DNA from: Bacillus sp. REN16
Lineage (GTDB): Bacteria; Bacillota; Bacilli; Bacillales; Bacillaceae_L
DNA length: 64,000 bases
Reading direction: 5' to 3'
Assembly: GCF_020731355.1 (NCBI RefSeq)
Contig: NZ_JAJFZK010000001.1
Span: 62,001 to 126,000, forward strand
Part shown: positions 1-64,000 of the stretch, piece by piece
How positions within the stretch are numbered: position 1 is the stretch's first letter
Layout: every line of letters begins with the position of its first letter
Notes under the pieces: model-generated
The model's input: only the letters and a program-made list of their open reading frames with translations
What the model was told of the DNA's origin: nothing
Databases searched by the model: none
Program-made: the position numbers and the translations under genes

Positions 1-945
1 GAACTTCCAGATCCAAATTTCTCAACAGTTAAATCACCAAACCCGGAAGAGCACGCAGCATTTGAACTTGCAATTGAAGAGGGTAAGAAGATCGATGCTG
101 ACATTTTAATCGCAACCGACCCGGATGCAGACCGTTTAGGAGTAGCTGTAAAAGATGACATAGGTGAATATGTCGTTTTGACAGGTAACCAAACAGGGGC
201 GATTTTACTTCACTACATTTTGTCAGAAAAGAAAAAGCAAGGCATTCTTCCTGGAAATGGCGTCGTTCTTAAGACAATCGTTACATCTGAAATTGGACGA
301 GAAATCGCTAAATCATTTGGTCTTGACACAATTGATACGCTGACTGGCTTTAAATTTATTGGTGAAAAAATCAAGGAATTTGAAAAGTCTGCTGAATATA
401 AATTCCAATTTGGCTATGAAGAAAGCTATGGCTACTTAATCGGGGATTTTGCTCGTGATAAGGATGCTGTCCAAGCGGCGTTATTAGCCGTTGAGGTTTG
501 CGCCTATTATAAAAATAAAGGCATGACAATGTATGAAGGCTTGATGGAGATATTCGAGAAATATGGTTATTATCGTGAAGGGCTTGAATCCTTAACATTA
601 AAAGGAAAAGAAGGGGCAGAGCAAATCAACAGTCTTCTTGCAAGCTTCCGCAGCCAGCCTCCAACTGTTGTTGCTGGTCGTAAGGTAACACGTATTGAGG
701 ATTATAAAGAAAGTGTTCGCACTAATGTTGAGGAAGCTCACAAAGAAGAAATTAAGCTTCCTAAATCAAATGTCTTAAAATACTTCCTTGAAGATGGTTC
801 ATGGTTCTGCCTGCGTCCATCTGGAACAGAGCCAAAAGTAAAATTCTATTTTGGTGTAAAAGGAAATTCGCTCGAAGACAGCCAAAATGTGTTAAAAGAA
901 ATTTCATCGGATGTCATGGAACAAGTTCATAAAACCTTAAAATAA
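1..945 (+). CDS. pgcA: Phosphoglucomutase/phosphomannomutase, 3' part only
   Basis: The reading frame is open from base 1, so the gene begins before the window; 314 C-terminal residues are present. It is an alpha-D-phosphohexomutase that interconverts glucose-1-phosphate and glucose-6-phosphate (UDP-glucose, teichoic acid and glycolipid supply). Visible motifs are the metal-binding loop TDPDADRLG at window codons 39-47, the sugar-binding segment [10 protein letters not shown] near codon 138, and the C-terminal phosphate-binding loop RPSGTEPK near codon 272. The N-terminal catalytic serine loop is outside the window. A rho-independent terminator follows directly. Neighbours yhdB, yhdC and spoVR match the B. 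subtilis pgcA region, which supports the symbol. Confidence 0.93.
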
Positions 946-972
946 AACAAGGCCCTCGGGTCTTGTTTTTTT
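946..972 (+). terminator. Rho-independent terminator of pgcA
   Basis: Stem AACAAG-CCC pairs with GGG-CTTGTT around a two-base loop with one bulge on each side, followed by a run of seven T. It starts one base after the pgcA stop codon. Confidence 0.85.
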
Positions 973-992
973 ATGTAAATAAGTCTTTCTAC

Positions 993-1109
993 ATCCAGCT
1001 TCAGCGCCTAGCCCCTCGAGGTCACAAGCCAATCTGTCAAGAAGGTCAAAGAACAACCTACTAGCCAGCTCGTCTTGTGCTTGTCGGGGCTGTTCAAGGC
1101 GCTTCCGCA
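993..1109. repeat. Imperfect palindromic intergenic repeat (dispersed-repeat-like)
   Basis: A GC-richer island of about 117 bp between convergent genes. Nested inverted segments are visible: AGCGCC (1003) with GGCGCT (1098), GCCCC (1011) with GGGGC (1086), and CACAAG (1023) with CTTGTG (1074). It contains no credible ORF. From memory, similar 'cagcgcctagcccctcgag...aaggcgcttccgc' elements are scattered between genes in Bacillaceae genomes; only this copy can be seen here. Confidence 0.6.
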
Positions 1110-1113
1110 TTAG

Positions 1114-1353
1114 TTACATATGAGCAGCTAATTCTTCCATGCTTTCCGTGGATGCATGATCGATATAGCGGAGCAAAGAATATAACTGTCGTTCGATAAC
1201 TGAATAATCTTTTTCAAAATTATATGCATGTAGAAAGTGTTCAATTTTTTTCGAAAGGAAATCATCCTTTGTACGAACCATAAGAATAAGTAGGTTATCC
1301 CATTGGGAACGATGCGTGTAGTAAAGTGCTTTGTCATAATCTACAGTATTCAC
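1114..1353 (-). CDS. yhdB: YhdB-like small protein
   Basis: A 79-residue protein starting with GTG at 1353, preceded by a strong AAGGAGGG ribosome binding site. It is soluble and charged, with a predicted helical character and no signal peptide or membrane segment. The sequence (RSQWDNLLILMVRTKDDFLS..HFLHAY) and the position between pgcA and yhdC match the B. subtilis YhdB family, whose function is unknown. An alternative overlapping frame (1128-1337) has no ribosome binding site. The gene is convergent with pgcA across the palindromic repeat. Confidence 0.75.
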   Translation of the reverse strand: MNTVDYDKALYYTHRSQWDNLLILMVRTKDDFLSKKIEHFLHAYNFEKDYSVIERQLYSLLRYIDHASTESMEELAAHM

Positions 1354-1554
1354 TGCTATTCCCTCCTTCTTAGGAGTTGATTATAGTTTGTGGAGAAAAC
1401 AAGAATTTTCTCGGTGTAAATCTTGGACAAGAAGCCAAAATAATTTTGAATACATAAATGAGGGCCGTTTAAAATTTTCTGGAAAAAATAAAATGACTAA
1501 TATCACTTGTAAAAGTGCAAAATACAATTGATTTTTACATAGGAGGTAATGTCA

Positions 1555-1908
1555 TTGGTTAAACGCTTATTCATTCCAGTTTTATGCAGTATGTTTCTCT
1601 TGGGAGGCGGCCTTGTAAGTGCACAACAGAAGCCGCCTCAAAAACCACCACAACAGGGACAACAGCTTCCAACAGATTATGAAAAATGGGGTAAGATTGC
1701 AGTTGATGTGGCGAAGTTAAATTACCCGGACAGTAAAATTAGTGATTATCAATACAAAGGCCGGGAAGAAATTACGGATAAGCAATCAAAGGATACATTT
1801 GAATTAACCATTCAAACAAAAGATCGTACGCTTACTGCAAAGGTAATGATCCTGTTTAATCCGCAAACAGAATCGCTTTTATCTTTAAGTATTGAAGAGG
1901 TAAAATAA
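1555..1908 (+). CDS. yhdC: YhdC-like secreted protein (DUF3889)
   Basis: Start is placed at TTG 1555 because the AGGAGG at 1541-1546 then sits 8 nt upstream; the ATG at 1549 is only 2 nt from that site. The product (117 residues) has a Lys/Arg N-terminus, a hydrophobic core and an ALA-type end (LVSAQQ) typical of a signal peptide, then a Pro/Gln-rich linker (KPPQKPPQQGQQ) and a compact domain beginning YEKWGKIAVDVAKLNYP that belongs to the DUF3889 family. Likely exported; function unknown. It precedes spoVR as in B. subtilis. Confidence 0.78.
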   Translation: MVKRLFIPVLCSMFLLGGGLVSAQQKPPQKPPQQGQQLPTDYEKWGKIAVDVAKLNYPDSKISDYQYKGREEITDKQSKDTFELTIQTKDRTLTAKVMILFNPQTESLLSLSIEEVK

Positions 1909-1911
1909 CCA

Positions 1912-1945
1912 TTTAAGGCCACAAATTGTGGCCTTTTCATGTTAA
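1912..1945 (+). terminator. Weak terminator-like hairpin after yhdC
   Basis: AAGGCCACAA pairs with TTGTGGCCTT (1915-1937) around a very short centre and is followed by TTC and A-rich sequence, not a clean T-run. It may be a weak terminator or attenuator before spoVR. Confidence 0.5.
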
Positions 1946-2030
1946 AAAAGAATAACATTGGATTCCCCCATTCATCATTTTGACCAATTACTCATAAATT
2001 GTGATAAGGACGAAAAGGGGGAGATCAACT

Positions 2031-3443
2031 GTGAGAGATTCAGACCGTCAGGCGCTTCAGTATGCAATTGATGAAATTACAGAAATTGCAGAAGGTTTTG
2101 GGCTTGATTTTTACCCAATGAGATACGAAATATGTCCTGCGGATATCATTTATACATTTGGTGCTTACGGGATGCCAACTCGTTTTTCCCATTGGAGCTT
2201 TGGAAAGCAATTTTATCGGATGAAGCTGCAGTATGATTTAGGATTAAGTAAGATCTACGAGCTTGTCATTAATTCGGACCCTTGTTATGCGTTTTTGCTC
2301 GATTCCAATGCACTTATTCAAAACAAATTAATTGTTGCTCACGTGCTTGCGCATTGCGATTTTTTCAAGAATAACTTTCGTTTTAGTAATACAAAACGAG
2401 ACATGGTTGAAAGCATGGCAGCCACAGCTGAGCGTGTAAAACATTATGAACATTTATACGGTAAACATGAAGTAGAGACGTTTTTAGATGCAGTACTGGC
2501 GATCCAAGAGCATATCGACCCGTCTCTTATGAGGCCAAAGCTTGCATGGAGTCTTGAGGATGATGAAGAGGAAGAAGTCATACGCAAGACTTCACCATAT
2601 GATGATTTATGGAATTTGGATAAAAAACAGGCAAATGAGAAGCCGGTTACTCGAAAGAAAAAGAGATTCCCGCCACAGCCTGAAAAAGATATTCTGTTGT
2701 TTATTGAACAATACAGCCGTGAGCTTGAGGATTGGCAACGTGATATTTTGACGATGATGCGTGAGGAAATGCTGTACTTCTGGCCTCAGCTAGAAACCAA
2801 AATCATGAACGAAGGCTGGGCTTCGTATTGGCACCAGCGTATTTTACGAGAAATGGATTTAACCTCTGATGAGGCAATTGAGTTTGCAAAGCTTAATGCA
2901 GGTGTTGTTCAGCCATCAAAAACAAGCATTAATCCATATTATTTAGGTTTAAAGATCTTTGAAGACATTGAGGAACGCTATGATAACCCTTCAAAAGATA
3001 TGTTAGAGCGAGGTGTAAAACCTGGTTCTGGTCGCGAAAAAATCTTTGAAGTACGTGAAGTCGAATCCGATATTTCATTTATTCGAAATTATTTAACGAA
3101 GGATTTAGTTTTTCGTGAAGATATGTATCTGTTCCAAAAACAAGGCAGGGACTATAAAATTATTGATAAACAATGGACCCAAGTCCGTGACCAACTTGTC
3201 AATATGCGTGTAAATGGGGGCTTCCCGTATATCACTGTTAATGATGGGGATTACCTAAAAAGTGGTGAGCTCTACTTAAAACACTGGTATGAAGATATTG
3301 AGTTAGACTTAAAATATCTTGAAAAAGTGCTGCCTTACCTTCACCAGCTTTGGGGCAGACCCGTGCATATGGAAACTGTGCTCGAGAATAAAATAGTTGT
3401 GTTTACGTATGATGGGAAGACGGTGCATCGGAAATATATATAG
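2031..3443 (+). CDS. spoVR: Stage V sporulation protein R
   Basis: GTG 2031 is chosen as start because AAAGGGGGAG lies 8-10 nt upstream; an in-frame GTG at 2001 has no such site. The 470-residue product matches SpoVR throughout ([20 protein letters not shown] near residue 40, [14 protein letters not shown] near 260), with the family's usual length. SpoVR is a cytoplasmic protein needed for normal spore cortex formation; homologues are also found in non-sporulating bacteria and the biochemical activity is not settled. A CATAAATT box at 1993-2000 could be a SigE -10 element but no good -35 is visible. A bidirectional terminator follows. Confidence 0.95.
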
Positions 3444-3449
3444 AAGACC

Positions 3450-3480
3450 AAGAACAGTCCCTATACGAGGACTGTTCTTT
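3450..3480. terminator. Bidirectional terminator between spoVR and the RND gene
   Basis: Perfect 11-bp stem AAGAACAGTCC / GGACTGTTCTT with an 8-nt loop, lying between two convergent genes. Confidence 0.85.
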
Positions 3481-3482
3481 GT

Positions 3483-6400
3483 TTATAAAGTAATATCTTG
3501 TTCAATAGTTTGAATAGAACGCTGTTTCTTAGACTTTCTAAAATATAGCAGCTCATATATGCAAGGAATGACGATTAGGGTCAGTAATGTAGCCATAGCT
3601 AGACCACCAATAACAACGACTGCTAGACTTTGTGAGACTAAACTGCCTGTTTCAGTTTGCTTAAATAAAAGCGGCAGCATGGCACAAATAGTTGCGACAG
3701 CAGTCATAAAAATCGGTCTCATTCTAGTAGCTGTTGCTTCGATGAGTGCTTCACGGATCGTCATTTTTTGTTCATTTTGTTTAACCCGATCGAGAAGAAC
3801 AATCGCATTCGTGACGACAATTCCAATGAGCATGAGAGCTCCAAGAAGTGCCGTTATATCAACTGAAATCCCGCTTACGACAATTCCTAATATAGCTCCA
3901 ATTGCAGCTAGCGGAAGTGAGAATAGTATCGCTATTGGCGCTTTTATTGATTTAAACGTAATAACCATGATTAAAAATACTATCCCAATTGAAACAAGCA
4001 TAGTGAGAAATAAATCAGTAAAATCCTCTGTCTGTTGCGTGCTGGACCCTCCAACAAGAACTTCAACATTATCTGGAAGCTGGATCCCTTCATTATCCTT
4101 TTTGTCTCCAAATATTTTGAAATTCACCTTGTTAGATATGTCAGACAGCTTAGCAGAATCAACATCAGCTGTGACACGAAGGTAGGCCTCTCCATCTTTA
4201 TGGAACTGATTTGTTGAACGCTCTTCACTTTGTAAAGATGCAATAGTTGAAACTGGTACTAGACCGCCATCCGTTAAGACAGGAGTATTCCCTAAGTCAT
4301 CCGGTGTTTTTGTATCAATGACAGGTTCTAGAACGACAGGTGTTTGTTTACCATCTAAAGTAATGGTTCCAATCGGTGTTTGATTAATCATCATACCTAT
4401 TTGCCCAGCTATTTGTTCTGTATTTCCTTTCAAAGGATCAACTTTTAATGAATAAATAGTTTTCTTTTCATCCTGATTCGTTGTTACTTTTTCGACACCA
4501 TCAATGTCTTCCACTTTTTCTTTTATCTTGTTCGCAACTGTTTCAAGATCGGAGATGTTTTCCCCAACTACATCAATTGTTATCGCAGCACTAGCTCCAC
4601 CCATCATGAATGAGGATGCAAATACTTCAAACTGGGCATCGGGATATTGATCCTTTTTCTTTTCAACCGCTTCAATTACTTTGTCCGTGTCTTCTGTATC
4701 GTTTAGTAAAATACTGAAGCTTGCTTCCGTAGGTGAGCCAACATGACCGAATTGAGCCGCTTCGGCGGGAGATCCCACTTGAGAAAACAAATATTTAACT
4801 TCATCCATTTTTCGAATGGAGGATTCAAGTTCAATCGTTTTTTCCTTTACCACTTCAATTGGAGTATCATTCGGATAGCTCAGAGTGGCAACAACATAGT
4901 CAGCCGAAGAGTTGTCAACAGAACCCTTTGGTATGGCAAAGTATGTTCCGATAGAACCGGCAAATAGCAAGAATGAAATCGTGAAAATAATCCATTTATG
5001 ATTTAATGACCATGTAACCACTTTTGGAAAACGAACAGCAGGTTTATGCTCGGGAAGCTTTGTATTTTTCAATAAACCGGCACTCATTAAAGGTACAAGA
5101 GTCAATGCAACAAGTAAGGAAGCCAGCAAGGAATACGTAACCGTTAATGCGAATGGTAAAAGAAATTCTTGCAGTCCGCCATTTAACAAGCTCATCGGCA
5201 AGAAAACGGCTACTGTTGTTAGTGTAGAGGAAGTTATGGCTACCCCTACTTGTTTTGTAGCGTCAATCACCATTTGAACAGAAAACTTCTCCGTTTGCAT
5301 TTTGCGGAAAATGTTTTCAATAACAACAATACTGTCATCTACAAGGCGTCCAACTGCAACTGCAACTCCGCCTAAAGTTAAAATATTCAATGTAATTCCA
5401 GACCATGAAAGGAGGAATAATGTAAAACAAAGGGAAAGCGGGATTGAAACAATCGTAATAAAAGTCGATCTGATATTTCGTAAAAATACCATAATGACAA
5501 TGGTAGCAAATAAAGCTCCGAGAAGGACTTCCTTCATCATTGTTTGGACAGAAGTCTCAACCATATCAGCAGATGATACATAAACGACTGACTCCTGCTG
5601 ATCATACTTTTCGTTGATTTCCTTTGTAACTTTTTCAACTTCTTTGCTGACTGTTACAGCATTAGATTGGCTGTCTTTCGTGATGCTAATATCTAAACTA
5701 TCTTTCCCATTAAAACGGCTAATGAAATTCGCATTTGTTGTTTCTTCAATCGTTGCGATGTCTCCAAGCGTAACATCAGGAGATACATATAAACCTTTTA
5801 GTTTTTCTAAACTTGATACGTCACCAATCACCTTAATATTACTAGATTTGCCATCAATTATTTTCTCTCCGACAGATAGGGCGGTGTTTTGACCTTGTAG
5901 TACACTCATAACTGATTGAAGTGAAACTTGTTTTTCGGATAATATGTCATTCTCAATTTTTACGGACACGATAGAATCAGTAATTCCATACACATCAGCA
6001 CTTGCGACTCCTTTAATATCCTGAAAAAGAGGTTGCAGCTTTTCACGTGCAAATGCCATATTTTCCGCGGTCATTCCATCTTCAAAAGTTACAGCAATGT
6101 TTACGATCGGGATCATTGAAGTATTAAGCTGAGTAACGGTAGGCTTTGATATGTTTGGTGGCAATACAACAATATTAAGTGCATCTAGTACTTCTTGTTT
6201 CGCCTGCTTCATGTTCGAACCTGATTCAAAATATAGATCAATTTTTGAAAATCCATCTCCAGTCGTCGAGTAGACGGATGTTTTTCCATTTACACTATTT
6301 ACAGCTCTTTCTACTGGGATGGTTACTTCAGTTTCCATTGTTTTTGAATCCGTCCCATGTCCCATTGCAATAATTGTTACTTGTGGATTATCAGCTTCAG

Positions 6401-6515
6401 GTAAAAACTCCATTGGCAGCCTAAAATAACTAACAACACCAATAATTAAAATTAAGATGGTCATTAATGCAACTGCAGCCTTATTGCCAAATGCCCACTT
6501 CGTTATGAACGACAC
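3483..6515 (-). CDS. RND-family efflux transporter permease
   Basis: GTG start at 6515 with AGAGGTGA upstream. The 1010-residue protein has the RND layout: one N-terminal membrane helix, a large periplasm-type porter domain, helices 2-6, a second porter domain and helices 8-12. The proton-relay motif GRLVDDSIVVIENIF is present near residue 395, and GIVVTNAIVLLDRVKQNE in the second half. It is proton-driven export of hydrophobic compounds or lipopeptides, similar in family to SwrC/YerP of B. subtilis and to CusA/AcrB relatives. No membrane fusion protein or regulator gene sits beside it, so it appears to be a stand-alone Gram-positive RND pump. The substrate cannot be read from the sequence. 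Confidence 0.92.
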   Translation of the reverse strand: MSFITKWAFGNKAAVALMTILILIIGVVSYFRLPMEFLPEADNPQVTIIAMGHGTDSKTMETEVTIPVERAVNSVNGKTSVYSTTGDGFSKIDLYFESGSNMKQAKQEVLDALNIVVLPPNISKPTVTQLNTSMIPIVNIAVTFEDGMTAENMAFAREKLQPLFQDIKGVASADVYGITDSIVSVKIENDILSEKQVSLQSVMSVLQGQNTALSVGEKIIDGKSSNIKVIGDVSSLEKLKGLYVSPDVTLGDIATIEETTNANFISRFNGKDSLDISITKDSQSNAVTVSKEVEKVTKEINEKYDQQESVVYVSSADMVETSVQTMMKEVLLGALFATIVIMVFLRNIRSTFITIVSIPLSLCFTLFLLSWSGITLNILTLGGVAVAVGRLVDDSIVVIENIFRKMQTEKFSVQMVIDATKQVGVAITSSTLTTVAVFLPMSLLNGGLQEFLLPFALTVTYSLLASLLVALTLVPLMSAGLLKNTKLPEHKPAVRFPKVVTWSLNHKWIIFTISFLLFAGSIGTYFAIPKGSVDNSSADYVVATLSYPNDTPIEVVKEKTIELESSIRKMDEVKYLFSQVGSPAEAAQFGHVGSPTEASFSILLNDTEDTDKVIEAVEKKKDQYPDAQFEVFASSFMMGGASAAITIDVVGENISDLETVANKIKEKVEDIDGVEKVTTNQDEKKTIYSLKVDPLKGNTEQIAGQIGMMINQTPIGTITLDGKQTPVVLEPVIDTKTPDDLGNTPVLTDGGLVPVSTIASLQSEERSTNQFHKDGEAYLRVTADVDSAKLSDISNKVNFKIFGDKKDNEGIQLPDNVEVLVGGSSTQQTEDFTDLFLTMLVSIGIVFLIMVITFKSIKAPIAILFSLPLAAIGAILGIVVSGISVDITALLGALMLIGIVVTNAIVLLDRVKQNEQKMTIREALIEATATRMRPIFMTAVATICAMLPLLFKQTETGSLVSQSLAVVVIGGLAMATLLTLIVIPCIYELLYFRKSKKQRSIQTIEQDITL

Positions 6516-6851
6516 TGATCAGTCACCTCTTTAAAATAATAATTTTTATACCGAAATACGATAAATCTTGTTTGTATTTTCCGATGGTTAATGAATTTGA
6601 ACTATTTTCATAATTTTCCCTCTTTTCCCATTTGTTATACTCCTTTATCATTTTAGGAAAAGAGAACCTTTAAAACATTGAGCCATAGGATTAACTTTTT
6701 CTAGGACCTGGGGCTTATGGAGGGATTTTCCACTCTACAAAAATTCAGTTAATTATTCATAAAAAATTCTGAAAAAAGGTGAGATTCTTCACAGAATTAA
6801 AAAAAGAAATAACTTACAATTGATGTCAAACATATCGGGAGGGGAATGAAT
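6516..6851. other. Divergent intergenic region
   Basis: About 335 bp between the RND gene and the DGC protein gene. It is AT-rich and should hold two divergent promoters, but I see no hexamer pair good enough to assign, no terminator and no structured RNA. Very short frames with ribosome-binding-like sequences on the minus strand (7 codons) are not convincing. Confidence 0.4.
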
Positions 6852-7211
6852 GTGGAAAGAAAGAATTTACCTATCGTGTACTCGTGTTCAGGGTGTTCAT
6901 CAGCAGCACAAACCGCAAATTCAATTGCAATAAAAATGGATCGAGAAAATGTTGCTGAAATGTCTTGTATAGCTGGGGTAGGTGGGGATGTCAAACCACT
7001 TGTTAAAACGGCAAAATCAGGCCGAGATATAATTGCGATCGATGGATGTCCTCTAGCCTGCTGTAAACATATTTTGGCAAGACATGATCTTGAAGCAAAG
7101 CATCATTTTGTCTTAACAAATTTTGAGGTTCCGAAAAAACAGCATGTGGATCCGGATCCAGCACTTACCCAAAATGCCTACAATCAGATTTTGGAACTAA
7201 CAAGTAATTAG
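6852..7211 (+). CDS. DGC-domain putative zinc-binding protein
   Basis: GTG 6852 is preferred (GGGAGGGG ends 7 nt upstream); ATG 6846 is only 1 nt after the same site. The 119-residue product has an N-terminal CSGCSSAAQTAN motif (residues ~10-21) and a second motif DGCPLACCKHIL (~65-76) that gives the DGC family its name. These cysteines are likely metal ligands. Members are small cytoplasmic proteins of unknown function, often near metal or redox genes. Here it stands alone between an RND pump and a SulP transporter and has its own terminator. Confidence 0.85.
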   Translation: MERKNLPIVYSCSGCSSAAQTANSIAIKMDRENVAEMSCIAGVGGDVKPLVKTAKSGRDIIAIDGCPLACCKHILARHDLEAKHHFVLTNFEVPKKQHVDPDPALTQNAYNQILELTSN

Positions 7212-7219
7212 AAAAGAGT

Positions 7220-7262
7220 AAGGCAGTTAGACTTTCGATGAAAGGGACTAACTGCCTTTTGT
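7220..7262 (+). terminator. Terminator of the DGC gene
   Basis: AAGGCAGTTAG pairs with CTAACTGCCTT across a 17-nt loop, followed by TTTTG TTTTG. Confidence 0.8.
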
Positions 7263-7374
7263 TTTGTCTAAAAACTACCATTAAACATTTATTTTTTTAT
7301 AATATCATAGTGAAAATGAGAGGAAAGAGGAAGGAAGGAAAGATAAAACCTGATGTTTGCGCTTACATAGTGAA

Positions 7375-7403
7375 TTAACAGAACTGCAACAATCCGATAT
7401 ACT
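7375..7403 (+). promoter_or_regulatory. SigA-type promoter of the SulP gene
   Basis: TTAACA (7375-7380), 17-bp spacer, TATACT (7398-7403). Each hexamer differs from consensus at one or two positions. Predicted start near 7410 leaves a 75-nt leader before the TTG start codon. Confidence 0.6.
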
Positions 7404-7425
7404 ATGATTTGTTCAAGACGGACCC

Positions 7426-7448
7426 GACTTTCATAAGAGTTGAAAGTC
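7426..7448 (+). promoter_or_regulatory. Leader hairpin before the SulP gene
   Basis: Perfect 8-bp inverted repeat GACTTTCA / TGAAAGTC with a 7-nt loop, just downstream of the predicted transcription start. It lacks a T-run, so it is not an ordinary terminator. It could be an operator or an mRNA-stabilising stem. Confidence 0.45.
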
Positions 7449-7485
7449 TAAGACAAAATTATTCCAGATAGAAAGAGGTGCTGAG

Positions 7486-8964
7486 TTGAATTTATCAACA
7501 TATAAAAATGAATGGTTTGGTAATGTGAGAGGAGATATCCTAGCTGGGATTGTGGTTGCACTTGCACTTATTCCCGAGGCAATTGCCTTTTCAATTATTG
7601 CAGGGGTTGACCCAATGATAGGCCTTTATGCCTCATTCTGTATTGCGGTCACAATCGCATTTTTCGGGGGAAGACCTGGCATGATTTCTGCGGCAACAGG
7701 TGCGACTGCATTGTTAATGGTAACATTAGTTGCTGATCACGGCCTGCAATATTTACTTGCCGCGACAATTTTGACAGGGATTATTCAAATTATCATGGGT
7801 GTGTTAAAGCTAGGAAGGCTCATGAAATTTGTTCCACGTTCTGTTATGATTGGATTCGTGAATTCACTAGCAATCCTTATTTTTGCTGCTCAATTGCCGC
7901 ATTTTGCAGGTGAATCGTGGCCAATGTATGCAATGGTAGCGGGGGCTTTAGCGATTATCTATATATTCCCGCGTTTTACAAAGGTGGTCCCATCGCCATT
8001 AGTTGCAATTATTGTCATGACAATTATCGCGGTTATGACAAATAGTGGAGTCCGTACGATAGGGGATATGGGCGAACTCCCATCAACATTACCAATCTTT
8101 TTACTGCCTGATATTCCGTTGAATTTTGAAACATTAAAAATTATTTTCCCTTACTCACTATCCATCGCTATTGTTGGATTAGTTGAATCCTTATTAACGG
8201 CTTCGATTGTTGACGATATGACAGATACCGAAAGTGATAAGAATAAAGAAGCACGTGGACAAGGGATTGCGAATATTGTCTCTGGATTCTTTGGAGCGAT
8301 GGCTGGTTGTGCGATGATTGGGCAATCTGTAATTAACGTAAAATCAGGTGGACGCGGAAGACTTTCTGCGTTTGTTGCCGGTACGTTTTTAATGGTCTTA
8401 ATATTATTATTAAAAGATTTCTTAGTACAAATTCCAATGGCAGCCCTTGTCGGGGTTATGTTCATGGTTTGTATCGGAACGTTTGACTGGTCTTCATTAC
8501 GTACCCTTCATAAGGTTCCAATCACGGATACAATTGTTATGGTTGTAACGGTTATTACGGTAGTACTAACCCATGACCTTTCAAAAGGTGTTTTAGTTGG
8601 TATCATTTTAAGTGCGCTTTTCTTTGCTTCAAAGATTTCAAAAGTGAAAGTAACAAGTCTTATTGCAAAGGATTCATATAAAAAAGTGTACCATGTATCA
8701 GGTCAGCTGTTTTTTGCATCGGTTACTGATTTTGTAAATAGCTTTGATTTCAAAGAGGATGTAAAAGAAATTGATTTAGATTTATCAAAAGCTCACCTTT
8801 GGGATGATTCGGCGGTGGGTGCAATTGATAAAATCGTCTTAAAATATCATCAAAATGGAACTAAAGTAAACATTAAAGGGTTAAACACTGAAAGTAATCA
8901 ATTAGTTGAAAAACTCGCTGTTTACAAGACACAAGAAGGTCTTGAAAAAGCTGTGGGTCAATAA
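7486..8964 (+). CDS. SulP family anion transporter with STAS domain
   Basis: TTG start with AAAGAGGTG 6 nt upstream. The 492-residue product begins with the SulP transmembrane core (residues ~12-385: [20 protein letters not shown], the [19 protein letters not shown] segment near 228, and [20 protein letters not shown]) followed by a cytoplasmic STAS domain (~400-490, core [17 protein letters not shown]). It transports sulfate, bicarbonate or related anions across the membrane; the substrate is not decidable from sequence. B. subtilis YbaR is a close family relative. It is monocistronic, with its own promoter and terminator. Confidence 0.9.
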
Positions 8965-8972
8965 TTTATGAA

Positions 8973-9004
8973 AACACGCTGTCATTGTGATAGCGTGTTT
9001 TTTG
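8973..9004 (+). terminator. Terminator of the SulP gene
   Basis: AACACGCTGTCA pairs with TGATAGCGTGTT (one mismatch) over a 3-nt loop, followed by T-rich sequence. Confidence 0.85.
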
Positions 9005-9080
9005 TCTATTTCAAGATTGAATGGGATAGAATAATAGAGAATTTCAAAATTTTTACAGTTGGAACAACGAGGTGCCTTTT

Positions 9081-9611
9081 GTGAATGCATTGTATGGTTT
9101 AGTGTGGATAGCTGCATTATTTATTTGGGGTGATTGGAGAAATTTTAAAAAATACTATCCAACGTACCTCTTTTTGCTTATGGGTGATTTTCTCTATTTA
9201 TATTTTTTGTCAGATTATTATCCTATGTGGACTTATGTTCCTCAGGGCCTTGACCAAGACATAGGATTAACTAATACACATATCAGCCTTTCAATCATGG
9301 CCATTAAATATCCTGCAACCATACTAATTTTTTTAGGTAGATATCCTGAGGAAAAAACATGGCTTAAGCAAATGGGCTATATTTTTATATGGAGTGGCAT
9401 TTATGCAGTCAACGAAGCATTTGACTCATATTTTGGACTGATAAAATATGATAATGGCTGGAACATTTGGTGGTCGATTCTATTCAATCTCGTGATGTTT
9501 TCCATTCTTCGGTTGCATCATGTGCGACCGTTTCGTGCCTGGGTTGCCTCGTTTATATTTGTCCTATTCCTCTGGTTTATCTTTGATGTACCTTCCTCGG
9601 TGTTTCGGTAA
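9081..9611 (+). CDS. CBO0543-type multipass membrane protein
   Basis: GTG 9081 is preferred because GAGGTG lies 7 nt upstream; an in-frame GTG at 9072 is inside that site. The 176-residue protein has about five or six hydrophobic helices and few charged residues except short loops (WGDWRNFKKYYPTY near the N-terminus, GRYPEEKTWLKQMGY mid-protein, RLHHVRPFRAW near the C-terminus). It resembles the Bacillus/Clostridium CBO0543 family, which has no known function and often occurs in many paralogues per spore-former genome. Confidence 0.75.
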   Translation: MNALYGLVWIAALFIWGDWRNFKKYYPTYLFLLMGDFLYLYFLSDYYPMWTYVPQGLDQDIGLTNTHISLSIMAIKYPATILIFLGRYPEEKTWLKQMGYIFIWSGIYAVNEAFDSYFGLIKYDNGWNIWWSILFNLVMFSILRLHHVRPFRAWVASFIFVLFLWFIFDVPSSVFR

Positions 9612-9628
9612 AAACTGTGATTATAAAC

Positions 9629-9660
9629 AGATACTACTGATAACTCAGTAGTATCTTTTA
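9629..9660 (+). terminator. Terminator of the CBO0543-type gene
   Basis: Perfect 12-bp stem AGATACTACTGA / TCAGTAGTATCT with a 4-nt loop, then TTTT. Confidence 0.85.
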
Positions 9661-9758
9661 CATATGTAAGGAAGTAAGAATTTTGGAAGGGATGTTTTTA
9701 AAGGTTTTTTACGAAGATTAGGTAAAAGACAAAAAATATAAAAAGGTTAAATAATGAC

Positions 9759-9786
9759 AAAGGTTGCTGTTTCTCAGCAACCTTTT
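9759..9786. terminator. Bidirectional terminator before the convergent membrane-protein gene
   Basis: AAAGGTTGCTG / CAGCAACCTTT with a 5-nt loop and T-runs available on both strands; it mainly serves the minus-strand gene ending at 9799. Confidence 0.75.
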
Positions 9787-9798
9787 GGTTTATGTAAT

Positions 9799-10266
9799 TT
9801 ACGCCAAAGCGTCTTTTTTACCAAAGGCTAGGATAATCTTTCTGATAAGTAACCCAATTACAATCCCTGGAATGACACAAATCATTGGGAAAAAGACTGG
9901 CCCAAAAGTGATTCCAAAAAAGATTGCTTTCGGTGAAACCATTAAACCGACTGTCACACAATAAGCACAGAAGGCAAATGGCAGAAAGGAATAGGGGGCT
10001 TTTCCACCACCAGCTTCTTTAAAAGCATCCCACATGGCAAAAAAGTAAAGACAGGGGTAAAACATGAGCCACCCATAATCAATTGATGTTAGAGCTTGCC
10101 CTGTTTCACCTAAGAAGCTTAGCATGATTGCCTCATTAAAGTTTGCACAGGTATTGACCAAGAACTCTAAGAATATAAAAGTAAGTCCTTTCACATATTG
10201 CTTATTTAATAATTGTCCGAACCCTGGTAATGCAATACTCCAAAAAATACGCTCTACTGCCTTCAC
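9799..10266 (-). CDS. Uncharacterised multipass membrane protein
   Basis: GTG start at 10266 with only a weak GTGGTGG upstream. The product of 155 residues has an N-terminal segment (WSIALPGFGQLLNKQYVKGL) that resembles the 'PGxGQ..n.q..kG' signature of small TM2/DUF5683-type membrane proteins, and four to five hydrophobic helices. No catalytic motif is seen. Function unknown; it is monocistronic. Confidence 0.65.
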   Translation of the reverse strand: MKAVERIFWSIALPGFGQLLNKQYVKGLTFIFLEFLVNTCANFNEAIMLSFLGETGQALTSIDYGWLMFYPCLYFFAMWDAFKEAGGGKAPYSFLPFAFCAYCVTVGLMVSPKAIFFGITFGPVFFPMICVIPGIVIGLLIRKIILAFGKKDALA

Positions 10267-10349
10267 ATTCGTTTTACCACCACTCTTATCGTTTCTATAA
10301 CCCTATTTTCTTATATTTCCCAGTTAATTATTCATTTATTTTTATGGAA

Positions 10350-10378
10350 TAAAGCACCTGAAGATCAGGTGCCTCATT
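10350..10378 (-). terminator. Terminator of the holin-like gene
   Basis: GCACCTGA / TCAGGTGC with a 3-nt loop; on the minus strand the stem is followed by TTTATT. Confidence 0.7.
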
Positions 10379-10385
10379 TTGAAAG

Positions 10386-10997
10386 CTACATATGCTCATT
10401 AGGGGGTGCTGGCATCCCGTGGATACTGGTTCTGTCAAAGGATGTGTTGCTTGGTGTTTGCTTTCGTGATGGTGTTTCTGTATATTGATCTACTTGTACA
10501 TTAATTCCTGGTTGAATCTGAGTAGGTTCGACTTCCTGCGAAAAGGGGGGACCGTTATGATTTAAATTATTTTGCATACCATTAGTGTAGTCTTGATACT
10601 TATTGTGTTCAGAGTTTGTTGTGTTTAAGTTGTTTTGTTGAATATTTTGATCAGGTTGTGATTGGTTTTGTTGTGGAGGATATTCTTGGAATTGCTGTAC
10701 TTTACCTGGATTTTGATTTTGTGGTGGCATTTCTTGTTGACCATTAGATGATTCATCTTGATATTGTAGTTGTTCCGCCACCTGTGTTATCGCTTCAGCA
10801 GGAGAGTTCGGAATCTTATCGAAAAATCCTTTACCTTTGTCAGGGTTAGAAATAATCCCTAATGCGGCAAGAAGACCGATAATAGCCGTCACATATGTTT
10901 CCCATGTTGTTAAATCTATTTGCAAGCCTAAATCTTTAAACACCATATACAATATCGATGCAAGAGAGACCCATAATCCGTAATTTTTCCATTTCAT
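10386..10997 (-). CDS. Holin-like membrane protein with a Gln/Asn-rich tail
   Basis: The frame begins GTG-ATG; ATG 10997 is used, with AAGGAG 9 nt upstream. Residues 1-60 (WKNYGLWVSLASILYMVFKD, TWETYVTAIIGLLAALGIIS, NPDKGKGF) match the phi-LC3-type phage holin domain: two membrane helices with a short polar loop. Residues ~75-203 form a low-complexity, hydrophilic tail rich in Q, N and P that holins lack. No endolysin gene is nearby, so it is probably a domesticated envelope protein rather than a prophage remnant. The tail may be cytoplasmic or exposed outside; topology cannot be decided here. Confidence 0.7.
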   Translation of the reverse strand: MKWKNYGLWVSLASILYMVFKDLGLQIDLTTWETYVTAIIGLLAALGIISNPDKGKGFFDKIPNSPAEAITQVAEQLQYQDESSNGQQEMPPQNQNPGKVQQFQEYPPQQNQSQPDQNIQQNNLNTTNSEHNKYQDYTNGMQNNLNHNGPPFSQEVEPTQIQPGINVQVDQYTETPSRKQTPSNTSFDRTSIHGMPAPPNEHM

Positions 10998-11082
10998 CAC
11001 TGATAACTCCTTTTAGTAGTCTCTTTGTATCTTATTCGATTTTTTAATAAAACGTGAAAGATTAAGCATTAGGTTGTACAAA

Positions 11083-11107
11083 TAAAAAAAGCCCCTATGA
11101 ATGGGGC
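11083..11107 (-). terminator. Terminator overlapping the ecsC-family stop codon
   Basis: On the minus strand GCCCC-ATTCATA-GGGGC is followed by TTTTTTT. The first stem arm lies in the last codons and the TAG stop (11095-11097) lies in the loop and second arm. Confidence 0.8.
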
Positions 11108-11919
11108 GGCAAGGATGCTGTTGATTCATCCTGTAATCTTTCTAAAATCCTTCTTTTTCGGTATAACATATTTCCAACTTCAGTAAGATCCTGAATCATT
11201 GAACGATTTGAGATGGCTCCAAAAACAATGCCCGCGATTGGGATCATCTGTAGAAGCTTCTTCCAGCCAAATTGATCACGATATGTATACACAACTTCAC
11301 GCCATCCTTGTAGTTGGGACATCATTTCATTTGGGGAATTTCTGCCTTGATAAAAGCTGGAAAGTTCCTTTAGGATCGCCTGCTTTCCAACTACATCTGC
11401 GGATGAAAACTGCAAGCATTTAATGATAAAAATACGTTCATTTTTATCCTTGGGGTCAAAACCATGAATAATGGCTATTTCTTGAAGTGTTTTTAACGAT
11501 ATTCCAAGCAAAGCAGGAATATCAACTGCCAGTGTAAATATTCCACCGATTCCTGTAGTTGCACCTTGCAGCGTGGCCACCTTCGCCCATTTCTTAGCAT
11601 GCTCATGACTGGCATCAATCATTGATTGCAGCGGAATTTGTTCAATATCTGAGATACTGTCAATCTGTGTATTGCTTTTGCGTTCAACGAGACTTAAAAT
11701 CGCTTTTTCTTGGATGAGATATTTGCCGCCGGTTTGTATATAGCTGCCGATTTCATCAAGGAGTATGCCTATTTTTTCATGAATAAACTTTGGTGTCAGC
11801 TTATCTAAAATTTTAAAAGGGATTCGACCAATCCGTTCCCAAAACCATAATCCATTTTGACTTTTTTCCCAAGCCTCTATCTTCGCTAATTCACTTTCGA
11901 GTAGTTGTTTGGACTCCAT
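11095..11919 (-). CDS. EcsC family protein
   Basis: ATG 11919 is used because AGAGGAG lies 5 nt upstream; the in-frame GTG at 11925 lies inside that site. The 274-residue product matches the EcsC family: an amphipathic N-terminal part, a Gly/Ala-rich membrane-associated segment (ATLQGATTGIGGIFTLAVDI near 117-136) and a second hydrophobic patch (MIPIAGIVFGAISNRS near 230). EcsC of B. subtilis is encoded with the EcsAB ABC transporter, which is not present here. The molecular role is unknown. Confidence 0.8.
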   Translation of the reverse strand: MESKQLLESELAKIEAWEKSQNGLWFWERIGRIPFKILDKLTPKFIHEKIGILLDEIGSYIQTGGKYLIQEKAILSLVERKSNTQIDSISDIEQIPLQSMIDASHEHAKKWAKVATLQGATTGIGGIFTLAVDIPALLGISLKTLQEIAIIHGFDPKDKNERIFIIKCLQFSSADVVGKQAILKELSSFYQGRNSPNEMMSQLQGWREVVYTYRDQFGWKKLLQMIPIAGIVFGAISNRSMIQDLTEVGNMLYRKRRILERLQDESTASLPPHS

Positions 11920-12009
11920 AAGCACTCCTCTTTCTTTTTTAATCCGTTATGGGTAATACGATTGGATGTTAAAATAGTTTCAAATAATACAGGATCATCA
12001 TGAAAGTGG

Positions 12010-12015
12010 TATAAT
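12010..12015 (+). promoter_or_regulatory. -10 box of the crcB operon
   Basis: Perfect TATAAT preceded by GTGG, 30 nt before the first crcB start. The -35 region at 11987-11992 (ATACAG) is poor. I looked for a fluoride riboswitch here and did not find one. Confidence 0.5.
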
Positions 12016-12044
12016 ATTCTAACTATGATTAGGGCAGTGATTGG

Positions 12045-12428
12045 ATGAATATACTTTTTGTCATGATCGGAGGATTTCTTGGGGCTTGTTGTCGCTATTT
12101 AGTTGGCGAATTGGTGCCAGCACCCAATGGTTTTCCGATTGGAACCTTAACCGTAAATTTAATAGGTTGTTTCTGTTTAGGATGGTTATTATCCTTTATC
12201 GCTAATCAAAAAAATAGGTATCCCAAAATATCTTTGTTATTCGGCACAGGTTTTATTGGGTCGTTTACGACATTTTCTACTTTTTCAGTTGAAGTAGTTC
12301 ATTTAATGGAAAGAGGCAATGTTGGACTCGCCTTTGTATATGTCATATCGAGCCTATTTGCAGGAATCCTGCTTTCTTTCTTGGGTTATCAATTGGCTAA
12401 TTTGCGAAAATTGGGTGAGGCATCATGA
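12045..12428 (+). CDS. crcB1: Fluoride channel FluC/CrcB, first subunit
   Basis: 127 residues with four hydrophobic helices. The family signatures GGFLGACCRYLVGEL (residues ~6-20), TLTVNLIGCFCLGWL (~33-47) and GTGFIGSFTTFSTFSVE (~67-83) are present; the last carries the phenylalanines and Ser/Thr residues of the fluoride path. FluC proteins export fluoride through the cytoplasmic membrane as antiparallel dimers. The gene overlaps the next crcB by 4 nt (ATGA), indicating translational coupling and a probable heterodimer. Confidence 0.93.
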   Translation: MNILFVMIGGFLGACCRYLVGELVPAPNGFPIGTLTVNLIGCFCLGWLLSFIANQKNRYPKISLLFGTGFIGSFTTFSTFSVEVVHLMERGNVGLAFVYVISSLFAGILLSFLGYQLANLRKLGEAS

Positions 12429-12784
12429 TGTTATTAGCAGGAATTGGAGGAGCATTGGGAGCGACAAGCAGGTACCTTGTTGGAATATGGATTGGCAAGA
12501 GGACTGGAACTCAATTCCCATACCCCACCATGTTCATTAACATTGCAGGATCATTCTTGTTAGGAATCTTAGCGGGAATGAAACTAAATCACTCCATACC
12601 AGAGTGGTGTTGGTTGCTGGTAGGAGTAGGGTTTTGTGGGGCATTCACGACGTTTTCTACTTTTGGATATGAAGCCCTTCAATTACTTCTTTCGAAGAAA
12701 GGAAAACAGGCAATCCTTTATATAGTGGCTTCAACAATTTTCTGTACCATATCCGCTTATATTGGGATTATGATTAATACATAA
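12425..12784 (+). CDS. crcB2: Fluoride channel FluC/CrcB, second subunit
   Basis: 119 residues, starting in the ATGA overlap with the upstream paralogue. It carries GGALGATSRYLVGIW (~8-22), MFINIAGSFLLGILAG (~36-51) and GVGFCGAFTTFSTFGYE (~67-83), the same set of FluC signatures. The two genes are clearly diverged paralogues rather than a recent duplication, as expected for obligate heterodimeric or antiparallel pairs common in Bacilli. Confidence 0.93.
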   Translation: MMLLAGIGGALGATSRYLVGIWIGKRTGTQFPYPTMFINIAGSFLLGILAGMKLNHSIPEWCWLLVGVGFCGAFTTFSTFGYEALQLLLSKKGKQAILYIVASTIFCTISAYIGIMINT

Positions 12785-12812
12785 AAAAGCCAGGTGAATA
12801 TTACACCTGGCT
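12782..12812. terminator. Terminator shared by crcB2 and the FAD-protein gene
   Basis: AGCCAGGTG / CACCTGGCT with a 7-nt loop; the minus strand continues with TTTTTTAT, so it is strongest for the minus-strand gene. Confidence 0.8.
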
Positions 12813-12826
12813 CACATATGATTGAT

Positions 12827-13390
12827 TTATTTTTTTAGTACGTCATGGTCAACATAACGTTCGCCATTCATTTCACTGATTACATTAATTGCAACTTTCG
12901 CACCGTCGCCAGCAGTAATAATTGTGTGTACACTTACACCAGCACATGTACCAGCAGCCCAGATGCCCTCTACATTTGTTTTACCAGATGCATCAACATC
13001 AAGAACTGTTTTAATACGCGGCTCAGTGCCATCCTTAGTCGCAACTCCTGCTGTTGCTGCTACATCTGTTAAAGCTCCTGTTGCAAAAATAACGTATTTA
13101 CCTTCGTGCTCGCCATTTTCAGTTACAACCTTGAAACCATTTTCAGTTTTTTCTACTGAAGTAACCGCTTGTTGAACAACTTCCGCACCAAATTTTGCTG
13201 CTTGTTTTTGCCCAATCTCCACTAATTCCGGACCTTCAATTTCCATGACACCATAATGGTTTTCAACCCAAGCACGCTTCGTCATACCTTTATCACTATC
13301 TAAAAGTAAAGTTTTCTTTCCCGCTTTTGCAGTAAATAATGCAGCACTTGCCCCAGCAGGACCAGCTCCTACAATCACAACATCAAACAT
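12827..13390 (-). CDS. Minimal FAD-dependent oxidoreductase, thioredoxin-reductase-like
   Basis: ATG 13390 is chosen (AAGGAGTG 8 nt upstream) over an upstream in-frame ATG at 13429. The 187-residue product has the FAD Rossmann motif VVIVGAGPAGASAALFTAKAG at residues ~4-24, a central FATGAL motif, and a C-terminal GIWAAGTCAG..HTIITAGDGAKVAINV FAD-binding element. The NADPH-binding domain and the redox CxxC found in thioredoxin reductase are absent, so it is little more than the FAD domain. Electron donor and acceptor are unknown. Confidence 0.85.
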   Translation of the reverse strand: MFDVVIVGAGPAGASAALFTAKAGKKTLLLDSDKGMTKRAWVENHYGVMEIEGPELVEIGQKQAAKFGAEVVQQAVTSVEKTENGFKVVTENGEHEGKYVIFATGALTDVAATAGVATKDGTEPRIKTVLDVDASGKTNVEGIWAAGTCAGVSVHTIITAGDGAKVAINVISEMNGERYVDHDVLKK

Positions 13391-13506
13391 TCCTAAATCA
13401 CTCCTTATGTAAAAATAGTATGTATTCAATGATAATTATACCCATTTCTATCATGCCAATCTAATTTTTTGCTTTAAAAAAGGATAAAAAGGAAACCCTT
13501 TTTATT

Positions 13507-14721
13507 CTACATTGTCTCTGATGTTTCGTTATAGGTTTGTTTTGTTTGAACAACCGGTTTAGTGATCCGATCATGAAGAAAATAATAAAGTACGATTCCA
13601 AGTAACACATAAAAGCCACTAAAGAAATAAAAAGTACCTAGTCCAATTTTCGAACTAAGAAGGCCGACAACAGCCGATCCTAAGCCAATTCCAGTGTCAT
13701 AGATGGATAAAAATGTAGCTGTTGCTGTACCTCTTCTTCTTGGCGCAGCAGCTTGTACAGCAATCGTTTGGAAGCTAGGAAATAAAGTTCCCCAGCCTAA
13801 TCCGATTAAGGCAGCAGCTAGTAAAAACATAATCGCAGTTGACGCAATTCCAAGGAGAAGCATACCGATTGCAAACACCACAATCGATGGGTAGATGATT
13901 TTGTTGGCCCCGTATTCATCAAACCATCTTCCAGTGAAAGGTCTTGAAACGAGAAGTACAACTGCATATACAACAAAGAAGAAACTTGAAGCCTCTAATA
14001 GCCCAATTTCCTGAGCATATACAGAAACGAAAGATAAGAGGGATGAGTATACAATCCCTAATAGCCCACCTACAATAGAGATTTTAATAGCCGGAACCTC
14101 AAAGAGATCCGAAAAAGATAATTTTGTTTTTGCAACTTCTTGAGTTTCTTGTGCGCTTGCAGGTACTTTTACAAAATAACCTGTCAGTAATGCAAGGATG
14201 GCACAAATCGCTCCAAAGATAAACACACTGTTCATTCCTGATTGATTCATTAATGTTAATCCTAAAAACGGACCAATAACCATAGCCAGGTTGTTAGACA
14301 TGATAAAGTATCCCATACCTTCACCCTTGCGTGAATCTGGGATAATGTCTGCAACAATCCCACCAGCAGCGGTTGTAGCCATTCCGAATCCAATTCCGTG
14401 AAACAAACGTAAGAGTAAAACGGAATAAATGGAAGGTGTAAAGAAGTAAAAAAGTGATGAAATCATAAAAATAAGCAAGGAAAGAGAGAGGACTTTCTTT
14501 CTTCCAATCGTATTTAACCATTGTCCTGCAAATGGGCGGATGATGATTGCGGAGAATAAAAATACAGTAATCATAAGCCCTGCTTCTAATTCATTTCCAC
14601 CTAAATCATTTAATGTGTAAACCGGCAGTGTTACCAATAAAAAATAAAATGTTAAAAAAACGAAGAAATTACTCAAAGAAAGGTTGAGAAAATCTTTCGT
14701 CCAAAGCTTCTGTTGCCCCAT
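13507..14721 (-). CDS. Major facilitator superfamily transporter
   Basis: ATG 14721 is chosen (GGAGGAGACATA just upstream); the longer frame from 14760 overlaps marR-like sequence. The 404-residue product has 12 predicted helices and the MFS loop motif (GQWLNTIGRKKVL near residue 65, repeated as GRWFDEYGANKI in the second half). It is probably a drug or metabolite exporter. It lies 17 nt after a MarR-family gene on the same strand, forming a two-gene operon with a perfect palindromic operator upstream. Confidence 0.9.
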   Translation of the reverse strand: MGQQKLWTKDFLNLSLSNFFVFLTFYFLLVTLPVYTLNDLGGNELEAGLMITVFLFSAIIIRPFAGQWLNTIGRKKVLSLSLLIFMISSLFYFFTPSIYSVLLLRLFHGIGFGMATTAAGGIVADIIPDSRKGEGMGYFIMSNNLAMVIGPFLGLTLMNQSGMNSVFIFGAICAILALLTGYFVKVPASAQETQEVAKTKLSFSDLFEVPAIKISIVGGLLGIVYSSLLSFVSVYAQEIGLLEASSFFFVVYAVVLLVSRPFTGRWFDEYGANKIIYPSIVVFAIGMLLLGIASTAIMFLLAAALIGLGWGTLFPSFQTIAVQAAAPRRRGTATATFLSIYDTGIGLGSAVVGLLSSKIGLGTFYFFSGFYVLLGIVLYYFLHDRITKPVVQTKQTYNETSETM

Positions 14722-14738
14722 TATGTCTCCTCCTGTTG

Positions 14739-15155
14739 TTATTTGATCTGATGGAACCATTGATTTAAAAGTCCAGTAAGCTGCTCCTGTAATTCAATTG
14801 GAAAATTCTCTACTAGTCTTTGATTCATTTCGATTACAGCCTGTTCCCAATTCGGATATTCAGCTAATGCCATTTCCGTTAATTCAATATGTTTCATCCG
14901 CTTGTCAGTTCCTTGGACTTGTCTGACAAGCCCGAGCTTCACAAGCTTTTGAATGTTTCTTGTCATAGGTGGCGCTTCAACAGTTAAATAATCACATAGC
15001 TCAGATTGTGTTAAAGTCCCTTTTGTTTTTAAAACAAATAAAACGGACCATTGTGCGCTAAATAGTCCGAAGGGTTCCAATGTTTCGTTTATTTGTTTCG
15101 TAAGCTGACGTGACAACTGATGCACTGCGTGAAATAAGCTATGACCTGTTTGCAT
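14739..15155 (-). CDS. MarR family transcriptional regulator
   Basis: Start at ATG 15155 with GGGGTGA upstream; the product has 138 residues. A winged helix-turn-helix is visible (QWSVLFVLKTKG, TLTQSELCDYL, the recognition segment PPMTRNIQKLVKLGLV, and the wing VQGTDKRMKHIELT). It is expected to repress its own operon with the downstream MFS pump and to be released by a small-molecule ligand. The perfect palindrome at 15188-15205 is its likely operator. Confidence 0.9.
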   Translation of the reverse strand: MQTGHSLFHAVHQLSRQLTKQINETLEPFGLFSAQWSVLFVLKTKGTLTQSELCDYLTVEAPPMTRNIQKLVKLGLVRQVQGTDKRMKHIELTEMALAEYPNWEQAVIEMNQRLVENFPIELQEQLTGLLNQWFHQIK

Positions 15156-15187
15156 AAAATCACCCCAATGCACATATCTTCATAAAT

Positions 15188-15205
15188 TAGTTACCTAGGT
15201 AACTA
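15188..15205. promoter_or_regulatory. Perfect palindrome, probable MarR operator
   Basis: TAGTTACCTAGGTAACTA is an 18-bp perfect palindrome 33 nt upstream of the MarR start codon. Its size, AT-rich arms and position fit MarR-type operators. Confidence 0.8.
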
Positions 15206-15350
15206 TATAGCTATTTATATTAAAAAGCAAGGGGAAGATTAGGGGGGGAATATTCGACAGAAAATAAATTTTTCGACAATTTGGATTTAGGAAGGAATTT
15301 TAACAGACTGATAAGAATATAAAGAAAAGTCGGAATAAAATGGATATTAT

Positions 15351-15370
15351 ATGAATGAGTATTCATTCAT
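15351..15370. promoter_or_regulatory. TetR-type operator upstream of yhgE
   Basis: ATGAATGAGTATTCATTCAT is a 20-bp near-perfect dyad (mismatch only at the centre) placed just after TATTAT-like -10 sequence and 31 nt before the yhgE start. It has the TGAATGA-N4-TCATTCA form typical of TetR-family operators. No TetR gene lies in the window. Confidence 0.7.
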
Positions 15371-15401
15371 TGCGACTAAAAAAATAGAAGGAGGTTTCCG
15401 A

Positions 15402-17864
15402 ATGAATGCATTTTTATTACTAAAGGCAGACCTAGTTAAACTTACTAGGAAAAGGGGGGTACTACTGTCAGTCATAGCTGTGTTGCTCATACCAATTGTA
15501 TATGCAGCAATACTACTCTCTGCAACATGGTCACCGTATGACAATCTTTCGAATCTGCCAGTAGCTGTTGTAAACCTTGATAAAGGTGCGGTATCGGGCG
15601 ATGAGCCAATTAATGTTGGGGAAGATCTTGTTGCAAGTATGAAGGAATCTATGACATTAGGTTTCCAATTTGTCAGCAAAGAAAAAGCAGATTCGGGTCT
15701 TGAAAATCAAGATTTCTACATGGTTATTGAGATTCCTGAAGATTTTTCAGAGAAGATTACAACTGTATTGGATGAAAGTCCACAAATCCCGGAGCTGCGC
15801 TATATCCAAAATGAAGGACTCAACTTCATGGCATCCCAGGTAACAAATAGTGCAACTGAAAGAATTCGTGAGCAATTAGGAAATCAAATAACAGAAACCT
15901 ATGCGAAAAATTTATTTACACAACTAGGAGAAATTGCAACCGGTTTCAAATCAGCAGCAGATGGTTCTGAGCAAATCCATACTGGTTCAACAGAACTTCA
16001 CGAGGGTACCACTACAATGGTGGATTCCTTAGAGGAAAAAGCTCCAGATATTGATAAGCTTGCAGCTGGAGCTGAGGAACTTGAAGTTGGAACAGGAGAA
16101 TTACTGAACAATCTCACTGGAAAGAAAGGTGATATTGCAAAACTAGCCGCGGGTGCCAAAGCTGCTAATGATGGTACAGCTGAGATCCTTAGTAATTTAA
16201 AAGGAAAGTCAGCGGATATTGCAGCACTTGCTAAGGGGTCTGCGGATCTTGAGACTGGTGTTGAAGAACTTCTCATTAAAATAAAAGGTGGAGCACCTGG
16301 AATAACTCAACTATATGAAGGTGCAAAAAGGTTAGATGAATCAAGTCCATTATTAAAAGATGGGACAGATAGAATTTTAATAGGGCTACAAAACTTAAAT
16401 GGAAGTGTTGAAACTCTATTGTATCCAGGGAGCGTAAAACTTAGTGCTGGAGTAGGATTACTAAGTACAAGCACGACACAGTTATCGGGTTTATCATCAC
16501 AACTTGCTAATGGTTTAAGTGGATACGCTGCACATCCTGCATTAGCTAATGATCCAGTATTTCAGCAGCTGGTGTTGCTTAGCCAGGGTATAAGCGGTGG
16601 TATTACAGAGATGGTAAAGAAGGTCGATGGAGAATTAAAACCTGGGGTTGAAGCTCTTGCAAATGGAATTTATCATGAGTCGGATGACCCTTCTAATCCA
16701 AAAACCTTAAGAAACGGAGTAGCTGCTTTACTTGCAGGTCAAACAATCGTACATGATAAAGTAAATAAGGAATTAATTCCTGGCTTTAAACAACTATCTG
16801 GAGGAACTGAAGTTCTAAACAACTCTTGGCTAGAAATGCTCGAAAAAATCCCAGTAATGTATAATGGAGCTTCCCAAATTGCAACTGGAAACCAAACAGT
16901 TAACACGGGCTGGCAAACACTAACTGCTGGTGTAACTACACTTCAAGCCGGTACTTCACAAATCGCTGCAGGAAATGCCGACGTTAACAAGGGCTGGACA
17001 CAGCTATCTGCTGGAGCAGGTAAAATCCATAATGGTATGAAGCAAGTGAGTGACGGTACACAAACTGTCAAAACTGGCTGGGGCGATTTAACAAATGGTG
17101 CTACTCAAATCAATGATGGGGTAGGCAAAATTAAAGACGGTAGTGAAGAGCTGGCTTCGGGTCTTGGTGAGGGTGCTGAAAAAACAGGAGGTATCAATGC
17201 ATCAGATGCGAATATTGCAATGTTCTCCTCTCCTGTTAAAACAGTTGGTGAAAAAGTGAATAGCTATCAATATTATCGTGATTCAACAGCACCATATATT
17301 ATCTCTTTAGCATTATTTGTTGGTATGCTTATTATGTCATTTATTGTTGACTTTAAGAAGCCAGCAGAAGAACCAAGTTCCAAGTTAAGCTGGTTTGCTA
17401 GTAAGTATATGCAGCTATCTATTTATGCAATTGGACAGGCATTACTCGTATCAATTTTTGCATTACTATTCCTGCAATTACAGGTAGGAAATGCGTTTTC
17501 GTTTATCTTGTTTACGATTTTCGTGAGTATGACATTTATGACAATTATTTTCTTCCTTGTGGCAGTGGGTGGTAACCTTGGTCGATTTGCAGCATTAGCA
17601 TTTATTGTTCTGCAATTATCAATTACAGGCGCTAATCTACCGGTCGAAATGCTACCAGAAAACTTACGAAATCTAAGTCAATTCTTACCGTTAACGTATA
17701 CAAATGCTGGATTTAAGTCGATTATTTCACTTAATGATACCAGCTTTATGTGGGCAAACATTGGAATACTCTTTATTTACTTCGCTATTTTTGCTGTTCT
17801 CGCTTTAAGCGTATTCTTAGTAAGTGGGAAAAAGCAATCTGAAGACATGAACATTTCAGCATAA
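15402..17864 (+). CDS. yhgE: YhgE/Pip domain membrane protein
   Basis: ATG 15402 is chosen because GAAGGAGG lies 8 nt upstream; the longer frame from 15351 begins inside the operator. The 820-residue product has one N-terminal membrane helix (residues ~20-40), a very long extracellular region full of Gly/Leu heptad-like repeats (AAGAEELEVGTGEL, AAGAKAANDGTAEIL, AKGSADLETGVEEL), and a C-terminal ABC-2-like block of about five to six helices (~640-810). This is the YhgE/Pip architecture; Pip is a phage receptor in Lactococcus, and relatives belong to export-type systems. In B. subtilis the adjacent yhgD encodes a TetR regulator; that gene is missing here. Confidence 0.88.
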   Translation: MNAFLLLKADLVKLTRKRGVLLSVIAVLLIPIVYAAILLSATWSPYDNLSNLPVAVVNLDKGAVSGDEPINVGEDLVASMKESMTLGFQFVSKEKADSGLENQDFYMVIEIPEDFSEKITTVLDESPQIPELRYIQNEGLNFMASQVTNSATERIREQLGNQITETYAKNLFTQLGEIATGFKSAADGSEQIHTGSTELHEGTTTMVDSLEEKAPDIDKLAAGAEELEVGTGELLNNLTGKKGDIAKLAAGAKAANDGTAEILSNLKGKSADIAALAKGSADLETGVEELLIKIKGGAPGITQLYEGAKRLDESSPLLKDGTDRILIGLQNLNGSVETLLYPGSVKLSAGVGLLSTSTTQLSGLSSQLANGLSGYAAHPALANDPVFQQLVLLSQGISGGITEMVKKVDGELKPGVEALANGIYHESDDPSNPKTLRNGVAALLAGQTIVHDKVNKELIPGFKQLSGGTEVLNNSWLEMLEKIPVMYNGASQIATGNQTVNTGWQTLTAGVTTLQAGTSQIAAGNADVNKGWTQLSAGAGKIHNGMKQVSDGTQTVKTGWGDLTNGATQINDGVGKIKDGSEELASGLGEGAEKTGGINASDANIAMFSSPVKTVGEKVNSYQYYRDSTAPYIISLALFVGMLIMSFIVDFKKPAEEPSSKLSWFASKYMQLSIYAIGQALLVSIFALLFLQLQVGNAFSFILFTIFVSMTFMTIIFFLVAVGGNLGRFAALAFIVLQLSITGANLPVEMLPENLRNLSQFLPLTYTNAGFKSIISLNDTSFMWANIGILFIYFAIFAVLALSVFLVSGKKQSEDMNISA

Positions 17865-17870
17865 TATGTA

Positions 17871-17908
17871 AACCCGATTACCCTCAAAAAGGCGTAATCG
17901 GGTTTTTA
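17871..17908 (+). terminator. Terminator of yhgE
   Basis: AACCCGATTAC pairs with GTAATCGGGTT across a 12-nt loop, followed by TTTTTATA. Confidence 0.85.
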
Positions 17909-17973
17909 TAATAGGATAAAATCACTTGAAAATCAAATACTACAAACATCTACTAAACCTAGGGGGATTTTAC

Positions 17974-18720
17974 TTGATTTCAAAAGAGATTCTTTCCATT
18001 TTACAAGAGAAGATAACACTCATTGAAAGAGAAGATAAAGCAATTTACTTAGTTGGACCAATCATGCTTCCAGTCAATTTGGATGGAGAGACAGTTCTTT
18101 TTAACTGGTATTGTTGGCTGTTATGTGATGAGGTAACTGTTGATGCTAATCGAATTATTGAAAAGCTATCCTCTACAAATCTTGCTGAAAGGCAGCAATC
18201 AAGTGTTTTAGTTTATGGGGATTTCGAAAATGCGGAAGAGGCTTTAATAAGGATGCACAGTATTTGTCATACAGGTGATATTTTTGGAAGCAAGCGTTGT
18301 GATTGTGGATATCAGCTAAAACAATCGATGAGAATTATTGTAGATCACGGGGCTGGAGCTTTGTTTTACTTAGCAAATCATGAAGGACGCGGGATCGGGT
18401 TATTCAGTAAAGCGATGGCCTATATTCTTCAGGAAAATGGCTTGGATACAGTAGAAGCAAATATCCAGTTGGGCTTTAAGGATGATGCTAGAAATTATGA
18501 TGATGCCATTCGCGTATTAAAAACATTGCGGTCCAAACCTGTTTCTTTAATAACGAATAATCCGAAAAAAATGAACGCCTTAAAAGACTCTGGAATGAAT
18601 GTTTCCGAGAGGATGCCTATCTGGGGAGATGTGTCCGATTATAATCGTAAATATTTAAAGACAAAAATAGAAAAAGCCGGACACTTGGTCGAAATGGCCC
18701 AAGATGAACAACCTTTCTAA
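17974..18720 (+). CDS. ribA: Stand-alone GTP cyclohydrolase II
   Basis: TTG 17974 is chosen (AGGGGGA 6 nt upstream), giving 248 residues. The RibA zinc motif is intact: HSICHTGDIFGSKRCDCGYQL near residue 108 with all three cysteines, then NHEGRGIGLF, VEANIQLGFKDDARNY and LITNNPKKMNAL. The enzyme opens GTP to 2,5-diamino-6-ribosylamino-4-pyrimidinone phosphate plus formate and pyrophosphate. Canonical Bacillus RibA is fused to RibB inside the rib operon; here it is a single domain with no rib genes nearby. It may be a second copy for riboflavin, or the first step of another pyrimidine-derived product. The first 75 residues are an unassigned N-terminal part. Confidence 0.85.
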   Translation: MISKEILSILQEKITLIEREDKAIYLVGPIMLPVNLDGETVLFNWYCWLLCDEVTVDANRIIEKLSSTNLAERQQSSVLVYGDFENAEEALIRMHSICHTGDIFGSKRCDCGYQLKQSMRIIVDHGAGALFYLANHEGRGIGLFSKAMAYILQENGLDTVEANIQLGFKDDARNYDDAIRVLKTLRSKPVSLITNNPKKMNALKDSGMNVSERMPIWGDVSDYNRKYLKTKIEKAGHLVEMAQDEQPF

Positions 18721-18726
18721 ACGTTT

Positions 18727-18757
18727 TGAGCTAACCTGAATAGGCTAGCTCATTTTT
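18727..18757. terminator. Bidirectional terminator after ribA
   Basis: TGAGCTA-CCT pairs with AGG-TAGCTCA over a short loop, followed by TTTTT; it lies between convergent genes. Confidence 0.8.
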
Positions 18758-19127
18758 AATCATACGGAAAATTTTCTCCTTCTGTGTTTCGGAAAGGAGG
18801 TAGAAATTGAATCACGATCACCACAGGTAACAAATAACCAATCAGTGCCTCTGCAATTGCAACTGCTCTTGAAATTCCAAATGGTGTCACATCCCCATAC
18901 CCTACCGATAGAAGTGTAATCGCACTAAAATACAAGGATCTAGTTACAACATCCAGCGATTGCTCCTGATGAGAAACAGACGCGTAATGATCATGCACGG
19001 CTCCTAAATCTAGCAAGTCTAACAAAATATATATAATCGCAAATGTTAATAATGTATTAAGATACACAACCATAAAGATCAGCGCCCGGTACAGGGTCTT
19101 CCTTCGATGTATGAACGATTTCATCAT
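18756..19127 (-). CDS. Small two-helix potassium channel
   Basis: ATG 19127 (followed by a second ATG) is chosen with AAGGATG upstream; the longer frame to 19250 reads through a TA repeat and is unlikely. The 123-residue protein has two hydrophobic helices flanking a pore loop with the selectivity filter LLSVGYGDVTP (TxGYGD with Ser in the first position). It is a KcsA-like ion channel without RCK or cyclic-nucleotide domain. Helix 1 begins LIFMVVYLNTLLTFAI and helix 2 is AIAEALIGYLLPVVIVIQFL. Confidence 0.85.
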   Translation of the reverse strand: MMKSFIHRRKTLYRALIFMVVYLNTLLTFAIIYILLDLLDLGAVHDHYASVSHQEQSLDVVTRSLYFSAITLLSVGYGDVTPFGISRAVAIAEALIGYLLPVVIVIQFLPPFRNTEGENFPYD

Positions 19128-19151
19128 ACTCACATCCTTAAAGCCAGCTTT

Positions 19152-19173
19152 TATATATATATATATATATATA
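19152..19173. repeat. (TA)11 dinucleotide repeat
   Basis: Eleven perfect TA units 25-46 nt upstream of the potassium-channel start codon, in its leader or promoter region. Confidence 0.95.
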
Positions 19174-19265
19174 TTATGAAATCGGAGGAATAGACTAGCC
19201 TCCCGATATGCCTTTTTACCAAAAAATAAAACCCGGCAAAACTTCGCCAAGTTAGGGCTATGTTA

Positions 19266-20345
19266 CTATTCATTTATGGTTTTTTTTTCAAGATAGCTAT
19301 TCAATTCCTGTAAAAAGCCCTCTTTGTCATCAACTGTTACATAAAGTTTGGTCATTTCTCGTTTTAATCCAAATGGGAGATTAGCCAAAGCAGGTTCAGA
19401 TAATTTAATCTCAAATTGTGGATCTTCTTCAAAAAGATTTGGTAACGTGATTGCAAAACTATGCTTTTCTTGAGCCCTTTCTTTTTTACCTGTAATGGTT
19501 GGCTGAATCGATTTAATGGTTTTTAAATTAACTACAATTTCACGTCTTATTCCAACCTGTGCAAAAAACTTACCATCCTTTATTACAATTGGTGAAAGAC
19601 GTACAGCATGATAGTCTGCAATAATCCAAAGCAGTGCATATAAATCTAATGCCGTAAAAATCCAAGCAGCAGTTGGACTCCAGAAGTGTGCGATTAAAAA
19701 GTGAACTCCAATTACTTCTATAACCATTGCATGGACGAGCATGATAAATAGCCCGAAATATCCCGAATTTATGTGTATTGTAAAGGAACGAATATGATTT
19801 TTAGACTCCCATTTTTTCTTCCATGAAAAGAAGCCATAATAGAAGATTGAAAAATCATAGACGAGAATATCAATCAGCTTTTTCTTTCCAAACGTTTGAG
19901 TTAGTGCTGTACGCATTGCTGGAGGGTAAAAGTACTCGATTTCCTTTTGGTTTTTATAATTGCGAGAGAGAGTAGGAATTTTACGTAATAATAAGGCCGC
20001 AAGAAAAAGTTCAACTATAATAAAGAGGCCTTCAAGTCCAAATATCCCGTATTTTACATAGTCAAAGATCACTAAGTCATGATGAGGAACAATGAAGTAA
20101 GCAAACCAAAAGCCACCAATCACAACTGGGAGAAGGGTAATCAAAGAAAGGCGGTTTCGAACCACAAATAAATAGAAAAAGAGTGGTAAGACGATTGTCA
20201 AATCAAATAAGGATGCAAGTATCAATGTATCTGTAACAGGTTCAAATGGTTGAATGATCATCACAGTATAATTCGAACTAAGAATTAAAAGGGCAAGGAC
20301 CATAAAAATATAAATAGACCTGTTCTTTTTTAGTGAATATGCCAT
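19266..20345 (-). CDS. Uncharacterised multipass membrane protein with C-terminal soluble domain
   Basis: ATG 20345 is chosen with GGGAGG 7 nt upstream. The 359-residue product has about seven to eight hydrophobic helices in the first 250 residues and a soluble tail (~255-359, VIKDGKFFAQVGIRREIVVNLKTI onward) that resembles a PH-like beta-rich domain. Charged loop KNQKEIEYFYPPAMRTALTQ lies at about 130-150. I do not recognise a characterised family; databases often label such proteins as beta-carotene monooxygenases without foundation. Confidence 0.7.
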   Translation of the reverse strand: MAYSLKKNRSIYIFMVLALLILSSNYTVMIIQPFEPVTDTLILASLFDLTIVLPLFFYLFVVRNRLSLITLLPVVIGGFWFAYFIVPHHDLVIFDYVKYGIFGLEGLFIIVELFLAALLLRKIPTLSRNYKNQKEIEYFYPPAMRTALTQTFGKKKLIDILVYDFSIFYYGFFSWKKKWESKNHIRSFTIHINSGYFGLFIMLVHAMVIEVIGVHFLIAHFWSPTAAWIFTALDLYALLWIIADYHAVRLSPIVIKDGKFFAQVGIRREIVVNLKTIKSIQPTITGKKERAQEKHSFAITLPNLFEEDPQFEIKLSEPALANLPFGLKREMTKLYVTVDDKEGFLQELNSYLEKKTINE

Positions 20346-20395
20346 AGGGTTGCCTCCCAACTTCATTTGCTTACAAGATAATTATAACAAATACA

Positions 20396-20420
20396 AAAAG
20401 GTGGCAATAGCCACCTTTTA
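20396..20420 (-). terminator. Terminator of pit
   Basis: AAAAGGTGGC / GCCACCTTTT around AATA. The stem overlaps the pit stop codon (20418-20420), and the minus strand continues with TTTTTGTA. Confidence 0.8.
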
Positions 20421-21416
20421 TAAAAATATGTTAATAATTTGGTAAATAATTGCAGCTAAAGCTGCAGAAATTGGAAGGGTAATAATCCAAGTAAAGACGA
20501 TTTTTCGAGCAACGCCCCATTTTACCCCTTTTACCCGTTGAGCTGAACCAACCCCCATAATCGCTGAAGAAATAACATGGGTTGTACTTACAGGTAAATG
20601 GATGAATGTCGCACTGAAAATGATAAGTGCGGAAGAAAGATCCGCTGCAGCTCCATTGATTGGACGGATTTTCATAATTTTACCACCGACTGTTTTAATA
20701 ATCTTCCATCCTCCAATTGAGGTACCTATCCCCATCGCTGTTGCGGCTGCAAATCTGACCCATAATGGTATATCGGTTGATGTTGTGAATCCGCCAGCAA
20801 TCAATGCCATTGTGATAATACCCATTGCTTTTTGGGCATCATTCGTTCCATGTGTAAAAGATTGAAGAGCAGCAGTGAAAATTTGAAAGGTACGAAAACC
20901 TTTATTTGTTTTATAAAGACTGGAATTCTGAAATAGGATTTTAAATAGGCTCATCATGAGAAAACCAACTGCTAAAGCAATAAATGGTGAAAGAATAAGT
21001 GCTTCCAGTATTTTAATAAAACCACCATAATTCAAAATTCCAAAACCCGCAGCAGAAATAGCTGCACCTGCAATGGAGCCAATTAATGCATGGGATGAAC
21101 TACTAGGAATTCCGTAGTACCAAGTAATTAAGTTCCACGCAATTGCCGAAAGGAGTGCTGCAAGGATGACTACTGATCCATTTTGAATGGCAAATGGATC
21201 GACAATATCCTTCGTAATCGTTTTGGCCACACCTGTGAAGGTTATTGCACCGATAAAGTTCATCGATGCTGCAAGGATAATGGCATGCCTTGGCTTTAGT
21301 GCCTTCGTTGAAACACTTGTAGCAATTGCATTAGCTGTATCATGGAATCCATTAATAAAATCAAATGCCAATGCAAAGAAAACAATTAAAACTGTTAATA
21401 TTAGTAAAGTGTCCAT
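20418..21416 (-). CDS. pit: Low-affinity inorganic phosphate transporter PiT
   Basis: 332 residues with about ten helices. The PiT signature GFHDTANAIATSVSTKAL (residues ~23-40) and its second-half counterpart FTHGTNDAQKAMGIITMAL (~188-206) are both present. It takes up phosphate or metal-phosphate with protons through the cytoplasmic membrane. It lies 15 nt after the PhoU-like gene, as in the B. subtilis ykaA-pit operon. Confidence 0.95.
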   Translation of the reverse strand: MDTLLILTVLIVFFALAFDFINGFHDTANAIATSVSTKALKPRHAIILAASMNFIGAITFTGVAKTITKDIVDPFAIQNGSVVILAALLSAIAWNLITWYYGIPSSSSHALIGSIAGAAISAAGFGILNYGGFIKILEALILSPFIALAVGFLMMSLFKILFQNSSLYKTNKGFRTFQIFTAALQSFTHGTNDAQKAMGIITMALIAGGFTTSTDIPLWVRFAAATAMGIGTSIGGWKIIKTVGGKIMKIRPINGAAADLSSALIIFSATFIHLPVSTTHVISSAIMGVGSAQRVKGVKWGVARKIVFTWIITLPISAALAAIIYQIINIFL

Positions 21417-21431
21417 TTAAAAGATTCTCCC

Positions 21432-22052
21432 TTATGCATTTCTCATAATAATGGTTTCAAGCGTATCCGCAACATCTTCACAGTAGTCCGAAATGCCTTC
21501 AAGAATCTCATAAATCTCCTTTAACTGAATAATTTTAATTGGATCTTTTTCTGTTTGGAACAGTTGTTTGATTGAAACCCTCAATAATTCATCACATTCA
21601 GATTCATAATCATTAATTTTGATTGCATGTTTACGCATATCTAAAAGCTTCTTACTTGAAAGAAGTTCAATGGCATGGTAGATCTCAACCGTGCTTTTTT
21701 GGATGAGGTCAGAGTATGTGGTCATATATTCGTCAGTATGTGTCAATGAATACATTTCGAAACGTGCTGCACATTGTTCCATTCCATCTAATACATCATC
21801 CATTTTCATTGCTAGTTGAAGAATATCCTCACGTTCAATCGGAGTAATAAACGATTTATTTAGTTCAGTAATTAAACCATGAATGACATCATCGCCTTTT
21901 TTCTCATAATTTTTCATTTCAATTGAAAACTCTTTAAGATCACTTACATTTTTAATTTTAAACTGTACAAAATAGTCTGCGGCTTCCTTTACATTTGCCG
22001 AGATTGATGTAAGTGCGTCAAAGAACACATCTTTTTTCTTTTTTGCGAACAT
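21432..22052 (-). CDS. ykaA: DUF47/PhoU-like phosphate transport accessory protein
   Basis: 206 residues, all helical, with the two E/DxxxD-type metal-binding motifs of the PhoU fold (EKKGDDVIHGLI near residue 50 and DYESECDELLRV near 148). GGAGGAACAATATT precedes the ATG. It is the cytoplasmic partner of the Pit transporter downstream; DUF47 proteins are thought to control it. A true PhoP box was looked for upstream and not found. Confidence 0.93.
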   Translation of the reverse strand: MFAKKKKDVFFDALTSISANVKEAADYFVQFKIKNVSDLKEFSIEMKNYEKKGDDVIHGLITELNKSFITPIEREDILQLAMKMDDVLDGMEQCAARFEMYSLTHTDEYMTTYSDLIQKSTVEIYHAIELLSSKKLLDMRKHAIKINDYESECDELLRVSIKQLFQTEKDPIKIIQLKEIYEILEGISDYCEDVADTLETIIMRNA

Positions 22053-22272
22053 AATATTGTTCCTCCAATAATGAGATTAAAATAAGCACAATGTAGATTT
22101 TCGCCTAAATTTGTCGAATTTACAATGAAAAATTAACAAAGTTTACAAAAATGTAATATTAAAAGAACTAGTTGTCTTTTTTGAACGTACATTTGTGTTT
22201 TGAATAATGAAAGAATGAACTCAATTATCTTATTATCTATAGAAAATTAAGGAAATATACTTGAAATTTATC

Positions 22273-22278
22273 TATAAT
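22273..22278 (+). promoter_or_regulatory. -10 box of the BtaA-like operon
   Basis: Perfect TATAAT; the predicted transcription start (~22285) falls inside the first operator arm. The -35 region is poor. Confidence 0.5.
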
Positions 22279-22279
22279 A

Positions 22280-22320
22280 GTGTAAAATTACACTAAATAG
22301 CATATGGTGTAATTTTACAC
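22280..22320. promoter_or_regulatory. Paired palindromic operators
   Basis: GTGTAAAATTACAC (22280-22293) and GTGTAATTTTACAC (22307-22320) are exact reverse complements, 13 bp apart, and each is itself a dyad GTGTAA-N2-TTACAC. They lie between the -10 box and the first gene of the operon, where a bound repressor would block transcription. As RNA they could form a 14-bp stem. Confidence 0.75.
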
Positions 22321-22332
22321 TAGAGGAATTGG

Positions 22333-23094
22333 TTGGTGGGATGTGTGGCACATTTATTGAATATTCAAAGAATCGATACAAAGCAATTGCCTACGAATCT
22401 CAAGGAAGAAATGAGATCGCTCTCAAAAAAGGTGAGTAAAGTTAGGGAAGAATATCTTCTCTCTAGATTTAAAATATACGATCAGGTAATTTGCTTAAGG
22501 CGTAATCAAAAGCTTCATGGGTTTCAACTTGTTCAAACCTTTGAACAGAAGGGTGAAAAATTTGTCTATTTTGGACCTTTGTTTTCGAGAATGAGTTGTT
22601 TTCTTGACCTTTTTTTAAACTATATGCAAGTGGTAATGCAAGAGAATAAAGGTCGGAAGATTCATCTTCTCGCTGAAATCGAGAATCCAGAGGTATTGGT
22701 GTTTTTTAAAGCATTATTTGAGGATCTTGCTTATCCAAAATTCCACGAAAATCGGGTTCCAGAAGAAATTAAGGAAAACGTTCGAATATATTCCGGGAAG
22801 CTTTCCCATATCCATGACCTTGATGTTGAAACGATGACCACTAAATCAACTGACAATCTATATTATAAGCAGTCTATTCACCCAGCAGAAATAGAGAATT
22901 GGCTTCATTCAAGAAACATAGATTTTTCACAAGGAATGAATGTCGTTTTGTATTCATATGTGCCAGCCGAATCAAATGACCGTGAAAATTTTAAGCGGCA
23001 GCTGGAACGTGGGGGAAACCGGATGACCAACTGGAAGGAAGGAAAACAAGAAGTGCTAACCTTATTTAAAGGGGGGATTGTAAGCAATGTCTGA
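22333..23094 (+). CDS. GNAT-fold-like protein, first gene of the BtaA-like operon
   Basis: Start is uncertain among TTG 22333, GTG 22336 and GTG 22345; GAGG lies 6 nt before the TTG. The 253-residue protein has a segment around residues 50-135 (YDQVICLRRNQKLHGFQLVQ, then a helix, then GRKIHLLAEIENPEVLVFFK) that looks like the strand-helix order of a GNAT acyltransferase, but the acetyl-CoA loop (Q/RxxGxG/A) is not evident. The C-terminal 100 residues are unassigned. It overlaps the next start by 8 nt, so it belongs to the same operon. Confidence 0.65.
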   Translation: MVGCVAHLLNIQRIDTKQLPTNLKEEMRSLSKKVSKVREEYLLSRFKIYDQVICLRRNQKLHGFQLVQTFEQKGEKFVYFGPLFSRMSCFLDLFLNYMQVVMQENKGRKIHLLAEIENPEVLVFFKALFEDLAYPKFHENRVPEEIKENVRIYSGKLSHIHDLDVETMTTKSTDNLYYKQSIHPAEIENWLHSRNIDFSQGMNVVLYSYVPAESNDRENFKRQLERGGNRMTNWKEGKQEVLTLFKGGIVSNV

Positions 23095-24159
23095 TATCTT
23101 TTTTTCACAATTAGAGAGGATAGTTTAGTAGAAAGAGAGATTACGAAAATTAGAATACCAAAGAAAGTTTTAGTCATTGGCTCTGGAGGATGCACGGCAT
23201 TTTCCATTCTAAATGACTCAGTTGATCAAGTACTCTGTGTCGATATTAATCCAGCACAATGTGCGTTGATTGAGTTAAAAAAAGTGGCTATCCGGCATTT
23301 TTCGTTGAAGGAGTTTCTTGCTTTTATTGGGGAAAGTGCAACCGATAATCGTGTCCTCTTGTATGAAAAAATAGCAAAGGACTTACCTGAATATGCGAGA
23401 GAATATTGGCAACAGCATCTTCATCAGATCGAATTCGGTATCAATCACTGCGGTGTAAATGAACGCTTTTATCGATTCATTGGAGAAAATATTTGCAGAA
23501 ATATTTATGATGAAACGGTTTGGAGAGAATTATTCACTGCGAAGAATTTAGAAGAGCAGGCGGATTTTTACGGAAAATACATGACCACAGCTGAGTGGAG
23601 AACAGCTGCAAAAATATTGCTAAGCAAAACAACACATCTTCAATTCTTCCCAAGCTTTATGTTTGCTAATGCAAGCGAAAATGATTTCGCAACATTCTTC
23701 ATAAGTCAGTTTGAGAAGGAAGTAAAAACAAAGCCGATCCACAATAATTATTTTTTAACTCAGATTTTATTTTCTTCCTATTTGTATAACCAAAACGAGG
23801 GAGTTCCGTTTTATTTATCTGAAGAAGGGTACGAAGCGGCGAAAAGGAATATTGATAAACTTTCAATAAATCCTTTGAGTATCCAAGAGCTATTAAGTAA
23901 GGAAGATTCTATTGATGCTTTTTATTTGTCGAATGCATTTGATTGGGCGGATGTAAATAGCAAAGGAGCAATTTGCAACGGAATTCTACAAGCCAAATCG
24001 GATAAGGCTGTCGTGCTGTTCCGAAATATGCTCAGTACCAGTCAATTGCCTGATGTCTTTATGAAGCAATTTATTCATGATGTTGATTTGTCTATGCGTT
24101 GTGAAAAATTAGAACGTTCTATGCTATATCAAAAAATAACCGTAGGTCAGTTTGTATGA
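23087..24159 (+). CDS. BtaA-like 3-amino-3-carboxypropyl transferase (DUF3419), apparent frameshift near the start
   Basis: The natural start is ATG 23087 (AAAGGGGGG 10 nt upstream), reading MSDIFFSQLERIV and then a stop at 23126. The homologous frame is open from 23095 and continues IREDSLVEREITKIRIPKKV, then the SAM motif VLVIGSGGCTAFSIL and VDINPAQCALIELK, to the stop at 24159. One extra base in the T7 run (23099-23105) or at CAATT (23108) would join them. No ATG, GTG or TTG exists in the long frame before TTG 23266, which is beyond the SAM motif. BtaA-type enzymes move the 3-amino-3-carboxypropyl group of SAM to an acceptor, for instance diacylglycerol. Later matches include PFYLSEEGYEA and DAFYLSNAFDW. 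It is either a frameshift mutation, a base-calling error at a homopolymer, or recoding. Confidence 0.8.
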
Positions 24160-25175
24160 CCTATGAATTTTTGGAGCTAAATGAATCTCAAAACCTACAA
24201 CTACTTCAATTGGCAAAGACAACAAATACGGGAAGCGATCTTTTCTATGTTGACCGTTCTCCCAATTTTTTTCACTTGCCAGTGGAATTCGGGACGACAA
24301 GAAATTTTGGTTTGTTCAAGGAAAATGAATTAATCGGCTGTATTGCTGTTAGTGAGCAGATGCGGGTAGTCAATAAAACATGCCAAAAAGTGTATTACTT
24401 AAATGATTTAAGAATTCATCCTGATTATCATCGAACGTTTGCCTTTTATCGCTTAGCAGAGCAATTATTAACTCACTATCGAAACGAAGGAAACGTGAAA
24501 TGGATGTTTTCCACTGTACTTGATAGTAACACCAACAAAGCTACAATGACTAAAGGTAAAGGGCTCCTTCCGGGTGGAATTGAAATTGGAAATACCGTTC
24601 ATATTGGTGTACCTTTGTTTCTGAAATACAGGAGTAACGGACTGCATGTATCTGAAATTAGCGGGGATGAAGCATGGGGGATTTATAAAAAATTAGCAAG
24701 GTTTCAAGCATTTGCTCCATGTGGAAAACAAATGTTTTTAAAAGAAAATGGTGTATTTTTAAGTTTGAGGGATGACTCAAATGCAGATCTTGCCATTTGC
24801 AAGCTTGTAGACCAATCCCAAGCTCGAAAACTTAGGCTTTCTAAGAAACTTCCTTTTACGTTTAAATTAGTAAATTTATTTTGCAGGATTGCAGGCTGCC
24901 CACCACTCCCAAATCAGGGTGAGGAATTTCGACATGCTTACTTGGCGTTTTTCGCAGCAAAGGAAACGCCACAAACCTATCAAAAGGAATTTATCTCTTT
25001 TATTCAAAAGGAGTTTAGGCAAAAATATAGCTATTTGTTTTTTGGAGTATCGAGTGTGGAAGCCCAAAATTTCCGAAGCAATCTTTTTTTTGTAAAGCTA
25101 TCTTCAACGACATTTGCGTATGGAGATATTCCGGCAAACCTTTCAATGGATTTTCATGAATTAACACTTATTTAG
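24156..25175 (+). CDS. GNAT family N-acetyltransferase-like protein
   Basis: The ATG overlaps the upstream stop by 4 nt (ATGA), so it is translationally coupled. The first ~150 residues form a GNAT-like domain: GLFKENELIGCIAVSEQ (strands 2-4), VYYLNDLRIHPDYHRTFAFYRLAEQLL in which the acetyl-CoA loop should lie at RIHPDYHRTF, then KWMFSTVLDSNTNK. The remaining ~190 residues are a second, weaker domain that could be a duplicated acyltransferase fold. It probably acylates the operon's product. The substrate is unknown. Confidence 0.75.
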   Translation: MTYEFLELNESQNLQLLQLAKTTNTGSDLFYVDRSPNFFHLPVEFGTTRNFGLFKENELIGCIAVSEQMRVVNKTCQKVYYLNDLRIHPDYHRTFAFYRLAEQLLTHYRNEGNVKWMFSTVLDSNTNKATMTKGKGLLPGGIEIGNTVHIGVPLFLKYRSNGLHVSEISGDEAWGIYKKLARFQAFAPCGKQMFLKENGVFLSLRDDSNADLAICKLVDQSQARKLRLSKKLPFTFKLVNLFCRIAGCPPLPNQGEEFRHAYLAFFAAKETPQTYQKEFISFIQKEFRQKYSYLFFGVSSVEAQNFRSNLFFVKLSSTTFAYGDIPANLSMDFHELTLI

Positions 25176-25187
25176 GGGGATTTTATC

Positions 25188-25874
25188 ATGGAGAAATTTG
25201 TAGAGTTAAAGAAAGTGACAGATCGTTTGTTTCAAGAAAAGAAAATAGAAGAGCATCCTTTGTTTATGGCTATAAATAATGGCGATTTCTCGGATGAACA
25301 ACGAAAGGAAATCGCCCTTCAAATATATCATGTTGTTCTGTATTTTCCGCGTTTTTTATCGGCGATTTTAACAAATATGTCTGATTACCGTATGAGAATG
25401 CCCCTTGTGGAAAATTTGTTTGAAGAGCATGGAAAAATGAATGAAAAATATGTTCATAGTGAAACGTACAAGGAGTTTTTAACAGGGATTGGTGTTTCAG
25501 AAGAGGAAATTAAGGAGAGCAAGCCGAGCATCGCTGTTATTGCCTATAATCGCGGATTGACCGACCTATGCCTTCATTATCACTATTTAGAGGGGCTTGC
25601 TGCATTGGGTGTTATCGAAGAGATTGTTGCTCGTGTATCCCCATTGGTTGGACAATTTGCGAAAAGTAATTATGGAAGTGAAAATAAATCACTTGTTCAC
25701 TTCACTGATCATGAAGTATTGGATGTTCAGCATGCAAACGAAATTTATGAAGTCGTGGCACTAAGCTATGATGGAGACCAAAAGCAAATCATTGAACGTG
25801 GCTTACAATTTGGCATGTATTACCATTCAAGAATGTACACGGATATTCTGGAAGAAGTTCGCCGTCTTGCTTAA
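25188..25874 (+). CDS. Haem-oxygenase-like diiron enzyme (HDO / iron-containing redox enzyme family)
   Basis: 228 residues, all helical; AGGGGGA precedes the ATG. The pattern of HDO-type ligands is visible: ENLFEEHGKMNEKYVH (~82-97; Glu and His), HYHYLEGLAALGVIEEIV (~127-144; Glu), and HFTDHEVLDVQHANEIYEVV (~167-186; His, Asp, His). Families with this scaffold include PqqC, TenA, CADD, UndA and BesC. The Asp/His-rich third helix favours the diiron oxidase/oxygenase branch over thiaminase. It is the last gene of the operon and probably oxidises or cleaves an intermediate derived from the BtaA-like step. Confidence 0.85.
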   Translation: MEKFVELKKVTDRLFQEKKIEEHPLFMAINNGDFSDEQRKEIALQIYHVVLYFPRFLSAILTNMSDYRMRMPLVENLFEEHGKMNEKYVHSETYKEFLTGIGVSEEEIKESKPSIAVIAYNRGLTDLCLHYHYLEGLAALGVIEEIVARVSPLVGQFAKSNYGSENKSLVHFTDHEVLDVQHANEIYEVVALSYDGDQKQIIERGLQFGMYYHSRMYTDILEEVRRLA

Positions 25875-25978
25875 TTGTCTGCTAAATAAATGATCGATAT
25901 CCCCAAAAAATAAATTCCCATTCGAATCAATATATGTAATGCAAATTTAACAACGTATTGCATCTGGAGGAGACTCGA

Positions 25979-28021
25979 ATGGGAAAAAAATTCATCAAGA
26001 CTTTTTCCGAGGTTGGAAAAGTAAAAATCATCCTGTTGGTGGGACTGCTTTTTATTTTATTCGTGGCAATTGGACTCAACATGTATATCAAATCTCGGGA
26101 TGTTACTGCTTTAAATAATCCATTACCAGAACCAACCATTATTTATGATAAAAATGGGGAAATTGCGAGCAAGGTACCTGGACCTAAAATGGAAGGGGTC
26201 AGCTATGAAAAAATCCCGCCGCATGTTATTCATGCAGTTGTCGCTATTGAGGATAGGAGATTTTACAAACATCCCGGTGTGGATTATATTGGGATCTTTC
26301 GTGCACTTTTCCGGAATTTAAAAGCAGGGGAAATCGTAGAGGGTGGTAGTACGATTACTCAGCAATTAACGAAAAATGTATTTCTGACTCATGAACAAAC
26401 ATTGAAACGAAAAATAGAGGAATTCTTCCTTGCCCAAAAAATTGAACGTACTTTTTCAAAAGAGAAAATCATGGAAATGTACTTAAATCAGATTTACTTT
26501 GGTGAAGGGGCATGGGGGATAAAAAATGCTGCAAGGACGTATTTTGGTAAAGAGGTTAAGGAATTAACGGTTAGTGAGGGGGCTATTCTTGCAGGTTTAA
26601 TTAAATCACCCTCCCGAATGAACCCTTTAATCGACCAAGAAAAATCATTTGCCAGAAGAGATCTTGTCTTAGCAATGATGGAGGAGCAAGGATACCTTAC
26701 TTCTAATCAAATGAAGGAAGCAAAAGCACAAGAAATGGTATTTAAGGGGCGCCAGCTTGATCCGTATGAAGGAAAGTATCCATACTATGTTGATCATATT
26801 ATTGAGGAAGCGATCGAAAAATATGGTCTAACGCAAAATGAAGTCATGTCAGGTGGCTTAGAAATCTATACGGAGCTTGATCCTCACATGCAGGAAACGG
26901 TAGAAAATATCTATCAAAATGACAGTTTATTTCCTGCTAGCAGTGAAGATCAATTGCTTCAAAGCGGCGCCATTTTAGTAGATCCTAAGACCGGTGGAAT
27001 TAGCGCCTTGGTTGGCGGACGAGGTAAGCATGTGTTTCGAGGTTTCAATCATGCGACCCAATTAAAAAGACAGCCAGGTTCAACGATTAAACCACTCGCT
27101 GTGTATACACCAGCACTTGAGCACGGTTACAGCATTTATGATGTATTACCGGACCAGCCAATGAGTTTTAACGGCTATCAGCCATCAAATGTTTCCGGAA
27201 AATTTAAAGGCAGTGTGACCATATACGATGCGGTAAGGGACTCAGATAATGTTCCAGCGGTATGGCTTTTAAATAAAATTGGACTAAAAACAGGGATTGA
27301 TTCGGTAAAAGAATTTGGACTTCCAATAACAGAAAATGATCAAAACTTAAGTATTGCTCTTGGCGGCCTTGATGAAGGGGTTGCTCCGATTCATATGGCC
27401 GAAGCCTTTACAACCTTTCCGAATGAAGGGAAAAAGACGAAGGCACATGCCATTTCAAAAATTGTCGATGCGAATGGAGAAATGATTGCCGAGTGGAATG
27501 AAGAGCCAGTACAAATTACAACTCCCGAGGTTGCTAAGAGAATGACATTTATGCTGAAGGGTGTGGTTGAAAACGGCTCTGGTCGCCATGCTAAAATTGA
27601 AGGAAGAGAAGTGGCAGGGAAGACCGGTTCTACCCAGGTTCCCATCAAGGGAATTAATGGAGCAAAGGATATTTGGATGGTTGGATATACGCCAGAAGTT
27701 GTTGGTGCAGTATGGCTTGGATATGACAAGACAGATGAGAATCATTACCTAACCAATACAAGTTCTACTGCCGCGGCCATTTTTAGAGAGATTATTCAGC
27801 AATCATTAACTAATGTAGCGCCAAGTTCATTCAATCTCCCAGCCTATCAGCCTCCTGTAAAAAAGCAAGAGAATGAGTGGAAAGAAAACAATGGGCAGGG
27901 TAATAATAAGGGGAATTGGAAAGAGGAAAAAAAGAAGAAGAAGGAAGAAGAAAAAAAGCATAAAGATAAAGAGAAAAAGCGGAAAAAAGAAGAAAAAAAG
28001 AAAGACAAAGGTGATGACTAA
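25979..28021 (+). CDS. Class A (PBP1A-type) penicillin-binding protein
   Basis: ATG 25979 is chosen (GGAGGAGACTCGA upstream); 680 residues. Order: short cytoplasmic N-terminus, one membrane helix (~20-40), GT51 transglycosylase (~60-240, with EDRRFYKHPGVDYIGI and GGSTITQQLTKN), and transpeptidase (~320-620) with STIK at residue 368, SDN at 422 and KTG at 548. The enzyme polymerises and cross-links peptidoglycan. The last ~50 residues are almost only Lys and Glu (with a QGNN linker), an unusual charged tail that may contact wall polymers. The gene is monocistronic with a strong terminator. It is not clearly one of the B. subtilis PBPs by sequence. Confidence 0.93.
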   Translation: MGKKFIKTFSEVGKVKIILLVGLLFILFVAIGLNMYIKSRDVTALNNPLPEPTIIYDKNGEIASKVPGPKMEGVSYEKIPPHVIHAVVAIEDRRFYKHPGVDYIGIFRALFRNLKAGEIVEGGSTITQQLTKNVFLTHEQTLKRKIEEFFLAQKIERTFSKEKIMEMYLNQIYFGEGAWGIKNAARTYFGKEVKELTVSEGAILAGLIKSPSRMNPLIDQEKSFARRDLVLAMMEEQGYLTSNQMKEAKAQEMVFKGRQLDPYEGKYPYYVDHIIEEAIEKYGLTQNEVMSGGLEIYTELDPHMQETVENIYQNDSLFPASSEDQLLQSGAILVDPKTGGISALVGGRGKHVFRGFNHATQLKRQPGSTIKPLAVYTPALEHGYSIYDVLPDQPMSFNGYQPSNVSGKFKGSVTIYDAVRDSDNVPAVWLLNKIGLKTGIDSVKEFGLPITENDQNLSIALGGLDEGVAPIHMAEAFTTFPNEGKKTKAHAISKIVDANGEMIAEWNEEPVQITTPEVAKRMTFMLKGVVENGSGRHAKIEGREVAGKTGSTQVPIKGINGAKDIWMVGYTPEVVGAVWLGYDKTDENHYLTNTSSTAAAIFREIIQQSLTNVAPSSFNLPAYQPPVKKQENEWKENNGQGNNKGNWKEEKKKKKEEEKKHKDKEKKRKKEEKKKDKGDD

Positions 28022-28060
28022 AGAGGAAGCTCCCTTACAAATAGGGAGCTTCCTCTTTTA
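28021..28060 (+). terminator. Terminator of the PBP gene
   Basis: AAGAGGAAGCTCCCT pairs with AGGGAGCTTCCTCTT over a 7-nt loop, then TTAT. The stem is 15 bp and perfect. Confidence 0.9.
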
Positions 28061-28100
28061 TGGGGGTAAAAAAATATTTTGAAAAAATTTCATGTAAATG

Positions 28101-28127
28101 TGAAACCTTTTGTCGCTTTCTTTCGTA
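28101..28127 (+). promoter_or_regulatory. SigW-type promoter of the flotillin operon
   Basis: TGAAAC (28101-28106), 17-bp spacer, CGTA (28124-28127). This matches the SigW consensus, and the B. subtilis yuaF-floT operon is a known SigW target. Confidence 0.8.
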
Positions 28128-28171
28128 AATGGAATGTAAAGAAAATGTAAAAAGTGGTTGGAGGTGAGGCT

Positions 28172-28717
28172 ATGGAGTTATTTGGTTATGACATTCAAAC
28201 TATCTATTTGATCGGCTTAGTTGTAAGCGGAATTGGTACCCTACTCTTTATCTTATTTGGTGACTTTTTAGAAGGGATCTTCCCAGAAAGTTTTTTGAGC
28301 CCAACACTCATTTTTTCTTTCCTCACATTTTTAAGTGCATCTGGTTACATTTTTGAAAAATTGCTTTCCTTTCATAGTTTCTTAATTTTTGTTATATCAC
28401 TCGTATTAGCACTAATTTTAGTTACATTATTGAATGTATTCGTATTGATTCCATTGTCTTCAGCAGAAGAATCAATGGTTTACAAAGAAGAGGATTTGAA
28501 GGGACGAATTGGCAAGGTTATCACTTCAATTCCGGTTGATGGATTCGGTGAAGTAGTCATTGAAGGAATCAGTGGAACAATCGCTAAATCAGCAAAAAGC
28601 TTTAATAATGAACCCATTCCTTATGATGAAAAGGTTCTTATTATAGATATTAAAGAAGGCGTCGTGTACGTCTTACCTTACCAAAACATGAAGATTAAAG
28701 GGGGAAATGAACTATGA
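28172..28717 (+). CDS. yuaF: NfeD-like membrane protein YuaF
   Basis: ATG 28172 is chosen with GGAGGTGAGGC upstream; 181 residues. Four hydrophobic helices occupy the first ~105 residues, followed by a soluble OB-fold domain (~115-180, beginning LKGRIGKVITSIPVDGFGEV), the NfeD architecture. It is the partner of flotillin FloT in B. subtilis membrane microdomains and overlaps floT by 4 nt. Confidence 0.9.
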   Translation: MELFGYDIQTIYLIGLVVSGIGTLLFILFGDFLEGIFPESFLSPTLIFSFLTFLSASGYIFEKLLSFHSFLIFVISLVLALILVTLLNVFVLIPLSSAEESMVYKEEDLKGRIGKVITSIPVDGFGEVVIEGISGTIAKSAKSFNNEPIPYDEKVLIIDIKEGVVYVLPYQNMKIKGGNEL

Positions 28718-30249
28718 CAACAGGAATTTGGATTGTAATTGGAGTTGTCGCATTTTTACTGCTTGCACTTATTGGGGTATTTGTTACAAAGTACAGAACA
28801 GCGGGGCCTGACGAAGCCTTAATTGTAACAGGAAGTTATTTAGGCGGGAAAAATGTACATGTCGATGAATCTGGAAATCGCATCAAAATTGTCCGCGGTG
28901 GCGGTACATTCGTGCTTCCAGTCTTCCAACAGGCTGAGCCACTAAGTCTCTTATCGAGTAAACTGGATGTTCAAACACCTGAAGTATATACAGAGCAAGG
29001 TGTACCGGTTATGGCCGATGGAACTGCTATTATTAAAATCGGAGGTTCGATTTCTGAAATTGCAACCGCAGCTGAACAATTTTTAGGTAAGCGAAAAGAA
29101 GATAGAGAAAATGAAGCAAGAGAAGTATTAGAAGGTCATCTTCGTTCAATCCTAGGTTCGATGACCGTTGAAGAAATCTATAAAAATCGTGAAAAGTTTT
29201 CACAGGAAGTACAACGCGTTGCATCACAGGATTTAGCAAAAATGGGTCTTATCATTGTATCGTTTACCATCAAGGATGTTCGTGATAAGAATGGTTACCT
29301 CGATTCATTAGGTAAGCCAAGAATTGCTCAAGTAAAACGTGATGCAGATATTGCGACTGCTGAAGCAGACAAAGAAACTAGAATTAAACGTGCCGAGGCA
29401 GATAAAGAAGCCCAAAAATCTGAATTAGAACGCGCAACAGAAGTAGCAGAAGCAGCAAAAATAAACCAATTAAAAATGGCTGAGTACCGCAGAGAGCAAG
29501 ATATTGCGAAAGCACGTGCTGACCAAGCCTACCACCTAGAAGAAGCAAGAGCAAAACAAGAGGTTACCGAGCAACAAATGCAAGTCCAGATTATTGAAAG
29601 ACAGAAGCAAATTGAACTCGAAGAAAAAGAAATCTTACGTCGTGAAAAGCAATACGACTCAGAGGTTAAGAAAAAAGCAGATGCTGATCGCTATTCAGTT
29701 GTTCAAGCAGCGGAAGCGGAAAAAGCGAAGCAGTTGGCTGAAGCAGATGCAAATAAATATCGAATTGAAGCAATGGCGAAAGCAGAAGCCGAGAAAATCC
29801 GTATCGATGGTCTTGCTAAAGCTGAAGCCCAACGTGCACAGGGGGAAGCAGAAGCAGATATTATCCGCTTAACAGGTCTAGCAGAAGCCGAAGCAAAACA
29901 AAAAATTGCCGAAGCGTTCGAGCAATATGGAAAAGCGGCTATCCTCGATATGGTTATTAAAATGCTACCTCAATATGCAAAAGAAGTGGCTGCACCATTA
30001 TCAAATATTGATAAAATTACAGTTGTGGATACTGGAAGCAGCGGGGAAAATAGCGGTGCTAATAAGGTAACTGGGTATGCAACAAACTTAATGTCTACCC
30101 TACAAGAATCGTTGAAAGCATCCTCTGGTATCGATGTAAAAGAAATTATCGAAAACCTCTCAGGAAAAGGGAATGTTAGAAACTCTATCGATAACTTAAC
30201 TGAGGAATTAGCTCAGACAAGAAAACCTGCATCAACTGATAACGAATAA
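28714..30249 (+). CDS. floT: Flotillin-like protein FloT
   Basis: 511 residues. An N-terminal membrane segment (WIVIGVVAFLLLALIGVFVT) is followed by the SPFH/band-7 domain (~25-210) and a long coiled coil rich in Ala-Glu repeats (EAEADIIRLTGLAEAEAKQK near 375-395), the flotillin layout. It scaffolds functional membrane microdomains and affects membrane fluidity and signalling complexes. It is co-expressed with yuaF from the SigW-type promoter and ends at a strong terminator. Confidence 0.95.
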   Translation: MTTGIWIVIGVVAFLLLALIGVFVTKYRTAGPDEALIVTGSYLGGKNVHVDESGNRIKIVRGGGTFVLPVFQQAEPLSLLSSKLDVQTPEVYTEQGVPVMADGTAIIKIGGSISEIATAAEQFLGKRKEDRENEAREVLEGHLRSILGSMTVEEIYKNREKFSQEVQRVASQDLAKMGLIIVSFTIKDVRDKNGYLDSLGKPRIAQVKRDADIATAEADKETRIKRAEADKEAQKSELERATEVAEAAKINQLKMAEYRREQDIAKARADQAYHLEEARAKQEVTEQQMQVQIIERQKQIELEEKEILRREKQYDSEVKKKADADRYSVVQAAEAEKAKQLAEADANKYRIEAMAKAEAEKIRIDGLAKAEAQRAQGEAEADIIRLTGLAEAEAKQKIAEAFEQYGKAAILDMVIKMLPQYAKEVAAPLSNIDKITVVDTGSSGENSGANKVTGYATNLMSTLQESLKASSGIDVKEIIENLSGKGNVRNSIDNLTEELAQTRKPASTDNE

Positions 30250-30262
30250 AAACCGTATAAAG

Positions 30263-30295
30263 AGAAGCCAGACCATTGGTTCTGGCTTCTTTTTT
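30263..30295 (+). terminator. Terminator of floT
   Basis: AGAAGCCAGA / TCTGGCTTCT with an 8-nt loop and a T6 run. Confidence 0.85.
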
Positions 30296-30337
30296 GGGTT
30301 AAACTAGGGAAAAAGCAAAAAAAAATATAAATTCAAG

Positions 30338-30363
30338 TGAACTATTTATTGGCCATAGTCGTA
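30338..30363 (+). promoter_or_regulatory. ECF-type autoregulatory promoter of sigY
   Basis: TGAACT (30338-30343), 16-bp spacer, CGTA (30360-30363), 54 nt before the sigY start. ECF promoters have a GAAC -35 and CGT -10; the B. subtilis sigY promoter is of the TGAAC/CGTC class. Confidence 0.75.
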
Positions 30364-30416
30364 TTATGAACGAAAATATAAAGATAAGAAAATTTTCTTG
30401 GGGGAGAATTCACTGC

Positions 30417-30980
30417 ATGGATGAAAAGGAACTAATTCGCAGTGCGAAGCGTGGTGACACAATCGCGTTTGCAATGCTTTTTAAGGAGCATTACCCTTTT
30501 TTAGTAAAATATCTAATAAAGGTTACAATGAAGCCTGATATTGCCGAAGACCTGGCACAGGAAGCCATGCTGAAAAGCATGGAAAAAATCAAAATGTATA
30601 ACGGTAAAGCAAAATTCTCCTCATGGCTCATAACAATTGCAACAAACTTATACATTGATGATCTTCGAAAAAAGAAACGCGAGCATAATTATCAGCAACA
30701 GGAACAAGCATTGCGTAAAATGAAGTGGCAATTTGATAACCAGTCTGAGGATTGGAGTGATGTGCTGAATGCTTTAGGAAGGCTTTCGGATGAAATTCGG
30801 ATTCCAATTGTACTCAAACATTACTATGGGTATTCATATGAAGAAATAGCGGATATGCTTCATATTGCAATTGGTACTGTTAAATCAAGAATACATAATG
30901 GAATCCAAACAGTGAGAAAGGAGTTGAGACCCAATGAAGAAAAACAAGCTAATCCTACTAAAGAACGAACAACAACATGA
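30417..30980 (+). CDS. sigY: ECF RNA polymerase sigma factor SigY
   Basis: ATG 30417 is chosen with GGGGGAG upstream; 187 residues. Sigma region 2 spans ~8-85 (AEDLAQEAMLKSMEKI, FSSWLITIATNLYIDDLRKK) and region 4 ~120-175 (GYSYEEIADMLHIAIGTVKSRIHNG). Identity as SigY rests on the following genes, which match yxlC, yxlD and yxlE in order. It should drive its own operon. The 3' end overlaps yxlC by 47 nt. Confidence 0.85.
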   Translation: MDEKELIRSAKRGDTIAFAMLFKEHYPFLVKYLIKVTMKPDIAEDLAQEAMLKSMEKIKMYNGKAKFSSWLITIATNLYIDDLRKKKREHNYQQQEQALRKMKWQFDNQSEDWSDVLNALGRLSDEIRIPIVLKHYYGYSYEEIADMLHIAIGTVKSRIHNGIQTVRKELRPNEEKQANPTKERTTT

Positions 30981-31296
30981 AGAAGACTTAGAAACGATTC
31001 AAGATATAAATGAAGCACTATCTAAAATTGATTATCATTATTCGGTTTTCACTCCTGATTTGCGAGCTTTTGAACAAATGGTAGCAGTTGAACAACAAAA
31101 ACAAAAGAAGAAATTTAGGCGGGATTTAACATCATTTATATTGATTGCTTTATTAATTATGACAGGTTTAATTACAGCTTTTTTCCAACTTCCGTTTGCC
31201 TTTATCATCATTCAAGGTGTCGCCACAATTAGTTTGCCAGTCTATAGTTTTTTTCGATATCGAAAACGGGTGAGTGTAAATGAATACGAATCATGA
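30934..31296 (+). CDS. yxlC: YxlC-like SigY anti-sigma component
   Basis: 120 residues, ATG 30934 preceded by AAAGGAG. A charged cytoplasmic N-terminal domain (~1-70) is followed by two hydrophobic helices (FILIALLIMTGLITAFF, LPFAFIIIQGVATISL). In B. subtilis YxlC, with YxlD, negatively regulates SigY. It overlaps both sigY and yxlD. Confidence 0.78.
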   Translation: MKKNKLILLKNEQQHEEDLETIQDINEALSKIDYHYSVFTPDLRAFEQMVAVEQQKQKKKFRRDLTSFILIALLIMTGLITAFFQLPFAFIIIQGVATISLPVYSFFRYRKRVSVNEYES

Positions 31297-31483
31297 TCTA
31301 CTTTTTATAGTTGTAGTGATCATCGTACTTATTCAAGGTTTGTGGTTATTTTTAGATGCAAGAAAACGGGGACATAATTATTGGTTTTGGGGGATATGGG
31401 GATTAATCCAAACACCATTGCCACTTATTTTATATCTTATATTTGCAAGAAAAATTTATCGACGCGGAGCAGATAGGGAATGA
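31280..31483 (+). CDS. yxlD: YxlD-like small membrane protein
   Basis: 67 residues with two helices. The second part, RGHNYWFWGIWGLIQTPLPL, has the look of the phospholipase D N-terminal (PLDc_N) membrane motif found in YxlD. It is probably needed with YxlC for control of SigY. It overlaps yxlE by 4 nt (ATGA). Confidence 0.75.
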   Translation: MNTNHDLLFIVVVIIVLIQGLWLFLDARKRGHNYWFWGIWGLIQTPLPLILYLIFARKIYRRGADRE

Positions 31484-31689
31484 TGAGAACTATCGCGAAA
31501 TATATTGTATTGATGATAGCCATTGTTGGACAAATCGTAGGAATTGTATTTTTGTTTATTGATATTTCAAAGGCACTGACGTTCTATGTGTTTTACATGG
31601 TTGCCATTGTTTTATTATTTGCCTTATTGGTTTGGGAGCGAAAACGTGAGAAAGAGGAGGATGGCGAAAATGATTATCGTGACTACTGA
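31480..31689 (+). CDS. yxlE: YxlE-like small membrane protein
   Basis: 69 residues with two hydrophobic helices (YIVLMIAIVGQIVGIVFLFI, ALTFYVFYMVAIVLLFALLV) and an acidic/basic tail (WERKREKEEDGEND). Position and topology match YxlE of the sigY operon. The function is unknown. It overlaps the following gene by 20 nt. Confidence 0.72.
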   Translation: MMRTIAKYIVLMIAIVGQIVGIVFLFIDISKALTFYVFYMVAIVLLFALLVWERKREKEEDGENDYRDY

Positions 31690-31984
31690 TTATGTACCTG
31701 GTAAAGAAGTAAAAGAACTAAAGGGGTTTGTACGGGGAGGTACTGTCCAATCTAAGCATATCGGAAAAGATATCATGGCAGGTTTAAAAACAATCGTTGG
31801 GGGAGAAATTTCCGATTATACCGAAATGCTAGAGGAAGCTCGTCAAAAAGCAATTGGCCGATTGGTGGAAGATGCAAGTGCAAAAGGTGCAAATGCAGTT
31901 ATCGGGTTACGCCTGCAAACCTCATCGGTCATGCAAAATGCATCCGAAATTATTGCATACGGAACAGCTGTATACGTAGAATAA
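31670..31984 (+). CDS. UPF0145/YbjQ family protein
   Basis: ATG 31670 is chosen because AGAGGAGG ends 9 nt upstream; 104 residues. The YbjQ fold is clear: MIIVTTDYVPGKEVKELKGF at the N-terminus, GGEISDYTEMLEEARQKA in the middle, and GANAVIGLRLQTSSV near the C-terminus. These are pentameric 'heavy-metal-binding' domain proteins of unknown function. Here it is the last gene of the sigY operon, in the place where B. subtilis has the yxlF-yxlG ABC transporter. Confidence 0.88.
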   Translation: MIIVTTDYVPGKEVKELKGFVRGGTVQSKHIGKDIMAGLKTIVGGEISDYTEMLEEARQKAIGRLVEDASAKGANAVIGLRLQTSSVMQNASEIIAYGTAVYVE

Positions 31985-31993
31985 TCGCTTTCC

Positions 31994-32030
31994 AGCTAGG
32001 ATTGATATTCTTTCCTAGCTTTTTCTTTTA
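31994..32030 (+). terminator. Terminator of the sigY operon
   Basis: AGCTAGGA / TCCTAGCT with an 11-nt loop, followed by TTTTTCTTTTA. Confidence 0.8.
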
Positions 32031-32092
32031 TCTAATGGTCCTTCCTGTGGTACGATAGCAAAAGGAACTATATTGGAAGGAAGGAATCCGAG

Positions 32093-33112
32093 TTGACTGA
32101 ACGCTACTCTCGTCAAGAGCTATTTACTCCAATTGGAGTAAAAGGGCAAGAAAAGATTAGAAGTAAACATGTTCTTATAGTGGGGGCTGGTGCGCTTGGT
32201 ACGGTAAGTGCTGAGGCACTTGTCCGTGCAGGCATCGGAATGCTGACAATAGTTGACCGTGACTATGTAGAATGGACAAACCTACAAAGACAACAATTAT
32301 ATAGTGAAGAAGATGCTGCCAACCGGCTACCAAAAGCGATTGCAGCCAAGGAACGCTTGAAAAAAATTAATTCGGACGTTGAAATCAAGGCATATGTAAT
32401 GGATGTTTCGATACAGGAGATTGAAAAGCTCATTGAGGGCGTAGATCTAATAATCGATGCAACAGACAATTTTGACATAAGAATGATCTTAAATGACGCA
32501 TCACAAAAATACAACATCCCATGGATTTATGGAGCATGTGTTGGAAGCTATGGAATTAGTTATGCCATACTTCCAGGCAAGACACCTTGTCTGCATTGCC
32601 TCTTAGAAACGGTACCTATGGGAGGACTAACATGTGATACGGTCGGAATTATTAGTCCAGCTGTTCAAATGGTGGTTGCATATCAGGTAACAGAGGCACT
32701 TAAAATATTGGTTGAGGATTATGATGCGCTTCGAAAAAGTCTCGTTTCATTTGATTTATGGAAAAATCAACATACTGCTATTAAGGTAAACCGTATAAAA
32801 AAAGAAGACTGTCTATCCTGTGGAACTAATCCCACCTATCCATTTTTGTCCTTCAAGAATCAAACAAAGACAGCCGTTTTATGTGGGAGGGATTCAGTTC
32901 AAATCCGACCAAGCGAACGAATGGAAAGAGATTTAGATTCACTTGCCATTCTTTTAACTGCACAAGGTGGCAAAGTTGATAAAAATCCATACTTACTCTC
33001 GTTTACAAAGGGTCCAAACAGAATGGTGGTCTTCAAAGACGGTCGCGTTCTTATCCATGGAACAAAGGATCTGTTAGAAGCGAAAAGCCTGTATCATCGG
33101 TATTTAGGATGA
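32093..33112 (+). CDS. moeB: ThiF/MoeB family adenylyltransferase
   Basis: TTG start with GGAAGGAAGG upstream; 339 residues. The E1-like nucleotide-binding motif VLIVGAGALGTVSAEALVRAGIG is at ~26-48, followed by DRDYVEWTNLQRQ. The zinc site is formed by CLHC near 167 and CLSC near 238. It activates the C-terminus of a sulfur-carrier protein (MoaD or ThiS) by adenylation. About 90 C-terminal residues are beyond the E1 core. No moa or thi genes are near, so MoeB versus ThiF cannot be settled; MoeB is the better match for this length in Bacilli. Confidence 0.85.
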   Translation: MTERYSRQELFTPIGVKGQEKIRSKHVLIVGAGALGTVSAEALVRAGIGMLTIVDRDYVEWTNLQRQQLYSEEDAANRLPKAIAAKERLKKINSDVEIKAYVMDVSIQEIEKLIEGVDLIIDATDNFDIRMILNDASQKYNIPWIYGACVGSYGISYAILPGKTPCLHCLLETVPMGGLTCDTVGIISPAVQMVVAYQVTEALKILVEDYDALRKSLVSFDLWKNQHTAIKVNRIKKEDCLSCGTNPTYPFLSFKNQTKTAVLCGRDSVQIRPSERMERDLDSLAILLTAQGGKVDKNPYLLSFTKGPNRMVVFKDGRVLIHGTKDLLEAKSLYHRYLG

Positions 33113-33251
33113 TTTTTTCAGATTGCATTTCGAAACTGCAGTTTCACAGAATGTTCATACCTTCGACAAAAAACTGCCTTAAAACTGAATCTGATTTTTC
33201 TACAATTAATGATACTCTTAAACCATAGAAGAGATAATGGGGGAGTTCATT

Positions 33252-33335
33252 GTGGAAGAATTATCAATTACATTTAACATTGCGGCAGCTTTAGTACTAG
33301 TATTCTTTATCGGCGTAATTATCATCGAATCATAA
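33252..33335 (+). CDS. 27-residue single-helix membrane peptide
   Basis: GTG start with GGGGGAG 6 nt upstream and its own terminator directly after. The sequence has an acidic N-terminus (MEELS), a hydrophobic core (AAALVLVFFIGVIII) and ES at the end, so it is a predicted one-pass membrane peptide. It is too short for standard ORF calling. It does not resemble a toxin with a visible antitoxin RNA. Function unknown. Confidence 0.6.
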   Translation: MEELSITFNIAAALVLVFFIGVIIIES

Positions 33336-33336
33336 G

Positions 33337-33368
33337 AAAAATCCACGGGTCTTCTCGTGGATTTTTTA
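33337..33368 (+). terminator. Terminator after the 27-residue ORF
   Basis: AAAATCCACG / CGTGGATTTT with a 9-nt loop and T6. Confidence 0.85.
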
Positions 33369-33399
33369 ATGAATAGCTTCAGAGCCTGCGCTTTTCCAA

Positions 33400-33783
33400 T
33401 TAATCAGCAGTATTTACCATAATGCCTGCAACTTGTTGAAGACGCGCATAGAAGCTTTTCGCTGCATCACTAGTAAGTTCATTTTCCTCGAATGCTTCTT
33501 TCATACAACGGAGCCAAGCCCTTGCACGGGTTGGAGTAACCTCAAAAGGCAAATGACGATGTCTCATTGCCGGAGGTCCAAATTCGTTACTATATAATAA
33601 GGGTCCACCTGTAAATTGCGTTAAGAACATATATTGCTTTCTTTTAATCTCCTCTATATCACCTTCAAATAAAGGAGCTAAATCCGGATCTGCATATACT
33701 TTAGGATAAAACGTATTCACTAAATCTTGGATTGTCTCAGCGCCGCCAATTTCTTCATATAAGGTATTTAATTTATAGTCCAT
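33400..33783 (-). CDS. yjbI: Group II truncated haemoglobin (YjbI-like)
   Basis: 127 residues, the normal length for a 2-on-2 globin. Visible features are TFYPKVYADPDLAPLF with the B10 Tyr, the proximal His region MRHRHLPFEV, and the G8 Trp in ARAWLRCM, typical of group II. The protein binds oxygen or NO through haem, and B. subtilis YjbI is the relative. In this genome the gene is isolated from the yjbH locus and is preceded by an FNR-type box and a -10 at the right spacing, so it is probably induced when oxygen is low. Confidence 0.93.
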   Translation of the reverse strand: MDYKLNTLYEEIGGAETIQDLVNTFYPKVYADPDLAPLFEGDIEEIKRKQYMFLTQFTGGPLLYSNEFGPPAMRHRHLPFEVTPTRARAWLRCMKEAFEENELTSDAAKSFYARLQQVAGIMVNTAD

Positions 33784-33815
33784 GATATCACCGCCACATA
33801 AATTTATTTATTAGT

Positions 33816-33821
33816 ACTATA
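33816..33821 (-). promoter_or_regulatory. -10 box of the truncated haemoglobin gene
   Basis: TATAGT on the minus strand. The start site inferred from it (about 33809) places the FNR-type box centre at -41.5. Confidence 0.6.
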
Positions 33822-33842
33822 TCAATACTACAAATAACTAGG

Positions 33843-33858
33843 TGTGATATAAATCACA
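33843..33858. promoter_or_regulatory. FNR/CRP-type operator
   Basis: TGTGATATAAATCACA fits TGTGA-N6-TCACA exactly, and the dyad extends to 8-bp arms (GGTGTGAT / ATCACACC). The centre is 33850.5. Confidence 0.8.
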
Positions 33859-34042
33859 CCAAACTATATTCAGTTGAAGCTCCAATACGACTAGGCGCAT
33901 TTGATTAGATAATCATTCCCATATTAAAGAATGTTTGTTATTATAAAAATAATCAATCGAATAAAAATTTTGACTTTCCCCTTATTATCTCCATCATAAA
34001 CAAAAACAAAGTCAATTACAATTTTAGGAGTGTGAAATTTAC

Positions 34043-35308
34043 GTGGACGATTTGCCACTGAGTACCATCATTTTGTTACTCGTTCTAATCATGTTATCAG
34101 CGTTTTTCTCTGCAAGTGAAACAGCCTATTCAAGTGTAAACCGAATAAGATTGAAGAATTACGTAGATGAAAAGCGACGTGGAAGTAAGAAAGCATATTA
34201 CATTACCGAACACTTTGATAACGCCCTTTCCACCATTCTAGTTGGAAATAATGTAGTAAATATTGCTGCTGCATCAATTGCTTCAAAACTAGCTTCAGAT
34301 CTTCTTGGAGGAAATACCGGTCTCGTTATAAGTACGTTTGTGATGACATTGCTTATTTTAATATTTGGAGAAGTTCTTCCAAAATCTTTTGCAAAAGAAC
34401 ATGCAGAAAGCTTTTCATTAAAAGTTTCCGGAGTATTATTTATCTTAATGAAGATACTGACACCAATTACCTACTTATTTGGATTACTAAAAGCATTAGC
34501 AGCTAAGCTCATCACCAGTAATAATGATACTCCGTCCTTTACTGAAGAAGAAATCAAAGTAATGGTTGATCTGAGTGAGGAAGAAGGAGTTATTGATAAT
34601 AAAGAAAAAGAATTAGTACACCGATCCTTGGATTTCAATGATATTTTAGTTGGTGAGATTTTAACACCGCGTATTGATATGGTTGCGGTGGAAGTAAATG
34701 AACCGATTGAAAAAATTAGAGATATGTTCTTAGAAGAACGCTATTCCCGTGTACCAGTTTACGAAGACAATACCGATAATATCATTGGGATTTTATCGGA
34801 ACGTGAATTTTTAAGTCTTCTCGTTCAACAAAAGAAAATAAATGTACGTTCAATCGTTCGCAAACCATTTTTCGTCGTGGAGTCAATGAAGATCTCAACC
34901 TTGCTTCCGGAGCTTCAAAAAAGTAAAACTCATTTGGCGATTGTCGTTGATGAATTTGGTGGAACTTCAGGTTTGATTACATTAGAGGATATCATCGAAG
35001 AAATCGTCGGTGAGATTTGGGATGAACATGATGAAAAAATAAAATACATTACACAAATAGATGAAAACACGTATGAAATAAATGCGGATATGCCATTAGA
35101 TGATTTTTCGGAAATCATCGGAATTGAAGAACCGGAAAGCTCACACCATTCAGTTGGGGGTTGGATTTTTGAATCATTTGAAAAAATTCCAGTTTCCGGT
35201 GACACCTTTGATTACTTGCATCTCACTCTAACGGTTACAGAAGTAGAAAACCGCCGTATCAGAAAAGTAAATGTTGAAGTTAATCAACCAATCTTAGAAG
35301 TCGAATAA
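34043..35308 (+). CDS. CNNM/HlyC-CorC family transporter
   Basis: GTG start; TAGGAGTG lies 11 nt upstream. The 421-residue protein has the CNNM membrane domain with four helices (~1-190, SAFFSASETAYSSVNRIRLK and FGEVLPKSFAKE), a CBS pair (~205-330, GEILTPRIDMVAVEV and KTHLAIVVDEFGGTSGLITL) and a CorC_HlyC domain (~345-420). Members move or sense Mg2+ or other divalent cations at the membrane. It stands alone upstream of a long bidirectional terminator. Confidence 0.92.
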   Translation: MDDLPLSTIILLLVLIMLSAFFSASETAYSSVNRIRLKNYVDEKRRGSKKAYYITEHFDNALSTILVGNNVVNIAAASIASKLASDLLGGNTGLVISTFVMTLLILIFGEVLPKSFAKEHAESFSLKVSGVLFILMKILTPITYLFGLLKALAAKLITSNNDTPSFTEEEIKVMVDLSEEEGVIDNKEKELVHRSLDFNDILVGEILTPRIDMVAVEVNEPIEKIRDMFLEERYSRVPVYEDNTDNIIGILSEREFLSLLVQQKKINVRSIVRKPFFVVESMKISTLLPELQKSKTHLAIVVDEFGGTSGLITLEDIIEEIVGEIWDEHDEKIKYITQIDENTYEINADMPLDDFSEIIGIEEPESSHHSVGGWIFESFEKIPVSGDTFDYLHLTLTVTEVENRRIRKVNVEVNQPILEVE

Positions 35309-35316
35309 TGATAGCT

Positions 35317-35352
35317 AAGGGGACGGTTTCTTATGGAACCGTCCCCCTTATA
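35317..35352. terminator. Bidirectional terminator after the CNNM gene
   Basis: AAGGGGACGGTT pairs with AACCGTCCCCCTT over a 7-8 nt loop. It is GC-rich compared with its surroundings. Confidence 0.8.
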
Positions 35353-35360
35353 TTTATCAT

Positions 35361-35750
35361 TTATTGAATAATATTGGCCAAATTTGCAGGGATTGGGACC
35401 TTATCATCGACTTTTAATTTCTTTTCGAAAGAGTGGTATTCAAAAAGGATACCTTCGGGTGAAGACACCGACAGGTCTAGAATATAATCACCATGGTCAC
35501 CCTTTGTTTCGAGGTAAAAAGCAGTATCCGCTAAAGTAAGATGGTAAAAATGATACTGAAACCCAAGAAATTCTTTTGTGTCAAAGCTCGTGTCTGGGTG
35601 AGTTGCAATATATTGTGCTAGGTCATCTATTGTTGCCATTGGTCTTTGCAAAACATTATTTATTTTTTCTTTTACCATTTGGGATGTAGTAGTAAATGTT
35701 TCTTTTGCTTTTGATTTTATATCCCGAATAAATTGATTGACTTCACTCAA
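35361..35750 (-). CDS. Uncharacterised small protein
   Basis: TTG start at 35750 with AGGAGAGATCCGA upstream; 129 residues. The N-terminal ~35 residues are a charged helix (IRDIKSKAKETFTTTSQMVK) and the rest is a mixed domain (DTKEFLGFQYHFYHLTLADT). No signal peptide or membrane helix is seen. It lies 17 nt after a YozQ-like gene and may be cotranscribed with it. I do not recognise it. Confidence 0.6.
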   Translation of the reverse strand: MSEVNQFIRDIKSKAKETFTTTSQMVKEKINNVLQRPMATIDDLAQYIATHPDTSFDTKEFLGFQYHFYHLTLADTAFYLETKGDHGDYILDLSVSSPEGILFEYHSFEKKLKVDDKVPIPANLANIIQ

Positions 35751-35767
35751 TTCGGATCTCTCCTAAA

Positions 35768-35989
35768 TTACGAATAATAATCTTGGTAGCCCTCATTCAA
35801 TGTTTCCTTATTTTTTTTACCATTTGTTTGATTAACCGATGCTTGAATTTCACCTTCCATATAGGAATCACTTACTTGTTCATGTGTAGTAGCAAGTCCT
35901 GAGGATAATTCATCGTTTTTTTTGTAATCTTCTGGTTGGTAATGTCTTGCAGCTAATCCTTCGGTACTGTTTTGCAATTTCTCTTTCAT
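35768..35989 (-). CDS. YozQ-like protein (DUF4025)
   Basis: ATG 35989 is chosen with AGGAGGAATTGCG upstream; 73 residues. It is hydrophilic and acidic, with STEGLAARHYQPEDYKKNDELSS in the N-terminal part that matches the DUF4025/YozQ family of Bacilli. These proteins have no known function; several small hydrophilic proteins of this type are sporulation-associated. Confidence 0.68.
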   Translation of the reverse strand: MKEKLQNSTEGLAARHYQPEDYKKNDELSSGLATTHEQVSDSYMEGEIQASVNQTNGKKNKETLNEGYQDYYS

Positions 35990-36084
35990 CGCAATTCCTC
36001 CTACAAATAGTATCTTCAAGCCTTAGTATTCCAACAACATTATGTAATAAATCAAGTCAAAAGTTGGGAAGAGTAATATCAAGA

Positions 36085-36116
36085 AAAAACAAGAGACACC
36101 CATTAAGGGTGCCCCT
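36085..36116 (-). terminator. Terminator of the SASP gene
   Basis: On the minus strand GGCACCC-TTAAT-GGGTGTC is followed by TCTTGTTTTTT. Confidence 0.75.
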
Positions 36117-36139
36117 TTAGCCAAAATATTTAATTGTTA

Positions 36140-36349
36140 TTAACCTTGACGACCACCCATAGATTGTTGAGCGAAAGATACTAAACGCTTTGTAATTTCT
36201 CCACCAACTGATCCGTTTGCGCGAGATGTAGTGTCAGCACCTAAGTTAACACCAAATTCTTGAGCAATTTCATACTTCATTTGGTCGATAGCTTGTTCTG
36301 CACCTGGTACTAGTAATTGGTTACTGTTGTTGCTATTGTTGTTTGCCAT
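36140..36349 (-). CDS. sspB: Alpha/beta-type small acid-soluble spore protein
   Basis: 69 residues; AAGGAGATGAAGG lies upstream of the ATG. Both conserved SASP blocks are present: the germination protease site region [20 protein letters not shown] and [16 protein letters not shown]. The protein coats and protects spore DNA and is degraded at germination. The position next to the yheE-yheD-yheC group matches B. subtilis sspB. A SigG promoter lies about 150 nt upstream, and a tRNA-like structured element occupies the leader between them. Confidence 0.95.
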
Positions 36350-36380
36350 TTTTCCTTCATCTCCTTAAACTGATTTTTTT

Positions 36381-36440
36381 TGGTGGGTTACTCCGGAATT
36401 GCACCGGATATAAGGGTTTCCTTAGCCTCTAGGCTAACCC
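36381..36440 (-). ncRNA. tRNA-like cloverleaf element with encoded CCA in the SASP leader
   Basis: Read on the minus strand (element positions 1-60): GGGTTA (1-6) pairs with TAACCC (51-56), followed by A57 and CCA (58-60). Three hairpins lie inside: GCC/GGC with a 4-nt loop (7-16), TAAGG/CCTTA with a 4-nt loop (17-30), and TCCGG/CCGGA with a 7-nt loop TGCAATT (33-49), the size of a T-arm. The second arm is too small to present an anticodon, so it cannot decode. It lies 31 nt upstream of the sspB ATG and downstream of the SigG promoter. Whether it is a leader structure, a decayed tRNA or a processed RNA is unknown. Confidence 0.55.
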
Positions 36441-36502
36441 GTTAATTTTAAAAGTTAATGCGGTGTCGCTGGTGAGTTGTGTGTTGCTGTGTTTGTACTA
36501 AG

Positions 36503-36532
36503 TATTATGTGACGAAGTGAGTATTATATTCG
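36503..36532 (-). promoter_or_regulatory. SigG promoter of the SASP gene
   Basis: Minus strand: CGAATA (-35, 36532-36527), 17-bp spacer, CATAATA (-10, 36509-36503). This fits the SigG consensus (GHATR and CATHHTA) fully. It predicts a leader of about 147 nt. Confidence 0.7.
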
Positions 36533-36636
36533 AAATTAACTTTGCCAATTAATTCCTAACGAAAAGAAAGCATAACAGTCATGTTTCATCGAAAACTACT
36601 TATAACTAAAAATGATTAAGAGTAGGAGAGAAGAAC

Positions 36637-36879
36637 ATGCCTATTTGTCCATTATGTAATGGCTTTAACAAAGTTAGCTTCTCATGTGCACAATGTGGAA
36701 ATTCCCTAGAGGATTCTGGACGTATTATTGATTACTTTGATGATTATAGTGCATACATGCAAATTGATGACATGAAAAAAATAGATGGCATCCAAACCAC
36801 CTTACAAAACAATGAATGTGGCCATCTCTTCTATTGTAGAAATTGCCATAACCAAGAGGTGAAGGTAATCAAGGAATAG
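36637..36879 (+). CDS. Small double-zinc-ribbon-like protein
   Basis: 80 residues; AGGAGAGAAG precedes the ATG. Cysteine pairs CPLC (4-7) and CAQC (17-20) form one zinc ribbon, and ECGHLFYCRNC (~61-71) a second metal-binding cluster; the middle is acidic (IIDYFDDYSAYMQIDDMKKI). It is cytoplasmic. The function is not recognised, but the fold suggests a metal-stabilised protein- or nucleic-acid-binding module. Confidence 0.65.
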   Translation: MPICPLCNGFNKVSFSCAQCGNSLEDSGRIIDYFDDYSAYMQIDDMKKIDGIQTTLQNNECGHLFYCRNCHNQEVKVIKE

Positions 36880-36885
36880 AAAAAA

Positions 36886-36932
36886 ACAGGAAAAACAAAG
36901 GGACGGTTCCTGTGTTTTCCTATTTTTTGTAA
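36886..36932 (+). terminator. Terminator-like hairpin after the zinc-ribbon gene
   Basis: ACAGGAA / TTCCTGT (7 bp) with a 14-nt loop that carries GGGACGG, followed by a T-rich stretch ending TTTTTTG. Confidence 0.55.
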
Positions 36933-36962
36933 AACAGCTAAAACCCCCTCATTGATCGCACA

Positions 36963-36997
36963 AAAAAAGTCGCCCAACAATAGCTGGGCGACTTTTA
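36963..36997 (-). terminator. Terminator of msmX
   Basis: AAAAAGTCGCCCA / TGGGCGACTTTT with an 8-10 nt loop; a T-run follows on the minus strand. Confidence 0.85.
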
Positions 36998-37006
36998 CAT
37001 TTCTGA

Positions 37007-38104
37007 TTAGCGAATTCTCTTTTCATTGTCTGCGTCGAAGAAATGGCATTTGTTCATGTCAAATGCAAGTTCAATTGTTTCACCTGGTTTTGCTTGAGTA
37101 CGTGAATCAACACGAGCAACAAAGTCAGTACCAGCAAGCTGTGAATAAAGCATTGTTTCAGCACCAGTTAATTCAGATACTTCAATAAGTGCATTGATTT
37201 TAGAACCTTGAGCAGATTCAATAAATACAGGCTCGTCATGAATATCCTCTGGACGTACTCCAAGAATGATATCTTTATTTACGTAACCTTGTTCACGAAG
37301 AACCTTCATTTTTCCTTCAGGAACAGCGATTTTAACGTCACCGATTGTGAATGTACCCTCCTGTAATTTACCAGGGAAGAAGTTCATTGCAGGTGATCCG
37401 ATGAAACCAGCAACGAATACGTTTTCTGGATTGTCATAAACTTCTTTTGGTGCTCCAACCTGTTGGATAATACCATCTTTCATAACAACAAGACGAGTAG
37501 CCATTGTCATCGCTTCTGTTTGGTCATGCGTTACGTAAATAGTAGTTGTTTGCAGACGTTGGTGAAGCTTGGAAATTTCAGCACGCATTTGCACACGAAG
37601 CTTTGCATCAAGGTTTGATAAAGGTTCGTCCATTAGGAATACCTTAGCGTCTCGAACGATTGCACGTCCTAATGCAACACGCTGACGTTGACCACCTGAT
37701 AATGCTTTAGGCTTACGGGTTAAGTATTCTTCTAGGCCTAGAATTTTAGCAGCATCCTTTACGCGACGATCGATTTCATCCTTCGGAAATTTACGAAGCT
37801 TTAAACCGAATGCCATGTTATCATATACACTCATATGTGGGTATAATGCATAGTTTTGGAATACCATCGCGATGTCACGATCTTTCGGAGCAACATCATT
37901 CACGCGTTTTTCATCAATAAAGAAATCCCCTTGAGAAATTTCTTCTAATCCAGCAATCATACGTAATGTAGTTGATTTACCACAACCAGATGGACCTACG
38001 AATACGATAAACTCCTTATCTTGAATATGAAGGTTAAAATCTTCTACTGCAGTTACTTTATTGTCGTATACTTTATAAATATGATCTAATACTAATTCAG
38101 CCAT
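37007..38104 (-). CDS. msmX: Carbohydrate ABC transporter ATPase MsmX/UgpC
   Basis: 365 residues, the same length as B. subtilis MsmX. Walker A GPSGCGKSTTLRMIAG is at ~37-52, the signature LSGGQRQRVALGRAI near 135, Walker B VFLMDEPLSNLDAKL near 155 and the H-loop YVTHDQTEAM near 190; the C-terminal ~120 residues form the MalK-type regulatory OB domain. It is a shared energy subunit for several sugar importers, whose permeases are encoded elsewhere, and is therefore alone here. A cre-like box just upstream suggests CcpA control. Confidence 0.93.
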   Translation of the reverse strand: MAELVLDHIYKVYDNKVTAVEDFNLHIQDKEFIVFVGPSGCGKSTTLRMIAGLEEISQGDFFIDEKRVNDVAPKDRDIAMVFQNYALYPHMSVYDNMAFGLKLRKFPKDEIDRRVKDAAKILGLEEYLTRKPKALSGGQRQRVALGRAIVRDAKVFLMDEPLSNLDAKLRVQMRAEISKLHQRLQTTTIYVTHDQTEAMTMATRLVVMKDGIIQQVGAPKEVYDNPENVFVAGFIGSPAMNFFPGKLQEGTFTIGDVKIAVPEGKMKVLREQGYVNKDIILGVRPEDIHDEPVFIESAQGSKINALIEVSELTGAETMLYSQLAGTDFVARVDSRTQAKPGETIELAFDMNKCHFFDADNEKRIR

Positions 38105-38118
38105 TATTTCTCCTCCTA

Positions 38119-38133
38119 GTGTAAACGTTTTCG
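38119..38133 (-). promoter_or_regulatory. cre-like (CcpA) site upstream of msmX
   Basis: CGAAAACGTTTACA on the minus strand matches the cre consensus TGAAANCGNTNNCA at all positions but the first. It is about 15 nt upstream of the msmX start codon. Confidence 0.6.
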
Positions 38134-38212
38134 ATAAGTAAAGTTTACTTTAAAGAGAGAAATGCGTAAATGTGTAAATTGCACAAAACGATGAAAAGGT
38201 TTTCGTGCATGT

Positions 38213-39121
38213 CTACGAATCTGGAAAATGTTCAAGGTCCAGAATGGCTAAATAGGTTGTAACTGCGCCGTGAAAATGCTTAATATCAATTCCCGACTTT
38301 TCAATAAACTTCTCAATTCGATACTGCAAACTATTACGGTGCATATATAGACGCTTTGCGGCATTCGAGACATTTAAATCACTTTCAAAGTAAACCTTTA
38401 ATGTTTCAAGTAGTTCACGATCAGCTTGCAGTTCTACCGGAATGACATTTTTAAGCTGGTTACGAAAATCCGCATTCATATCTTCAAGTAAAAGGATTGG
38501 TAAAATATCATGTAATTGATAAACCTTTTGTTTATGTAAAAAATGGATTCCTTTTTGAAACCATTCTCTTTCAGTATGAAAAAGTGAGCCCAGATTTTCA
38601 GAAAGGGGATGGGTTTGCCCAATGAACAAGCGCATATCCGTATAAAAATCACTTGTTAACGTAACAGTGATTTCATCGTAGAAGACATCCTCTGCCATTT
38701 CCTCATTAATCGTTTCAATGAGAACGCCGCTTGAGTCACTTTCCCATAAAAAGATCGTATCTCTTGGTAAAAGTGCCTGAATGGCTTCCTGGAATTCAAG
38801 TCGGTCGGTAATCGGTTGGTCAGCATAAAATTGAATAAACCTACACTCTGAAAAAGAAAATTGATCAGGTGATAAGCTGCCTTGTTGTAAAAACAACAGG
38901 TTATACCAAAATGCCTGGGTGTCGGTCATATCATTTAGATGAGTGCCATATGGAGTGAAAAGGGAAGATAAAAGGGATGTCTCCTTTTCGGAAAGGTGAT
39001 CCTTTTTAATTCCAAAAAAAGTTTCCGCTTCAGTTAAAAACCACGAATATACATCTGTTTTAAAAGGTGATTCAGCTGTAATCAAAGCTTCTTTATAATG
39101 CATCTTTAAATTTTCAATCAT
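38213..39121 (-). CDS. PucR/CdaR-type helix-turn-helix regulator
   Basis: 302 residues; GGAG lies 7 nt before the ATG. The C-terminal ~60 residues carry the PucR-type HTH: LKVYFESDLNVSNAAKRLYMHRNSLQYRIEKF, in which NVSNAAKRLYMHRNSLQYRI is the helix-turn-helix. The N-terminal 230 residues are a divergent sensory region without a recognised ligand pocket. It may regulate neighbouring or remote carbohydrate genes; proximity to msmX is the only hint. Confidence 0.8.
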   Translation of the reverse strand: MIENLKMHYKEALITAESPFKTDVYSWFLTEAETFFGIKKDHLSEKETSLLSSLFTPYGTHLNDMTDTQAFWYNLLFLQQGSLSPDQFSFSECRFIQFYADQPITDRLEFQEAIQALLPRDTIFLWESDSSGVLIETINEEMAEDVFYDEITVTLTSDFYTDMRLFIGQTHPLSENLGSLFHTEREWFQKGIHFLHKQKVYQLHDILPILLLEDMNADFRNQLKNVIPVELQADRELLETLKVYFESDLNVSNAAKRLYMHRNSLQYRIEKFIEKSGIDIKHFHGAVTTYLAILDLEHFPDS

Positions 39122-39193
39122 GTAAATACTCCTTTAAATAAATCGAAAAAGTCTCCCTCTATTATAACAGAAGGAGACCAAGTTTCTAATTTG

Positions 39194-39379
39194 TTATTCA
39201 ATTATATGTGGTGGTTCTTCTTTCTCGAAATCACGAGCTTCCTCTATATTCGTTTGATCGTGATAACGGTGGACGCTGCCACCAGCCATTCCCTCATTTA
39301 TAAAGCGATCTACATCCATAAATACTTCATTTTTTCCTTCATACTGAAGGTCCTTACGCTCTTTTCCCTTTTTTGACAT
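39194..39379 (-). CDS. Small acidic/basic hydrophilic protein
   Basis: 61 residues with AAAGGAGGATTTTTT upstream of the ATG, which decides for this strand over an opposite-strand frame of equal length. The sequence is entirely hydrophilic (KKGKERKDLQYEGKNEVFMD, RYHDQTNIEEARDFEKEE). It is a conserved-looking Bacillus small protein next to spore-coat genes. I cannot assign a family. Confidence 0.6.
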   Translation of the reverse strand: MSKKGKERKDLQYEGKNEVFMDVDRFINEGMAGGSVHRYHDQTNIEEARDFEKEEPPHIIE

Positions 39380-39430
39380 AAAAAATCCTCCTTTGTCATC
39401 TAGTTTGTGAAGGAGGTGTGGAAATCATTC

Positions 39431-39640
39431 TTATTCGTAGACATGAAAAAGCATTAATTCATGAATTTGTTTTGTAATGTCATTGATGACTTTCAGTTCC
39501 GGATGGTTTCCTTGCCAATCAATGCTTCCATCCTTATTATAAATTCCATTATATTTTGTTCCTTGGAAGTAAAATGAAAAACTCCACCCGGGAATTTTGC
39601 TGCTTTTATATAAAGGTTTCCATTGAAAATGTGAGATCAT
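39431..39640 (-). CDS. yheE: YheE family protein (DUF5342)
   Basis: 69 residues, starting 12 nt after the end of the ATP-grasp gene upstream on the same strand. Aromatic-rich segments GWSFSFYFQGTKYNGIYNKDGSIDW are typical of YheE. The order yheC-yheD-yheE is that of B. subtilis. The function is unknown, and it is probably cotranscribed with the coat-associated genes. Confidence 0.82.
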   Translation of the reverse strand: MISHFQWKPLYKSSKIPGWSFSFYFQGTKYNGIYNKDGSIDWQGNHPELKVINDITKQIHELMLFHVYE

Positions 39641-39652
39641 TGTAAGCTCCCC

Positions 39653-40837
39653 TTAGGTTGTCTTTGCTTTCATTATAAGCAGTTTGGTTAAATTTTCAAG
39701 TCCTTTTTCCCGAATTTGAGGCTCATCAAATACCATCGGCTTTGAATTAATTTCGTAAATGAAAATATGACCATCTTCAGAGCGACCAAGGTCAACCGAG
39801 TATTCGCCGATAAATTCACCTGTTTTGTTCATAAGCGATTTTCCGATTTCATACACGAGTGTTTGCAAAGTAGCTTTGTCAAAACGATCACGAACCAACT
39901 CAAAAGGGATAATTGACCCTCCATTTGGGACATGTGTAGTTACCCCGTTTTCACCTTCAACTCTTACTCCGATGCCACTGATGAAATGTCCATTTTTATG
40001 ATAATGACATAAAAGACGCAAATCATAACGCTTACCCTCATAGGTGTCCGCTTGTACGGCCTTCTGTAAGAGATAGTCAGTTTTCACAAGGCCATCTTTG
40101 TACTTCTCCCAAAATGAAGTTAGGGTAGGGTAGCTTTGTTTTCCATGTGGTGTTTCTACAATTACTCCATGTTTAAATGCCTTTATTCTATAAAGATCAA
40201 TTCCTTTATGTCCGGTTGAGCTTTTCAAATAAAGGATTTGATGTTTTATTAACATTTCATTGAGATCATTTTTATCTTTGAGAAGAGTGGTCTCTGGCAG
40301 AAATGGATGAATAACATCATTCTCCTTTAACATTTGATAAACCTCCCATTTTGAAAAAAAGTACGGATTAAAAAAGGGGATATCATTCGTTTTACAGAAA
40401 GAAACGACATCCATAAAATCCTGCGATTCCTCCATGTGACGGTAAGGAATACGATTATACACAGCACTTGGAAGTGGAGTTCTTAATTTGATCCATGTTT
40501 GTAATGGTTGATAAAAAGTAAAAGCTTCCACTGACCATTCCCGTATTGATAATGGAGTAATGACGATTCCTAGGGCACCATTTTGCTGTAAGGATAATAA
40601 AATTCGTTTTAGTCCCGCGAGATTTCCGATAAAGGTGTTGTCTTTTGAGGAACCTGTTAAAATCCCAATAATAGGACCTACCTTATTTCCGTCTTTTTTA
40701 ACAGAAAAAGGGAGCCCTTGCTCTGGGCTGCTCCCTACAAAAGGTACGATTGTGTCGGTCTTCCCAAAGTTTAATCCATTCTCTACTTCACATTGAAACC
40801 ACTTCTGTTTTTCAATGTGATAATAAATAGTGGTCAT
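39653..40837 (-). CDS. yheD: YheC/YheD family ATP-grasp protein (YheD position)
   Basis: 394 residues. The N-terminal ~110 residues form the family-specific domain (GPIIGILTGSS near residue 53), followed by an ATP-grasp domain: LKSSTGHKGIDLYRI (ATP-binding Lys region, ~203), QKAVQADTYEGKRYDLRLLCHY (~259) and IFIYEINSKPMVFDEP (metal-binding Glu/Asn, ~363). In B. subtilis YheD and YheC are endospore coat-associated and YheD has been placed on the forespore surface. A carboxylate-amine ligase activity is expected but unproven. Its ATG overlaps the preceding gene by 4 nt. Confidence 0.88.
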   Translation of the reverse strand: MTTIYYHIEKQKWFQCEVENGLNFGKTDTIVPFVGSSPEQGLPFSVKKDGNKVGPIIGILTGSSKDNTFIGNLAGLKRILLSLQQNGALGIVITPLSIREWSVEAFTFYQPLQTWIKLRTPLPSAVYNRIPYRHMEESQDFMDVVSFCKTNDIPFFNPYFFSKWEVYQMLKENDVIHPFLPETTLLKDKNDLNEMLIKHQILYLKSSTGHKGIDLYRIKAFKHGVIVETPHGKQSYPTLTSFWEKYKDGLVKTDYLLQKAVQADTYEGKRYDLRLLCHYHKNGHFISGIGVRVEGENGVTTHVPNGGSIIPFELVRDRFDKATLQTLVYEIGKSLMNKTGEFIGEYSVDLGRSEDGHIFIYEINSKPMVFDEPQIREKGLENLTKLLIMKAKTT

Positions 40838-42192
40838 TTGAAAACTTCCTCAGGGGTTTTAATTGTCGTTTCAGTTAAGTAAACGGCATATTGCAATGGA
40901 AGCCTGCTTGAGAGCTTATCATATTTCCTGAGCTTAGGATGTGAGAATATGGATCTGCCTGGTTTTGAGTTTGCCTCGAACAGCCACACACTGCCATTTT
41001 TATCAACACCTAAATCAAAGCCAAGTTCCCCAATATTTCCTTTTTGTCTTGAATCAATGACTTCACTTAGCGTTAGTGCGGATTGTTTAAGGGAATCGGT
41101 CATTTTCTTGCATTCTGCGACATCTGGAAAAATTTCTGTGATTGTACGAACGACGCCTCCGTTGTTTAGATGTGTCGTCACACTGCCGCGTCCAGAGATT
41201 TTACCCGCCATCACACTAACTTGCCATTTGCCTTTTTCATCTTTATTTGTATGAATCCTGAAATCAATCGATTTATGATCGCTTCGAATCAAATGAATTC
41301 CTTGCTGGACAATATAATGTTCTAATCGTTTGTTACGAAAGTGAGTGTTGATAAATGATTCAATCGATGAAAACCGCTGCAGACGATTTTTCCCATCCTG
41401 ATCACGATAACGGCAATAATAATCATCAGTTTCACGGTCAAAAAGAACTTGATAAATACCTAAACCAAGACTGCCGTTCGCAGGTTTAATATATACATGC
41501 TGATATTTAGAGAGCATCCGTTCAATTAATGTAAATGTAGGATTTTTATGAGTTTCTGGTAAATACGTTGCAACACGGTGGTCACCCTCTAAAAGCTGGT
41601 GAATTTCCCATTTATCAAAAAATCCTGGATTAAACCATGGAATTAAGTACTCATGATGTAAACGCTGTTTGATTTCGCGTAAGGATTTATGGTTTTCAGT
41701 TCGGCGGTTTGGGAGGCGGTCATAGACCACATTAGGAAAGGGGACTTCAATCGTTTCCCAGCCATTGTGATTATGAAAAAGTCCATGAATGGTTCCCTTA
41801 TCCCAATCGATATGTTTTGCACCAAAAATAAACACATAGGCTCCGACTGCTTTTTCTTGGGCTAAAAGTTTTGCAAAGAACAAGGTTCGTTCTCCGATTG
41901 GACGAATCATCGACTCGCCAAAACCGGCTGTGAAAATCCCAACTAGTGGGCCAATGTAAAGATTATCTTCATGGATAAACACCTGTGTTGTACTTGTGTA
42001 TGGGATATTTAACGATAAAAATAGATCCTCGGATATTTTGATTTCCTGATTTTCCGATTGGATAACCTCACAATCACAAGAGGATGTTCCGAAAAGAATA
42101 TACTTGATAGGTGTTTTTAAATGGATGGTTTTAGGAATATACACTTTTCCGTTTTCTTTTTGCGTAATTTTAAGTGGCAGTGGTGTTCTCAC
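40834..42192 (-). CDS. yheC: YheC/YheD family ATP-grasp protein (YheC position)
   Basis: GTG 42192 is chosen (AAGGAG 9 nt upstream), leaving 13 nt after the preceding gene; the longer frame to 42270 overlaps it by 65 nt. 452 residues: an N-terminal beta-rich domain (~1-90), a family domain with GPLVGIFTAGFG, then ATP-grasp with IKPANGSLGLGIYQV, VQQGIHLIRSDHKSIDFRIH and VWLFEANSKPGRSIF. The EANSKP motif carries the metal ligands. Coat-associated ligase-like protein as above. Confidence 0.87.
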   Translation of the reverse strand: MRTPLPLKITQKENGKVYIPKTIHLKTPIKYILFGTSSCDCEVIQSENQEIKISEDLFLSLNIPYTSTTQVFIHEDNLYIGPLVGIFTAGFGESMIRPIGERTLFFAKLLAQEKAVGAYVFIFGAKHIDWDKGTIHGLFHNHNGWETIEVPFPNVVYDRLPNRRTENHKSLREIKQRLHHEYLIPWFNPGFFDKWEIHQLLEGDHRVATYLPETHKNPTFTLIERMLSKYQHVYIKPANGSLGLGIYQVLFDRETDDYYCRYRDQDGKNRLQRFSSIESFINTHFRNKRLEHYIVQQGIHLIRSDHKSIDFRIHTNKDEKGKWQVSVMAGKISGRGSVTTHLNNGGVVRTITEIFPDVAECKKMTDSLKQSALTLSEVIDSRQKGNIGELGFDLGVDKNGSVWLFEANSKPGRSIFSHPKLRKYDKLSSRLPLQYAVYLTETTIKTPEEVFK

Positions 42193-42205
42193 TTTTTTCA
42201 GCTCC

Positions 42206-43279
42206 TTATTTGGCAGATTGTTTTGAATGAAGATGGAGGCAATATTGTAATAATGTCGTGTATAGTGCATCTTCTTTTTCTGGACTGGTTTCTAAAATAA
42301 CCTTTCTACCTGGCTTTGAATTGGTATCTAAAATCCAGATGGCACCGTCATTTGTAAGACCTAAGTCAACTCCTATTTCAAACAAAGGTTCAAAGTGTAC
42401 TTCTAGCGTATCTGGCAGTCTACTAATAATTGTATGAATGTTATCCGAAAGTAATTGCTTTTGAGTAAAAGACATATTTTCAGTCCAGCTTTCAAAAGAA
42501 TGAGTTTCACCGCCGCCACCCAGATTTGAAATGAGATGATCCGGCAATCCAAGACGAATCCCACGACCTTGCTCAATCCATTTTCCTTGGCCGTCTTTTT
42601 GAAGTAAAATTCGAATATCAAAAGGACGATTTCCTTCATCATGCAGTGGTAAATATGTTTGTAATAAATACGGTTGACTCGTAATCACGGAGTCAATCCA
42701 CTTTTTTAAATCCGCTCTTGTTGCAAAATGATCCCTTTTAAGAAGATTTGCATCTTTATAGACTGCCTCTACATAATTTTGATGAAGAAAAAGACCGATA
42801 ATCCCTTTTCCCATTGAACCTTTCTCCGGTTTTAAGATGATTTGATGCTTTTTCATTAAGGTTCGCAGGATGGCAGAAGAGGAGAGAGCTTGTTCAGTAG
42901 AAGGGAGATAAGGTGATAATTCCTTATCTTGACGTAAAGTATTGTAAATTTCCCATTTATTTGGAAGACCGTGACCGAGAAAAACATTTGTTGGACGTAG
43001 CTTTAACCAGTTCATGATTGGCTGACTTTTTTTAGAGACCTCATCATTTGAATAGAAGCAGCGGTCATATAAATACAATGGAACATCGAACATGCTTTGT
43101 TCCCACGTATTTGTCGTGTGATTATATTTTTCTCCACGAGCCATTTCAGTGGTTGGTTCAATCGATGTAGGAGTAAATCGGAAAAGCTCTATCCCAAATT
43201 CAGGGGCTAGTTTGGCAAGTTCTGTTGCGTAAGCTAGTTCCTGGTTCGGATAAAGAGTAATAAAACCCAGTGAAATCAT
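42206..43279 (-). CDS. Third tandem YheC/YheD family ATP-grasp protein
   Basis: 357 residues with GGAGAGG upstream of the ATG. It lacks the N-terminal beta domain of its neighbours and begins directly with the family domain (ISLGFITLYPNQELAYATEL). ATP-grasp motifs are LKPEKGSMGKGIIGLF (~151), LQTYLPLHDEGNRPFDIRIL (~206) and IWILDTNSKPGRKV (~325; Asp replaces the usual Glu of E-N-S-K-P). B. subtilis has only two such genes at this locus. Confidence 0.86.
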   Translation of the reverse strand: MISLGFITLYPNQELAYATELAKLAPEFGIELFRFTPTSIEPTTEMARGEKYNHTTNTWEQSMFDVPLYLYDRCFYSNDEVSKKSQPIMNWLKLRPTNVFLGHGLPNKWEIYNTLRQDKELSPYLPSTEQALSSSAILRTLMKKHQIILKPEKGSMGKGIIGLFLHQNYVEAVYKDANLLKRDHFATRADLKKWIDSVITSQPYLLQTYLPLHDEGNRPFDIRILLQKDGQGKWIEQGRGIRLGLPDHLISNLGGGGETHSFESWTENMSFTQKQLLSDNIHTIISRLPDTLEVHFEPLFEIGVDLGLTNDGAIWILDTNSKPGRKVILETSPEKEDALYTTLLQYCLHLHSKQSAK

Positions 43280-43309
43280 AAGACCCTCTCCTTTCTTATT
43301 AATAATTTA

Positions 43310-44668
43310 TTAATCTAAGTTGGATAGATAGACACAATGGTGTAAAATCGCTTTTGCACTAGGACGGATTTTAGTTGATAATTGATATTGCTCCTGGTTT
43401 TTCGATGGTTTTGTATTGACTTCAATAATCGTTGGTTTACCAGTTTCATCGAGCGCTAAGTCGATTCCTAACTCAGCAAAAATTCCTTCAGCCGTCCCAT
43501 CGATAATCTCCGCAACCTCAAGGGCTAACTCTTTTATTAACCTTTTTATATGAGGAATTTGTTTTGAATCAAAGTTGTCAAACAGGACATTATTGACCTT
43601 TTGAATTTCTCCGCCTCTTGCAAGGTTTGAAACAAATTGATCCTTTGACGAAACTCGAGCAATAGCCGAGGTTAGCTGCCATTTTTCACTCAATTGCTTT
43701 TGACAAAGCACGCGAAAATCAAGTGGTTTTTCTTTATATTGGAGAAGGGAAATACATTGTTGAACAATAAAAGTATGTTGCTTCAATCTTGAAAATAAGG
43801 ATTGAAATAAGGATGCAAAGCTTTGATGGACAGTCTCAATGTCACCTGAGAAAGTTGTATAATCCAATAAATATTGATCCTTATCCGATTTATGGATACG
43901 AAAAATATTCCTTCCTTGACTACCGTGGACCGGTTTTACAAAAACGCATTCATATTTCTCGAGCATTTTAAAGAGAACTTCTTTACTCGTTAACAGCTCG
44001 GTATCAGGAAGATAGGAATGGAGATGCTCCTGCTCGTTGAGGATTTCATGTACTTCCCATTTATTTAGAAAATGATCATTAAAATAGGGAATATTGTTCA
44101 TTTCCAATTCATCTGTAAAATCGAGAAACCTTCTGGATTGTTCGCGTTTGCGTGAGTGAATTCGATTATGGACCACCTGAGGGTACGGTACAATCGACTT
44201 TTTCCAGGTTCCATCAACATAGGTGTAACCACTATTGATATAAAATGTATTTAATGAAAATACATAAAAAAATACCCCGATTTCGTTTGCATACAACGAT
44301 AATTCCTCGCAAAATTCCTTGATTGAACCAAGTGATACTTGATTGTTTTTATCGCTTACCTCTGTTAATAGTCCGACAACTGGACCGATTTCAAGTATCT
44401 GATTTGACCTCTTGAATAGAGTAATTGGAAAATTCTCAGCAGGAAGCTGTAATTCCTGCAATATCAAGTCATTACACTGAATCACAGGCTCGCTCTCATT
44501 TATAGATACGATTTCAACGATGACACTATTCCTGCTGCATGATAATTCAATTTTCTGTTGGTTTTGCAGGCCAAGCTCCTTGAAGATCATGTCACTCATT
44601 TTTATTTGTAAAGAGGAATCCTGCTTGTTTGAAACAGGTATCACCTCAATTAGAATTTTTTCCGTCAC
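43310..44668 (-). CDS. Fourth tandem YheC/YheD family ATP-grasp protein
   Basis: 452 residues; GTG start, with only GGGG as ribosome binding site. It has the full architecture: N-terminal beta-rich domain (~1-95), GPVVGLLTEVSDKNN, VKPVHGSQGRNIFRI (~243), VQQCISLLQYKEKPLDFRVL (~300) and PTIIEVNTKPSKNQE (~412). First gene of a five-gene run on the minus strand (this gene, the 357-residue paralogue, yheC, yheD, yheE) with spacings of 30, 13, -4 and 12 nt, so it is probably one operon expressed in sporulation. Confidence 0.86.
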   Translation of the reverse strand: MTEKILIEVIPVSNKQDSSLQIKMSDMIFKELGLQNQQKIELSCSRNSVIVEIVSINESEPVIQCNDLILQELQLPAENFPITLFKRSNQILEIGPVVGLLTEVSDKNNQVSLGSIKEFCEELSLYANEIGVFFYVFSLNTFYINSGYTYVDGTWKKSIVPYPQVVHNRIHSRKREQSRRFLDFTDELEMNNIPYFNDHFLNKWEVHEILNEQEHLHSYLPDTELLTSKEVLFKMLEKYECVFVKPVHGSQGRNIFRIHKSDKDQYLLDYTTFSGDIETVHQSFASLFQSLFSRLKQHTFIVQQCISLLQYKEKPLDFRVLCQKQLSEKWQLTSAIARVSSKDQFVSNLARGGEIQKVNNVLFDNFDSKQIPHIKRLIKELALEVAEIIDGTAEGIFAELGIDLALDETGKPTIIEVNTKPSKNQEQYQLSTKIRPSAKAILHHCVYLSNLD

Positions 44669-44839
44669 CTTGATAACCCCATTTGCGAAAACTGACGTTT
44701 AAACACTATAATTGATTAGGTGGTACTCAATTTGGAAATTCGATTCAGTTATAAAATTAGGCGAATGTCTTGTAACGTATCGTATGAAAAAATAGGTGAA
44801 ACTGTTACTTAATAAAGTTCAATTTTAAAGGGTGATTGT

Positions 44840-45973
44840 ATGAATGTATTTTTAATGATCGTATTTATGATGGTGGTTGGAGCCCTCATTGGAGGAGTAA
44901 CGAATCATCTCGCAATTAAAATGCTTTTTCGTCCATATAAAGCGATCTATATTGGTGGAAAGCGACTTCCATTTACTCCTGGGTTAATCCCGAGACGAAG
45001 AGATGAGCTGGCATATCAAATGGGAAGAACCGTAGTAGAACATCTTTTAACACCTGAAAGTCTAAAGAATAAGCTTAAGGACGAAAAATTTGTCAGTACA
45101 ATCGAAGACTGGGCAAAGGAAGAGACAGCTAAACTACTTGAGACTGAAAAAAATCTCAATGAACTTGCTGAATATATAGGAATACATAATCTTAATGAAG
45201 TGGCAGAGGAAAAACTGATTAACTTGATTGAAAAGAAATATGTAAATCTTTTAAATGAGTTCGGAACGAAGGAAATTGGACATGTCCTTCCCGAGGGACT
45301 TCTGTCGCAAATAGAAATGAAGATTCCTGAAGCAGCAGAATTTATTACAGAAAAAGGCGTGGAGTATTTCGAAAGTGAGGAAGGAAAACTCCGACTAAAG
45401 AGAATGATCGACGATTTTCTATCAACCAGAGGAATGCTTGGGAATATGGTGCAAATGTTCTTAGGGAACACAAGCTTAATTGATAAAATTCAGCCGGAAA
45501 TCGTTAAGTTCTTAAGAAACCCAGGAACAAAGGAGCTTTTACATTCTTTAATTGAAAAAGAGTGGATGAAGGTAAAAGCTTGGGAAGTTAATAAAGTTGT
45601 CGAGCAGGTAGGTTCAGATAAAATTCTTTCCTTCGCGAAAGAACAGACTTTACACATCTTCCCTGTTAAGAAGTATCTTGCAACTCCTGCGAATGTGGTA
45701 TTACAACCATACAAAGAACGAATAATTGAAGATTTTGTCCCTAAAGGAATTGAAGTGGCAGGCTTTTTTTTAGCAAACCGCATTGATAAAATGATGAAGA
45801 GCCTGAAGTTAGAGGAAATAGTGAGGGATCAGGTTGGAACGTTTTCAGTGGAGCGCTTGGAGGAAATGGTGTTAGGCATCTCAAAACGTGAATTCAAGAT
45901 GATTACCTATCTAGGGGCATTGCTGGGTGGAATCATCGGTATTTTCCAAGGGATTATTGCACAGTTTTTCTAA
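44840..45973 (+). CDS. yheB: DUF445/UPF0754 membrane protein YheB
   Basis: 377 residues; AAGGGTGATTGT precedes the ATG. It has an N-terminal helix ([25 protein letters not shown]), a long soluble helical middle and a C-terminal helix ([20 protein letters not shown]). The family motif [23 protein letters not shown] is intact. Membrane-anchored, function unknown. It is divergent from the ATP-grasp run and upstream of yheA, as in B. subtilis. Confidence 0.92.
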
Positions 45974-46060
45974 TTGGGATGAATTCTGTGGAAATCTTTG
46001 GTATAGTGGAAAAGAACCATTTTTCCCTCGTAATAAATCTGGAAAAGGAGGTCGGTAAAA

Positions 46061-46417
46061 ATGGGAGTAAATTTATATGATGTTGCATATGGAGTTGAAA
46101 AAGCGATTCGTGAGAGCGATGAGTTTAAACAACTAAAGCAATTATACGATCAAGTCAACAATGACGAAGGTGCAAAGAAATTATTTGAAGCTTTTAGAAA
46201 CGTACAATTATCCCTTCAGCAGAAACAAATGATGGGTGAAGATATTTCACAAGAAGAAGTTGAGCAAGCTCAAAAGCAAGTAGCTCTTGTACAACAACAT
46301 GATACAATCGCAAAGCTTATGGAAGCTGAACAGCGCATGAGTGTTGTCATCGGAGAACTAAACCAAATCATGCTTAAGCCACTTGAAGAACTTTATGGCA
46401 GCATGGACCAACAATAA
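46061..46417 (+). CDS. yheA: YheA/YmcA/YlbF family protein
   Basis: 118 residues with AAAAGGAGGTCGG upstream. It is all-helical with the family sequence (YDVAYGVEKAIRESDEFKQL, KKLFEAFRNVQLSLQQKQ, QVALVQQHDTIAKLMEAEQR). It is a paralogue of YlbF and YmcA, which form a complex that guides RNase Y, but YheA itself is not shown to do so. It follows yheB. Confidence 0.9.
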   Translation: MGVNLYDVAYGVEKAIRESDEFKQLKQLYDQVNNDEGAKKLFEAFRNVQLSLQQKQMMGEDISQEEVEQAQKQVALVQQHDTIAKLMEAEQRMSVVIGELNQIMLKPLEELYGSMDQQ

Positions 46418-46426
46418 GGATTGGAT

Positions 46427-46461
46427 GAACCCTACGCGAAATTGGCGAGGGTTCTTTTTTT
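46427..46461 (+). terminator. Terminator of yheA
   Basis: GAACCCT-GC pairs with GC-AGGGTTC, followed by eight T. Confidence 0.85.
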
Positions 46462-46556
46462 CGTTCATTCATGTAGAAACCAAATGTTCTAATCAGTTTC
46501 ATTTTTTCATAACCATATATATAGGGACAGCAACAGCGAGAAGGAGGGCCTGCCTT

Positions 46557-47420
46557 ATGTATAGGTTACTAGCAATTAATGTCGATGGAACATTACTGCG
46601 TCCAAATGGTCGGCTTCAAAGTGGAACGAAGGAAGCCATTGATTATGTCCGTGCAAAGGAAGTGTATGTGACTCTTGTAACAAGGCGTCACTTCGCATCG
46701 ACGAAAAAAATAGCAAAAGCGTTAAAGCTAGACTCATTGCTAATTACACATAATGGGGGATTCATCGGTGACGATCTAGATAATCCTCTTTATGTAAAAC
46801 GAATTTCTGAAGAGAAAACATTTAACATTGTTCAGGTATTGGAAAACTTTAAGTGCAGCATTCGCCTTCAGCATGAGAAGTTTTCAATCGGTAATCGGAT
46901 GAGGTTCCCTGGAAACCTTATCGCAAAAGCGATGTTTGGATCAGGCGATCCACTCTTTTATCCAATGCAGTTCGTCGATTCACTTGGTGACCATTTAACA
47001 GACAATCCAGTGGCACCGCCTAAAATTGAGGTCTATTCACAAAGTGAAGATGAATTGGGGACGATCAAAGAAACGATCAATGAGCACTTCCAGGATATCC
47101 AAGTTGATTTAACTGAACCACATAAGCTAGAAATCACACCATTAGGAGTTTCTAAGCTTAATGGGTTAAAAACTTTAGCTAATCACTTAAATATCCCATT
47201 GCACGAAACAGTAGTAATCGGTGATTCATCGGATGATACTGAAATGATTCAAACTGCTGGGTTAGGGGTGGCAATGTGGAATGCGCCGAAGGAAGTCAAA
47301 TTTGCAGCCGACTGGGTGACCCGTTCCAACAATATGAATGGCGTCTCTTATATGATCAAAGAGCATTTCCGAAAGCAGCAAAGAATTGATTTCTTAAAGC
47401 AAATTAAAATTGAAAAATAA
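46557..47420 (+). CDS. yhaX: HAD-superfamily protein YhaX, nucleophile replaced by Asn
   Basis: ATG 46557 is chosen (AAGGAGG 8 nt upstream); 287 residues. The Cof-type fold is clear, with motif IV VVIGDSSDDTEMI near 213 and the Lys region SKLNGLKTL near 191. Motif I, however, reads LAINVDGTLL: the position of the catalytic Asp nucleophile (DxDGT) is Asn (AAT at 46578). Motif II has VTRR. The protein may bind phosphorylated ligands without hydrolysing them. In B. subtilis yhaX is a mother-cell sporulation gene next to hemZ, as here. Confidence 0.87.
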   Translation: MYRLLAINVDGTLLRPNGRLQSGTKEAIDYVRAKEVYVTLVTRRHFASTKKIAKALKLDSLLITHNGGFIGDDLDNPLYVKRISEEKTFNIVQVLENFKCSIRLQHEKFSIGNRMRFPGNLIAKAMFGSGDPLFYPMQFVDSLGDHLTDNPVAPPKIEVYSQSEDELGTIKETINEHFQDIQVDLTEPHKLEITPLGVSKLNGLKTLANHLNIPLHETVVIGDSSDDTEMIQTAGLGVAMWNAPKEVKFAADWVTRSNNMNGVSYMIKEHFRKQQRIDFLKQIKIEK

Positions 47421-47433
47421 AGCTGGATACTGC

Positions 47434-47460
47434 CTCCACAAATTGTGGGGGTTCTTTGTT
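47434..47460 (+). terminator. Terminator-like hairpin after yhaX
   Basis: CCTCCACAA / TTGTGGGGG around a minimal loop, followed by TTCTTTGTTT. Confidence 0.6.
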
Positions 47461-47540
47461 TGGAAAACTCTTATATTGATTAAAAAACGTTCATTCTGTA
47501 CACTAATAGGAGCTAATTTTTTGAAAAGGTGAGGCAAATC

Positions 47541-49055
47541 ATGCGTATTTTATTTAAAGGGCCACTGGATGAACGTTTTAATCGACCTCTGCAGCTCATC
47601 ACGAATCTATTTTTCGAGGAAAGTGAAATTTCCCTTACTGAGCTAGAAGATCCCAGGCTTGTAGTAGATTTTCAATATGAATATAACAATCCGATTATTA
47701 CCGCATATGCAAAGCTGACTGATTTGAAGACGGGGAATGTTTACAAAGGAAGCTTTAGCAAGGAGTTTCCGCCGTTTGAAAATGAAAAAGAGCTTTTTAA
47801 AAAGATAAAAAATGCTGTTTCACATGTGTATGTCATTGTAATGCAAGACTATACAGGGTTTATACAGCCGTGGGGAATGCTTACTGGCATCCGCCCGACA
47901 AAGCTTTTACACAAAAAGAATCAAGAGGGAGTATCTCCAGAGGCAGCTCACCAACAATTAAAAGAAGATTATTTAATTACTGATGAAAAACTTGAATTAA
48001 TGCAACAAATTGTCGAACGTCAACTTACAATGGTTCCAGATTTATATCAACTTCAAAATGAAGTGAGTATTTATATTGGAATTCCTTTCTGCCCAACAAA
48101 ATGTGCTTATTGCACATTCCCTGCTTACGCAATTAATGGCAGACAAGGTTCAGTAGATTCCTTCCTTGGGGGCCTTCATTACGAGATGCGCGAGATAGGG
48201 CATTGGCTAAAGGAAAATAATATAAAAATTACCACTGTCTATTACGGTGGGGGGACCCCAACTAGCATTACAGCTGAAGAAATGGATATGTTATATGAAG
48301 AAATGTATCAGTCCTTCCCAGATGTGAAAGATATCCGGGAAATCACCGTAGAAGCGGGAAGACCTGACACGATTACACCTGAAAAACTGGAAGTTTTAAA
48401 AAAGTGGAATATTGACAGAATCAGTATCAATCCACAGTCCTATATTCAGGAAACTTTAAAGGCAATTGGCCGTCATCACACAGTAGAGGAAACAATTGAT
48501 AAATTCCATCTAGCGCGAAACATGGGAATGAACAATATCAATATGGACTTAATCATTGGCCTTCCTGGCGAAGGGGTGGAAGAGTTTAACTATACACTTT
48601 CTGAAACTGAAAAGCTAATGCCGGAGTCATTAACCGTTCATACTCTATCTTTTAAGCGTGCCTCCGAAATGACACGAAACAAGAACAAGTATAAGGTTGC
48701 TGGCCGTGAAGAAATAACCGAAATGATGAACAATGCTTCTACTTGGACGAAAGAACATGGCTATGTACCTTACTATTTATATCGAATGAAGAATATTCTC
48801 GGAAACCTGGAAAATGTAGGTTATTCACTTCCTGGTCAAGAAAGCATCTACAATATTATGATTATGGAAGAAATGCAAACAATCATCGGCCTTGGCTGTG
48901 GGGCAGCTAGTAAATTTGTTGATCCCATAACAGGTAAAATTAATCAGTTTGCAAACCCGAAGGATCCAAAATCCTACAATGATAGTTTTATGGAATATAC
49001 GAATAAAAAAATTGATATTTTAAACGAGCTTTTTGGAGTGGCTAAAGGGGTATAG
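47541..49055 (+). CDS. hemZ: Radical-SAM coproporphyrinogen dehydrogenase-like protein HemZ
   Basis: ATG 47541 is chosen (AAGGTGAGG upstream); 504 residues. An N-terminal ~150-residue domain precedes the radical-SAM core with the cluster motif CPTKCAYCTFPAYA (CxxxCxxC) near residue 185, then YYGGGTPTSIT and the HemW/HemN-like C-terminal region. HemZ is an oxygen-independent HemN homologue of Bacilli; its exact role in haem synthesis is debated because coproporphyrin-dependent haem synthesis does not need HemN. It follows yhaX as in B. subtilis. Confidence 0.93.
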   Translation: MRILFKGPLDERFNRPLQLITNLFFEESEISLTELEDPRLVVDFQYEYNNPIITAYAKLTDLKTGNVYKGSFSKEFPPFENEKELFKKIKNAVSHVYVIVMQDYTGFIQPWGMLTGIRPTKLLHKKNQEGVSPEAAHQQLKEDYLITDEKLELMQQIVERQLTMVPDLYQLQNEVSIYIGIPFCPTKCAYCTFPAYAINGRQGSVDSFLGGLHYEMREIGHWLKENNIKITTVYYGGGTPTSITAEEMDMLYEEMYQSFPDVKDIREITVEAGRPDTITPEKLEVLKKWNIDRISINPQSYIQETLKAIGRHHTVEETIDKFHLARNMGMNNINMDLIIGLPGEGVEEFNYTLSETEKLMPESLTVHTLSFKRASEMTRNKNKYKVAGREEITEMMNNASTWTKEHGYVPYYLYRMKNILGNLENVGYSLPGQESIYNIMIMEEMQTIIGLGCGAASKFVDPITGKINQFANPKDPKSYNDSFMEYTNKKIDILNELFGVAKGV

Positions 49056-49169
49056 ATTCTATACTCCTTCTTTTTAAAATAATAAATAATTTAAAGGATT
49101 TTTCTTTTAAATGTGGAATTATTCAAGTGTTGGACCTCATAAAGATTAACAAACTTCTTTTTTAATAAA

Positions 49170-49184
49170 ATGTAAACGCTTTCC
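49170..49184 (+). promoter_or_regulatory. cre-like (CcpA) site upstream of the acyl-CoA dehydrogenase gene
   Basis: ATGTAAACGCTTTCC fits WTGNAANCGNWNNCW at all but the last position. It is about 95 nt upstream of the start codon in a 223-bp intergenic region that otherwise shows only AT-rich sequence. Confidence 0.65.
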
Positions 49185-49278
49185 AGAATTATAGACTTCA
49201 AGTGCCTACCTAAATATATTTACCCAATATCATACATATATATTTTGAGAGAGAACCCTTAAATTAGGAGGGATAGTG

Positions 49279-50418
49279 ATGACAGCGCGTTATTTACAAA
49301 GTGAACATCATATGTTTCGAGATGCTTTTCGGAAGTTTCTTGATAAAGAAGCCTACCCTTTTTATAACGACTGGGAAAAAGACAGGATGATACCACGTTC
49401 CTTTTGGACAAAAATGGGGGAAAATGGATTTCTCTGCCCGTGGGTCGATGAAGAGTATGGTGGTTTCAACGCTGATTTTGCATATTCAGTGGTCATAAAT
49501 GAAGAGCTTGAACGAGTTGGTGCAAGCATGATTGGTATCGGCCTTCATAGTGACATTGTTGTTCCATATTTGAATGAATATGGTTCAGAAGAACAAAAAC
49601 AAAAATGGCTGCCAAAATGTATCACGGGCGAAATCATTTCAGCGATTGCGATGACAGAGCCGGGGGCTGGTTCTGATTTAGCTGGAATTAAAACAACTGC
49701 TGTAAAAAAGGGTGACCATTATATTGTCAATGGTCAGAAAACCTTTATTACAAATGGCATCCATGCAGATCTGGTCGTTGTTGTATGTAAAACAGATCCG
49801 AAAGCAAAACATAAAGGAATTAGTTTATTAGTAATTGAAAAAGATACACCTGGATTTTCAAGAGGGAGGAAGCTTGATAAGGTAGGGCTTCATGCCCAAG
49901 ATACGGCAGAACTTATTTTTGAAGATGCAATCGTATCTGCTGAAAACCTCATCGGAATCGAAGGCAAGGGCTTTTATTACTTAATGCAGCAGCTTCAGCA
50001 GGAGCGCCTGATTGTTGCAATATCGGCACAAATTGCGGCCGAGACGATGTTAAAGCTGACTATGAAATATGTAAAAGAGCGGGAGGCTTTTGGCAAATCG
50101 ATTAGTAAATTCCAACATATTCAATTTAAACTTGCAGAGATGGCAACAGAAATTGAGATTGGGAGAACATTTTTAGATGATTTAATTGACCAACATATCG
50201 CTGGAAAGGATGTGGTGACAAAGGTTTCAATGGCAAAATGGTGGCTAACCGATTTGGCAAAAAAAGTAGCAGCCGAATGTATGCACCTCCATGGCGGTTA
50301 TGGATATATGGAGGAATACGAGATTGCTAGAAGGTACCGCGACACACCAGTATCGGCAATATATGCAGGAACAAACGAAATTATGAAAACAATAATTGTC
50401 AAAAATCTGGGGCTATAA
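49279..50418 (+). CDS. Acyl-CoA dehydrogenase
   Basis: ATG 49279 is chosen over GTG 49276 because AGGAGGG is then 6 nt upstream; 379 residues. Family motifs are AIAMTEPGAGSDLAGIKTTA near 118, KTFITNGIHADL near 154, ERLIVAISAQIAAE near 237, and the C-terminal YEIARRYRDTPVSAIYAGTNEIMK, in which the Glu of GTNEI is the usual position flanking the active site. FAD-dependent alpha,beta-dehydrogenation of acyl-CoA. First gene of a fatty-acid degradation block with an acyl-CoA ligase 38 nt downstream. Confidence 0.94.
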   Translation: MTARYLQSEHHMFRDAFRKFLDKEAYPFYNDWEKDRMIPRSFWTKMGENGFLCPWVDEEYGGFNADFAYSVVINEELERVGASMIGIGLHSDIVVPYLNEYGSEEQKQKWLPKCITGEIISAIAMTEPGAGSDLAGIKTTAVKKGDHYIVNGQKTFITNGIHADLVVVVCKTDPKAKHKGISLLVIEKDTPGFSRGRKLDKVGLHAQDTAELIFEDAIVSAENLIGIEGKGFYYLMQQLQQERLIVAISAQIAAETMLKLTMKYVKEREAFGKSISKFQHIQFKLAEMATEIEIGRTFLDDLIDQHIAGKDVVTKVSMAKWWLTDLAKKVAAECMHLHGGYGYMEEYEIARRYRDTPVSAIYAGTNEIMKTIIVKNLGL

Positions 50419-50456
50419 GATTAAACAATATAAAATTTGAAGTGGAGGAATCAATT

Positions 50457-52076
50457 ATGATGAATATTCCATTGCTAGTTTCTTCAATGCTCGAACGCGC
50501 GGAAAGGTATTTTCCAAAGAAAACAGTTGTTTCGAGAACTTCATCTGGAATGGTAACCCATACTTATAAGGAAATCGGTGAGCGAACAAGAAAATTATCA
50601 AGTGCCTTAGAAAAAATAGGCGTGAACAAAGGAGACCGTGTTGGAACGCTAGCTTGGAATCATCATCGCCATCTTGAAGCTTATTTTGCCATACCTGGAA
50701 TTGGTGCAGTCTTGCATACAATTAATATTCGCCTTTCACCAGCGCATATTATCTACATTATCAATCATGCTGAAGATCAGGTTTTACTATTTGACGAGGA
50801 CCTGCTTCCACTATTGGAGAAAGTAAAGGACCAACTTAAAACAGTTAAAGCTTATGTTCTCATGACCGATAAAGATGAATTACCTGAATCAAACTTAGAA
50901 CCTCTTTATCATTATGAAAAAATGATAAATGAAGGAAATCCTGCATTTGAATTTAGAAAGGATTTAGATGAAAACGATCCGGTCGGAATGTGTTACACAT
51001 CCGCAACTACAGGAAATCCGAAAGGGGTAATCTATTCTAACCGTGGCGTTGTGTTGCATAGTATGGCGCTTGGTCTTACCGATAGCGCTGGGTTATCGGA
51101 AAGCGATATTGCCATGCCGGTTGTTCCAATGTTTCATGTAAATGCATGGGGAATACCGTTTGCCGCGGTGTGGTTTGGTACAACACTTGTTATGCCAGGA
51201 CCTTATTTTACTCCAAAGATATTAGCTGAGTTAATCGATTCTGAGAAGGTAACAACAACTGCAGGAGTACCCACAATCTGGCTGGGACTTCTTAATGAAT
51301 TAGAGCAAGGAAATTACGATACAAGCAGTTTAACCCGTATCTTATGTGGTGGATCAGCAGCACCAAAAGGGCTTATTAAAGCCTTTGAATCAAAATACAA
51401 AATCCCATTTATCCATGCATATGGGATGACAGAAACAACCCCGCTGGTTGTTTTATCCCGACTAAAAAGCTACCAGAGTGATCTTTCAGATGAAGAAAAA
51501 TTAGAGATTCGCGCAAAACAAGGGTCTCTCGTGCCTTTAGTCGAGATGAAGGTCGTTGGGGCAAATGGGGAGGTTGCCAATGATGGCAAAGAAATGGGAG
51601 AGCTCTTGTTAAGAGGAAATTGGATTGCTGATGAGTATTATAAGGATGAGCGTACAAATGAGGGATTCCGTGATGGATGGCTTCATACCGGAGATGTTGT
51701 CACAGTTGATGAAGAAGGTGTTGTGAAGATTGTTGACAGAACGAAAGACATGATCAAGAGTGGCGGGGAATGGATTTCCTCAGTTGATATTGAAAATGCA
51801 CTCATGGCCCATGAAGCTGTATTTGAAGCAGCCGTTATCGCAGTACCACATGAAAGATGGCAGGAACGTCCGGTGGCATGTGTTGTGTTAAAGGATGCGG
51901 CAAAGGGGAAAACCACAAAAGAAGAGCTATACGAGTTTCTAAAGCCACAATTCGCAAAATGGTGGTTACCAGATGATATCATCTTTATGGATGAAATTCC
52001 AAAAACATCAGTAGGCAAGTTTTTAAAGAGAGCATTAAGAGATCAATTGCAGAACCATCTGTCACAGGTAAAATAA
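50457..52076 (+). CDS. Fatty-acid (long/medium-chain) acyl-CoA synthetase
   Basis: ATG 50457 is chosen (GGAGG 7-8 nt upstream); 539 residues. The adenylate-forming motifs are present: YTSATTGNPKGVIYSNR near 178, HAYGMTETTPLVVLS near 320, DGWLHTGDVVTVDEEG near 408 and KTSVGKFLKRALRD near the C-terminus (catalytic Lys). It activates a fatty acid with ATP and CoA for the dehydrogenase encoded upstream. A strong terminator follows. Confidence 0.94.
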   Translation: MMNIPLLVSSMLERAERYFPKKTVVSRTSSGMVTHTYKEIGERTRKLSSALEKIGVNKGDRVGTLAWNHHRHLEAYFAIPGIGAVLHTINIRLSPAHIIYIINHAEDQVLLFDEDLLPLLEKVKDQLKTVKAYVLMTDKDELPESNLEPLYHYEKMINEGNPAFEFRKDLDENDPVGMCYTSATTGNPKGVIYSNRGVVLHSMALGLTDSAGLSESDIAMPVVPMFHVNAWGIPFAAVWFGTTLVMPGPYFTPKILAELIDSEKVTTTAGVPTIWLGLLNELEQGNYDTSSLTRILCGGSAAPKGLIKAFESKYKIPFIHAYGMTETTPLVVLSRLKSYQSDLSDEEKLEIRAKQGSLVPLVEMKVVGANGEVANDGKEMGELLLRGNWIADEYYKDERTNEGFRDGWLHTGDVVTVDEEGVVKIVDRTKDMIKSGGEWISSVDIENALMAHEAVFEAAVIAVPHERWQERPVACVVLKDAAKGKTTKEELYEFLKPQFAKWWLPDDIIFMDEIPKTSVGKFLKRALRDQLQNHLSQVK

Positions 52077-52083
52077 ATTTGCT

Positions 52084-52116
52084 AAACCATCCAAGCGATT
52101 TTGGATGGTTTAATTT
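52084..52116 (+). terminator. Terminator of the acyl-CoA synthetase gene
   Basis: AAACCATCCA / TGGATGGTTT with an 8-nt loop, then AATTTTT. Confidence 0.85.
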
Positions 52117-52131
52117 TTGAAAACGGTTTCT
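52117..52131 (+). promoter_or_regulatory. cre (CcpA) site upstream of the enoyl-CoA hydratase gene
   Basis: TTGAAAACGGTTTCT fits WTGNAANCGNWNNCW at every position. It starts directly after the preceding terminator and lies upstream of TATAAT-like boxes at 52141-52155, so it probably covers the promoter. Confidence 0.75.
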
Positions 52132-52184
52132 TTTATATTGATATAATTGTATAATAGTAGAAACACCACTAAGGGGGCATATGA

Positions 52185-52973
52185 ATGACAACCGAGCAAG
52201 TAGAAAAAGTATTACTACATATGGATGATCGAGTAGCATATCTTACTCTAAATCGACCTAAGTCACTAAATGCAATGGATGTTGACATGTTAAATCAAAT
52301 TTTACATAGTTTAAAAGAGGTAGCTGCCAATGATGAAGTGGATATCCTTGTATTGGCAGGAAGTGGAACTGGTTTTTCTGCTGGCGGGGACATAAAAACA
52401 ATGTTGAACGGGGCAGAAGATCCAGAATTTGAACCTATAATGGAACTTATTTCCGAAATTATAAAAACGCTATATTTATTACCAAAATTAGTAATCAGCG
52501 CGATTCATGGACCAGCAGCAGGACTTGGTTTAAGCTTTGCACTAGGTGCTGACTATATTATTGCTGACCGACTATCAAGTATAGCCATGAATTTTATCCG
52601 GATTGGTTTGATTCCGGATGGAGGTGCACATTTCTTCCTTGAAAAAAGACTTGGTGAAGCAAAAGCAAAGCATGTAATTTGGGAAGGAAAGCGTTTGTCA
52701 CCAGGGGAAGCTTTGCACATCGGTTTGATTGACGAGGTTGCAGAGGAAGAACTGCAAACAGCAGTACTTCATAAGGTGAATAAGTGGAAGAAGAGACCAA
52801 TACTCGCTATTATTCAATCTAAATCCATTTATAATCAAATGCACTTACCAGAGCTGGAAAAAATACTGGATTTAGAAAAACAAGGTCAGAAAGCAATGCG
52901 AAATACAAAGGACCACCGTGAAGGCATTCAAGCCTTTTTAGAAAAAAGAAAACCATCTTTTACTGGGGAATAA
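52185..52973 (+). CDS. yhaR: Enoyl-CoA hydratase/isomerase
   Basis: 262 residues; AAGGGGG lies 8 nt before ATG 52185. The crotonase fold is clear: LTLNRPKSLNAMD near 22, the oxyanion-hole segment GSGTGFSAGGDIKTM near 62, and ISAIHGPAAGLGLSFALGADYIIA near 105. The Glu positions of hydratases are not all evident (FIRIGLIPDGGAHFFL near 140 has Asp in the usual PD-G place), so hydratase versus isomerase is open. B. subtilis yhaR lies at the same place, before yhaQ. Probably works with the acyl-CoA dehydrogenase and ligase upstream. Confidence 0.85.
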   Translation: MTTEQVEKVLLHMDDRVAYLTLNRPKSLNAMDVDMLNQILHSLKEVAANDEVDILVLAGSGTGFSAGGDIKTMLNGAEDPEFEPIMELISEIIKTLYLLPKLVISAIHGPAAGLGLSFALGADYIIADRLSSIAMNFIRIGLIPDGGAHFFLEKRLGEAKAKHVIWEGKRLSPGEALHIGLIDEVAEEELQTAVLHKVNKWKKRPILAIIQSKSIYNQMHLPELEKILDLEKQGQKAMRNTKDHREGIQAFLEKRKPSFTGE

Positions 52974-52980
52974 TGATGAA

Positions 52981-53011
52981 AGTCCCGCCGGAAGAACGGC
53001 GGGGCTTTTTA
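52981..53011 (+). terminator. Terminator of the enoyl-CoA hydratase gene
   Basis: CCCGCCG / CGGCGGG with a 6-nt loop, then CTTTTT. Confidence 0.85.
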
Positions 53012-53016
53012 CGTAA

Positions 53017-53042
53017 AAAATGTACTTCAAAGTGGAGTACCT
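53017..53042 (-). terminator. Terminator of yhzD
   Basis: On the minus strand GTACTCC...GAAGTAC is followed by ATTTTTTAC; a short imperfect stem just after the yhzD stop. Confidence 0.55.
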
Positions 53043-53044
53043 GC

Positions 53045-53227
53045 TTATCGATGGAACAACACCAATTTTCCAGCGGAGCTTGTGCAACGGTGGGTTGTTT
53101 CTAAATAATTTTTTTCTTTAAGAATTTTTTCCCCAGTTTCTTTTGCTTCCTTTTCAGTAGCCGCTTCAAATGATTCCTCGACTAGTTTTTCACCAGTTTT
53201 ATCAAACACAGTTAATACGTATTTCAT
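53045..53227 (-). CDS. yhzD: YhzD-like small protein
   Basis: ATG 53227 is chosen with GGGGGAATC upstream; 60 residues. The N-terminal strand MKYVLTVFDKTGEKLVEESF and helix AATEKEAKETGEKILKE match the YhzD family, and it occupies the B. subtilis yhzD position before yhaQ. Function unknown. A cysteine (THRCTSS) lies near the C-terminus. Confidence 0.8.
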   Translation of the reverse strand: MKYVLTVFDKTGEKLVEESFEAATEKEAKETGEKILKEKNYLETTHRCTSSAGKLVLFHR

Positions 53228-53388
53228 GTCAGATTCCCCCATAATAAGTTAAAAATTCTGATACTTAAAGTGTAGTGGATAGCTAGTCTTCATGCAACCA
53301 AAAATCAATTTAATTATGTGTTATGATACTTTTATGAAACTTTTTCCCTATCATAATCGTAGAAACAACTGGAGAAGGAGGAGTCGAT

Positions 53389-54288
53389 ATGGCATTACAG
53401 CTAGAAAATGTTACAAAAAGATTCGGTAGCTTCACGGCTGTTGACAATTTATCAATAGAAATCCCTGAACGAGAAATGTTCGGGTTTCTTGGTGCGAATG
53501 GCGCGGGGAAGACGACAACATTTCGAATGATCTTAGGATTATTGGATGTCAGTGATGGAAAAATTAGTTGGGATGGAAAGAAAATTAATTATGATACGAG
53601 CCACATAATTGGATATTTGCCAGAGGAAAGAGGCTTATATCCGAAAATGAAGGTGCGTGATCAGCTTGTGTATCTTGCAAGACTAAGAGGTATGCAGAAA
53701 CAGGATATTTTAAAACAAATTGATTATTGGCTAGAGCGATTTAAGGTTCCTGAATATGCAACAAAAAAGGTCGAGGAGCTGTCAAAAGGAAATCAGCAAA
53801 AAATACAGTTTATTGCTTCCGTAATTCATCAGCCAAAGCTTCTTATTCTTGATGAACCATTCAGTGGATTAGACCCTGTGAATGTGGAGATTTTAAAAGG
53901 CGCGGTCGTGGATTTGAAAAATGCAGGAACTTCAATTGTGTTTTCAAGTCACCGCATGGAGCATGTTGAGGAATTATGTGAGCATTTATGTATCATGCAT
54001 CATGGGAAACCAGTTGTGCACGGATCGCTCAAGGAAATAAAGCGCTCGTTTGGAAAGAAAAACGTTATTGTCCATGCTGATTTTGATATTAGTCATTTAA
54101 AAACATTAGCAGGAGTTACAAAGGCTAAGGAAACAGCGGAGGGACTTCATTTGCAAGTTGAAAGTGAAGCTATTTCACAAAAAATCCTTGATGCAATTGC
54201 AGGAAAAGGATTTGTCCGAAAGTTTGTATTAGAGGAACCTTCCTTAAATGATATTTTTATCGAAAAGGTAGGTGCTTCCTATGAGTAA
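53389..54288 (+). CDS. yhaQ: ABC transporter ATP-binding protein YhaQ
   Basis: 299 residues; GGAGAAGGAGGAG precedes the ATG. Walker A GANGAGKTTTFRMILG is at ~35-50, signature ELSKGNQQKIQFIASV near 127, Walker B LLILDEPFSGLDP near 153. It belongs to the NatA-like ABC-2 exporter ATPases and is encoded with the permease YhaP. The B. subtilis pair is an uncharacterised sodium-export-like or drug exporter. Confidence 0.92.
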   Translation: MALQLENVTKRFGSFTAVDNLSIEIPEREMFGFLGANGAGKTTTFRMILGLLDVSDGKISWDGKKINYDTSHIIGYLPEERGLYPKMKVRDQLVYLARLRGMQKQDILKQIDYWLERFKVPEYATKKVEELSKGNQQKIQFIASVIHQPKLLILDEPFSGLDPVNVEILKGAVVDLKNAGTSIVFSSHRMEHVEELCEHLCIMHHGKPVVHGSLKEIKRSFGKKNVIVHADFDISHLKTLAGVTKAKETAEGLHLQVESEAISQKILDAIAGKGFVRKFVLEEPSLNDIFIEKVGASYE

Positions 54289-55534
54289 ATTTTGGATTAT
54301 TTTATTTCACACATATGTGAGTAAATTAAAGACGAAATCCTTTATTATCACCACGCTAATCACAGCACTTATTATTTTTGGTCTCGCAAATATCCAAACC
54401 ATCATTGAAAAATTTGATAAAGATGAAACAAGTCATGTTGCTGTTTTAACTGAGTCTGAAGAACTTTATCAAGCATATGAACAGGTATTAACACCGATGA
54501 CTAAAGACATAATTCTAGAAAAGATGGACGGAACTGAAGCGGAAGCAAAAGAGCGTGTTACAGCTGAAGAGATTTCAGGATATCTCATTTTGACAGAAAC
54601 ACCTGAAGGACTTCCGGAAGCGATGTACAAAGCCCCATCGATTACTGATTCGGAAATTACTGGGCAACTTGAACAAGCCCTTCAGCAATTGAAGGTAACA
54701 ATCGCAACTACAAAAGCTGGATTATCTGCTGAGCAGATTAATGAACTGTATGCACCTGTTCACTTTGACAAACAAGCTCTTCAGGAAAATGCAAAATCTG
54801 AGGAGGAACTAAATCAAGCACGTGGTTTAGTTTATGTTCTATTATTTGTTATCTATTTTGCAGTCATTATGTATGCGAATATGATTGCGATGGAGGTTGC
54901 AACTGAAAAATCTTCTCGAGTGATGGAAATTCTCATTTCAAGTGTTTCGCCGATTAAGCAAATGTTCGGTAAGATTTTGGGTATAGCGTTACTAAGTTTA
55001 ACCCAATTCGCTGTCATTTTAGCAGTTGGTTATGGCTCTTTAAAGCAGAGCATGAGTGGAATGGAAGGCGGATTTTTTGAAGTGTTTGGCTTTGGCGATC
55101 TGCCGGTTTCAACGTTTGTATATGCTGGAGTATTCTTCATTTTAGGGTATTTCCTATTTGCAACACTTGCTGCCTTTTTAGGATCATTGGTAAGTCGAAT
55201 TGAAGATGTTCAACAAATGATTACCCCGATGACTTTATTAATAGTAGCCGCTTTTATGATTGCAATGTTTGGTCTAACAAAACCGGAATCATCCGTGATT
55301 ACGATTACTTCATATATTCCATTCTTTGCACCAATGATCATGTTCCTTCGTGTTGGAATGTTAACACTTCCAGTATGGGAGATCGCATTATCAATCGGAA
55401 TTCTAGTGCTATCCATTACACTATTAGCCATTTTCGGAGCACGAGTTTACCGTGGAGGAGTACTAATGTATGGTAAGTCATCCTCTTTCAAGGACATTAA
55501 GAAAGCTCTACAACTAACAAAGAAGGATAAATAA
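54281..55534 (+). CDS. yhaP: ABC-2 type transporter permease YhaP
   Basis: ATG 54281 is chosen (AGGTAGGTG upstream), overlapping yhaQ by 8 nt; 417 residues. One N-terminal helix (SFIITTLITALIIFGLANI), an extracytoplasmic domain of ~140 residues, and five to six helices after residue ~185. MEVATEKSSRVMEILISSVSP is the conserved ABC-2 cytoplasmic loop. It forms an exporter with YhaQ; the family relative is NatB. Confidence 0.92.
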   Translation: MSKFWIILFHTYVSKLKTKSFIITTLITALIIFGLANIQTIIEKFDKDETSHVAVLTESEELYQAYEQVLTPMTKDIILEKMDGTEAEAKERVTAEEISGYLILTETPEGLPEAMYKAPSITDSEITGQLEQALQQLKVTIATTKAGLSAEQINELYAPVHFDKQALQENAKSEEELNQARGLVYVLLFVIYFAVIMYANMIAMEVATEKSSRVMEILISSVSPIKQMFGKILGIALLSLTQFAVILAVGYGSLKQSMSGMEGGFFEVFGFGDLPVSTFVYAGVFFILGYFLFATLAAFLGSLVSRIEDVQQMITPMTLLIVAAFMIAMFGLTKPESSVITITSYIPFFAPMIMFLRVGMLTLPVWEIALSIGILVLSITLLAIFGARVYRGGVLMYGKSSSFKDIKKALQLTKKDK

Positions 55535-55569
55535 GGTACCAGTGGGACAGATCTGCTGGTTCAAATTCA

Positions 55570-55597
55570 ACCGAGGGGATGCCCCCTCGGTTTTTTA
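55570..55597 (+). terminator. Terminator of yhaQP
   Basis: ACCGAGGG / CCCTCGGT with a short loop and TTTTTT. Confidence 0.88.
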
Positions 55598-55675
55598 AAT
55601 TCTACAAAACAAGAACGTGCATTCGTATTGTTGTGGTGGTAGAATAAAGGTAACAGATCAAAGGGGGCGCCTTAG

Positions 55676-56905
55676 TTGAATTCAATTACATTTTTACATA
55701 TCGCCGATTTGCATTTGGACAGCCCTTTTTCAGGGTTAGCGAACCTGCCGACAGAATTATTTAAGCATGTACAAGAAAGTACATTTATATCCCTGACCAG
55801 ATTAATCTCGATTGCAATCGAGAAAAGGGTAGATTTCGTGGTAATTGCTGGTGATTTATTTGATGGCGAAGACCGCAGTCTGCGTGCACAGTCCCGGTTT
55901 CGAAATGAAATGGAACGACTAAAGGAAAATGACATTGAGGCTTTTGTCGTCCACGGGAATCATGACCATCTTGGTGGGAATTGGCCACAATTTAATTGGC
56001 CAAACAATGTCCATGTGTTTCAAAATGAAAATGTCGAAGTAATTCCCTTTATAAAAAATGGAGAAATTATTGCGAATATATACGGGTTTAGCTATGCCAA
56101 GAGAGCCGTGCTTGAAAACAAAACCTCAGCCTATCAGAAAAAAGAAAACGCACCCTACCATATAGGCATATTACATGGAAGTAAAGAGGGAGAGAGTGCT
56201 CATAGTCGCTATGCCCCATTCTTGCTATCTGATCTTCAGCAAAAAGGATTTGATTACTGGGCTCTGGGGCATATTCACACAAGAGAGATTCTGTCAGAGG
56301 ATCCACCTATTATTTATCCTGGAAATATTCAAGGAAGGCATAAAAAAGAAACAGGTGAAAAAGGCGGGTACCTTGTAAAGCTTTCAAAGACTGGAGTCAA
56401 TTTTACTTTTTTCCCGACATCCGACCTAATCTGGGAAAATACATCGATTGATATTTCCGAGACTGCTAGCTTTGACCAACTCGTCGATCTGACACTTTCT
56501 CATATCGATGATCTTCGTAAAATGGAAAATCAGGGTTTGTTTTTATCAATCGAATATATAGGAACGGGTCCACTATATGATCAGTTGCAGGAAAAAGGAA
56601 TGCAAGAAGATCTGTTGTCCATTTTAAATGATGATATAACAGGAAGGAACTTTGTGTACGTAGTGGAACTGAAACAAACGGCACAATTGCTAATTGATCG
56701 CGAAAAGGTAAAGCAGGAATCGAATTTTATTGGAGATTTGATAGAAAACATGGAGACATATCAAGATTTTAACCAGGCAATGCTTCCTTTACGAAGCCAC
56801 CAAGGCTACCGCAGGTATGTCGACACTTTTACAAATGAAGAACTTCAGGAAATACTTCAGGATGCTGAAAAGATCATCCTCCGGAAACTCTACCATTCAG
56901 ATTGA
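55676..56905 (+). CDS. yhaO: DNA-repair-type metallophosphoesterase YhaO (SbcD/Mre11-like)
   Basis: TTG start with AAAGGGGGCGCC upstream; 409 residues. Metal-binding motifs of the calcineurin-like fold are in order: HIADLHLDSPF (~8), VVIAGDLFDGEDRS (~57), VHGNHDHLGG (~92), GILHGSKEG (~162) and WALGHIHTRE (~195). This is the Mre11/SbcD-type nuclease domain with a ~180-residue C-terminal part. It is encoded 9 nt upstream of the SMC-like ATPase YhaN and probably forms an SbcCD-like complex with it. Confidence 0.92.
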   Translation: MNSITFLHIADLHLDSPFSGLANLPTELFKHVQESTFISLTRLISIAIEKRVDFVVIAGDLFDGEDRSLRAQSRFRNEMERLKENDIEAFVVHGNHDHLGGNWPQFNWPNNVHVFQNENVEVIPFIKNGEIIANIYGFSYAKRAVLENKTSAYQKKENAPYHIGILHGSKEGESAHSRYAPFLLSDLQQKGFDYWALGHIHTREILSEDPPIIYPGNIQGRHKKETGEKGGYLVKLSKTGVNFTFFPTSDLIWENTSIDISETASFDQLVDLTLSHIDDLRKMENQGLFLSIEYIGTGPLYDQLQEKGMQEDLLSILNDDITGRNFVYVVELKQTAQLLIDREKVKQESNFIGDLIENMETYQDFNQAMLPLRSHQGYRRYVDTFTNEELQEILQDAEKIILRKLYHSD

Positions 56906-56914
56906 GGTGATGAT

Positions 56915-59900
56915 ATGCGAATCATTGGGATTCAGATTTATGGATATGGAAAGCTGGAAAATGTTGAATTTGGTAATTTATCCCCTAATCTTCAAGTTTT
57001 TTATGGACAAAATGAAGCGGGGAAATCGACACTTATGTCATTTATTCATAGCATTTTATTTGGGTTTCCAACGAAACAACAAAATGAACAGCGCTATATT
57101 CCAAAAACCGGAACAAAATATGGCGGAAAGCTTATTCTCCAAACAAATGAATTTGGAACAGTTATGATTGAGAGATTGCCTGGAAAAGCAACCGGGGATG
57201 TAAAGGTCTACTTACCAGATGGAACCGTTAGAGGAGAAGATTATATTTCTGAGATTTTTAAGGGAATGGATAAGAACCTATACCAAAATATATATTCCTT
57301 TAACATCCATGGGCTGCAAGGTGTACATAACTTAAAGAGTGAGGATGTGGGGAGATTTCTATTTTCTGCTGGAACTGTTGGAACAGACGCCTTGCTAGAA
57401 TTACAGAATAAATTAACGAAGGATATGGATAGTTTATATAAGCCAAAAGGGAAGAATCCACCTTTAAATAAGGAATTGAATCAGCTTAAGGAGCAGTATG
57501 CAAAAATTTCAAACTGGCAGGAAAAAAACAATGAATATGAGGAACTTTTAGAAGAACAGCATCGAATTGAAAATGAACTAAAAAACCTAGACATTAGAAT
57601 CCAATATCTAAAGGAAAAAATTCAAGAGTCGGAAAAACTCCAATCGATCCAGCCAATATTAGAGGAGTATCAAACCTTAGACTATCAATTGACAGGATTA
57701 CATGCATTTGAGCCATACCCGGAGGATGGGTTGAAGCGTTTCGAACAATTGCAGGCACTGATTAAACCATATGAAGCTCAGCTAAAAACGTTTTTAGCAA
57801 AACTAGCGGAATTGCACAGGGAAAAAAGCTCTATCCAAGTATCACTAGAATATCTTGAAAACGAGCAGCAAATTATGGAATTGGTTGAAAATAAGAGCTT
57901 ATTTGCTGAAAAAGAAAATAGATTCAACATTATTTCGAGAGAGCTTCAGCAGGTTGAGACAGAAATGCAACATTTAAAAGGAAGACTCAATTTATCATTT
58001 CCAATAGAAAAAGTTCAAGAATTAGATCTTAGTATTGCGGCGAAAGATCTATTTTCAGAACTTGTGTCTGAGACAGCTCGGCATAAACAGCAAAAGCATT
58101 TTCTGGATGATAGCTTTACTCGGGCAAAGGATGTATTAGAAACAAGTGAGCACAAACTCAAGGAACTTAAGCAGCAAATGCTATCTAATGAGGAAAGAGA
58201 AGTTCTTGAGAAAAAGAAAGGTCAATATACAGCTAAAGAAAGCTTGGAAAAGGAAAAAGTTTTAATTGATGTGGAAATCGAGAGAATTAATCAACAAATC
58301 ACAAGGGTATCAGCAAAAGAAACCGAAAATAAGACGAAGCTAACTCGTGTGTTTTATGGAATTGGTTTAGCACTAATTCTCGTATCGGTTTATTTTTATT
58401 TCTCACAGGAATGGATAACAGGAGGAATTTTATCCGTTATAGCCCTGCTCATACTGTCAATTGGGAAAATGGTCACCACACAGATGTCATCCTCAATCAT
58501 CCATGAACTTAAGGTTGATAAAGAACGCCTTTTGAAAAAGCAGGGTTCAATTAAAGAAAAACTTAAAAACCACAATCCTTTAGATGAAGAGGAAATAACA
58601 TCAAAGCTCATTCATGATCAGCATGTTAGGCAGCAAATCGCAATGGAACATGCAGCCCTTCGGCGAAATGAAAGTGGGTACGATAAAGTGCTTTCGGGCT
58701 TTGAAGAATGGGAGAAAGCGGGTTTTCTGATTGAGGAAAAGGTTGCAAACATTAAGAAAACATATGGGCTCCCACAGCAAGTATCGAATGAACGGTTAAT
58801 GGATACCTTTCAAATCCTTGAGGCAATCCGGGATAACGCCTTGAGAAAACAAAATCTTTTGGAGCAAAAGAATGAACTCCAAGCAGAGATTTCTGCTTTC
58901 CAGTATAAATTGAATTCGGTAGCAAATCAGTTAAATATACGGGAACAAGATCAAATCAAAATCGATCAACTTGCAATCCGATTGCAGGAAGAAAAAAAGA
59001 ACAATGAGCTGATGCTACAGAATGAAGCAAAAATAAAGGATGCAACTGATCAGATCGCAAAACTTGAATTAGAAATTGCTTACCTTCAAAAGGAATGTTC
59101 CGTTTTGTGGGAGCTGGCTGAAGTATCAAATGAAGAAAGCTTTCGGGCAAAGGGGCAGGCAAATGCTCAAGGCAAGGAAATTAAGGAACGAATGAGCCTC
59201 CTTCACGCCCATCTCAAACGATTTGGAGAGTTAGTGCCCAATTGCAATGTTGAAACGGATTATGAGAAACGAATTGAAGAAATATCAGCCGAAATCACTC
59301 AACTTCAAACAGTTGAAAAAGAGGAGCAACGCCGGTTGTCGGCTACTCATCATCGGGTGCAAGAGCTTGAAGAAGGTGGAACCTATGCCGATTTGCTTCA
59401 TTCATACAAGGCAAATAAATCATTGGTTAAGGATCATGCAAAACAATGGGCAACACTTGCCGTAGCTAAGGATATTCTTTCTATGTCAGTTGAGCAGTAT
59501 CGAAAACTCCGGCTTCCAAAGGTTATTGAAAAAGCAGAACATTATTTTTCAATCTTAACTGATAAAAAATACAAAAAAATCTATTTGGATAATGATGCAG
59601 ATGGTTTTATCGTTGAGGATGAGAGTGGCCTTCGTTATAAACCAAATGAACTTAGCCAAGCTACCTCCGAGCAATTATATATAGCTATTCGTTTTTCACT
59701 TGCTAATACGATGCATCCGAATCAATCCTATCCATTTGTAATTGATGATAGCTTTGTCAATTTTGATTCATACCGATTATCAAGCGCTATTCACTTAATG
59801 AAAGAGCTATCAAAAGACAATCAGATTCTATTATTTACATGTCATCAACATGTTATGGAAGGATTTGGAGATGTAAAACCGATTGAATTAGGTACTAAAG

Positions 59901-59932
59901 TAATCAAGGAAAACCATAAAAGTGTGCTATAA
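56915..59932 (+). CDS. yhaN: SbcC/Rad50-like ATPase YhaN
   Basis: 1005 residues; GAGGTGAT precedes the ATG. The N-terminal Walker A QNEAGKSTLMSFIHSILFGF is near residue 34. A long coiled coil spans ~180-820, interrupted by a hydrophobic pair of helices near 475-515 (FYGIGLALILVSVYFYF, GGILSVIALLILSIG). The C-terminal lobe has ELSQATSEQLYIAIRFSLA as signature and YPFVIDDSFVNFD as Walker B near 940. The membrane segment in the coiled coil is a known YhaN feature and suggests membrane association, unlike true SbcC. Partner of YhaO. Confidence 0.92.
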   Translation: MRIIGIQIYGYGKLENVEFGNLSPNLQVFYGQNEAGKSTLMSFIHSILFGFPTKQQNEQRYIPKTGTKYGGKLILQTNEFGTVMIERLPGKATGDVKVYLPDGTVRGEDYISEIFKGMDKNLYQNIYSFNIHGLQGVHNLKSEDVGRFLFSAGTVGTDALLELQNKLTKDMDSLYKPKGKNPPLNKELNQLKEQYAKISNWQEKNNEYEELLEEQHRIENELKNLDIRIQYLKEKIQESEKLQSIQPILEEYQTLDYQLTGLHAFEPYPEDGLKRFEQLQALIKPYEAQLKTFLAKLAELHREKSSIQVSLEYLENEQQIMELVENKSLFAEKENRFNIISRELQQVETEMQHLKGRLNLSFPIEKVQELDLSIAAKDLFSELVSETARHKQQKHFLDDSFTRAKDVLETSEHKLKELKQQMLSNEEREVLEKKKGQYTAKESLEKEKVLIDVEIERINQQITRVSAKETENKTKLTRVFYGIGLALILVSVYFYFSQEWITGGILSVIALLILSIGKMVTTQMSSSIIHELKVDKERLLKKQGSIKEKLKNHNPLDEEEITSKLIHDQHVRQQIAMEHAALRRNESGYDKVLSGFEEWEKAGFLIEEKVANIKKTYGLPQQVSNERLMDTFQILEAIRDNALRKQNLLEQKNELQAEISAFQYKLNSVANQLNIREQDQIKIDQLAIRLQEEKKNNELMLQNEAKIKDATDQIAKLELEIAYLQKECSVLWELAEVSNEESFRAKGQANAQGKEIKERMSLLHAHLKRFGELVPNCNVETDYEKRIEEISAEITQLQTVEKEEQRRLSATHHRVQELEEGGTYADLLHSYKANKSLVKDHAKQWATLAVAKDILSMSVEQYRKLRLPKVIEKAEHYFSILTDKKYKKIYLDNDADGFIVEDESGLRYKPNELSQATSEQLYIAIRFSLANTMHPNQSYPFVIDDSFVNFDSYRLSSAIHLMKELSKDNQILLFTCHQHVMEGFGDVKPIELGTKVIKENHKSVL

Positions 59933-59995
59933 TTTTTGATAGATAAAGAGAGACAGATCTTAGAAGATATTTGATAAGAAACAGGGGGAGAATAT

Positions 59996-60940
59996 ATGGT
60001 TAAAGGCATTATGCATTATGATGTTGGTCAGCAAGTGGATGTATTTTTATTTATTAAATCTTCAACTAAAGGGATAGCAAGTAACGGAAAACCATTTCTG
60101 ACGCTCATATTCCAGGATAAAAGTGGAGAAATTGAAGCAAAGCTTTGGGATGCAACATCTGAAGATGAAAATCATTATGCAGCCCAAAATATAGTAAGAC
60201 TCGCAGGGGAAATTAATAGTTACCGTGGTCGAAATCAGCTGAAAATCCGAAACATCCGCCCAGCCACAGATCTAGACGGGGTTACGATTTCTGATTTCCT
60301 AGCGGTTGCACCGATACCACAAGATGAAATGTCTTCAAAAGTTACACAGTATATTTTTGAGATGAAGAATTCCAATATCCAAAGAATTACGAGACATCTA
60401 CTAAAAAAACATCAAGCTGCCTTTTTTGAATATCCTGCAGCAACGAAGAACCACCATGAATTTGTGTCTGGTCTTGCCTACCATGTTGTATCAATGCTTG
60501 ACTTGGCAAAATCAATTGCCCACCTTTATCCGTCACTTGATACGGATTTATTATACGCTGGAATCATCCTTCATGATTTAGGAAAGGTAACCGAGCTATC
60601 TGGACCAATTTCAACGACGTATACAGTAGAAGGAAATCTATTAGGGCATATTTCTATAATGGTTAATGAAATCGGACAGGCAGCAAAAGAACTTGGTATT
60701 GAAGGAGAAGAAGTGACAATCCTTCAGCATATCATTCTAAGCCACCATGGAAAGGCTGAATGGGGCAGCCCTAAGCCACCTATGATTAAGGAGGCAGAGA
60801 TTCTTCATTATATTGATAATCTGGATGCTAAAATGAACATGTTGGATCGTGCCTTAGAACGAGTGAAACCAGGTGAATTTTCAGATCGGGTCTTTGCTTT
60901 AGATAATAGAAGCTTTTATAAGCCAACTTTTCATAAATAA
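59996..60940 (+). CDS. yhaM: 3'-5' exoribonuclease YhaM
   Basis: 314 residues; CAGGGGGAGAAT precedes the ATG. An N-terminal OB-fold nucleic-acid-binding domain (~10-95, [20 protein letters not shown]) is followed by an HD phosphohydrolase domain: [19 protein letters not shown] (~156), [17 protein letters not shown] (~189) and [17 protein letters not shown] (~243). Mn2+/Co2+-dependent 3'-exoribonuclease active in mRNA turnover and DNA. It follows yhaN as in B. subtilis and ends at a strong terminator. Confidence 0.95.
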
Positions 60941-60953
60941 GCCAATAAGCGAT

Positions 60954-60992
60954 AAACTCGACTCATCATTTTTACTGAGTCGAGTTTTTTTA
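60954..60992 (+). terminator. Terminator of yhaM
   Basis: AAACTCGACTCA / TGAGTCGAGTTT with a 10-nt loop and T7. Confidence 0.9.
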
Positions 60993-61043
60993 ATAGAATT
61001 TTTTATTTTATGGAAAGCTATGTAAAAAAAGAGGTATTGAAAA

Positions 61044-61883
61044 ATGGTAAAAGTTTTACTTCTGTTTTTTCTTTTTTTCTTTTCAATAGAGTATTTGAAT
61101 GTTGAGGCCACAACTGAATTTGATGAAAAAGACAGCCCATTAAGCTTTAAAGTTGAATTGGTTCCTTGGGAAATGGTTAATGAAATTCTTCCTAGAAAAT
61201 CCTTTTTTACAATTATTGATGTTGAAACCGGCCTTCAATTTCGTGTGCAAAGAAGGGCGGGCAGCAGACATGCGGATGTTCAACCACTTACAATAGATGA
61301 TACAAAAATAATGAAAAAAATCTACGGTGGGAAATGGAGCTGGAAACGTAGAGCAATTATCGTGAAGTACGGTGACCAAATGATTGCAGCATCAATGCAT
61401 GGAATGCCACATGGGGGTGGTGCATTAAAAAATGGCTTTCCTGGTCATTTTTGTGTTCATTTCTTAGGAAGTACGACCCATCGATCAAAAGAGCCAGATT
61501 TGGCTCATAAGCTAATGTTATTAAAAGCGGGTGGAAAGCTTGATGAATATATAAGTAATGCTGACCCTTATCAACTTATTGAAATATTTGCAACCGGAGT
61601 TAATCAAACAGATCAGAAGATTATTAAACAAACATTTCTCCCGAATGCAAAAAACAAGAAGCTTTTCAAAAACTTAAATCAAATTACGATATTTTCAATC
61701 ACAAATATCTCCTATTTGCCATTAAGTGATTTAAAGGGACTTTTAAGTATGGAAATCCCTGTTGAGGTCGAAATTTTTCGGGATCAAGGGAAGGAACGAA
61801 TACAAATCGTTTTCGTCTTAGTTCGTAACAGTATTGTTGACCGTTGGTATATCCAACAAAATGAATTACACAAACAACTCTAA
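61044..61883 (+). CDS. Secreted protein with His/Cys motif, transpeptidase-like arrangement
   Basis: 279 residues; AGAGGT lies about 9 nt before the ATG. A short hydrophobic signal-type segment (VLLLFFLFFFSIEYLNVEA) opens the protein. Residues ~110-155 carry MHGMPHGGGALKNGFPGHFC and VHFLGSTTHRSKEPD, in which a His ahead of G-H-F-C-V-H-F is reminiscent of the His/Cys active site of YkuD-type L,D-transpeptidases, but I cannot claim that family. The order of a His, a Cys and a further His is conserved in such secreted Bacillus/Clostridium proteins as far as I recall. It occupies the position of B. subtilis prsA/yhaL but is unrelated to PrsA. Confidence 0.6.
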   Translation: MVKVLLLFFLFFFSIEYLNVEATTEFDEKDSPLSFKVELVPWEMVNEILPRKSFFTIIDVETGLQFRVQRRAGSRHADVQPLTIDDTKIMKKIYGGKWSWKRRAIIVKYGDQMIAASMHGMPHGGGALKNGFPGHFCVHFLGSTTHRSKEPDLAHKLMLLKAGGKLDEYISNADPYQLIEIFATGVNQTDQKIIKQTFLPNAKNKKLFKNLNQITIFSITNISYLPLSDLKGLLSMEIPVEVEIFRDQGKERIQIVFVLVRNSIVDRWYIQQNELHKQL

Positions 61884-61969
61884 TTTTTGGGCAAGTATGA
61901 AATTATAAAAGGGTTTTTCTGTTTTTTGTTGAATTCTGTAAATAATGTTTTCGTATAGGAGTGATTAAA

Positions 61970-62329
61970 ATGACGTCAACTAAACCTTTGCTTTATGGAG
62001 TGTTAATCGGGAGTATTATCGGTGGTGTTTCAGTCCTTTTAAGTACGCCATCTTCTGGAAAAGAATTTAGAAATAATTTAAAGAATAATCAAAAACATAT
62101 AAAAGATTCCCTATCTCAAGTAATTTATGAAGGGAAATCTCTTACCGATCAAGTTTCAAAGTCAACTAAACAAGCGGTCACTACAATAACCGAAGTTTCT
62201 GGGGAGTTAAAGCATTCATTTAATCATTGGAAAAAAGAAATTGAGGATAATCAAAAAAATATTCAAAAAGAGCTTTCAGAAATAGAGAGCGCTTTAGAAA
62301 ACCTCGAAAAAACGCTGACAACCAAGTAA
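61970..62329 (+). CDS. yhaH: YtxH-domain protein YhaH
   Basis: ATG 61970 is chosen (AGGAGTG upstream); 119 residues. The YtxH motif GVLIGSIIGGVSVLLSTPSSGKE forms a Gly-rich membrane helix at the N-terminus, followed by a long amphipathic coiled coil (residues ~30-115). It is a membrane-anchored stress/envelope-type protein of unknown function. B. subtilis yhaH is next to scoC, as here. Confidence 0.88.
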   Translation: MTSTKPLLYGVLIGSIIGGVSVLLSTPSSGKEFRNNLKNNQKHIKDSLSQVIYEGKSLTDQVSKSTKQAVTTITEVSGELKHSFNHWKKEIEDNQKNIQKELSEIESALENLEKTLTTK

Positions 62330-62438
62330 ATATAAAATTTTTTAGCCTAATTGAAAAATTTCGTAAATTTACATCTTTATTAATTTTTATTTTATTGGCA
62401 TAATAGTAATAAGAGAAAATAGAAAAGTGGGTGAATCT

Positions 62439-63017
62439 ATGAAACATGAAGAAAAAATGGCCTCCATCAAAGAAGCGCTCCTTTTTAGTCAAAGAATCGC
62501 ACAACTAAGTAAGGCATTATGGAAGTCTATTGAAAAGGACTGGCAGCAATGGATCAAGCCTTATGACTTAAATATTAATGAGCATCACATTATTTGGATA
62601 GCGTATCATTTGAAAGGTGCTTCTATTTCAGAGATTGCTAAATTTGGAGTTATGCATGTTTCGACAGCATTTAACTTTTCTAAAAAGTTAGAGGAACGTG
62701 GACTGCTACAATTTTCAAAAAAAGAAAACGATAAGCGTAACACATATATCGAATTGACTCCAGATGGAGAAGCAATCTTTTTGAAAATTGTTGAAGCCTA
62801 TAATCCTACTAAAAATGGGGTATTGGAAGGTGCAATTCCACTTAAGAAACTTTACGGGAAGTTTCCGGAAATCGTTGAAGTAATGAGCATTGTCCGCAAT
62901 ATTTACGGGGATGATTATATGGAAATCTTCGAAAAATCCTTCAAAAATTTTGAAGATGATTTTATTGAGGTAGATGGAAAGCTTTACAAACGAGTTGAAG
63001 AAAAATTAGAAATGTAA
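62439..63017 (+). CDS. scoC: Transition-state regulator ScoC (Hpr), MarR family
   Basis: ATG 62439 is chosen (GGGTGA upstream) and removes four residues of the longer frame; 192 residues. The winged-helix region [20 protein letters not shown], then [20 protein letters not shown] (recognition helix) and [20 protein letters not shown] (wing) are typical of Hpr/ScoC, with a C-terminal helical extension ending in an acidic stretch. It represses protease, oligopeptide-permease and sporulation genes in the transition to stationary phase. Slightly shorter than the B. subtilis protein. Confidence 0.9.
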
Positions 63018-63028
63018 TCGATTATGTA

Positions 63029-63070
63029 AAAGCGGCGTGAAACTAACAAATCCCTCCGCTTTTTATTTTT
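63029..63070 (+). terminator. Possible terminator of scoC
   Basis: AAAGCGG / CCGCTTT with a 20-nt loop, followed by TTATTTTTTG. The large loop makes this weak. Confidence 0.45.
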
Positions 63071-63283
63071 TGAAAATATGCTCAATTCTTCACGATTTTT
63101 ACGGATAATCGCGAAAAAAGTCGAAAAACCACGTATTTTATCGTTCTTTTGGATACCTATTGCATTTTTGTGAGAAACAAAGTAAAGTAATTTAGTAAGT
63201 TTAGAGTATCTAATTTAAACAAAAAACTTTGGATATGATGTCTACTTATTTTAACTTCTTATGAATGCGGATGGTGATTTAGT

Positions 63284-63823
63284 ATGACTTGTTGGAAAAC
63301 CATTAATCTTTCAAAGGATTATGGATTCCATCGAATTAACTTGATATCCTTGATATCAATGTTCATAGCATTTATTATCTTTTATTTACCAATGAATCTC
63401 ATGTACTCTTCGATTCGACTTAGTGCAGATGGATCAACTTATTTTTTATTAGCCTTATTATTGATTTATCCGATACACGCCATGTTGCATGTATTACCTT
63501 TCTGGATTACTGGTAAGAAGCTTACAGTATCAATTAAAAGGATGTACGGAATCATTCCAATTGTTTCAAAACGATCAAAACATTCACTTTCTAAACCGTT
63601 TATCCTTATTGTAATGGGAACACCATTTTTACTTATTACAGCAATTATGCTTGGGGCGTGTCTTGTATTTCCAGGCTATATTCATTATTTTTCTATTATT
63701 TCAGCAATCAATTTTGGTTTATGTGTTCCTGACTTTATTCATTTGGGGCAGTTTATAAAAGCGCCAAAATCTTGTACGGTTGAAGAAATAGAAGACGGCT
63801 ATGATATTTTAATCCACAATTAA
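63284..63823 (+). CDS. DUF3267-type membrane protein
   Basis: 179 residues; GGTGAT upstream is weak. Four hydrophobic helices are separated by short loops. HAMLHVLPFW near residue 65 has the HxxxH metal-binding look seen in DUF3267 zinc-metalloprotease-like proteins, followed by an Arg/Lys-rich cytoplasmic loop (GKKLTVSIKRMYGIIPIVSKRSKHS). The later sequence lacks a clear third ligand, though VPDFIHLGQFIKAPK near 149-163 contains Asp and His. Located downstream of scoC; function unknown. Confidence 0.7.
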   Translation: MTCWKTINLSKDYGFHRINLISLISMFIAFIIFYLPMNLMYSSIRLSADGSTYFLLALLLIYPIHAMLHVLPFWITGKKLTVSIKRMYGIIPIVSKRSKHSLSKPFILIVMGTPFLLITAIMLGACLVFPGYIHYFSIISAINFGLCVPDFIHLGQFIKAPKSCTVEEIEDGYDILIHN

Positions 63824-63825
63824 GC

Positions 63826-63924
63826 TTTTACTTTATTCAGCACGACCCTACTTCTAAAAGTGGGGATAATTTTATAAAGAGAACAAATTTTGTGGAGGGA
63901 ACCATCCCGACTGAATAAAGTAAA
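63826..63924. repeat. Inverted-repeat-flanked intergenic element
   Basis: TTTACTTTATTCAG (63827-63840) and CTGAATAAAGTAAA (63911-63924) are perfect 14-nt inverted repeats bounding about 98 bp that contain a further hairpin (CCCTACTT / AGTGGGG). No gene or target-site duplication is visible. The right flank up to 64000 (starting TGCCTCCGGCGGATGCCACG) resembles dispersed Bacillaceae intergenic repeats. Confidence 0.5.
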
Positions 63925-64000
63925 TGCCTCCGGCGGATGCCACGATTTTTCAAAGGAAATTTTTCGAGCATAAGATCAAAGACTAAGAACGCCACTTCCT

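Follow-up and report, generated by a model that had tools for sequence, protein, structure and literature searches.

Why should the leader of a SASP mRNA carry what resembles a tRNA? In the window, by which we mean the whole 64,000-nt stretch of Bacillus sp. REN16 DNA that was analysed, a first-pass annotation described a 60-nt cloverleaf with an encoded CCA upstream of an sspB-type gene, and explained it as a decayed tRNA captured as leader, an RNase P/Z processing signal or a regulatory leader acting in the forespore. We asked whether this structure is maintained, which RNA it comes from and what it could do for the gene behind it.

A predicted cloverleaf between promoter and start codon

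The features of this leader all lie on the minus strand. A SigG-type promoter (36503..36532), read directly as CGAATA (36532-36527), a 17-nt spacer and CATAATA (36509-36503), is found where it had been annotated, and is followed by a variable A/C-rich stretch (36441..36502) that is poorly conserved among congeners. The tRNA-Gln-like cloverleaf (36381..36440), assigned from its fold, its presence in 9/9 congeners and family covariation, opens with GGGTTA (36440-36435), which pairs with TAACCC (36390-36385) in a 6-bp acceptor, and ends in an encoded A-CCA (36381..36384) 3' of that stem. Between the acceptor strands the three hairpins do stand in cloverleaf order: a D-arm equivalent GCC-TAGA-GGC (36425..36434) of 3 bp with a short D-loop and no G18G19, an anticodon-arm equivalent TAAGG-AAAC-CCTTA (36411..36424), and a T-arm TCCGG-TGCAATT-CCGGA (36392..36408), the usual T-loop across elements being UGCAANU. 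Direct reading gives the third hairpin the T-arm dimensions claimed for it (5-bp stem, 7-nt loop), and both the sequence and the RNAfold structure bear out that the middle arm, with 5 bp and a 4-nt loop, has no anticodon loop. A 31-nt linker (36350..36380), in which we read a Shine-Dalgarno (SD) sequence AAGGAG (36366-36361), separates the ACCA from the ATG at 36349, as annotated. The gene itself (36140..36349; 69 aa) is of the alpha/beta SASP, sspB type (Pfam PF00269, E 4.9e-23) and has an intrinsic terminator-like site on its 3' side (36091..36117). A scan of the window's leader found no terminator between promoter and start codon.

RNAfold, run on the 60-mer, returns exactly the cloverleaf that had been drawn, at −21.5 kcal/mol (z −2.55; 3/200 shuffles equally stable). 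With context the element's z is only −1.34 (91 nt; 21/200 shuffles) or −1.53 (146 nt; 13/200), and the fold in the window is therefore weak evidence when taken alone. The window's element is also atypical: its first pair is a C-A mismatch, and one additional G separates the T-stem from the acceptor. The 6-bp closing stem of the first-pass annotation thus holds for this element and not for the family, in which a 7-bp acceptor followed by NCCA is mostly found. We considered a competing pairing in the window, GGGTT with AAACCC, and dropped it, since by eye it is not preserved in the middle arms of other genera. Neither ARAGORN nor Rfam reported a match in the window (no tRNA and no family, respectively), and ARAGORN called no tRNA at the leader elements of the subset of loci scanned.

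The element precedes a SASP gene in many Bacillales genera

All nine genomes of the genus Fredinandcohnia have the element, with 53/60 of its columns invariant, despite divergence of the spacer just 5' of it. The third T-stem pair occurs within the genus as C-G, U-G or U-A; with three distinct sequences, covariation inside the genus was no better than in shuffles. A covariance model built from the nine genus sequences (R1) matched 15/17 genomes of the family (E<=0.05) and 45/396 of the order (E<=0.01), and 26 of 27 further R1 loci lie directly upstream of a SASP gene. The exception (L050:1501-1553, genome G015; 27.4 bits with R1) is a 53-nt weak relative with the same T-loop, placed between RNase P class-B RNA and small SRP RNA; no SASP gene was called there, the match could be chance, and L050 was excluded from the leader set and the element counts. 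A weak match in another genus, obtained in a DNA search with the window's element (L017), was also set aside: it had only the T-loop hairpin in common and is presumably an FMN-riboswitch sequence.

A degenerate motif that holds no coding sequence, and fixes G55, A72 and C74, was scanned across a collection of 84,980 species. It returned 111 places, of which 108 precede a SASP start, two are cut by the end of the locus and one, in a Gammaproteobacteria MAG (L164), is due to chance. Among the carriers are the B. subtilis relatives B. halotolerans, B. mojavensis and B. inaquosorum, together with Anoxybacillus, Parageobacillus, Heyndrickxia, Niallia, Neobacillus, Cytobacillus, Rossellomorea, Lederbergia and others. 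One locus labelled Chryseobacterium (L194) has a Bacillaceae-type sspB leader and gene, and its assembly is probably mislabelled or contaminated.

We also used a finder that involves no covariance model and demands 6/6 acceptor pairs, four or more of the five T-stem pairs and a loop containing T[GT]C[AG]A. It detected an element in 157/182 distinct SASP leaders, which is not a prevalence because most loci were fetched for matching the element, and in 2/546 dinucleotide shuffles. Inspection of the 25 negative leaders by eye recovered nine further elements with a mismatch or U56 (L054, L106, L109, L117, L146, L268, L273, L280 and L281; U at position 56 in L268, L273 and L280), the other 16 being leaders of other SASP paralogues. 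The sspA-type paralogue leaders L240, L241, L248, L251 and L256 contain no tRNA-like element; they have a common stretch of their own (gtgttt..cacac-like, then tatactcacaaggaggtgaaa). Of the 143 distinct elements counted below, 77 came from the motif scan and 66 were not chosen by the motif.

A second model, R2, built from 15 leaders only, matched 281/299 genomes of the order and 176/299 of the class at E<=0.01, figures that cannot be read as numbers of elements, since the matches include tRNA-Gln genes and probably also tRNA-Trp genes. A third model, R3, was applied at E<=2e-8, stricter than the tRNA-Gln scores observed, and its order survey is a lower bound: at least 89/299 genomes and 36/116 genera, with a single match per genome, at a threshold that loses true members (carriers G008, G011, G015 and G027 score negative). 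In a sample of the phylum R3 matched 2/299 genomes, both within the order.

In six genomes with 30 SASP-family genes between them, exactly one gene per genome has the element. In the B. subtilis-type genome G226 this is the sspB-like and not the sspA-like gene, judging by their proteins. A divergent zinc-ribbon-like ORF recurs upstream in 80/120 loci (a pattern match made without a control), which suggests that the element-bearing genes represent one orthologous locus. In the window this ORF encodes an 80-aa protein (36637-36879, divergent from the SASP gene; zf-CHY below its cut-off), and a DUF4025 protein gene (35768-35989; PF13217, E 5.9e-19) lies just 3' of the SASP gene.

Acceptor and T stems are maintained and the elbow appears altered

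Covariation was tested on 85 distinct rows in an alignment fitted to R2. Here 91.2% of cells are paired compared with 81.4% in shuffles, 201 cells have changes on both sides (71.7 ± 7.2 in shuffles), the covariation score of 0.223 compares with 0.104, and none of the six slid structures performs as well. The number of pairs with a double change (11 vs 9.8 shuffled; 68/500) and the number of pair types (37 vs 35.0; 105/500) are not in excess in this alignment. Double changes occur in it at all six modelled middle-arm pairs and at three T-stem pairs. RNAalifold, given a structure-blind MAFFT alignment of 30 elements, finds both the acceptor (7 bp) and the T stem (5 bp) without help, plus one isolated pair, and kept double changes are seen at 7/12 of the acceptor and T-stem pairs; the D and middle arms, which vary in length, were not recovered from these 30 elements. 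The acceptor takes forms such as TGAGTTA/TAACTCA, TGGACCA/TGGTCCA and AGGGTTA/TAACCCT, one of its pairs is U-G in 16/85 distinct sequences, and in predicted leader ensembles a chosen acceptor pair exceeds 50% in only 106/143 cases.

Several tRNA-like details recur across the family. U1-A72 is present in 124/143 elements (52/66 of those not motif-chosen), the T-stem is stacked directly on the acceptor in 127/143 (54/66), and NCCA follows a 7- or 6-bp acceptor in 134/143 (61/66), with A or G at position 73 in 119/121 elements that have both the 7-bp acceptor and NCCA. The region equivalent to D arm, anticodon arm and variable loop spans 17-98 nt over the 143 elements, and the middle arm is highly variable across genera in sequence, length and loop. 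Together these comparisons support computationally a tRNA-like cloverleaf under selection. Conservation and covariation, which the first-pass annotation had proposed to look for in orthologous leaders, are both found there, and its word "decayed" does not fit an element whose stems covary and whose position is held over many genera.

In most elements the elbow appears to depart from that of tRNAs. In the 66 elements not chosen by the motif, position 55 is G in 52 and U in 14; the constancy of U54, C56 and A58 in the 143 elements follows from the finder, which demands T[GT]C[AG]A. A GG was parsed in the D-loop of 22/29 U55 copies and 17/120 G55 copies (Fisher p 2.7e-10, uncorrected for relatedness; 149/156 copies parsed, some plainly mis-parsed). 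It is as if the elbow had been re-engineered, the D-loop GG going with U55.

The nearest tRNA is tRNA-Gln

Model R2 also matches tRNA genes, and at the ten loci where ARAGORN made a tRNA call (L110-L114, L116, L119, L121, L123 and L125) the tRNA was tRNA-Gln(UUG) in 10/10 cases. Within tRNA clusters, tRNA-Gln scored 43-46 bits, one tRNA-Trp 33.8 and others below 23. We compared the acceptor and T stems of 127 elements with those of tRNAs and found 20.0-20.7 of 24 positions to be shared with a typical tRNA-Gln and 22.3 with the variant tRNA-Gln of L121, the next isoacceptor being tRNA-Trp at 15.7. Global alignment against 23 classes places 140/143 elements nearest to tRNA-Gln and the rest nearest to tRNA-Trp; against the 15 tRNAs of cluster L113 the corresponding figures are 138/143 and five, the compared tRNA loci having themselves been matches of the leader-built model. 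In L274 (family f44) the acceptor and T stems are identical to those of tRNA-Gln, a shortened D-loop keeps GGTA, the T-loop is UUCAAUU (UUCGAAU in tRNA-Gln) and the middle arm is wholly different.

The idea of a tRNA captured as leader is therefore well supported, with tRNA-Gln as the nearest tRNA. The element apparently shares descent with tRNA-Gln, close mimicry being the alternative. Computation also supports the view that drift of the anticodon arm has left it unable to decode.

The element is nearly fixed relative to the start codon

Nucleotide 73 lies 28-42 nt from the ATG in 125/143 elements (sd 3.3). The distance from the −10 to the element ranges from 6 to 121 nt (5-95%: 22-66; sd 17.8, n=108), a spread that includes some false promoter matches, about 5% judging by shuffles. 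These promoters were found with a SigG-like pattern written from recall, present within 150 nt upstream of 108/143 elements and in 71/1430 shuffles. Since the element lies downstream of a SigG-like promoter it is expected in the forespore mRNA, and the first-pass suggestion of a regulatory leader acting in the forespore fits this distribution.

The finder placed its element 88-144 nt before the ATG in the remaining 18 leaders, and in 17 of them a second copy stands at 29-37 nt (L061, L067, L088, L102, L104, L129, L132, L138, L151, L156, L158, L165, L183, L195, L226, L235 and L271; Mesobacillus and Neobacillus are among the named carriers). In the eighteenth, L202, the spacing would be restored by use of an in-frame ATG that lies further upstream, at offset 39 past the motif. 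With these second copies included, and L202 as the exception, the leader has a copy ending 28-42 nt before the start codon for 142/143 elements. In the tandem leaders all 17 near copies have U55 and none has NCCA; NCCA is present in 15/17 of the distal copies. The position relative to the start codon and the CCA are thus separable. A tRNA-like structure stands about 35 nt before the start in nearly every leader, and the CCA is not needed for that place. A lower limit imposed by the 30S footprint, together with common ancestry, could account for part of this regularity.

A proposed role in translation initiation

The element probably serves to control either translation or processing of its message. 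Our preferred explanation, which we hold tentatively and at somewhat less than even odds, is that a tRNA-Gln sequence was domesticated in the leader of the sspB-type SASP mRNA, where it acts in cis at translation initiation. We favour it because the element is held at a near-constant distance from the AUG. The acceptor/T-arm half would contact the ribosome just 5' of the SD site, and this contact would raise initiation on a highly expressed message. Grafted cis-tRNAs and the liganded yjdF aptamer provide in-vitro precedents for such an effect: translation rose 2- to 6.3-fold when cis-tRNAs were placed 5' of an SD sequence, and the tRNA-like yjdF aptamer, once it holds an activating ligand, binds ribosomes (PMC9142559).

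How would such an element differ from a regulatory switch? The predicted unpaired probability of the SD is 0.456 with the element and 0.439 with the element removed in silico (n=142), the element lowering accessibility in 15 and raising it in 32 of the 142 leaders. Duplexes between T-arm and SD (−6.79 kcal/mol) are no better than permuted ones (−6.57, sd 1.96), so that no preferential pairing is evident; on these two predictions we rejected SD sequestration. Attenuation was rejected since no terminator was found in the window's leader, and a T-box riboswitch was discarded in the absence of any Rfam T-box match in the window or at the scanned elements. No long purine-rich junction of the kind that forms the yjdF ligand site was seen in the element. 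Since neither SD sequestration, a terminator nor such a junction was found, the element looks like a constitutive module and not a switch.

Other observations fit translation initiation less well. No GG was parsed in the D-loop of most single elements, and this counts against it: a double mutation in yjdF equivalent to loss of the D-loop GG brought translation near background (PMC9142559). Retention of NCCA is unexplained by a role at the ribosome only, since changing ACCA to UAAU cost little translation (PMC9142559).

A fuller version of the preferred explanation, to which we give slightly less credence still, would accommodate the tandem leaders and the elbow. It describes a constitutive ribosome-recruiting module, derived from a tRNA-Gln gene in Bacillales, that sits some 35 nt ahead of the start codon in one major SASP gene. 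The module would have split in tandem leaders, where NCCA stays on the distal copy and a UUC T-loop of tRNA type marks the start-codon-proximal one; the elbow of single leaders would have re-evolved, from G18G19 with UUC to a different D-loop with UGC.

The explanation ranked second, possible in our view though on the unlikely side, makes the element an RNase P processing site that gives the SASP mRNA a protective 5' end. A cut 5' of nt 1 would leave a 5'-monophosphate buried in the acceptor stem, and this buried end would shield the abundant message from 5'-dependent nucleases, namely RNase J1/Y. The encoded CCA would help RNase P and block RNase Z, and the frequency of NCCA among the elements is in keeping with this. 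The variable leader stretch 5' of the element would be trimmed, and the T-stem stacked on the acceptor has the predicted geometry of RNase P substrates. The tRNA elbow is the point from which the enzyme measures such geometry (PMC4919913), cleavage of a pseudoknot substrate by E. coli RNase P RNA requires an RCCA motif (PMC12710915), and other mRNAs are also processed by RNase P (PMC11143913). However, the elbow, which RNase P contacts, appears altered in most elements, a complete NCCA is missing from 9/143 elements and from all the gene-proximal copies of the 17 tandem leaders, and the window's own element has a 6-bp acceptor. Nor does processing predict a tight start-codon distance combined with a variable promoter distance. 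RNase P comes second in our ranking because it is the start codon, and not the 5' end, that the position of the element follows. Translation initiation and RNase P maturation could both be true, and tandem leaders may divide the two roles between their copies.

We think it improbable that the element is a yjdF-like riboswitch or tRNA-type sensor, in which a ligand or a protein (GluRS, GatCAB or another tRNA-Gln binder) would stabilise or disrupt the cloverleaf and so switch translation. The prevalence of U1-A72 is suggestive in this respect, this pair being a bacterial tRNA-Gln identity element for GatCAB. However, the anticodon is lost, the CCA is not free, T-arm:SD pairing energies are no better than permuted and removal of the element hardly changes SD accessibility. 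Rfam, including yjdF (RF01764), gave no match at the element in 20 loci at the gathering score or in nine loci at E<=10. The precedent for a sensor is yjdF itself, a tRNA-Lys-like translational riboswitch (PMC9142559).

Two further explanations are very hard to sustain. A functionless remnant, left upstream of ssp by a tRNA-Gln gene or an attachment site, would account for the resemblance to tRNA-Gln, and a pseudo-tRNA beside a genomic island in B. cereus (PMC3399842) can be counted for it, but compensatory changes, near-identity within the genus despite drift of the flanks, a nearly fixed position and tandem copies are all unexpected of a relic. A DNA-level element (a protein binding site or promoter part whose symmetry mimics RNA stems), for which proximity to the promoter speaks, is scarcely compatible with frequent G-U pairs, a tRNA-type T-loop and a site 6-121 nt downstream of the −10.

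Implications

If the preferred explanation is right, the locus would provide an unusually clean case of RNA domestication with its intermediates still visible, L274 being tRNA-like and most others having a remodelled elbow. We know of no earlier natural cis-tRNA translation activator that is not a riboswitch, and the SASP element would be the first, serving mass production of SASPs in the forespore. It would give cis-tRNA activation, so far seen in vitro, a natural host that is genetically tractable, since close B. subtilis relatives have the element upstream of an sspB-type gene. Few spore proteins are as abundant as the alpha/beta and gamma SASPs, and in C. novyi three or more of the five top-ranking spore mRNAs by abundance encode SASPs (PMC7649253). 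Whether a tRNA-like fold can recruit ribosomes in cis, whether RNase P shapes spore mRNAs and what makes SASP mRNAs so plentiful in spores become testable questions, and RNA annotation gains an unlisted family. Our literature search found no paper on a structured SASP leader, older SASP work in subscription journals lying outside its coverage.

Comparison with known systems

Like the tRNA-Gln(UUG) of Bacilli, the SASP element has a 3-bp GCC/GGC D-stem and NCCA. Unlike it, the element has no anticodon loop, has mostly UGCAANU as T-loop, is embedded in an mRNA and receives no ARAGORN call.

RNase P has non-tRNA substrates in which, as in the SASP element, an acceptor/T stack sits within a longer RNA: tmRNA, plant viral 3' TLS, MALAT1/Men-beta and riboswitches, as named in PMC4919913 and PMC11143913. 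The SASP element differs in forming part of the 5' leader of a spore gene, and in being only a candidate for cleavage. The B. cereus tRNAOther is likewise a tRNA-like element inside a larger RNA in Bacillus; it has a Trp anticodon, however, is proposed to be part of a separate regulatory RNA and is found in some Bacilli (PMC3399842).

The artificial cis-tRNA leaders likewise place a tRNA in cis 5' of an SD sequence (PMC9142559). They are engineered, whereas the SASP element is natural, conserved and remodelled, with a proposed effect on translation. Closest is the yjdF riboswitch, also a tRNA-like cloverleaf 5' of the SD in a Firmicutes mRNA leader, which its authors judge to be related to tRNA-Lys and in which the loop equivalent to the anticodon loop is not essential (Trachman et al. 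2022, PMC9142559). The SASP element differs from yjdF in having tRNA-Gln as its nearest tRNA and sspB as its gene, in the lack of an Rfam match at the loci tested, in T-arm:SD pairing that is not above permuted, and in having mostly kept NCCA and mostly lost the D-loop GG. The SASP element may still work like the ON state of yjdF.
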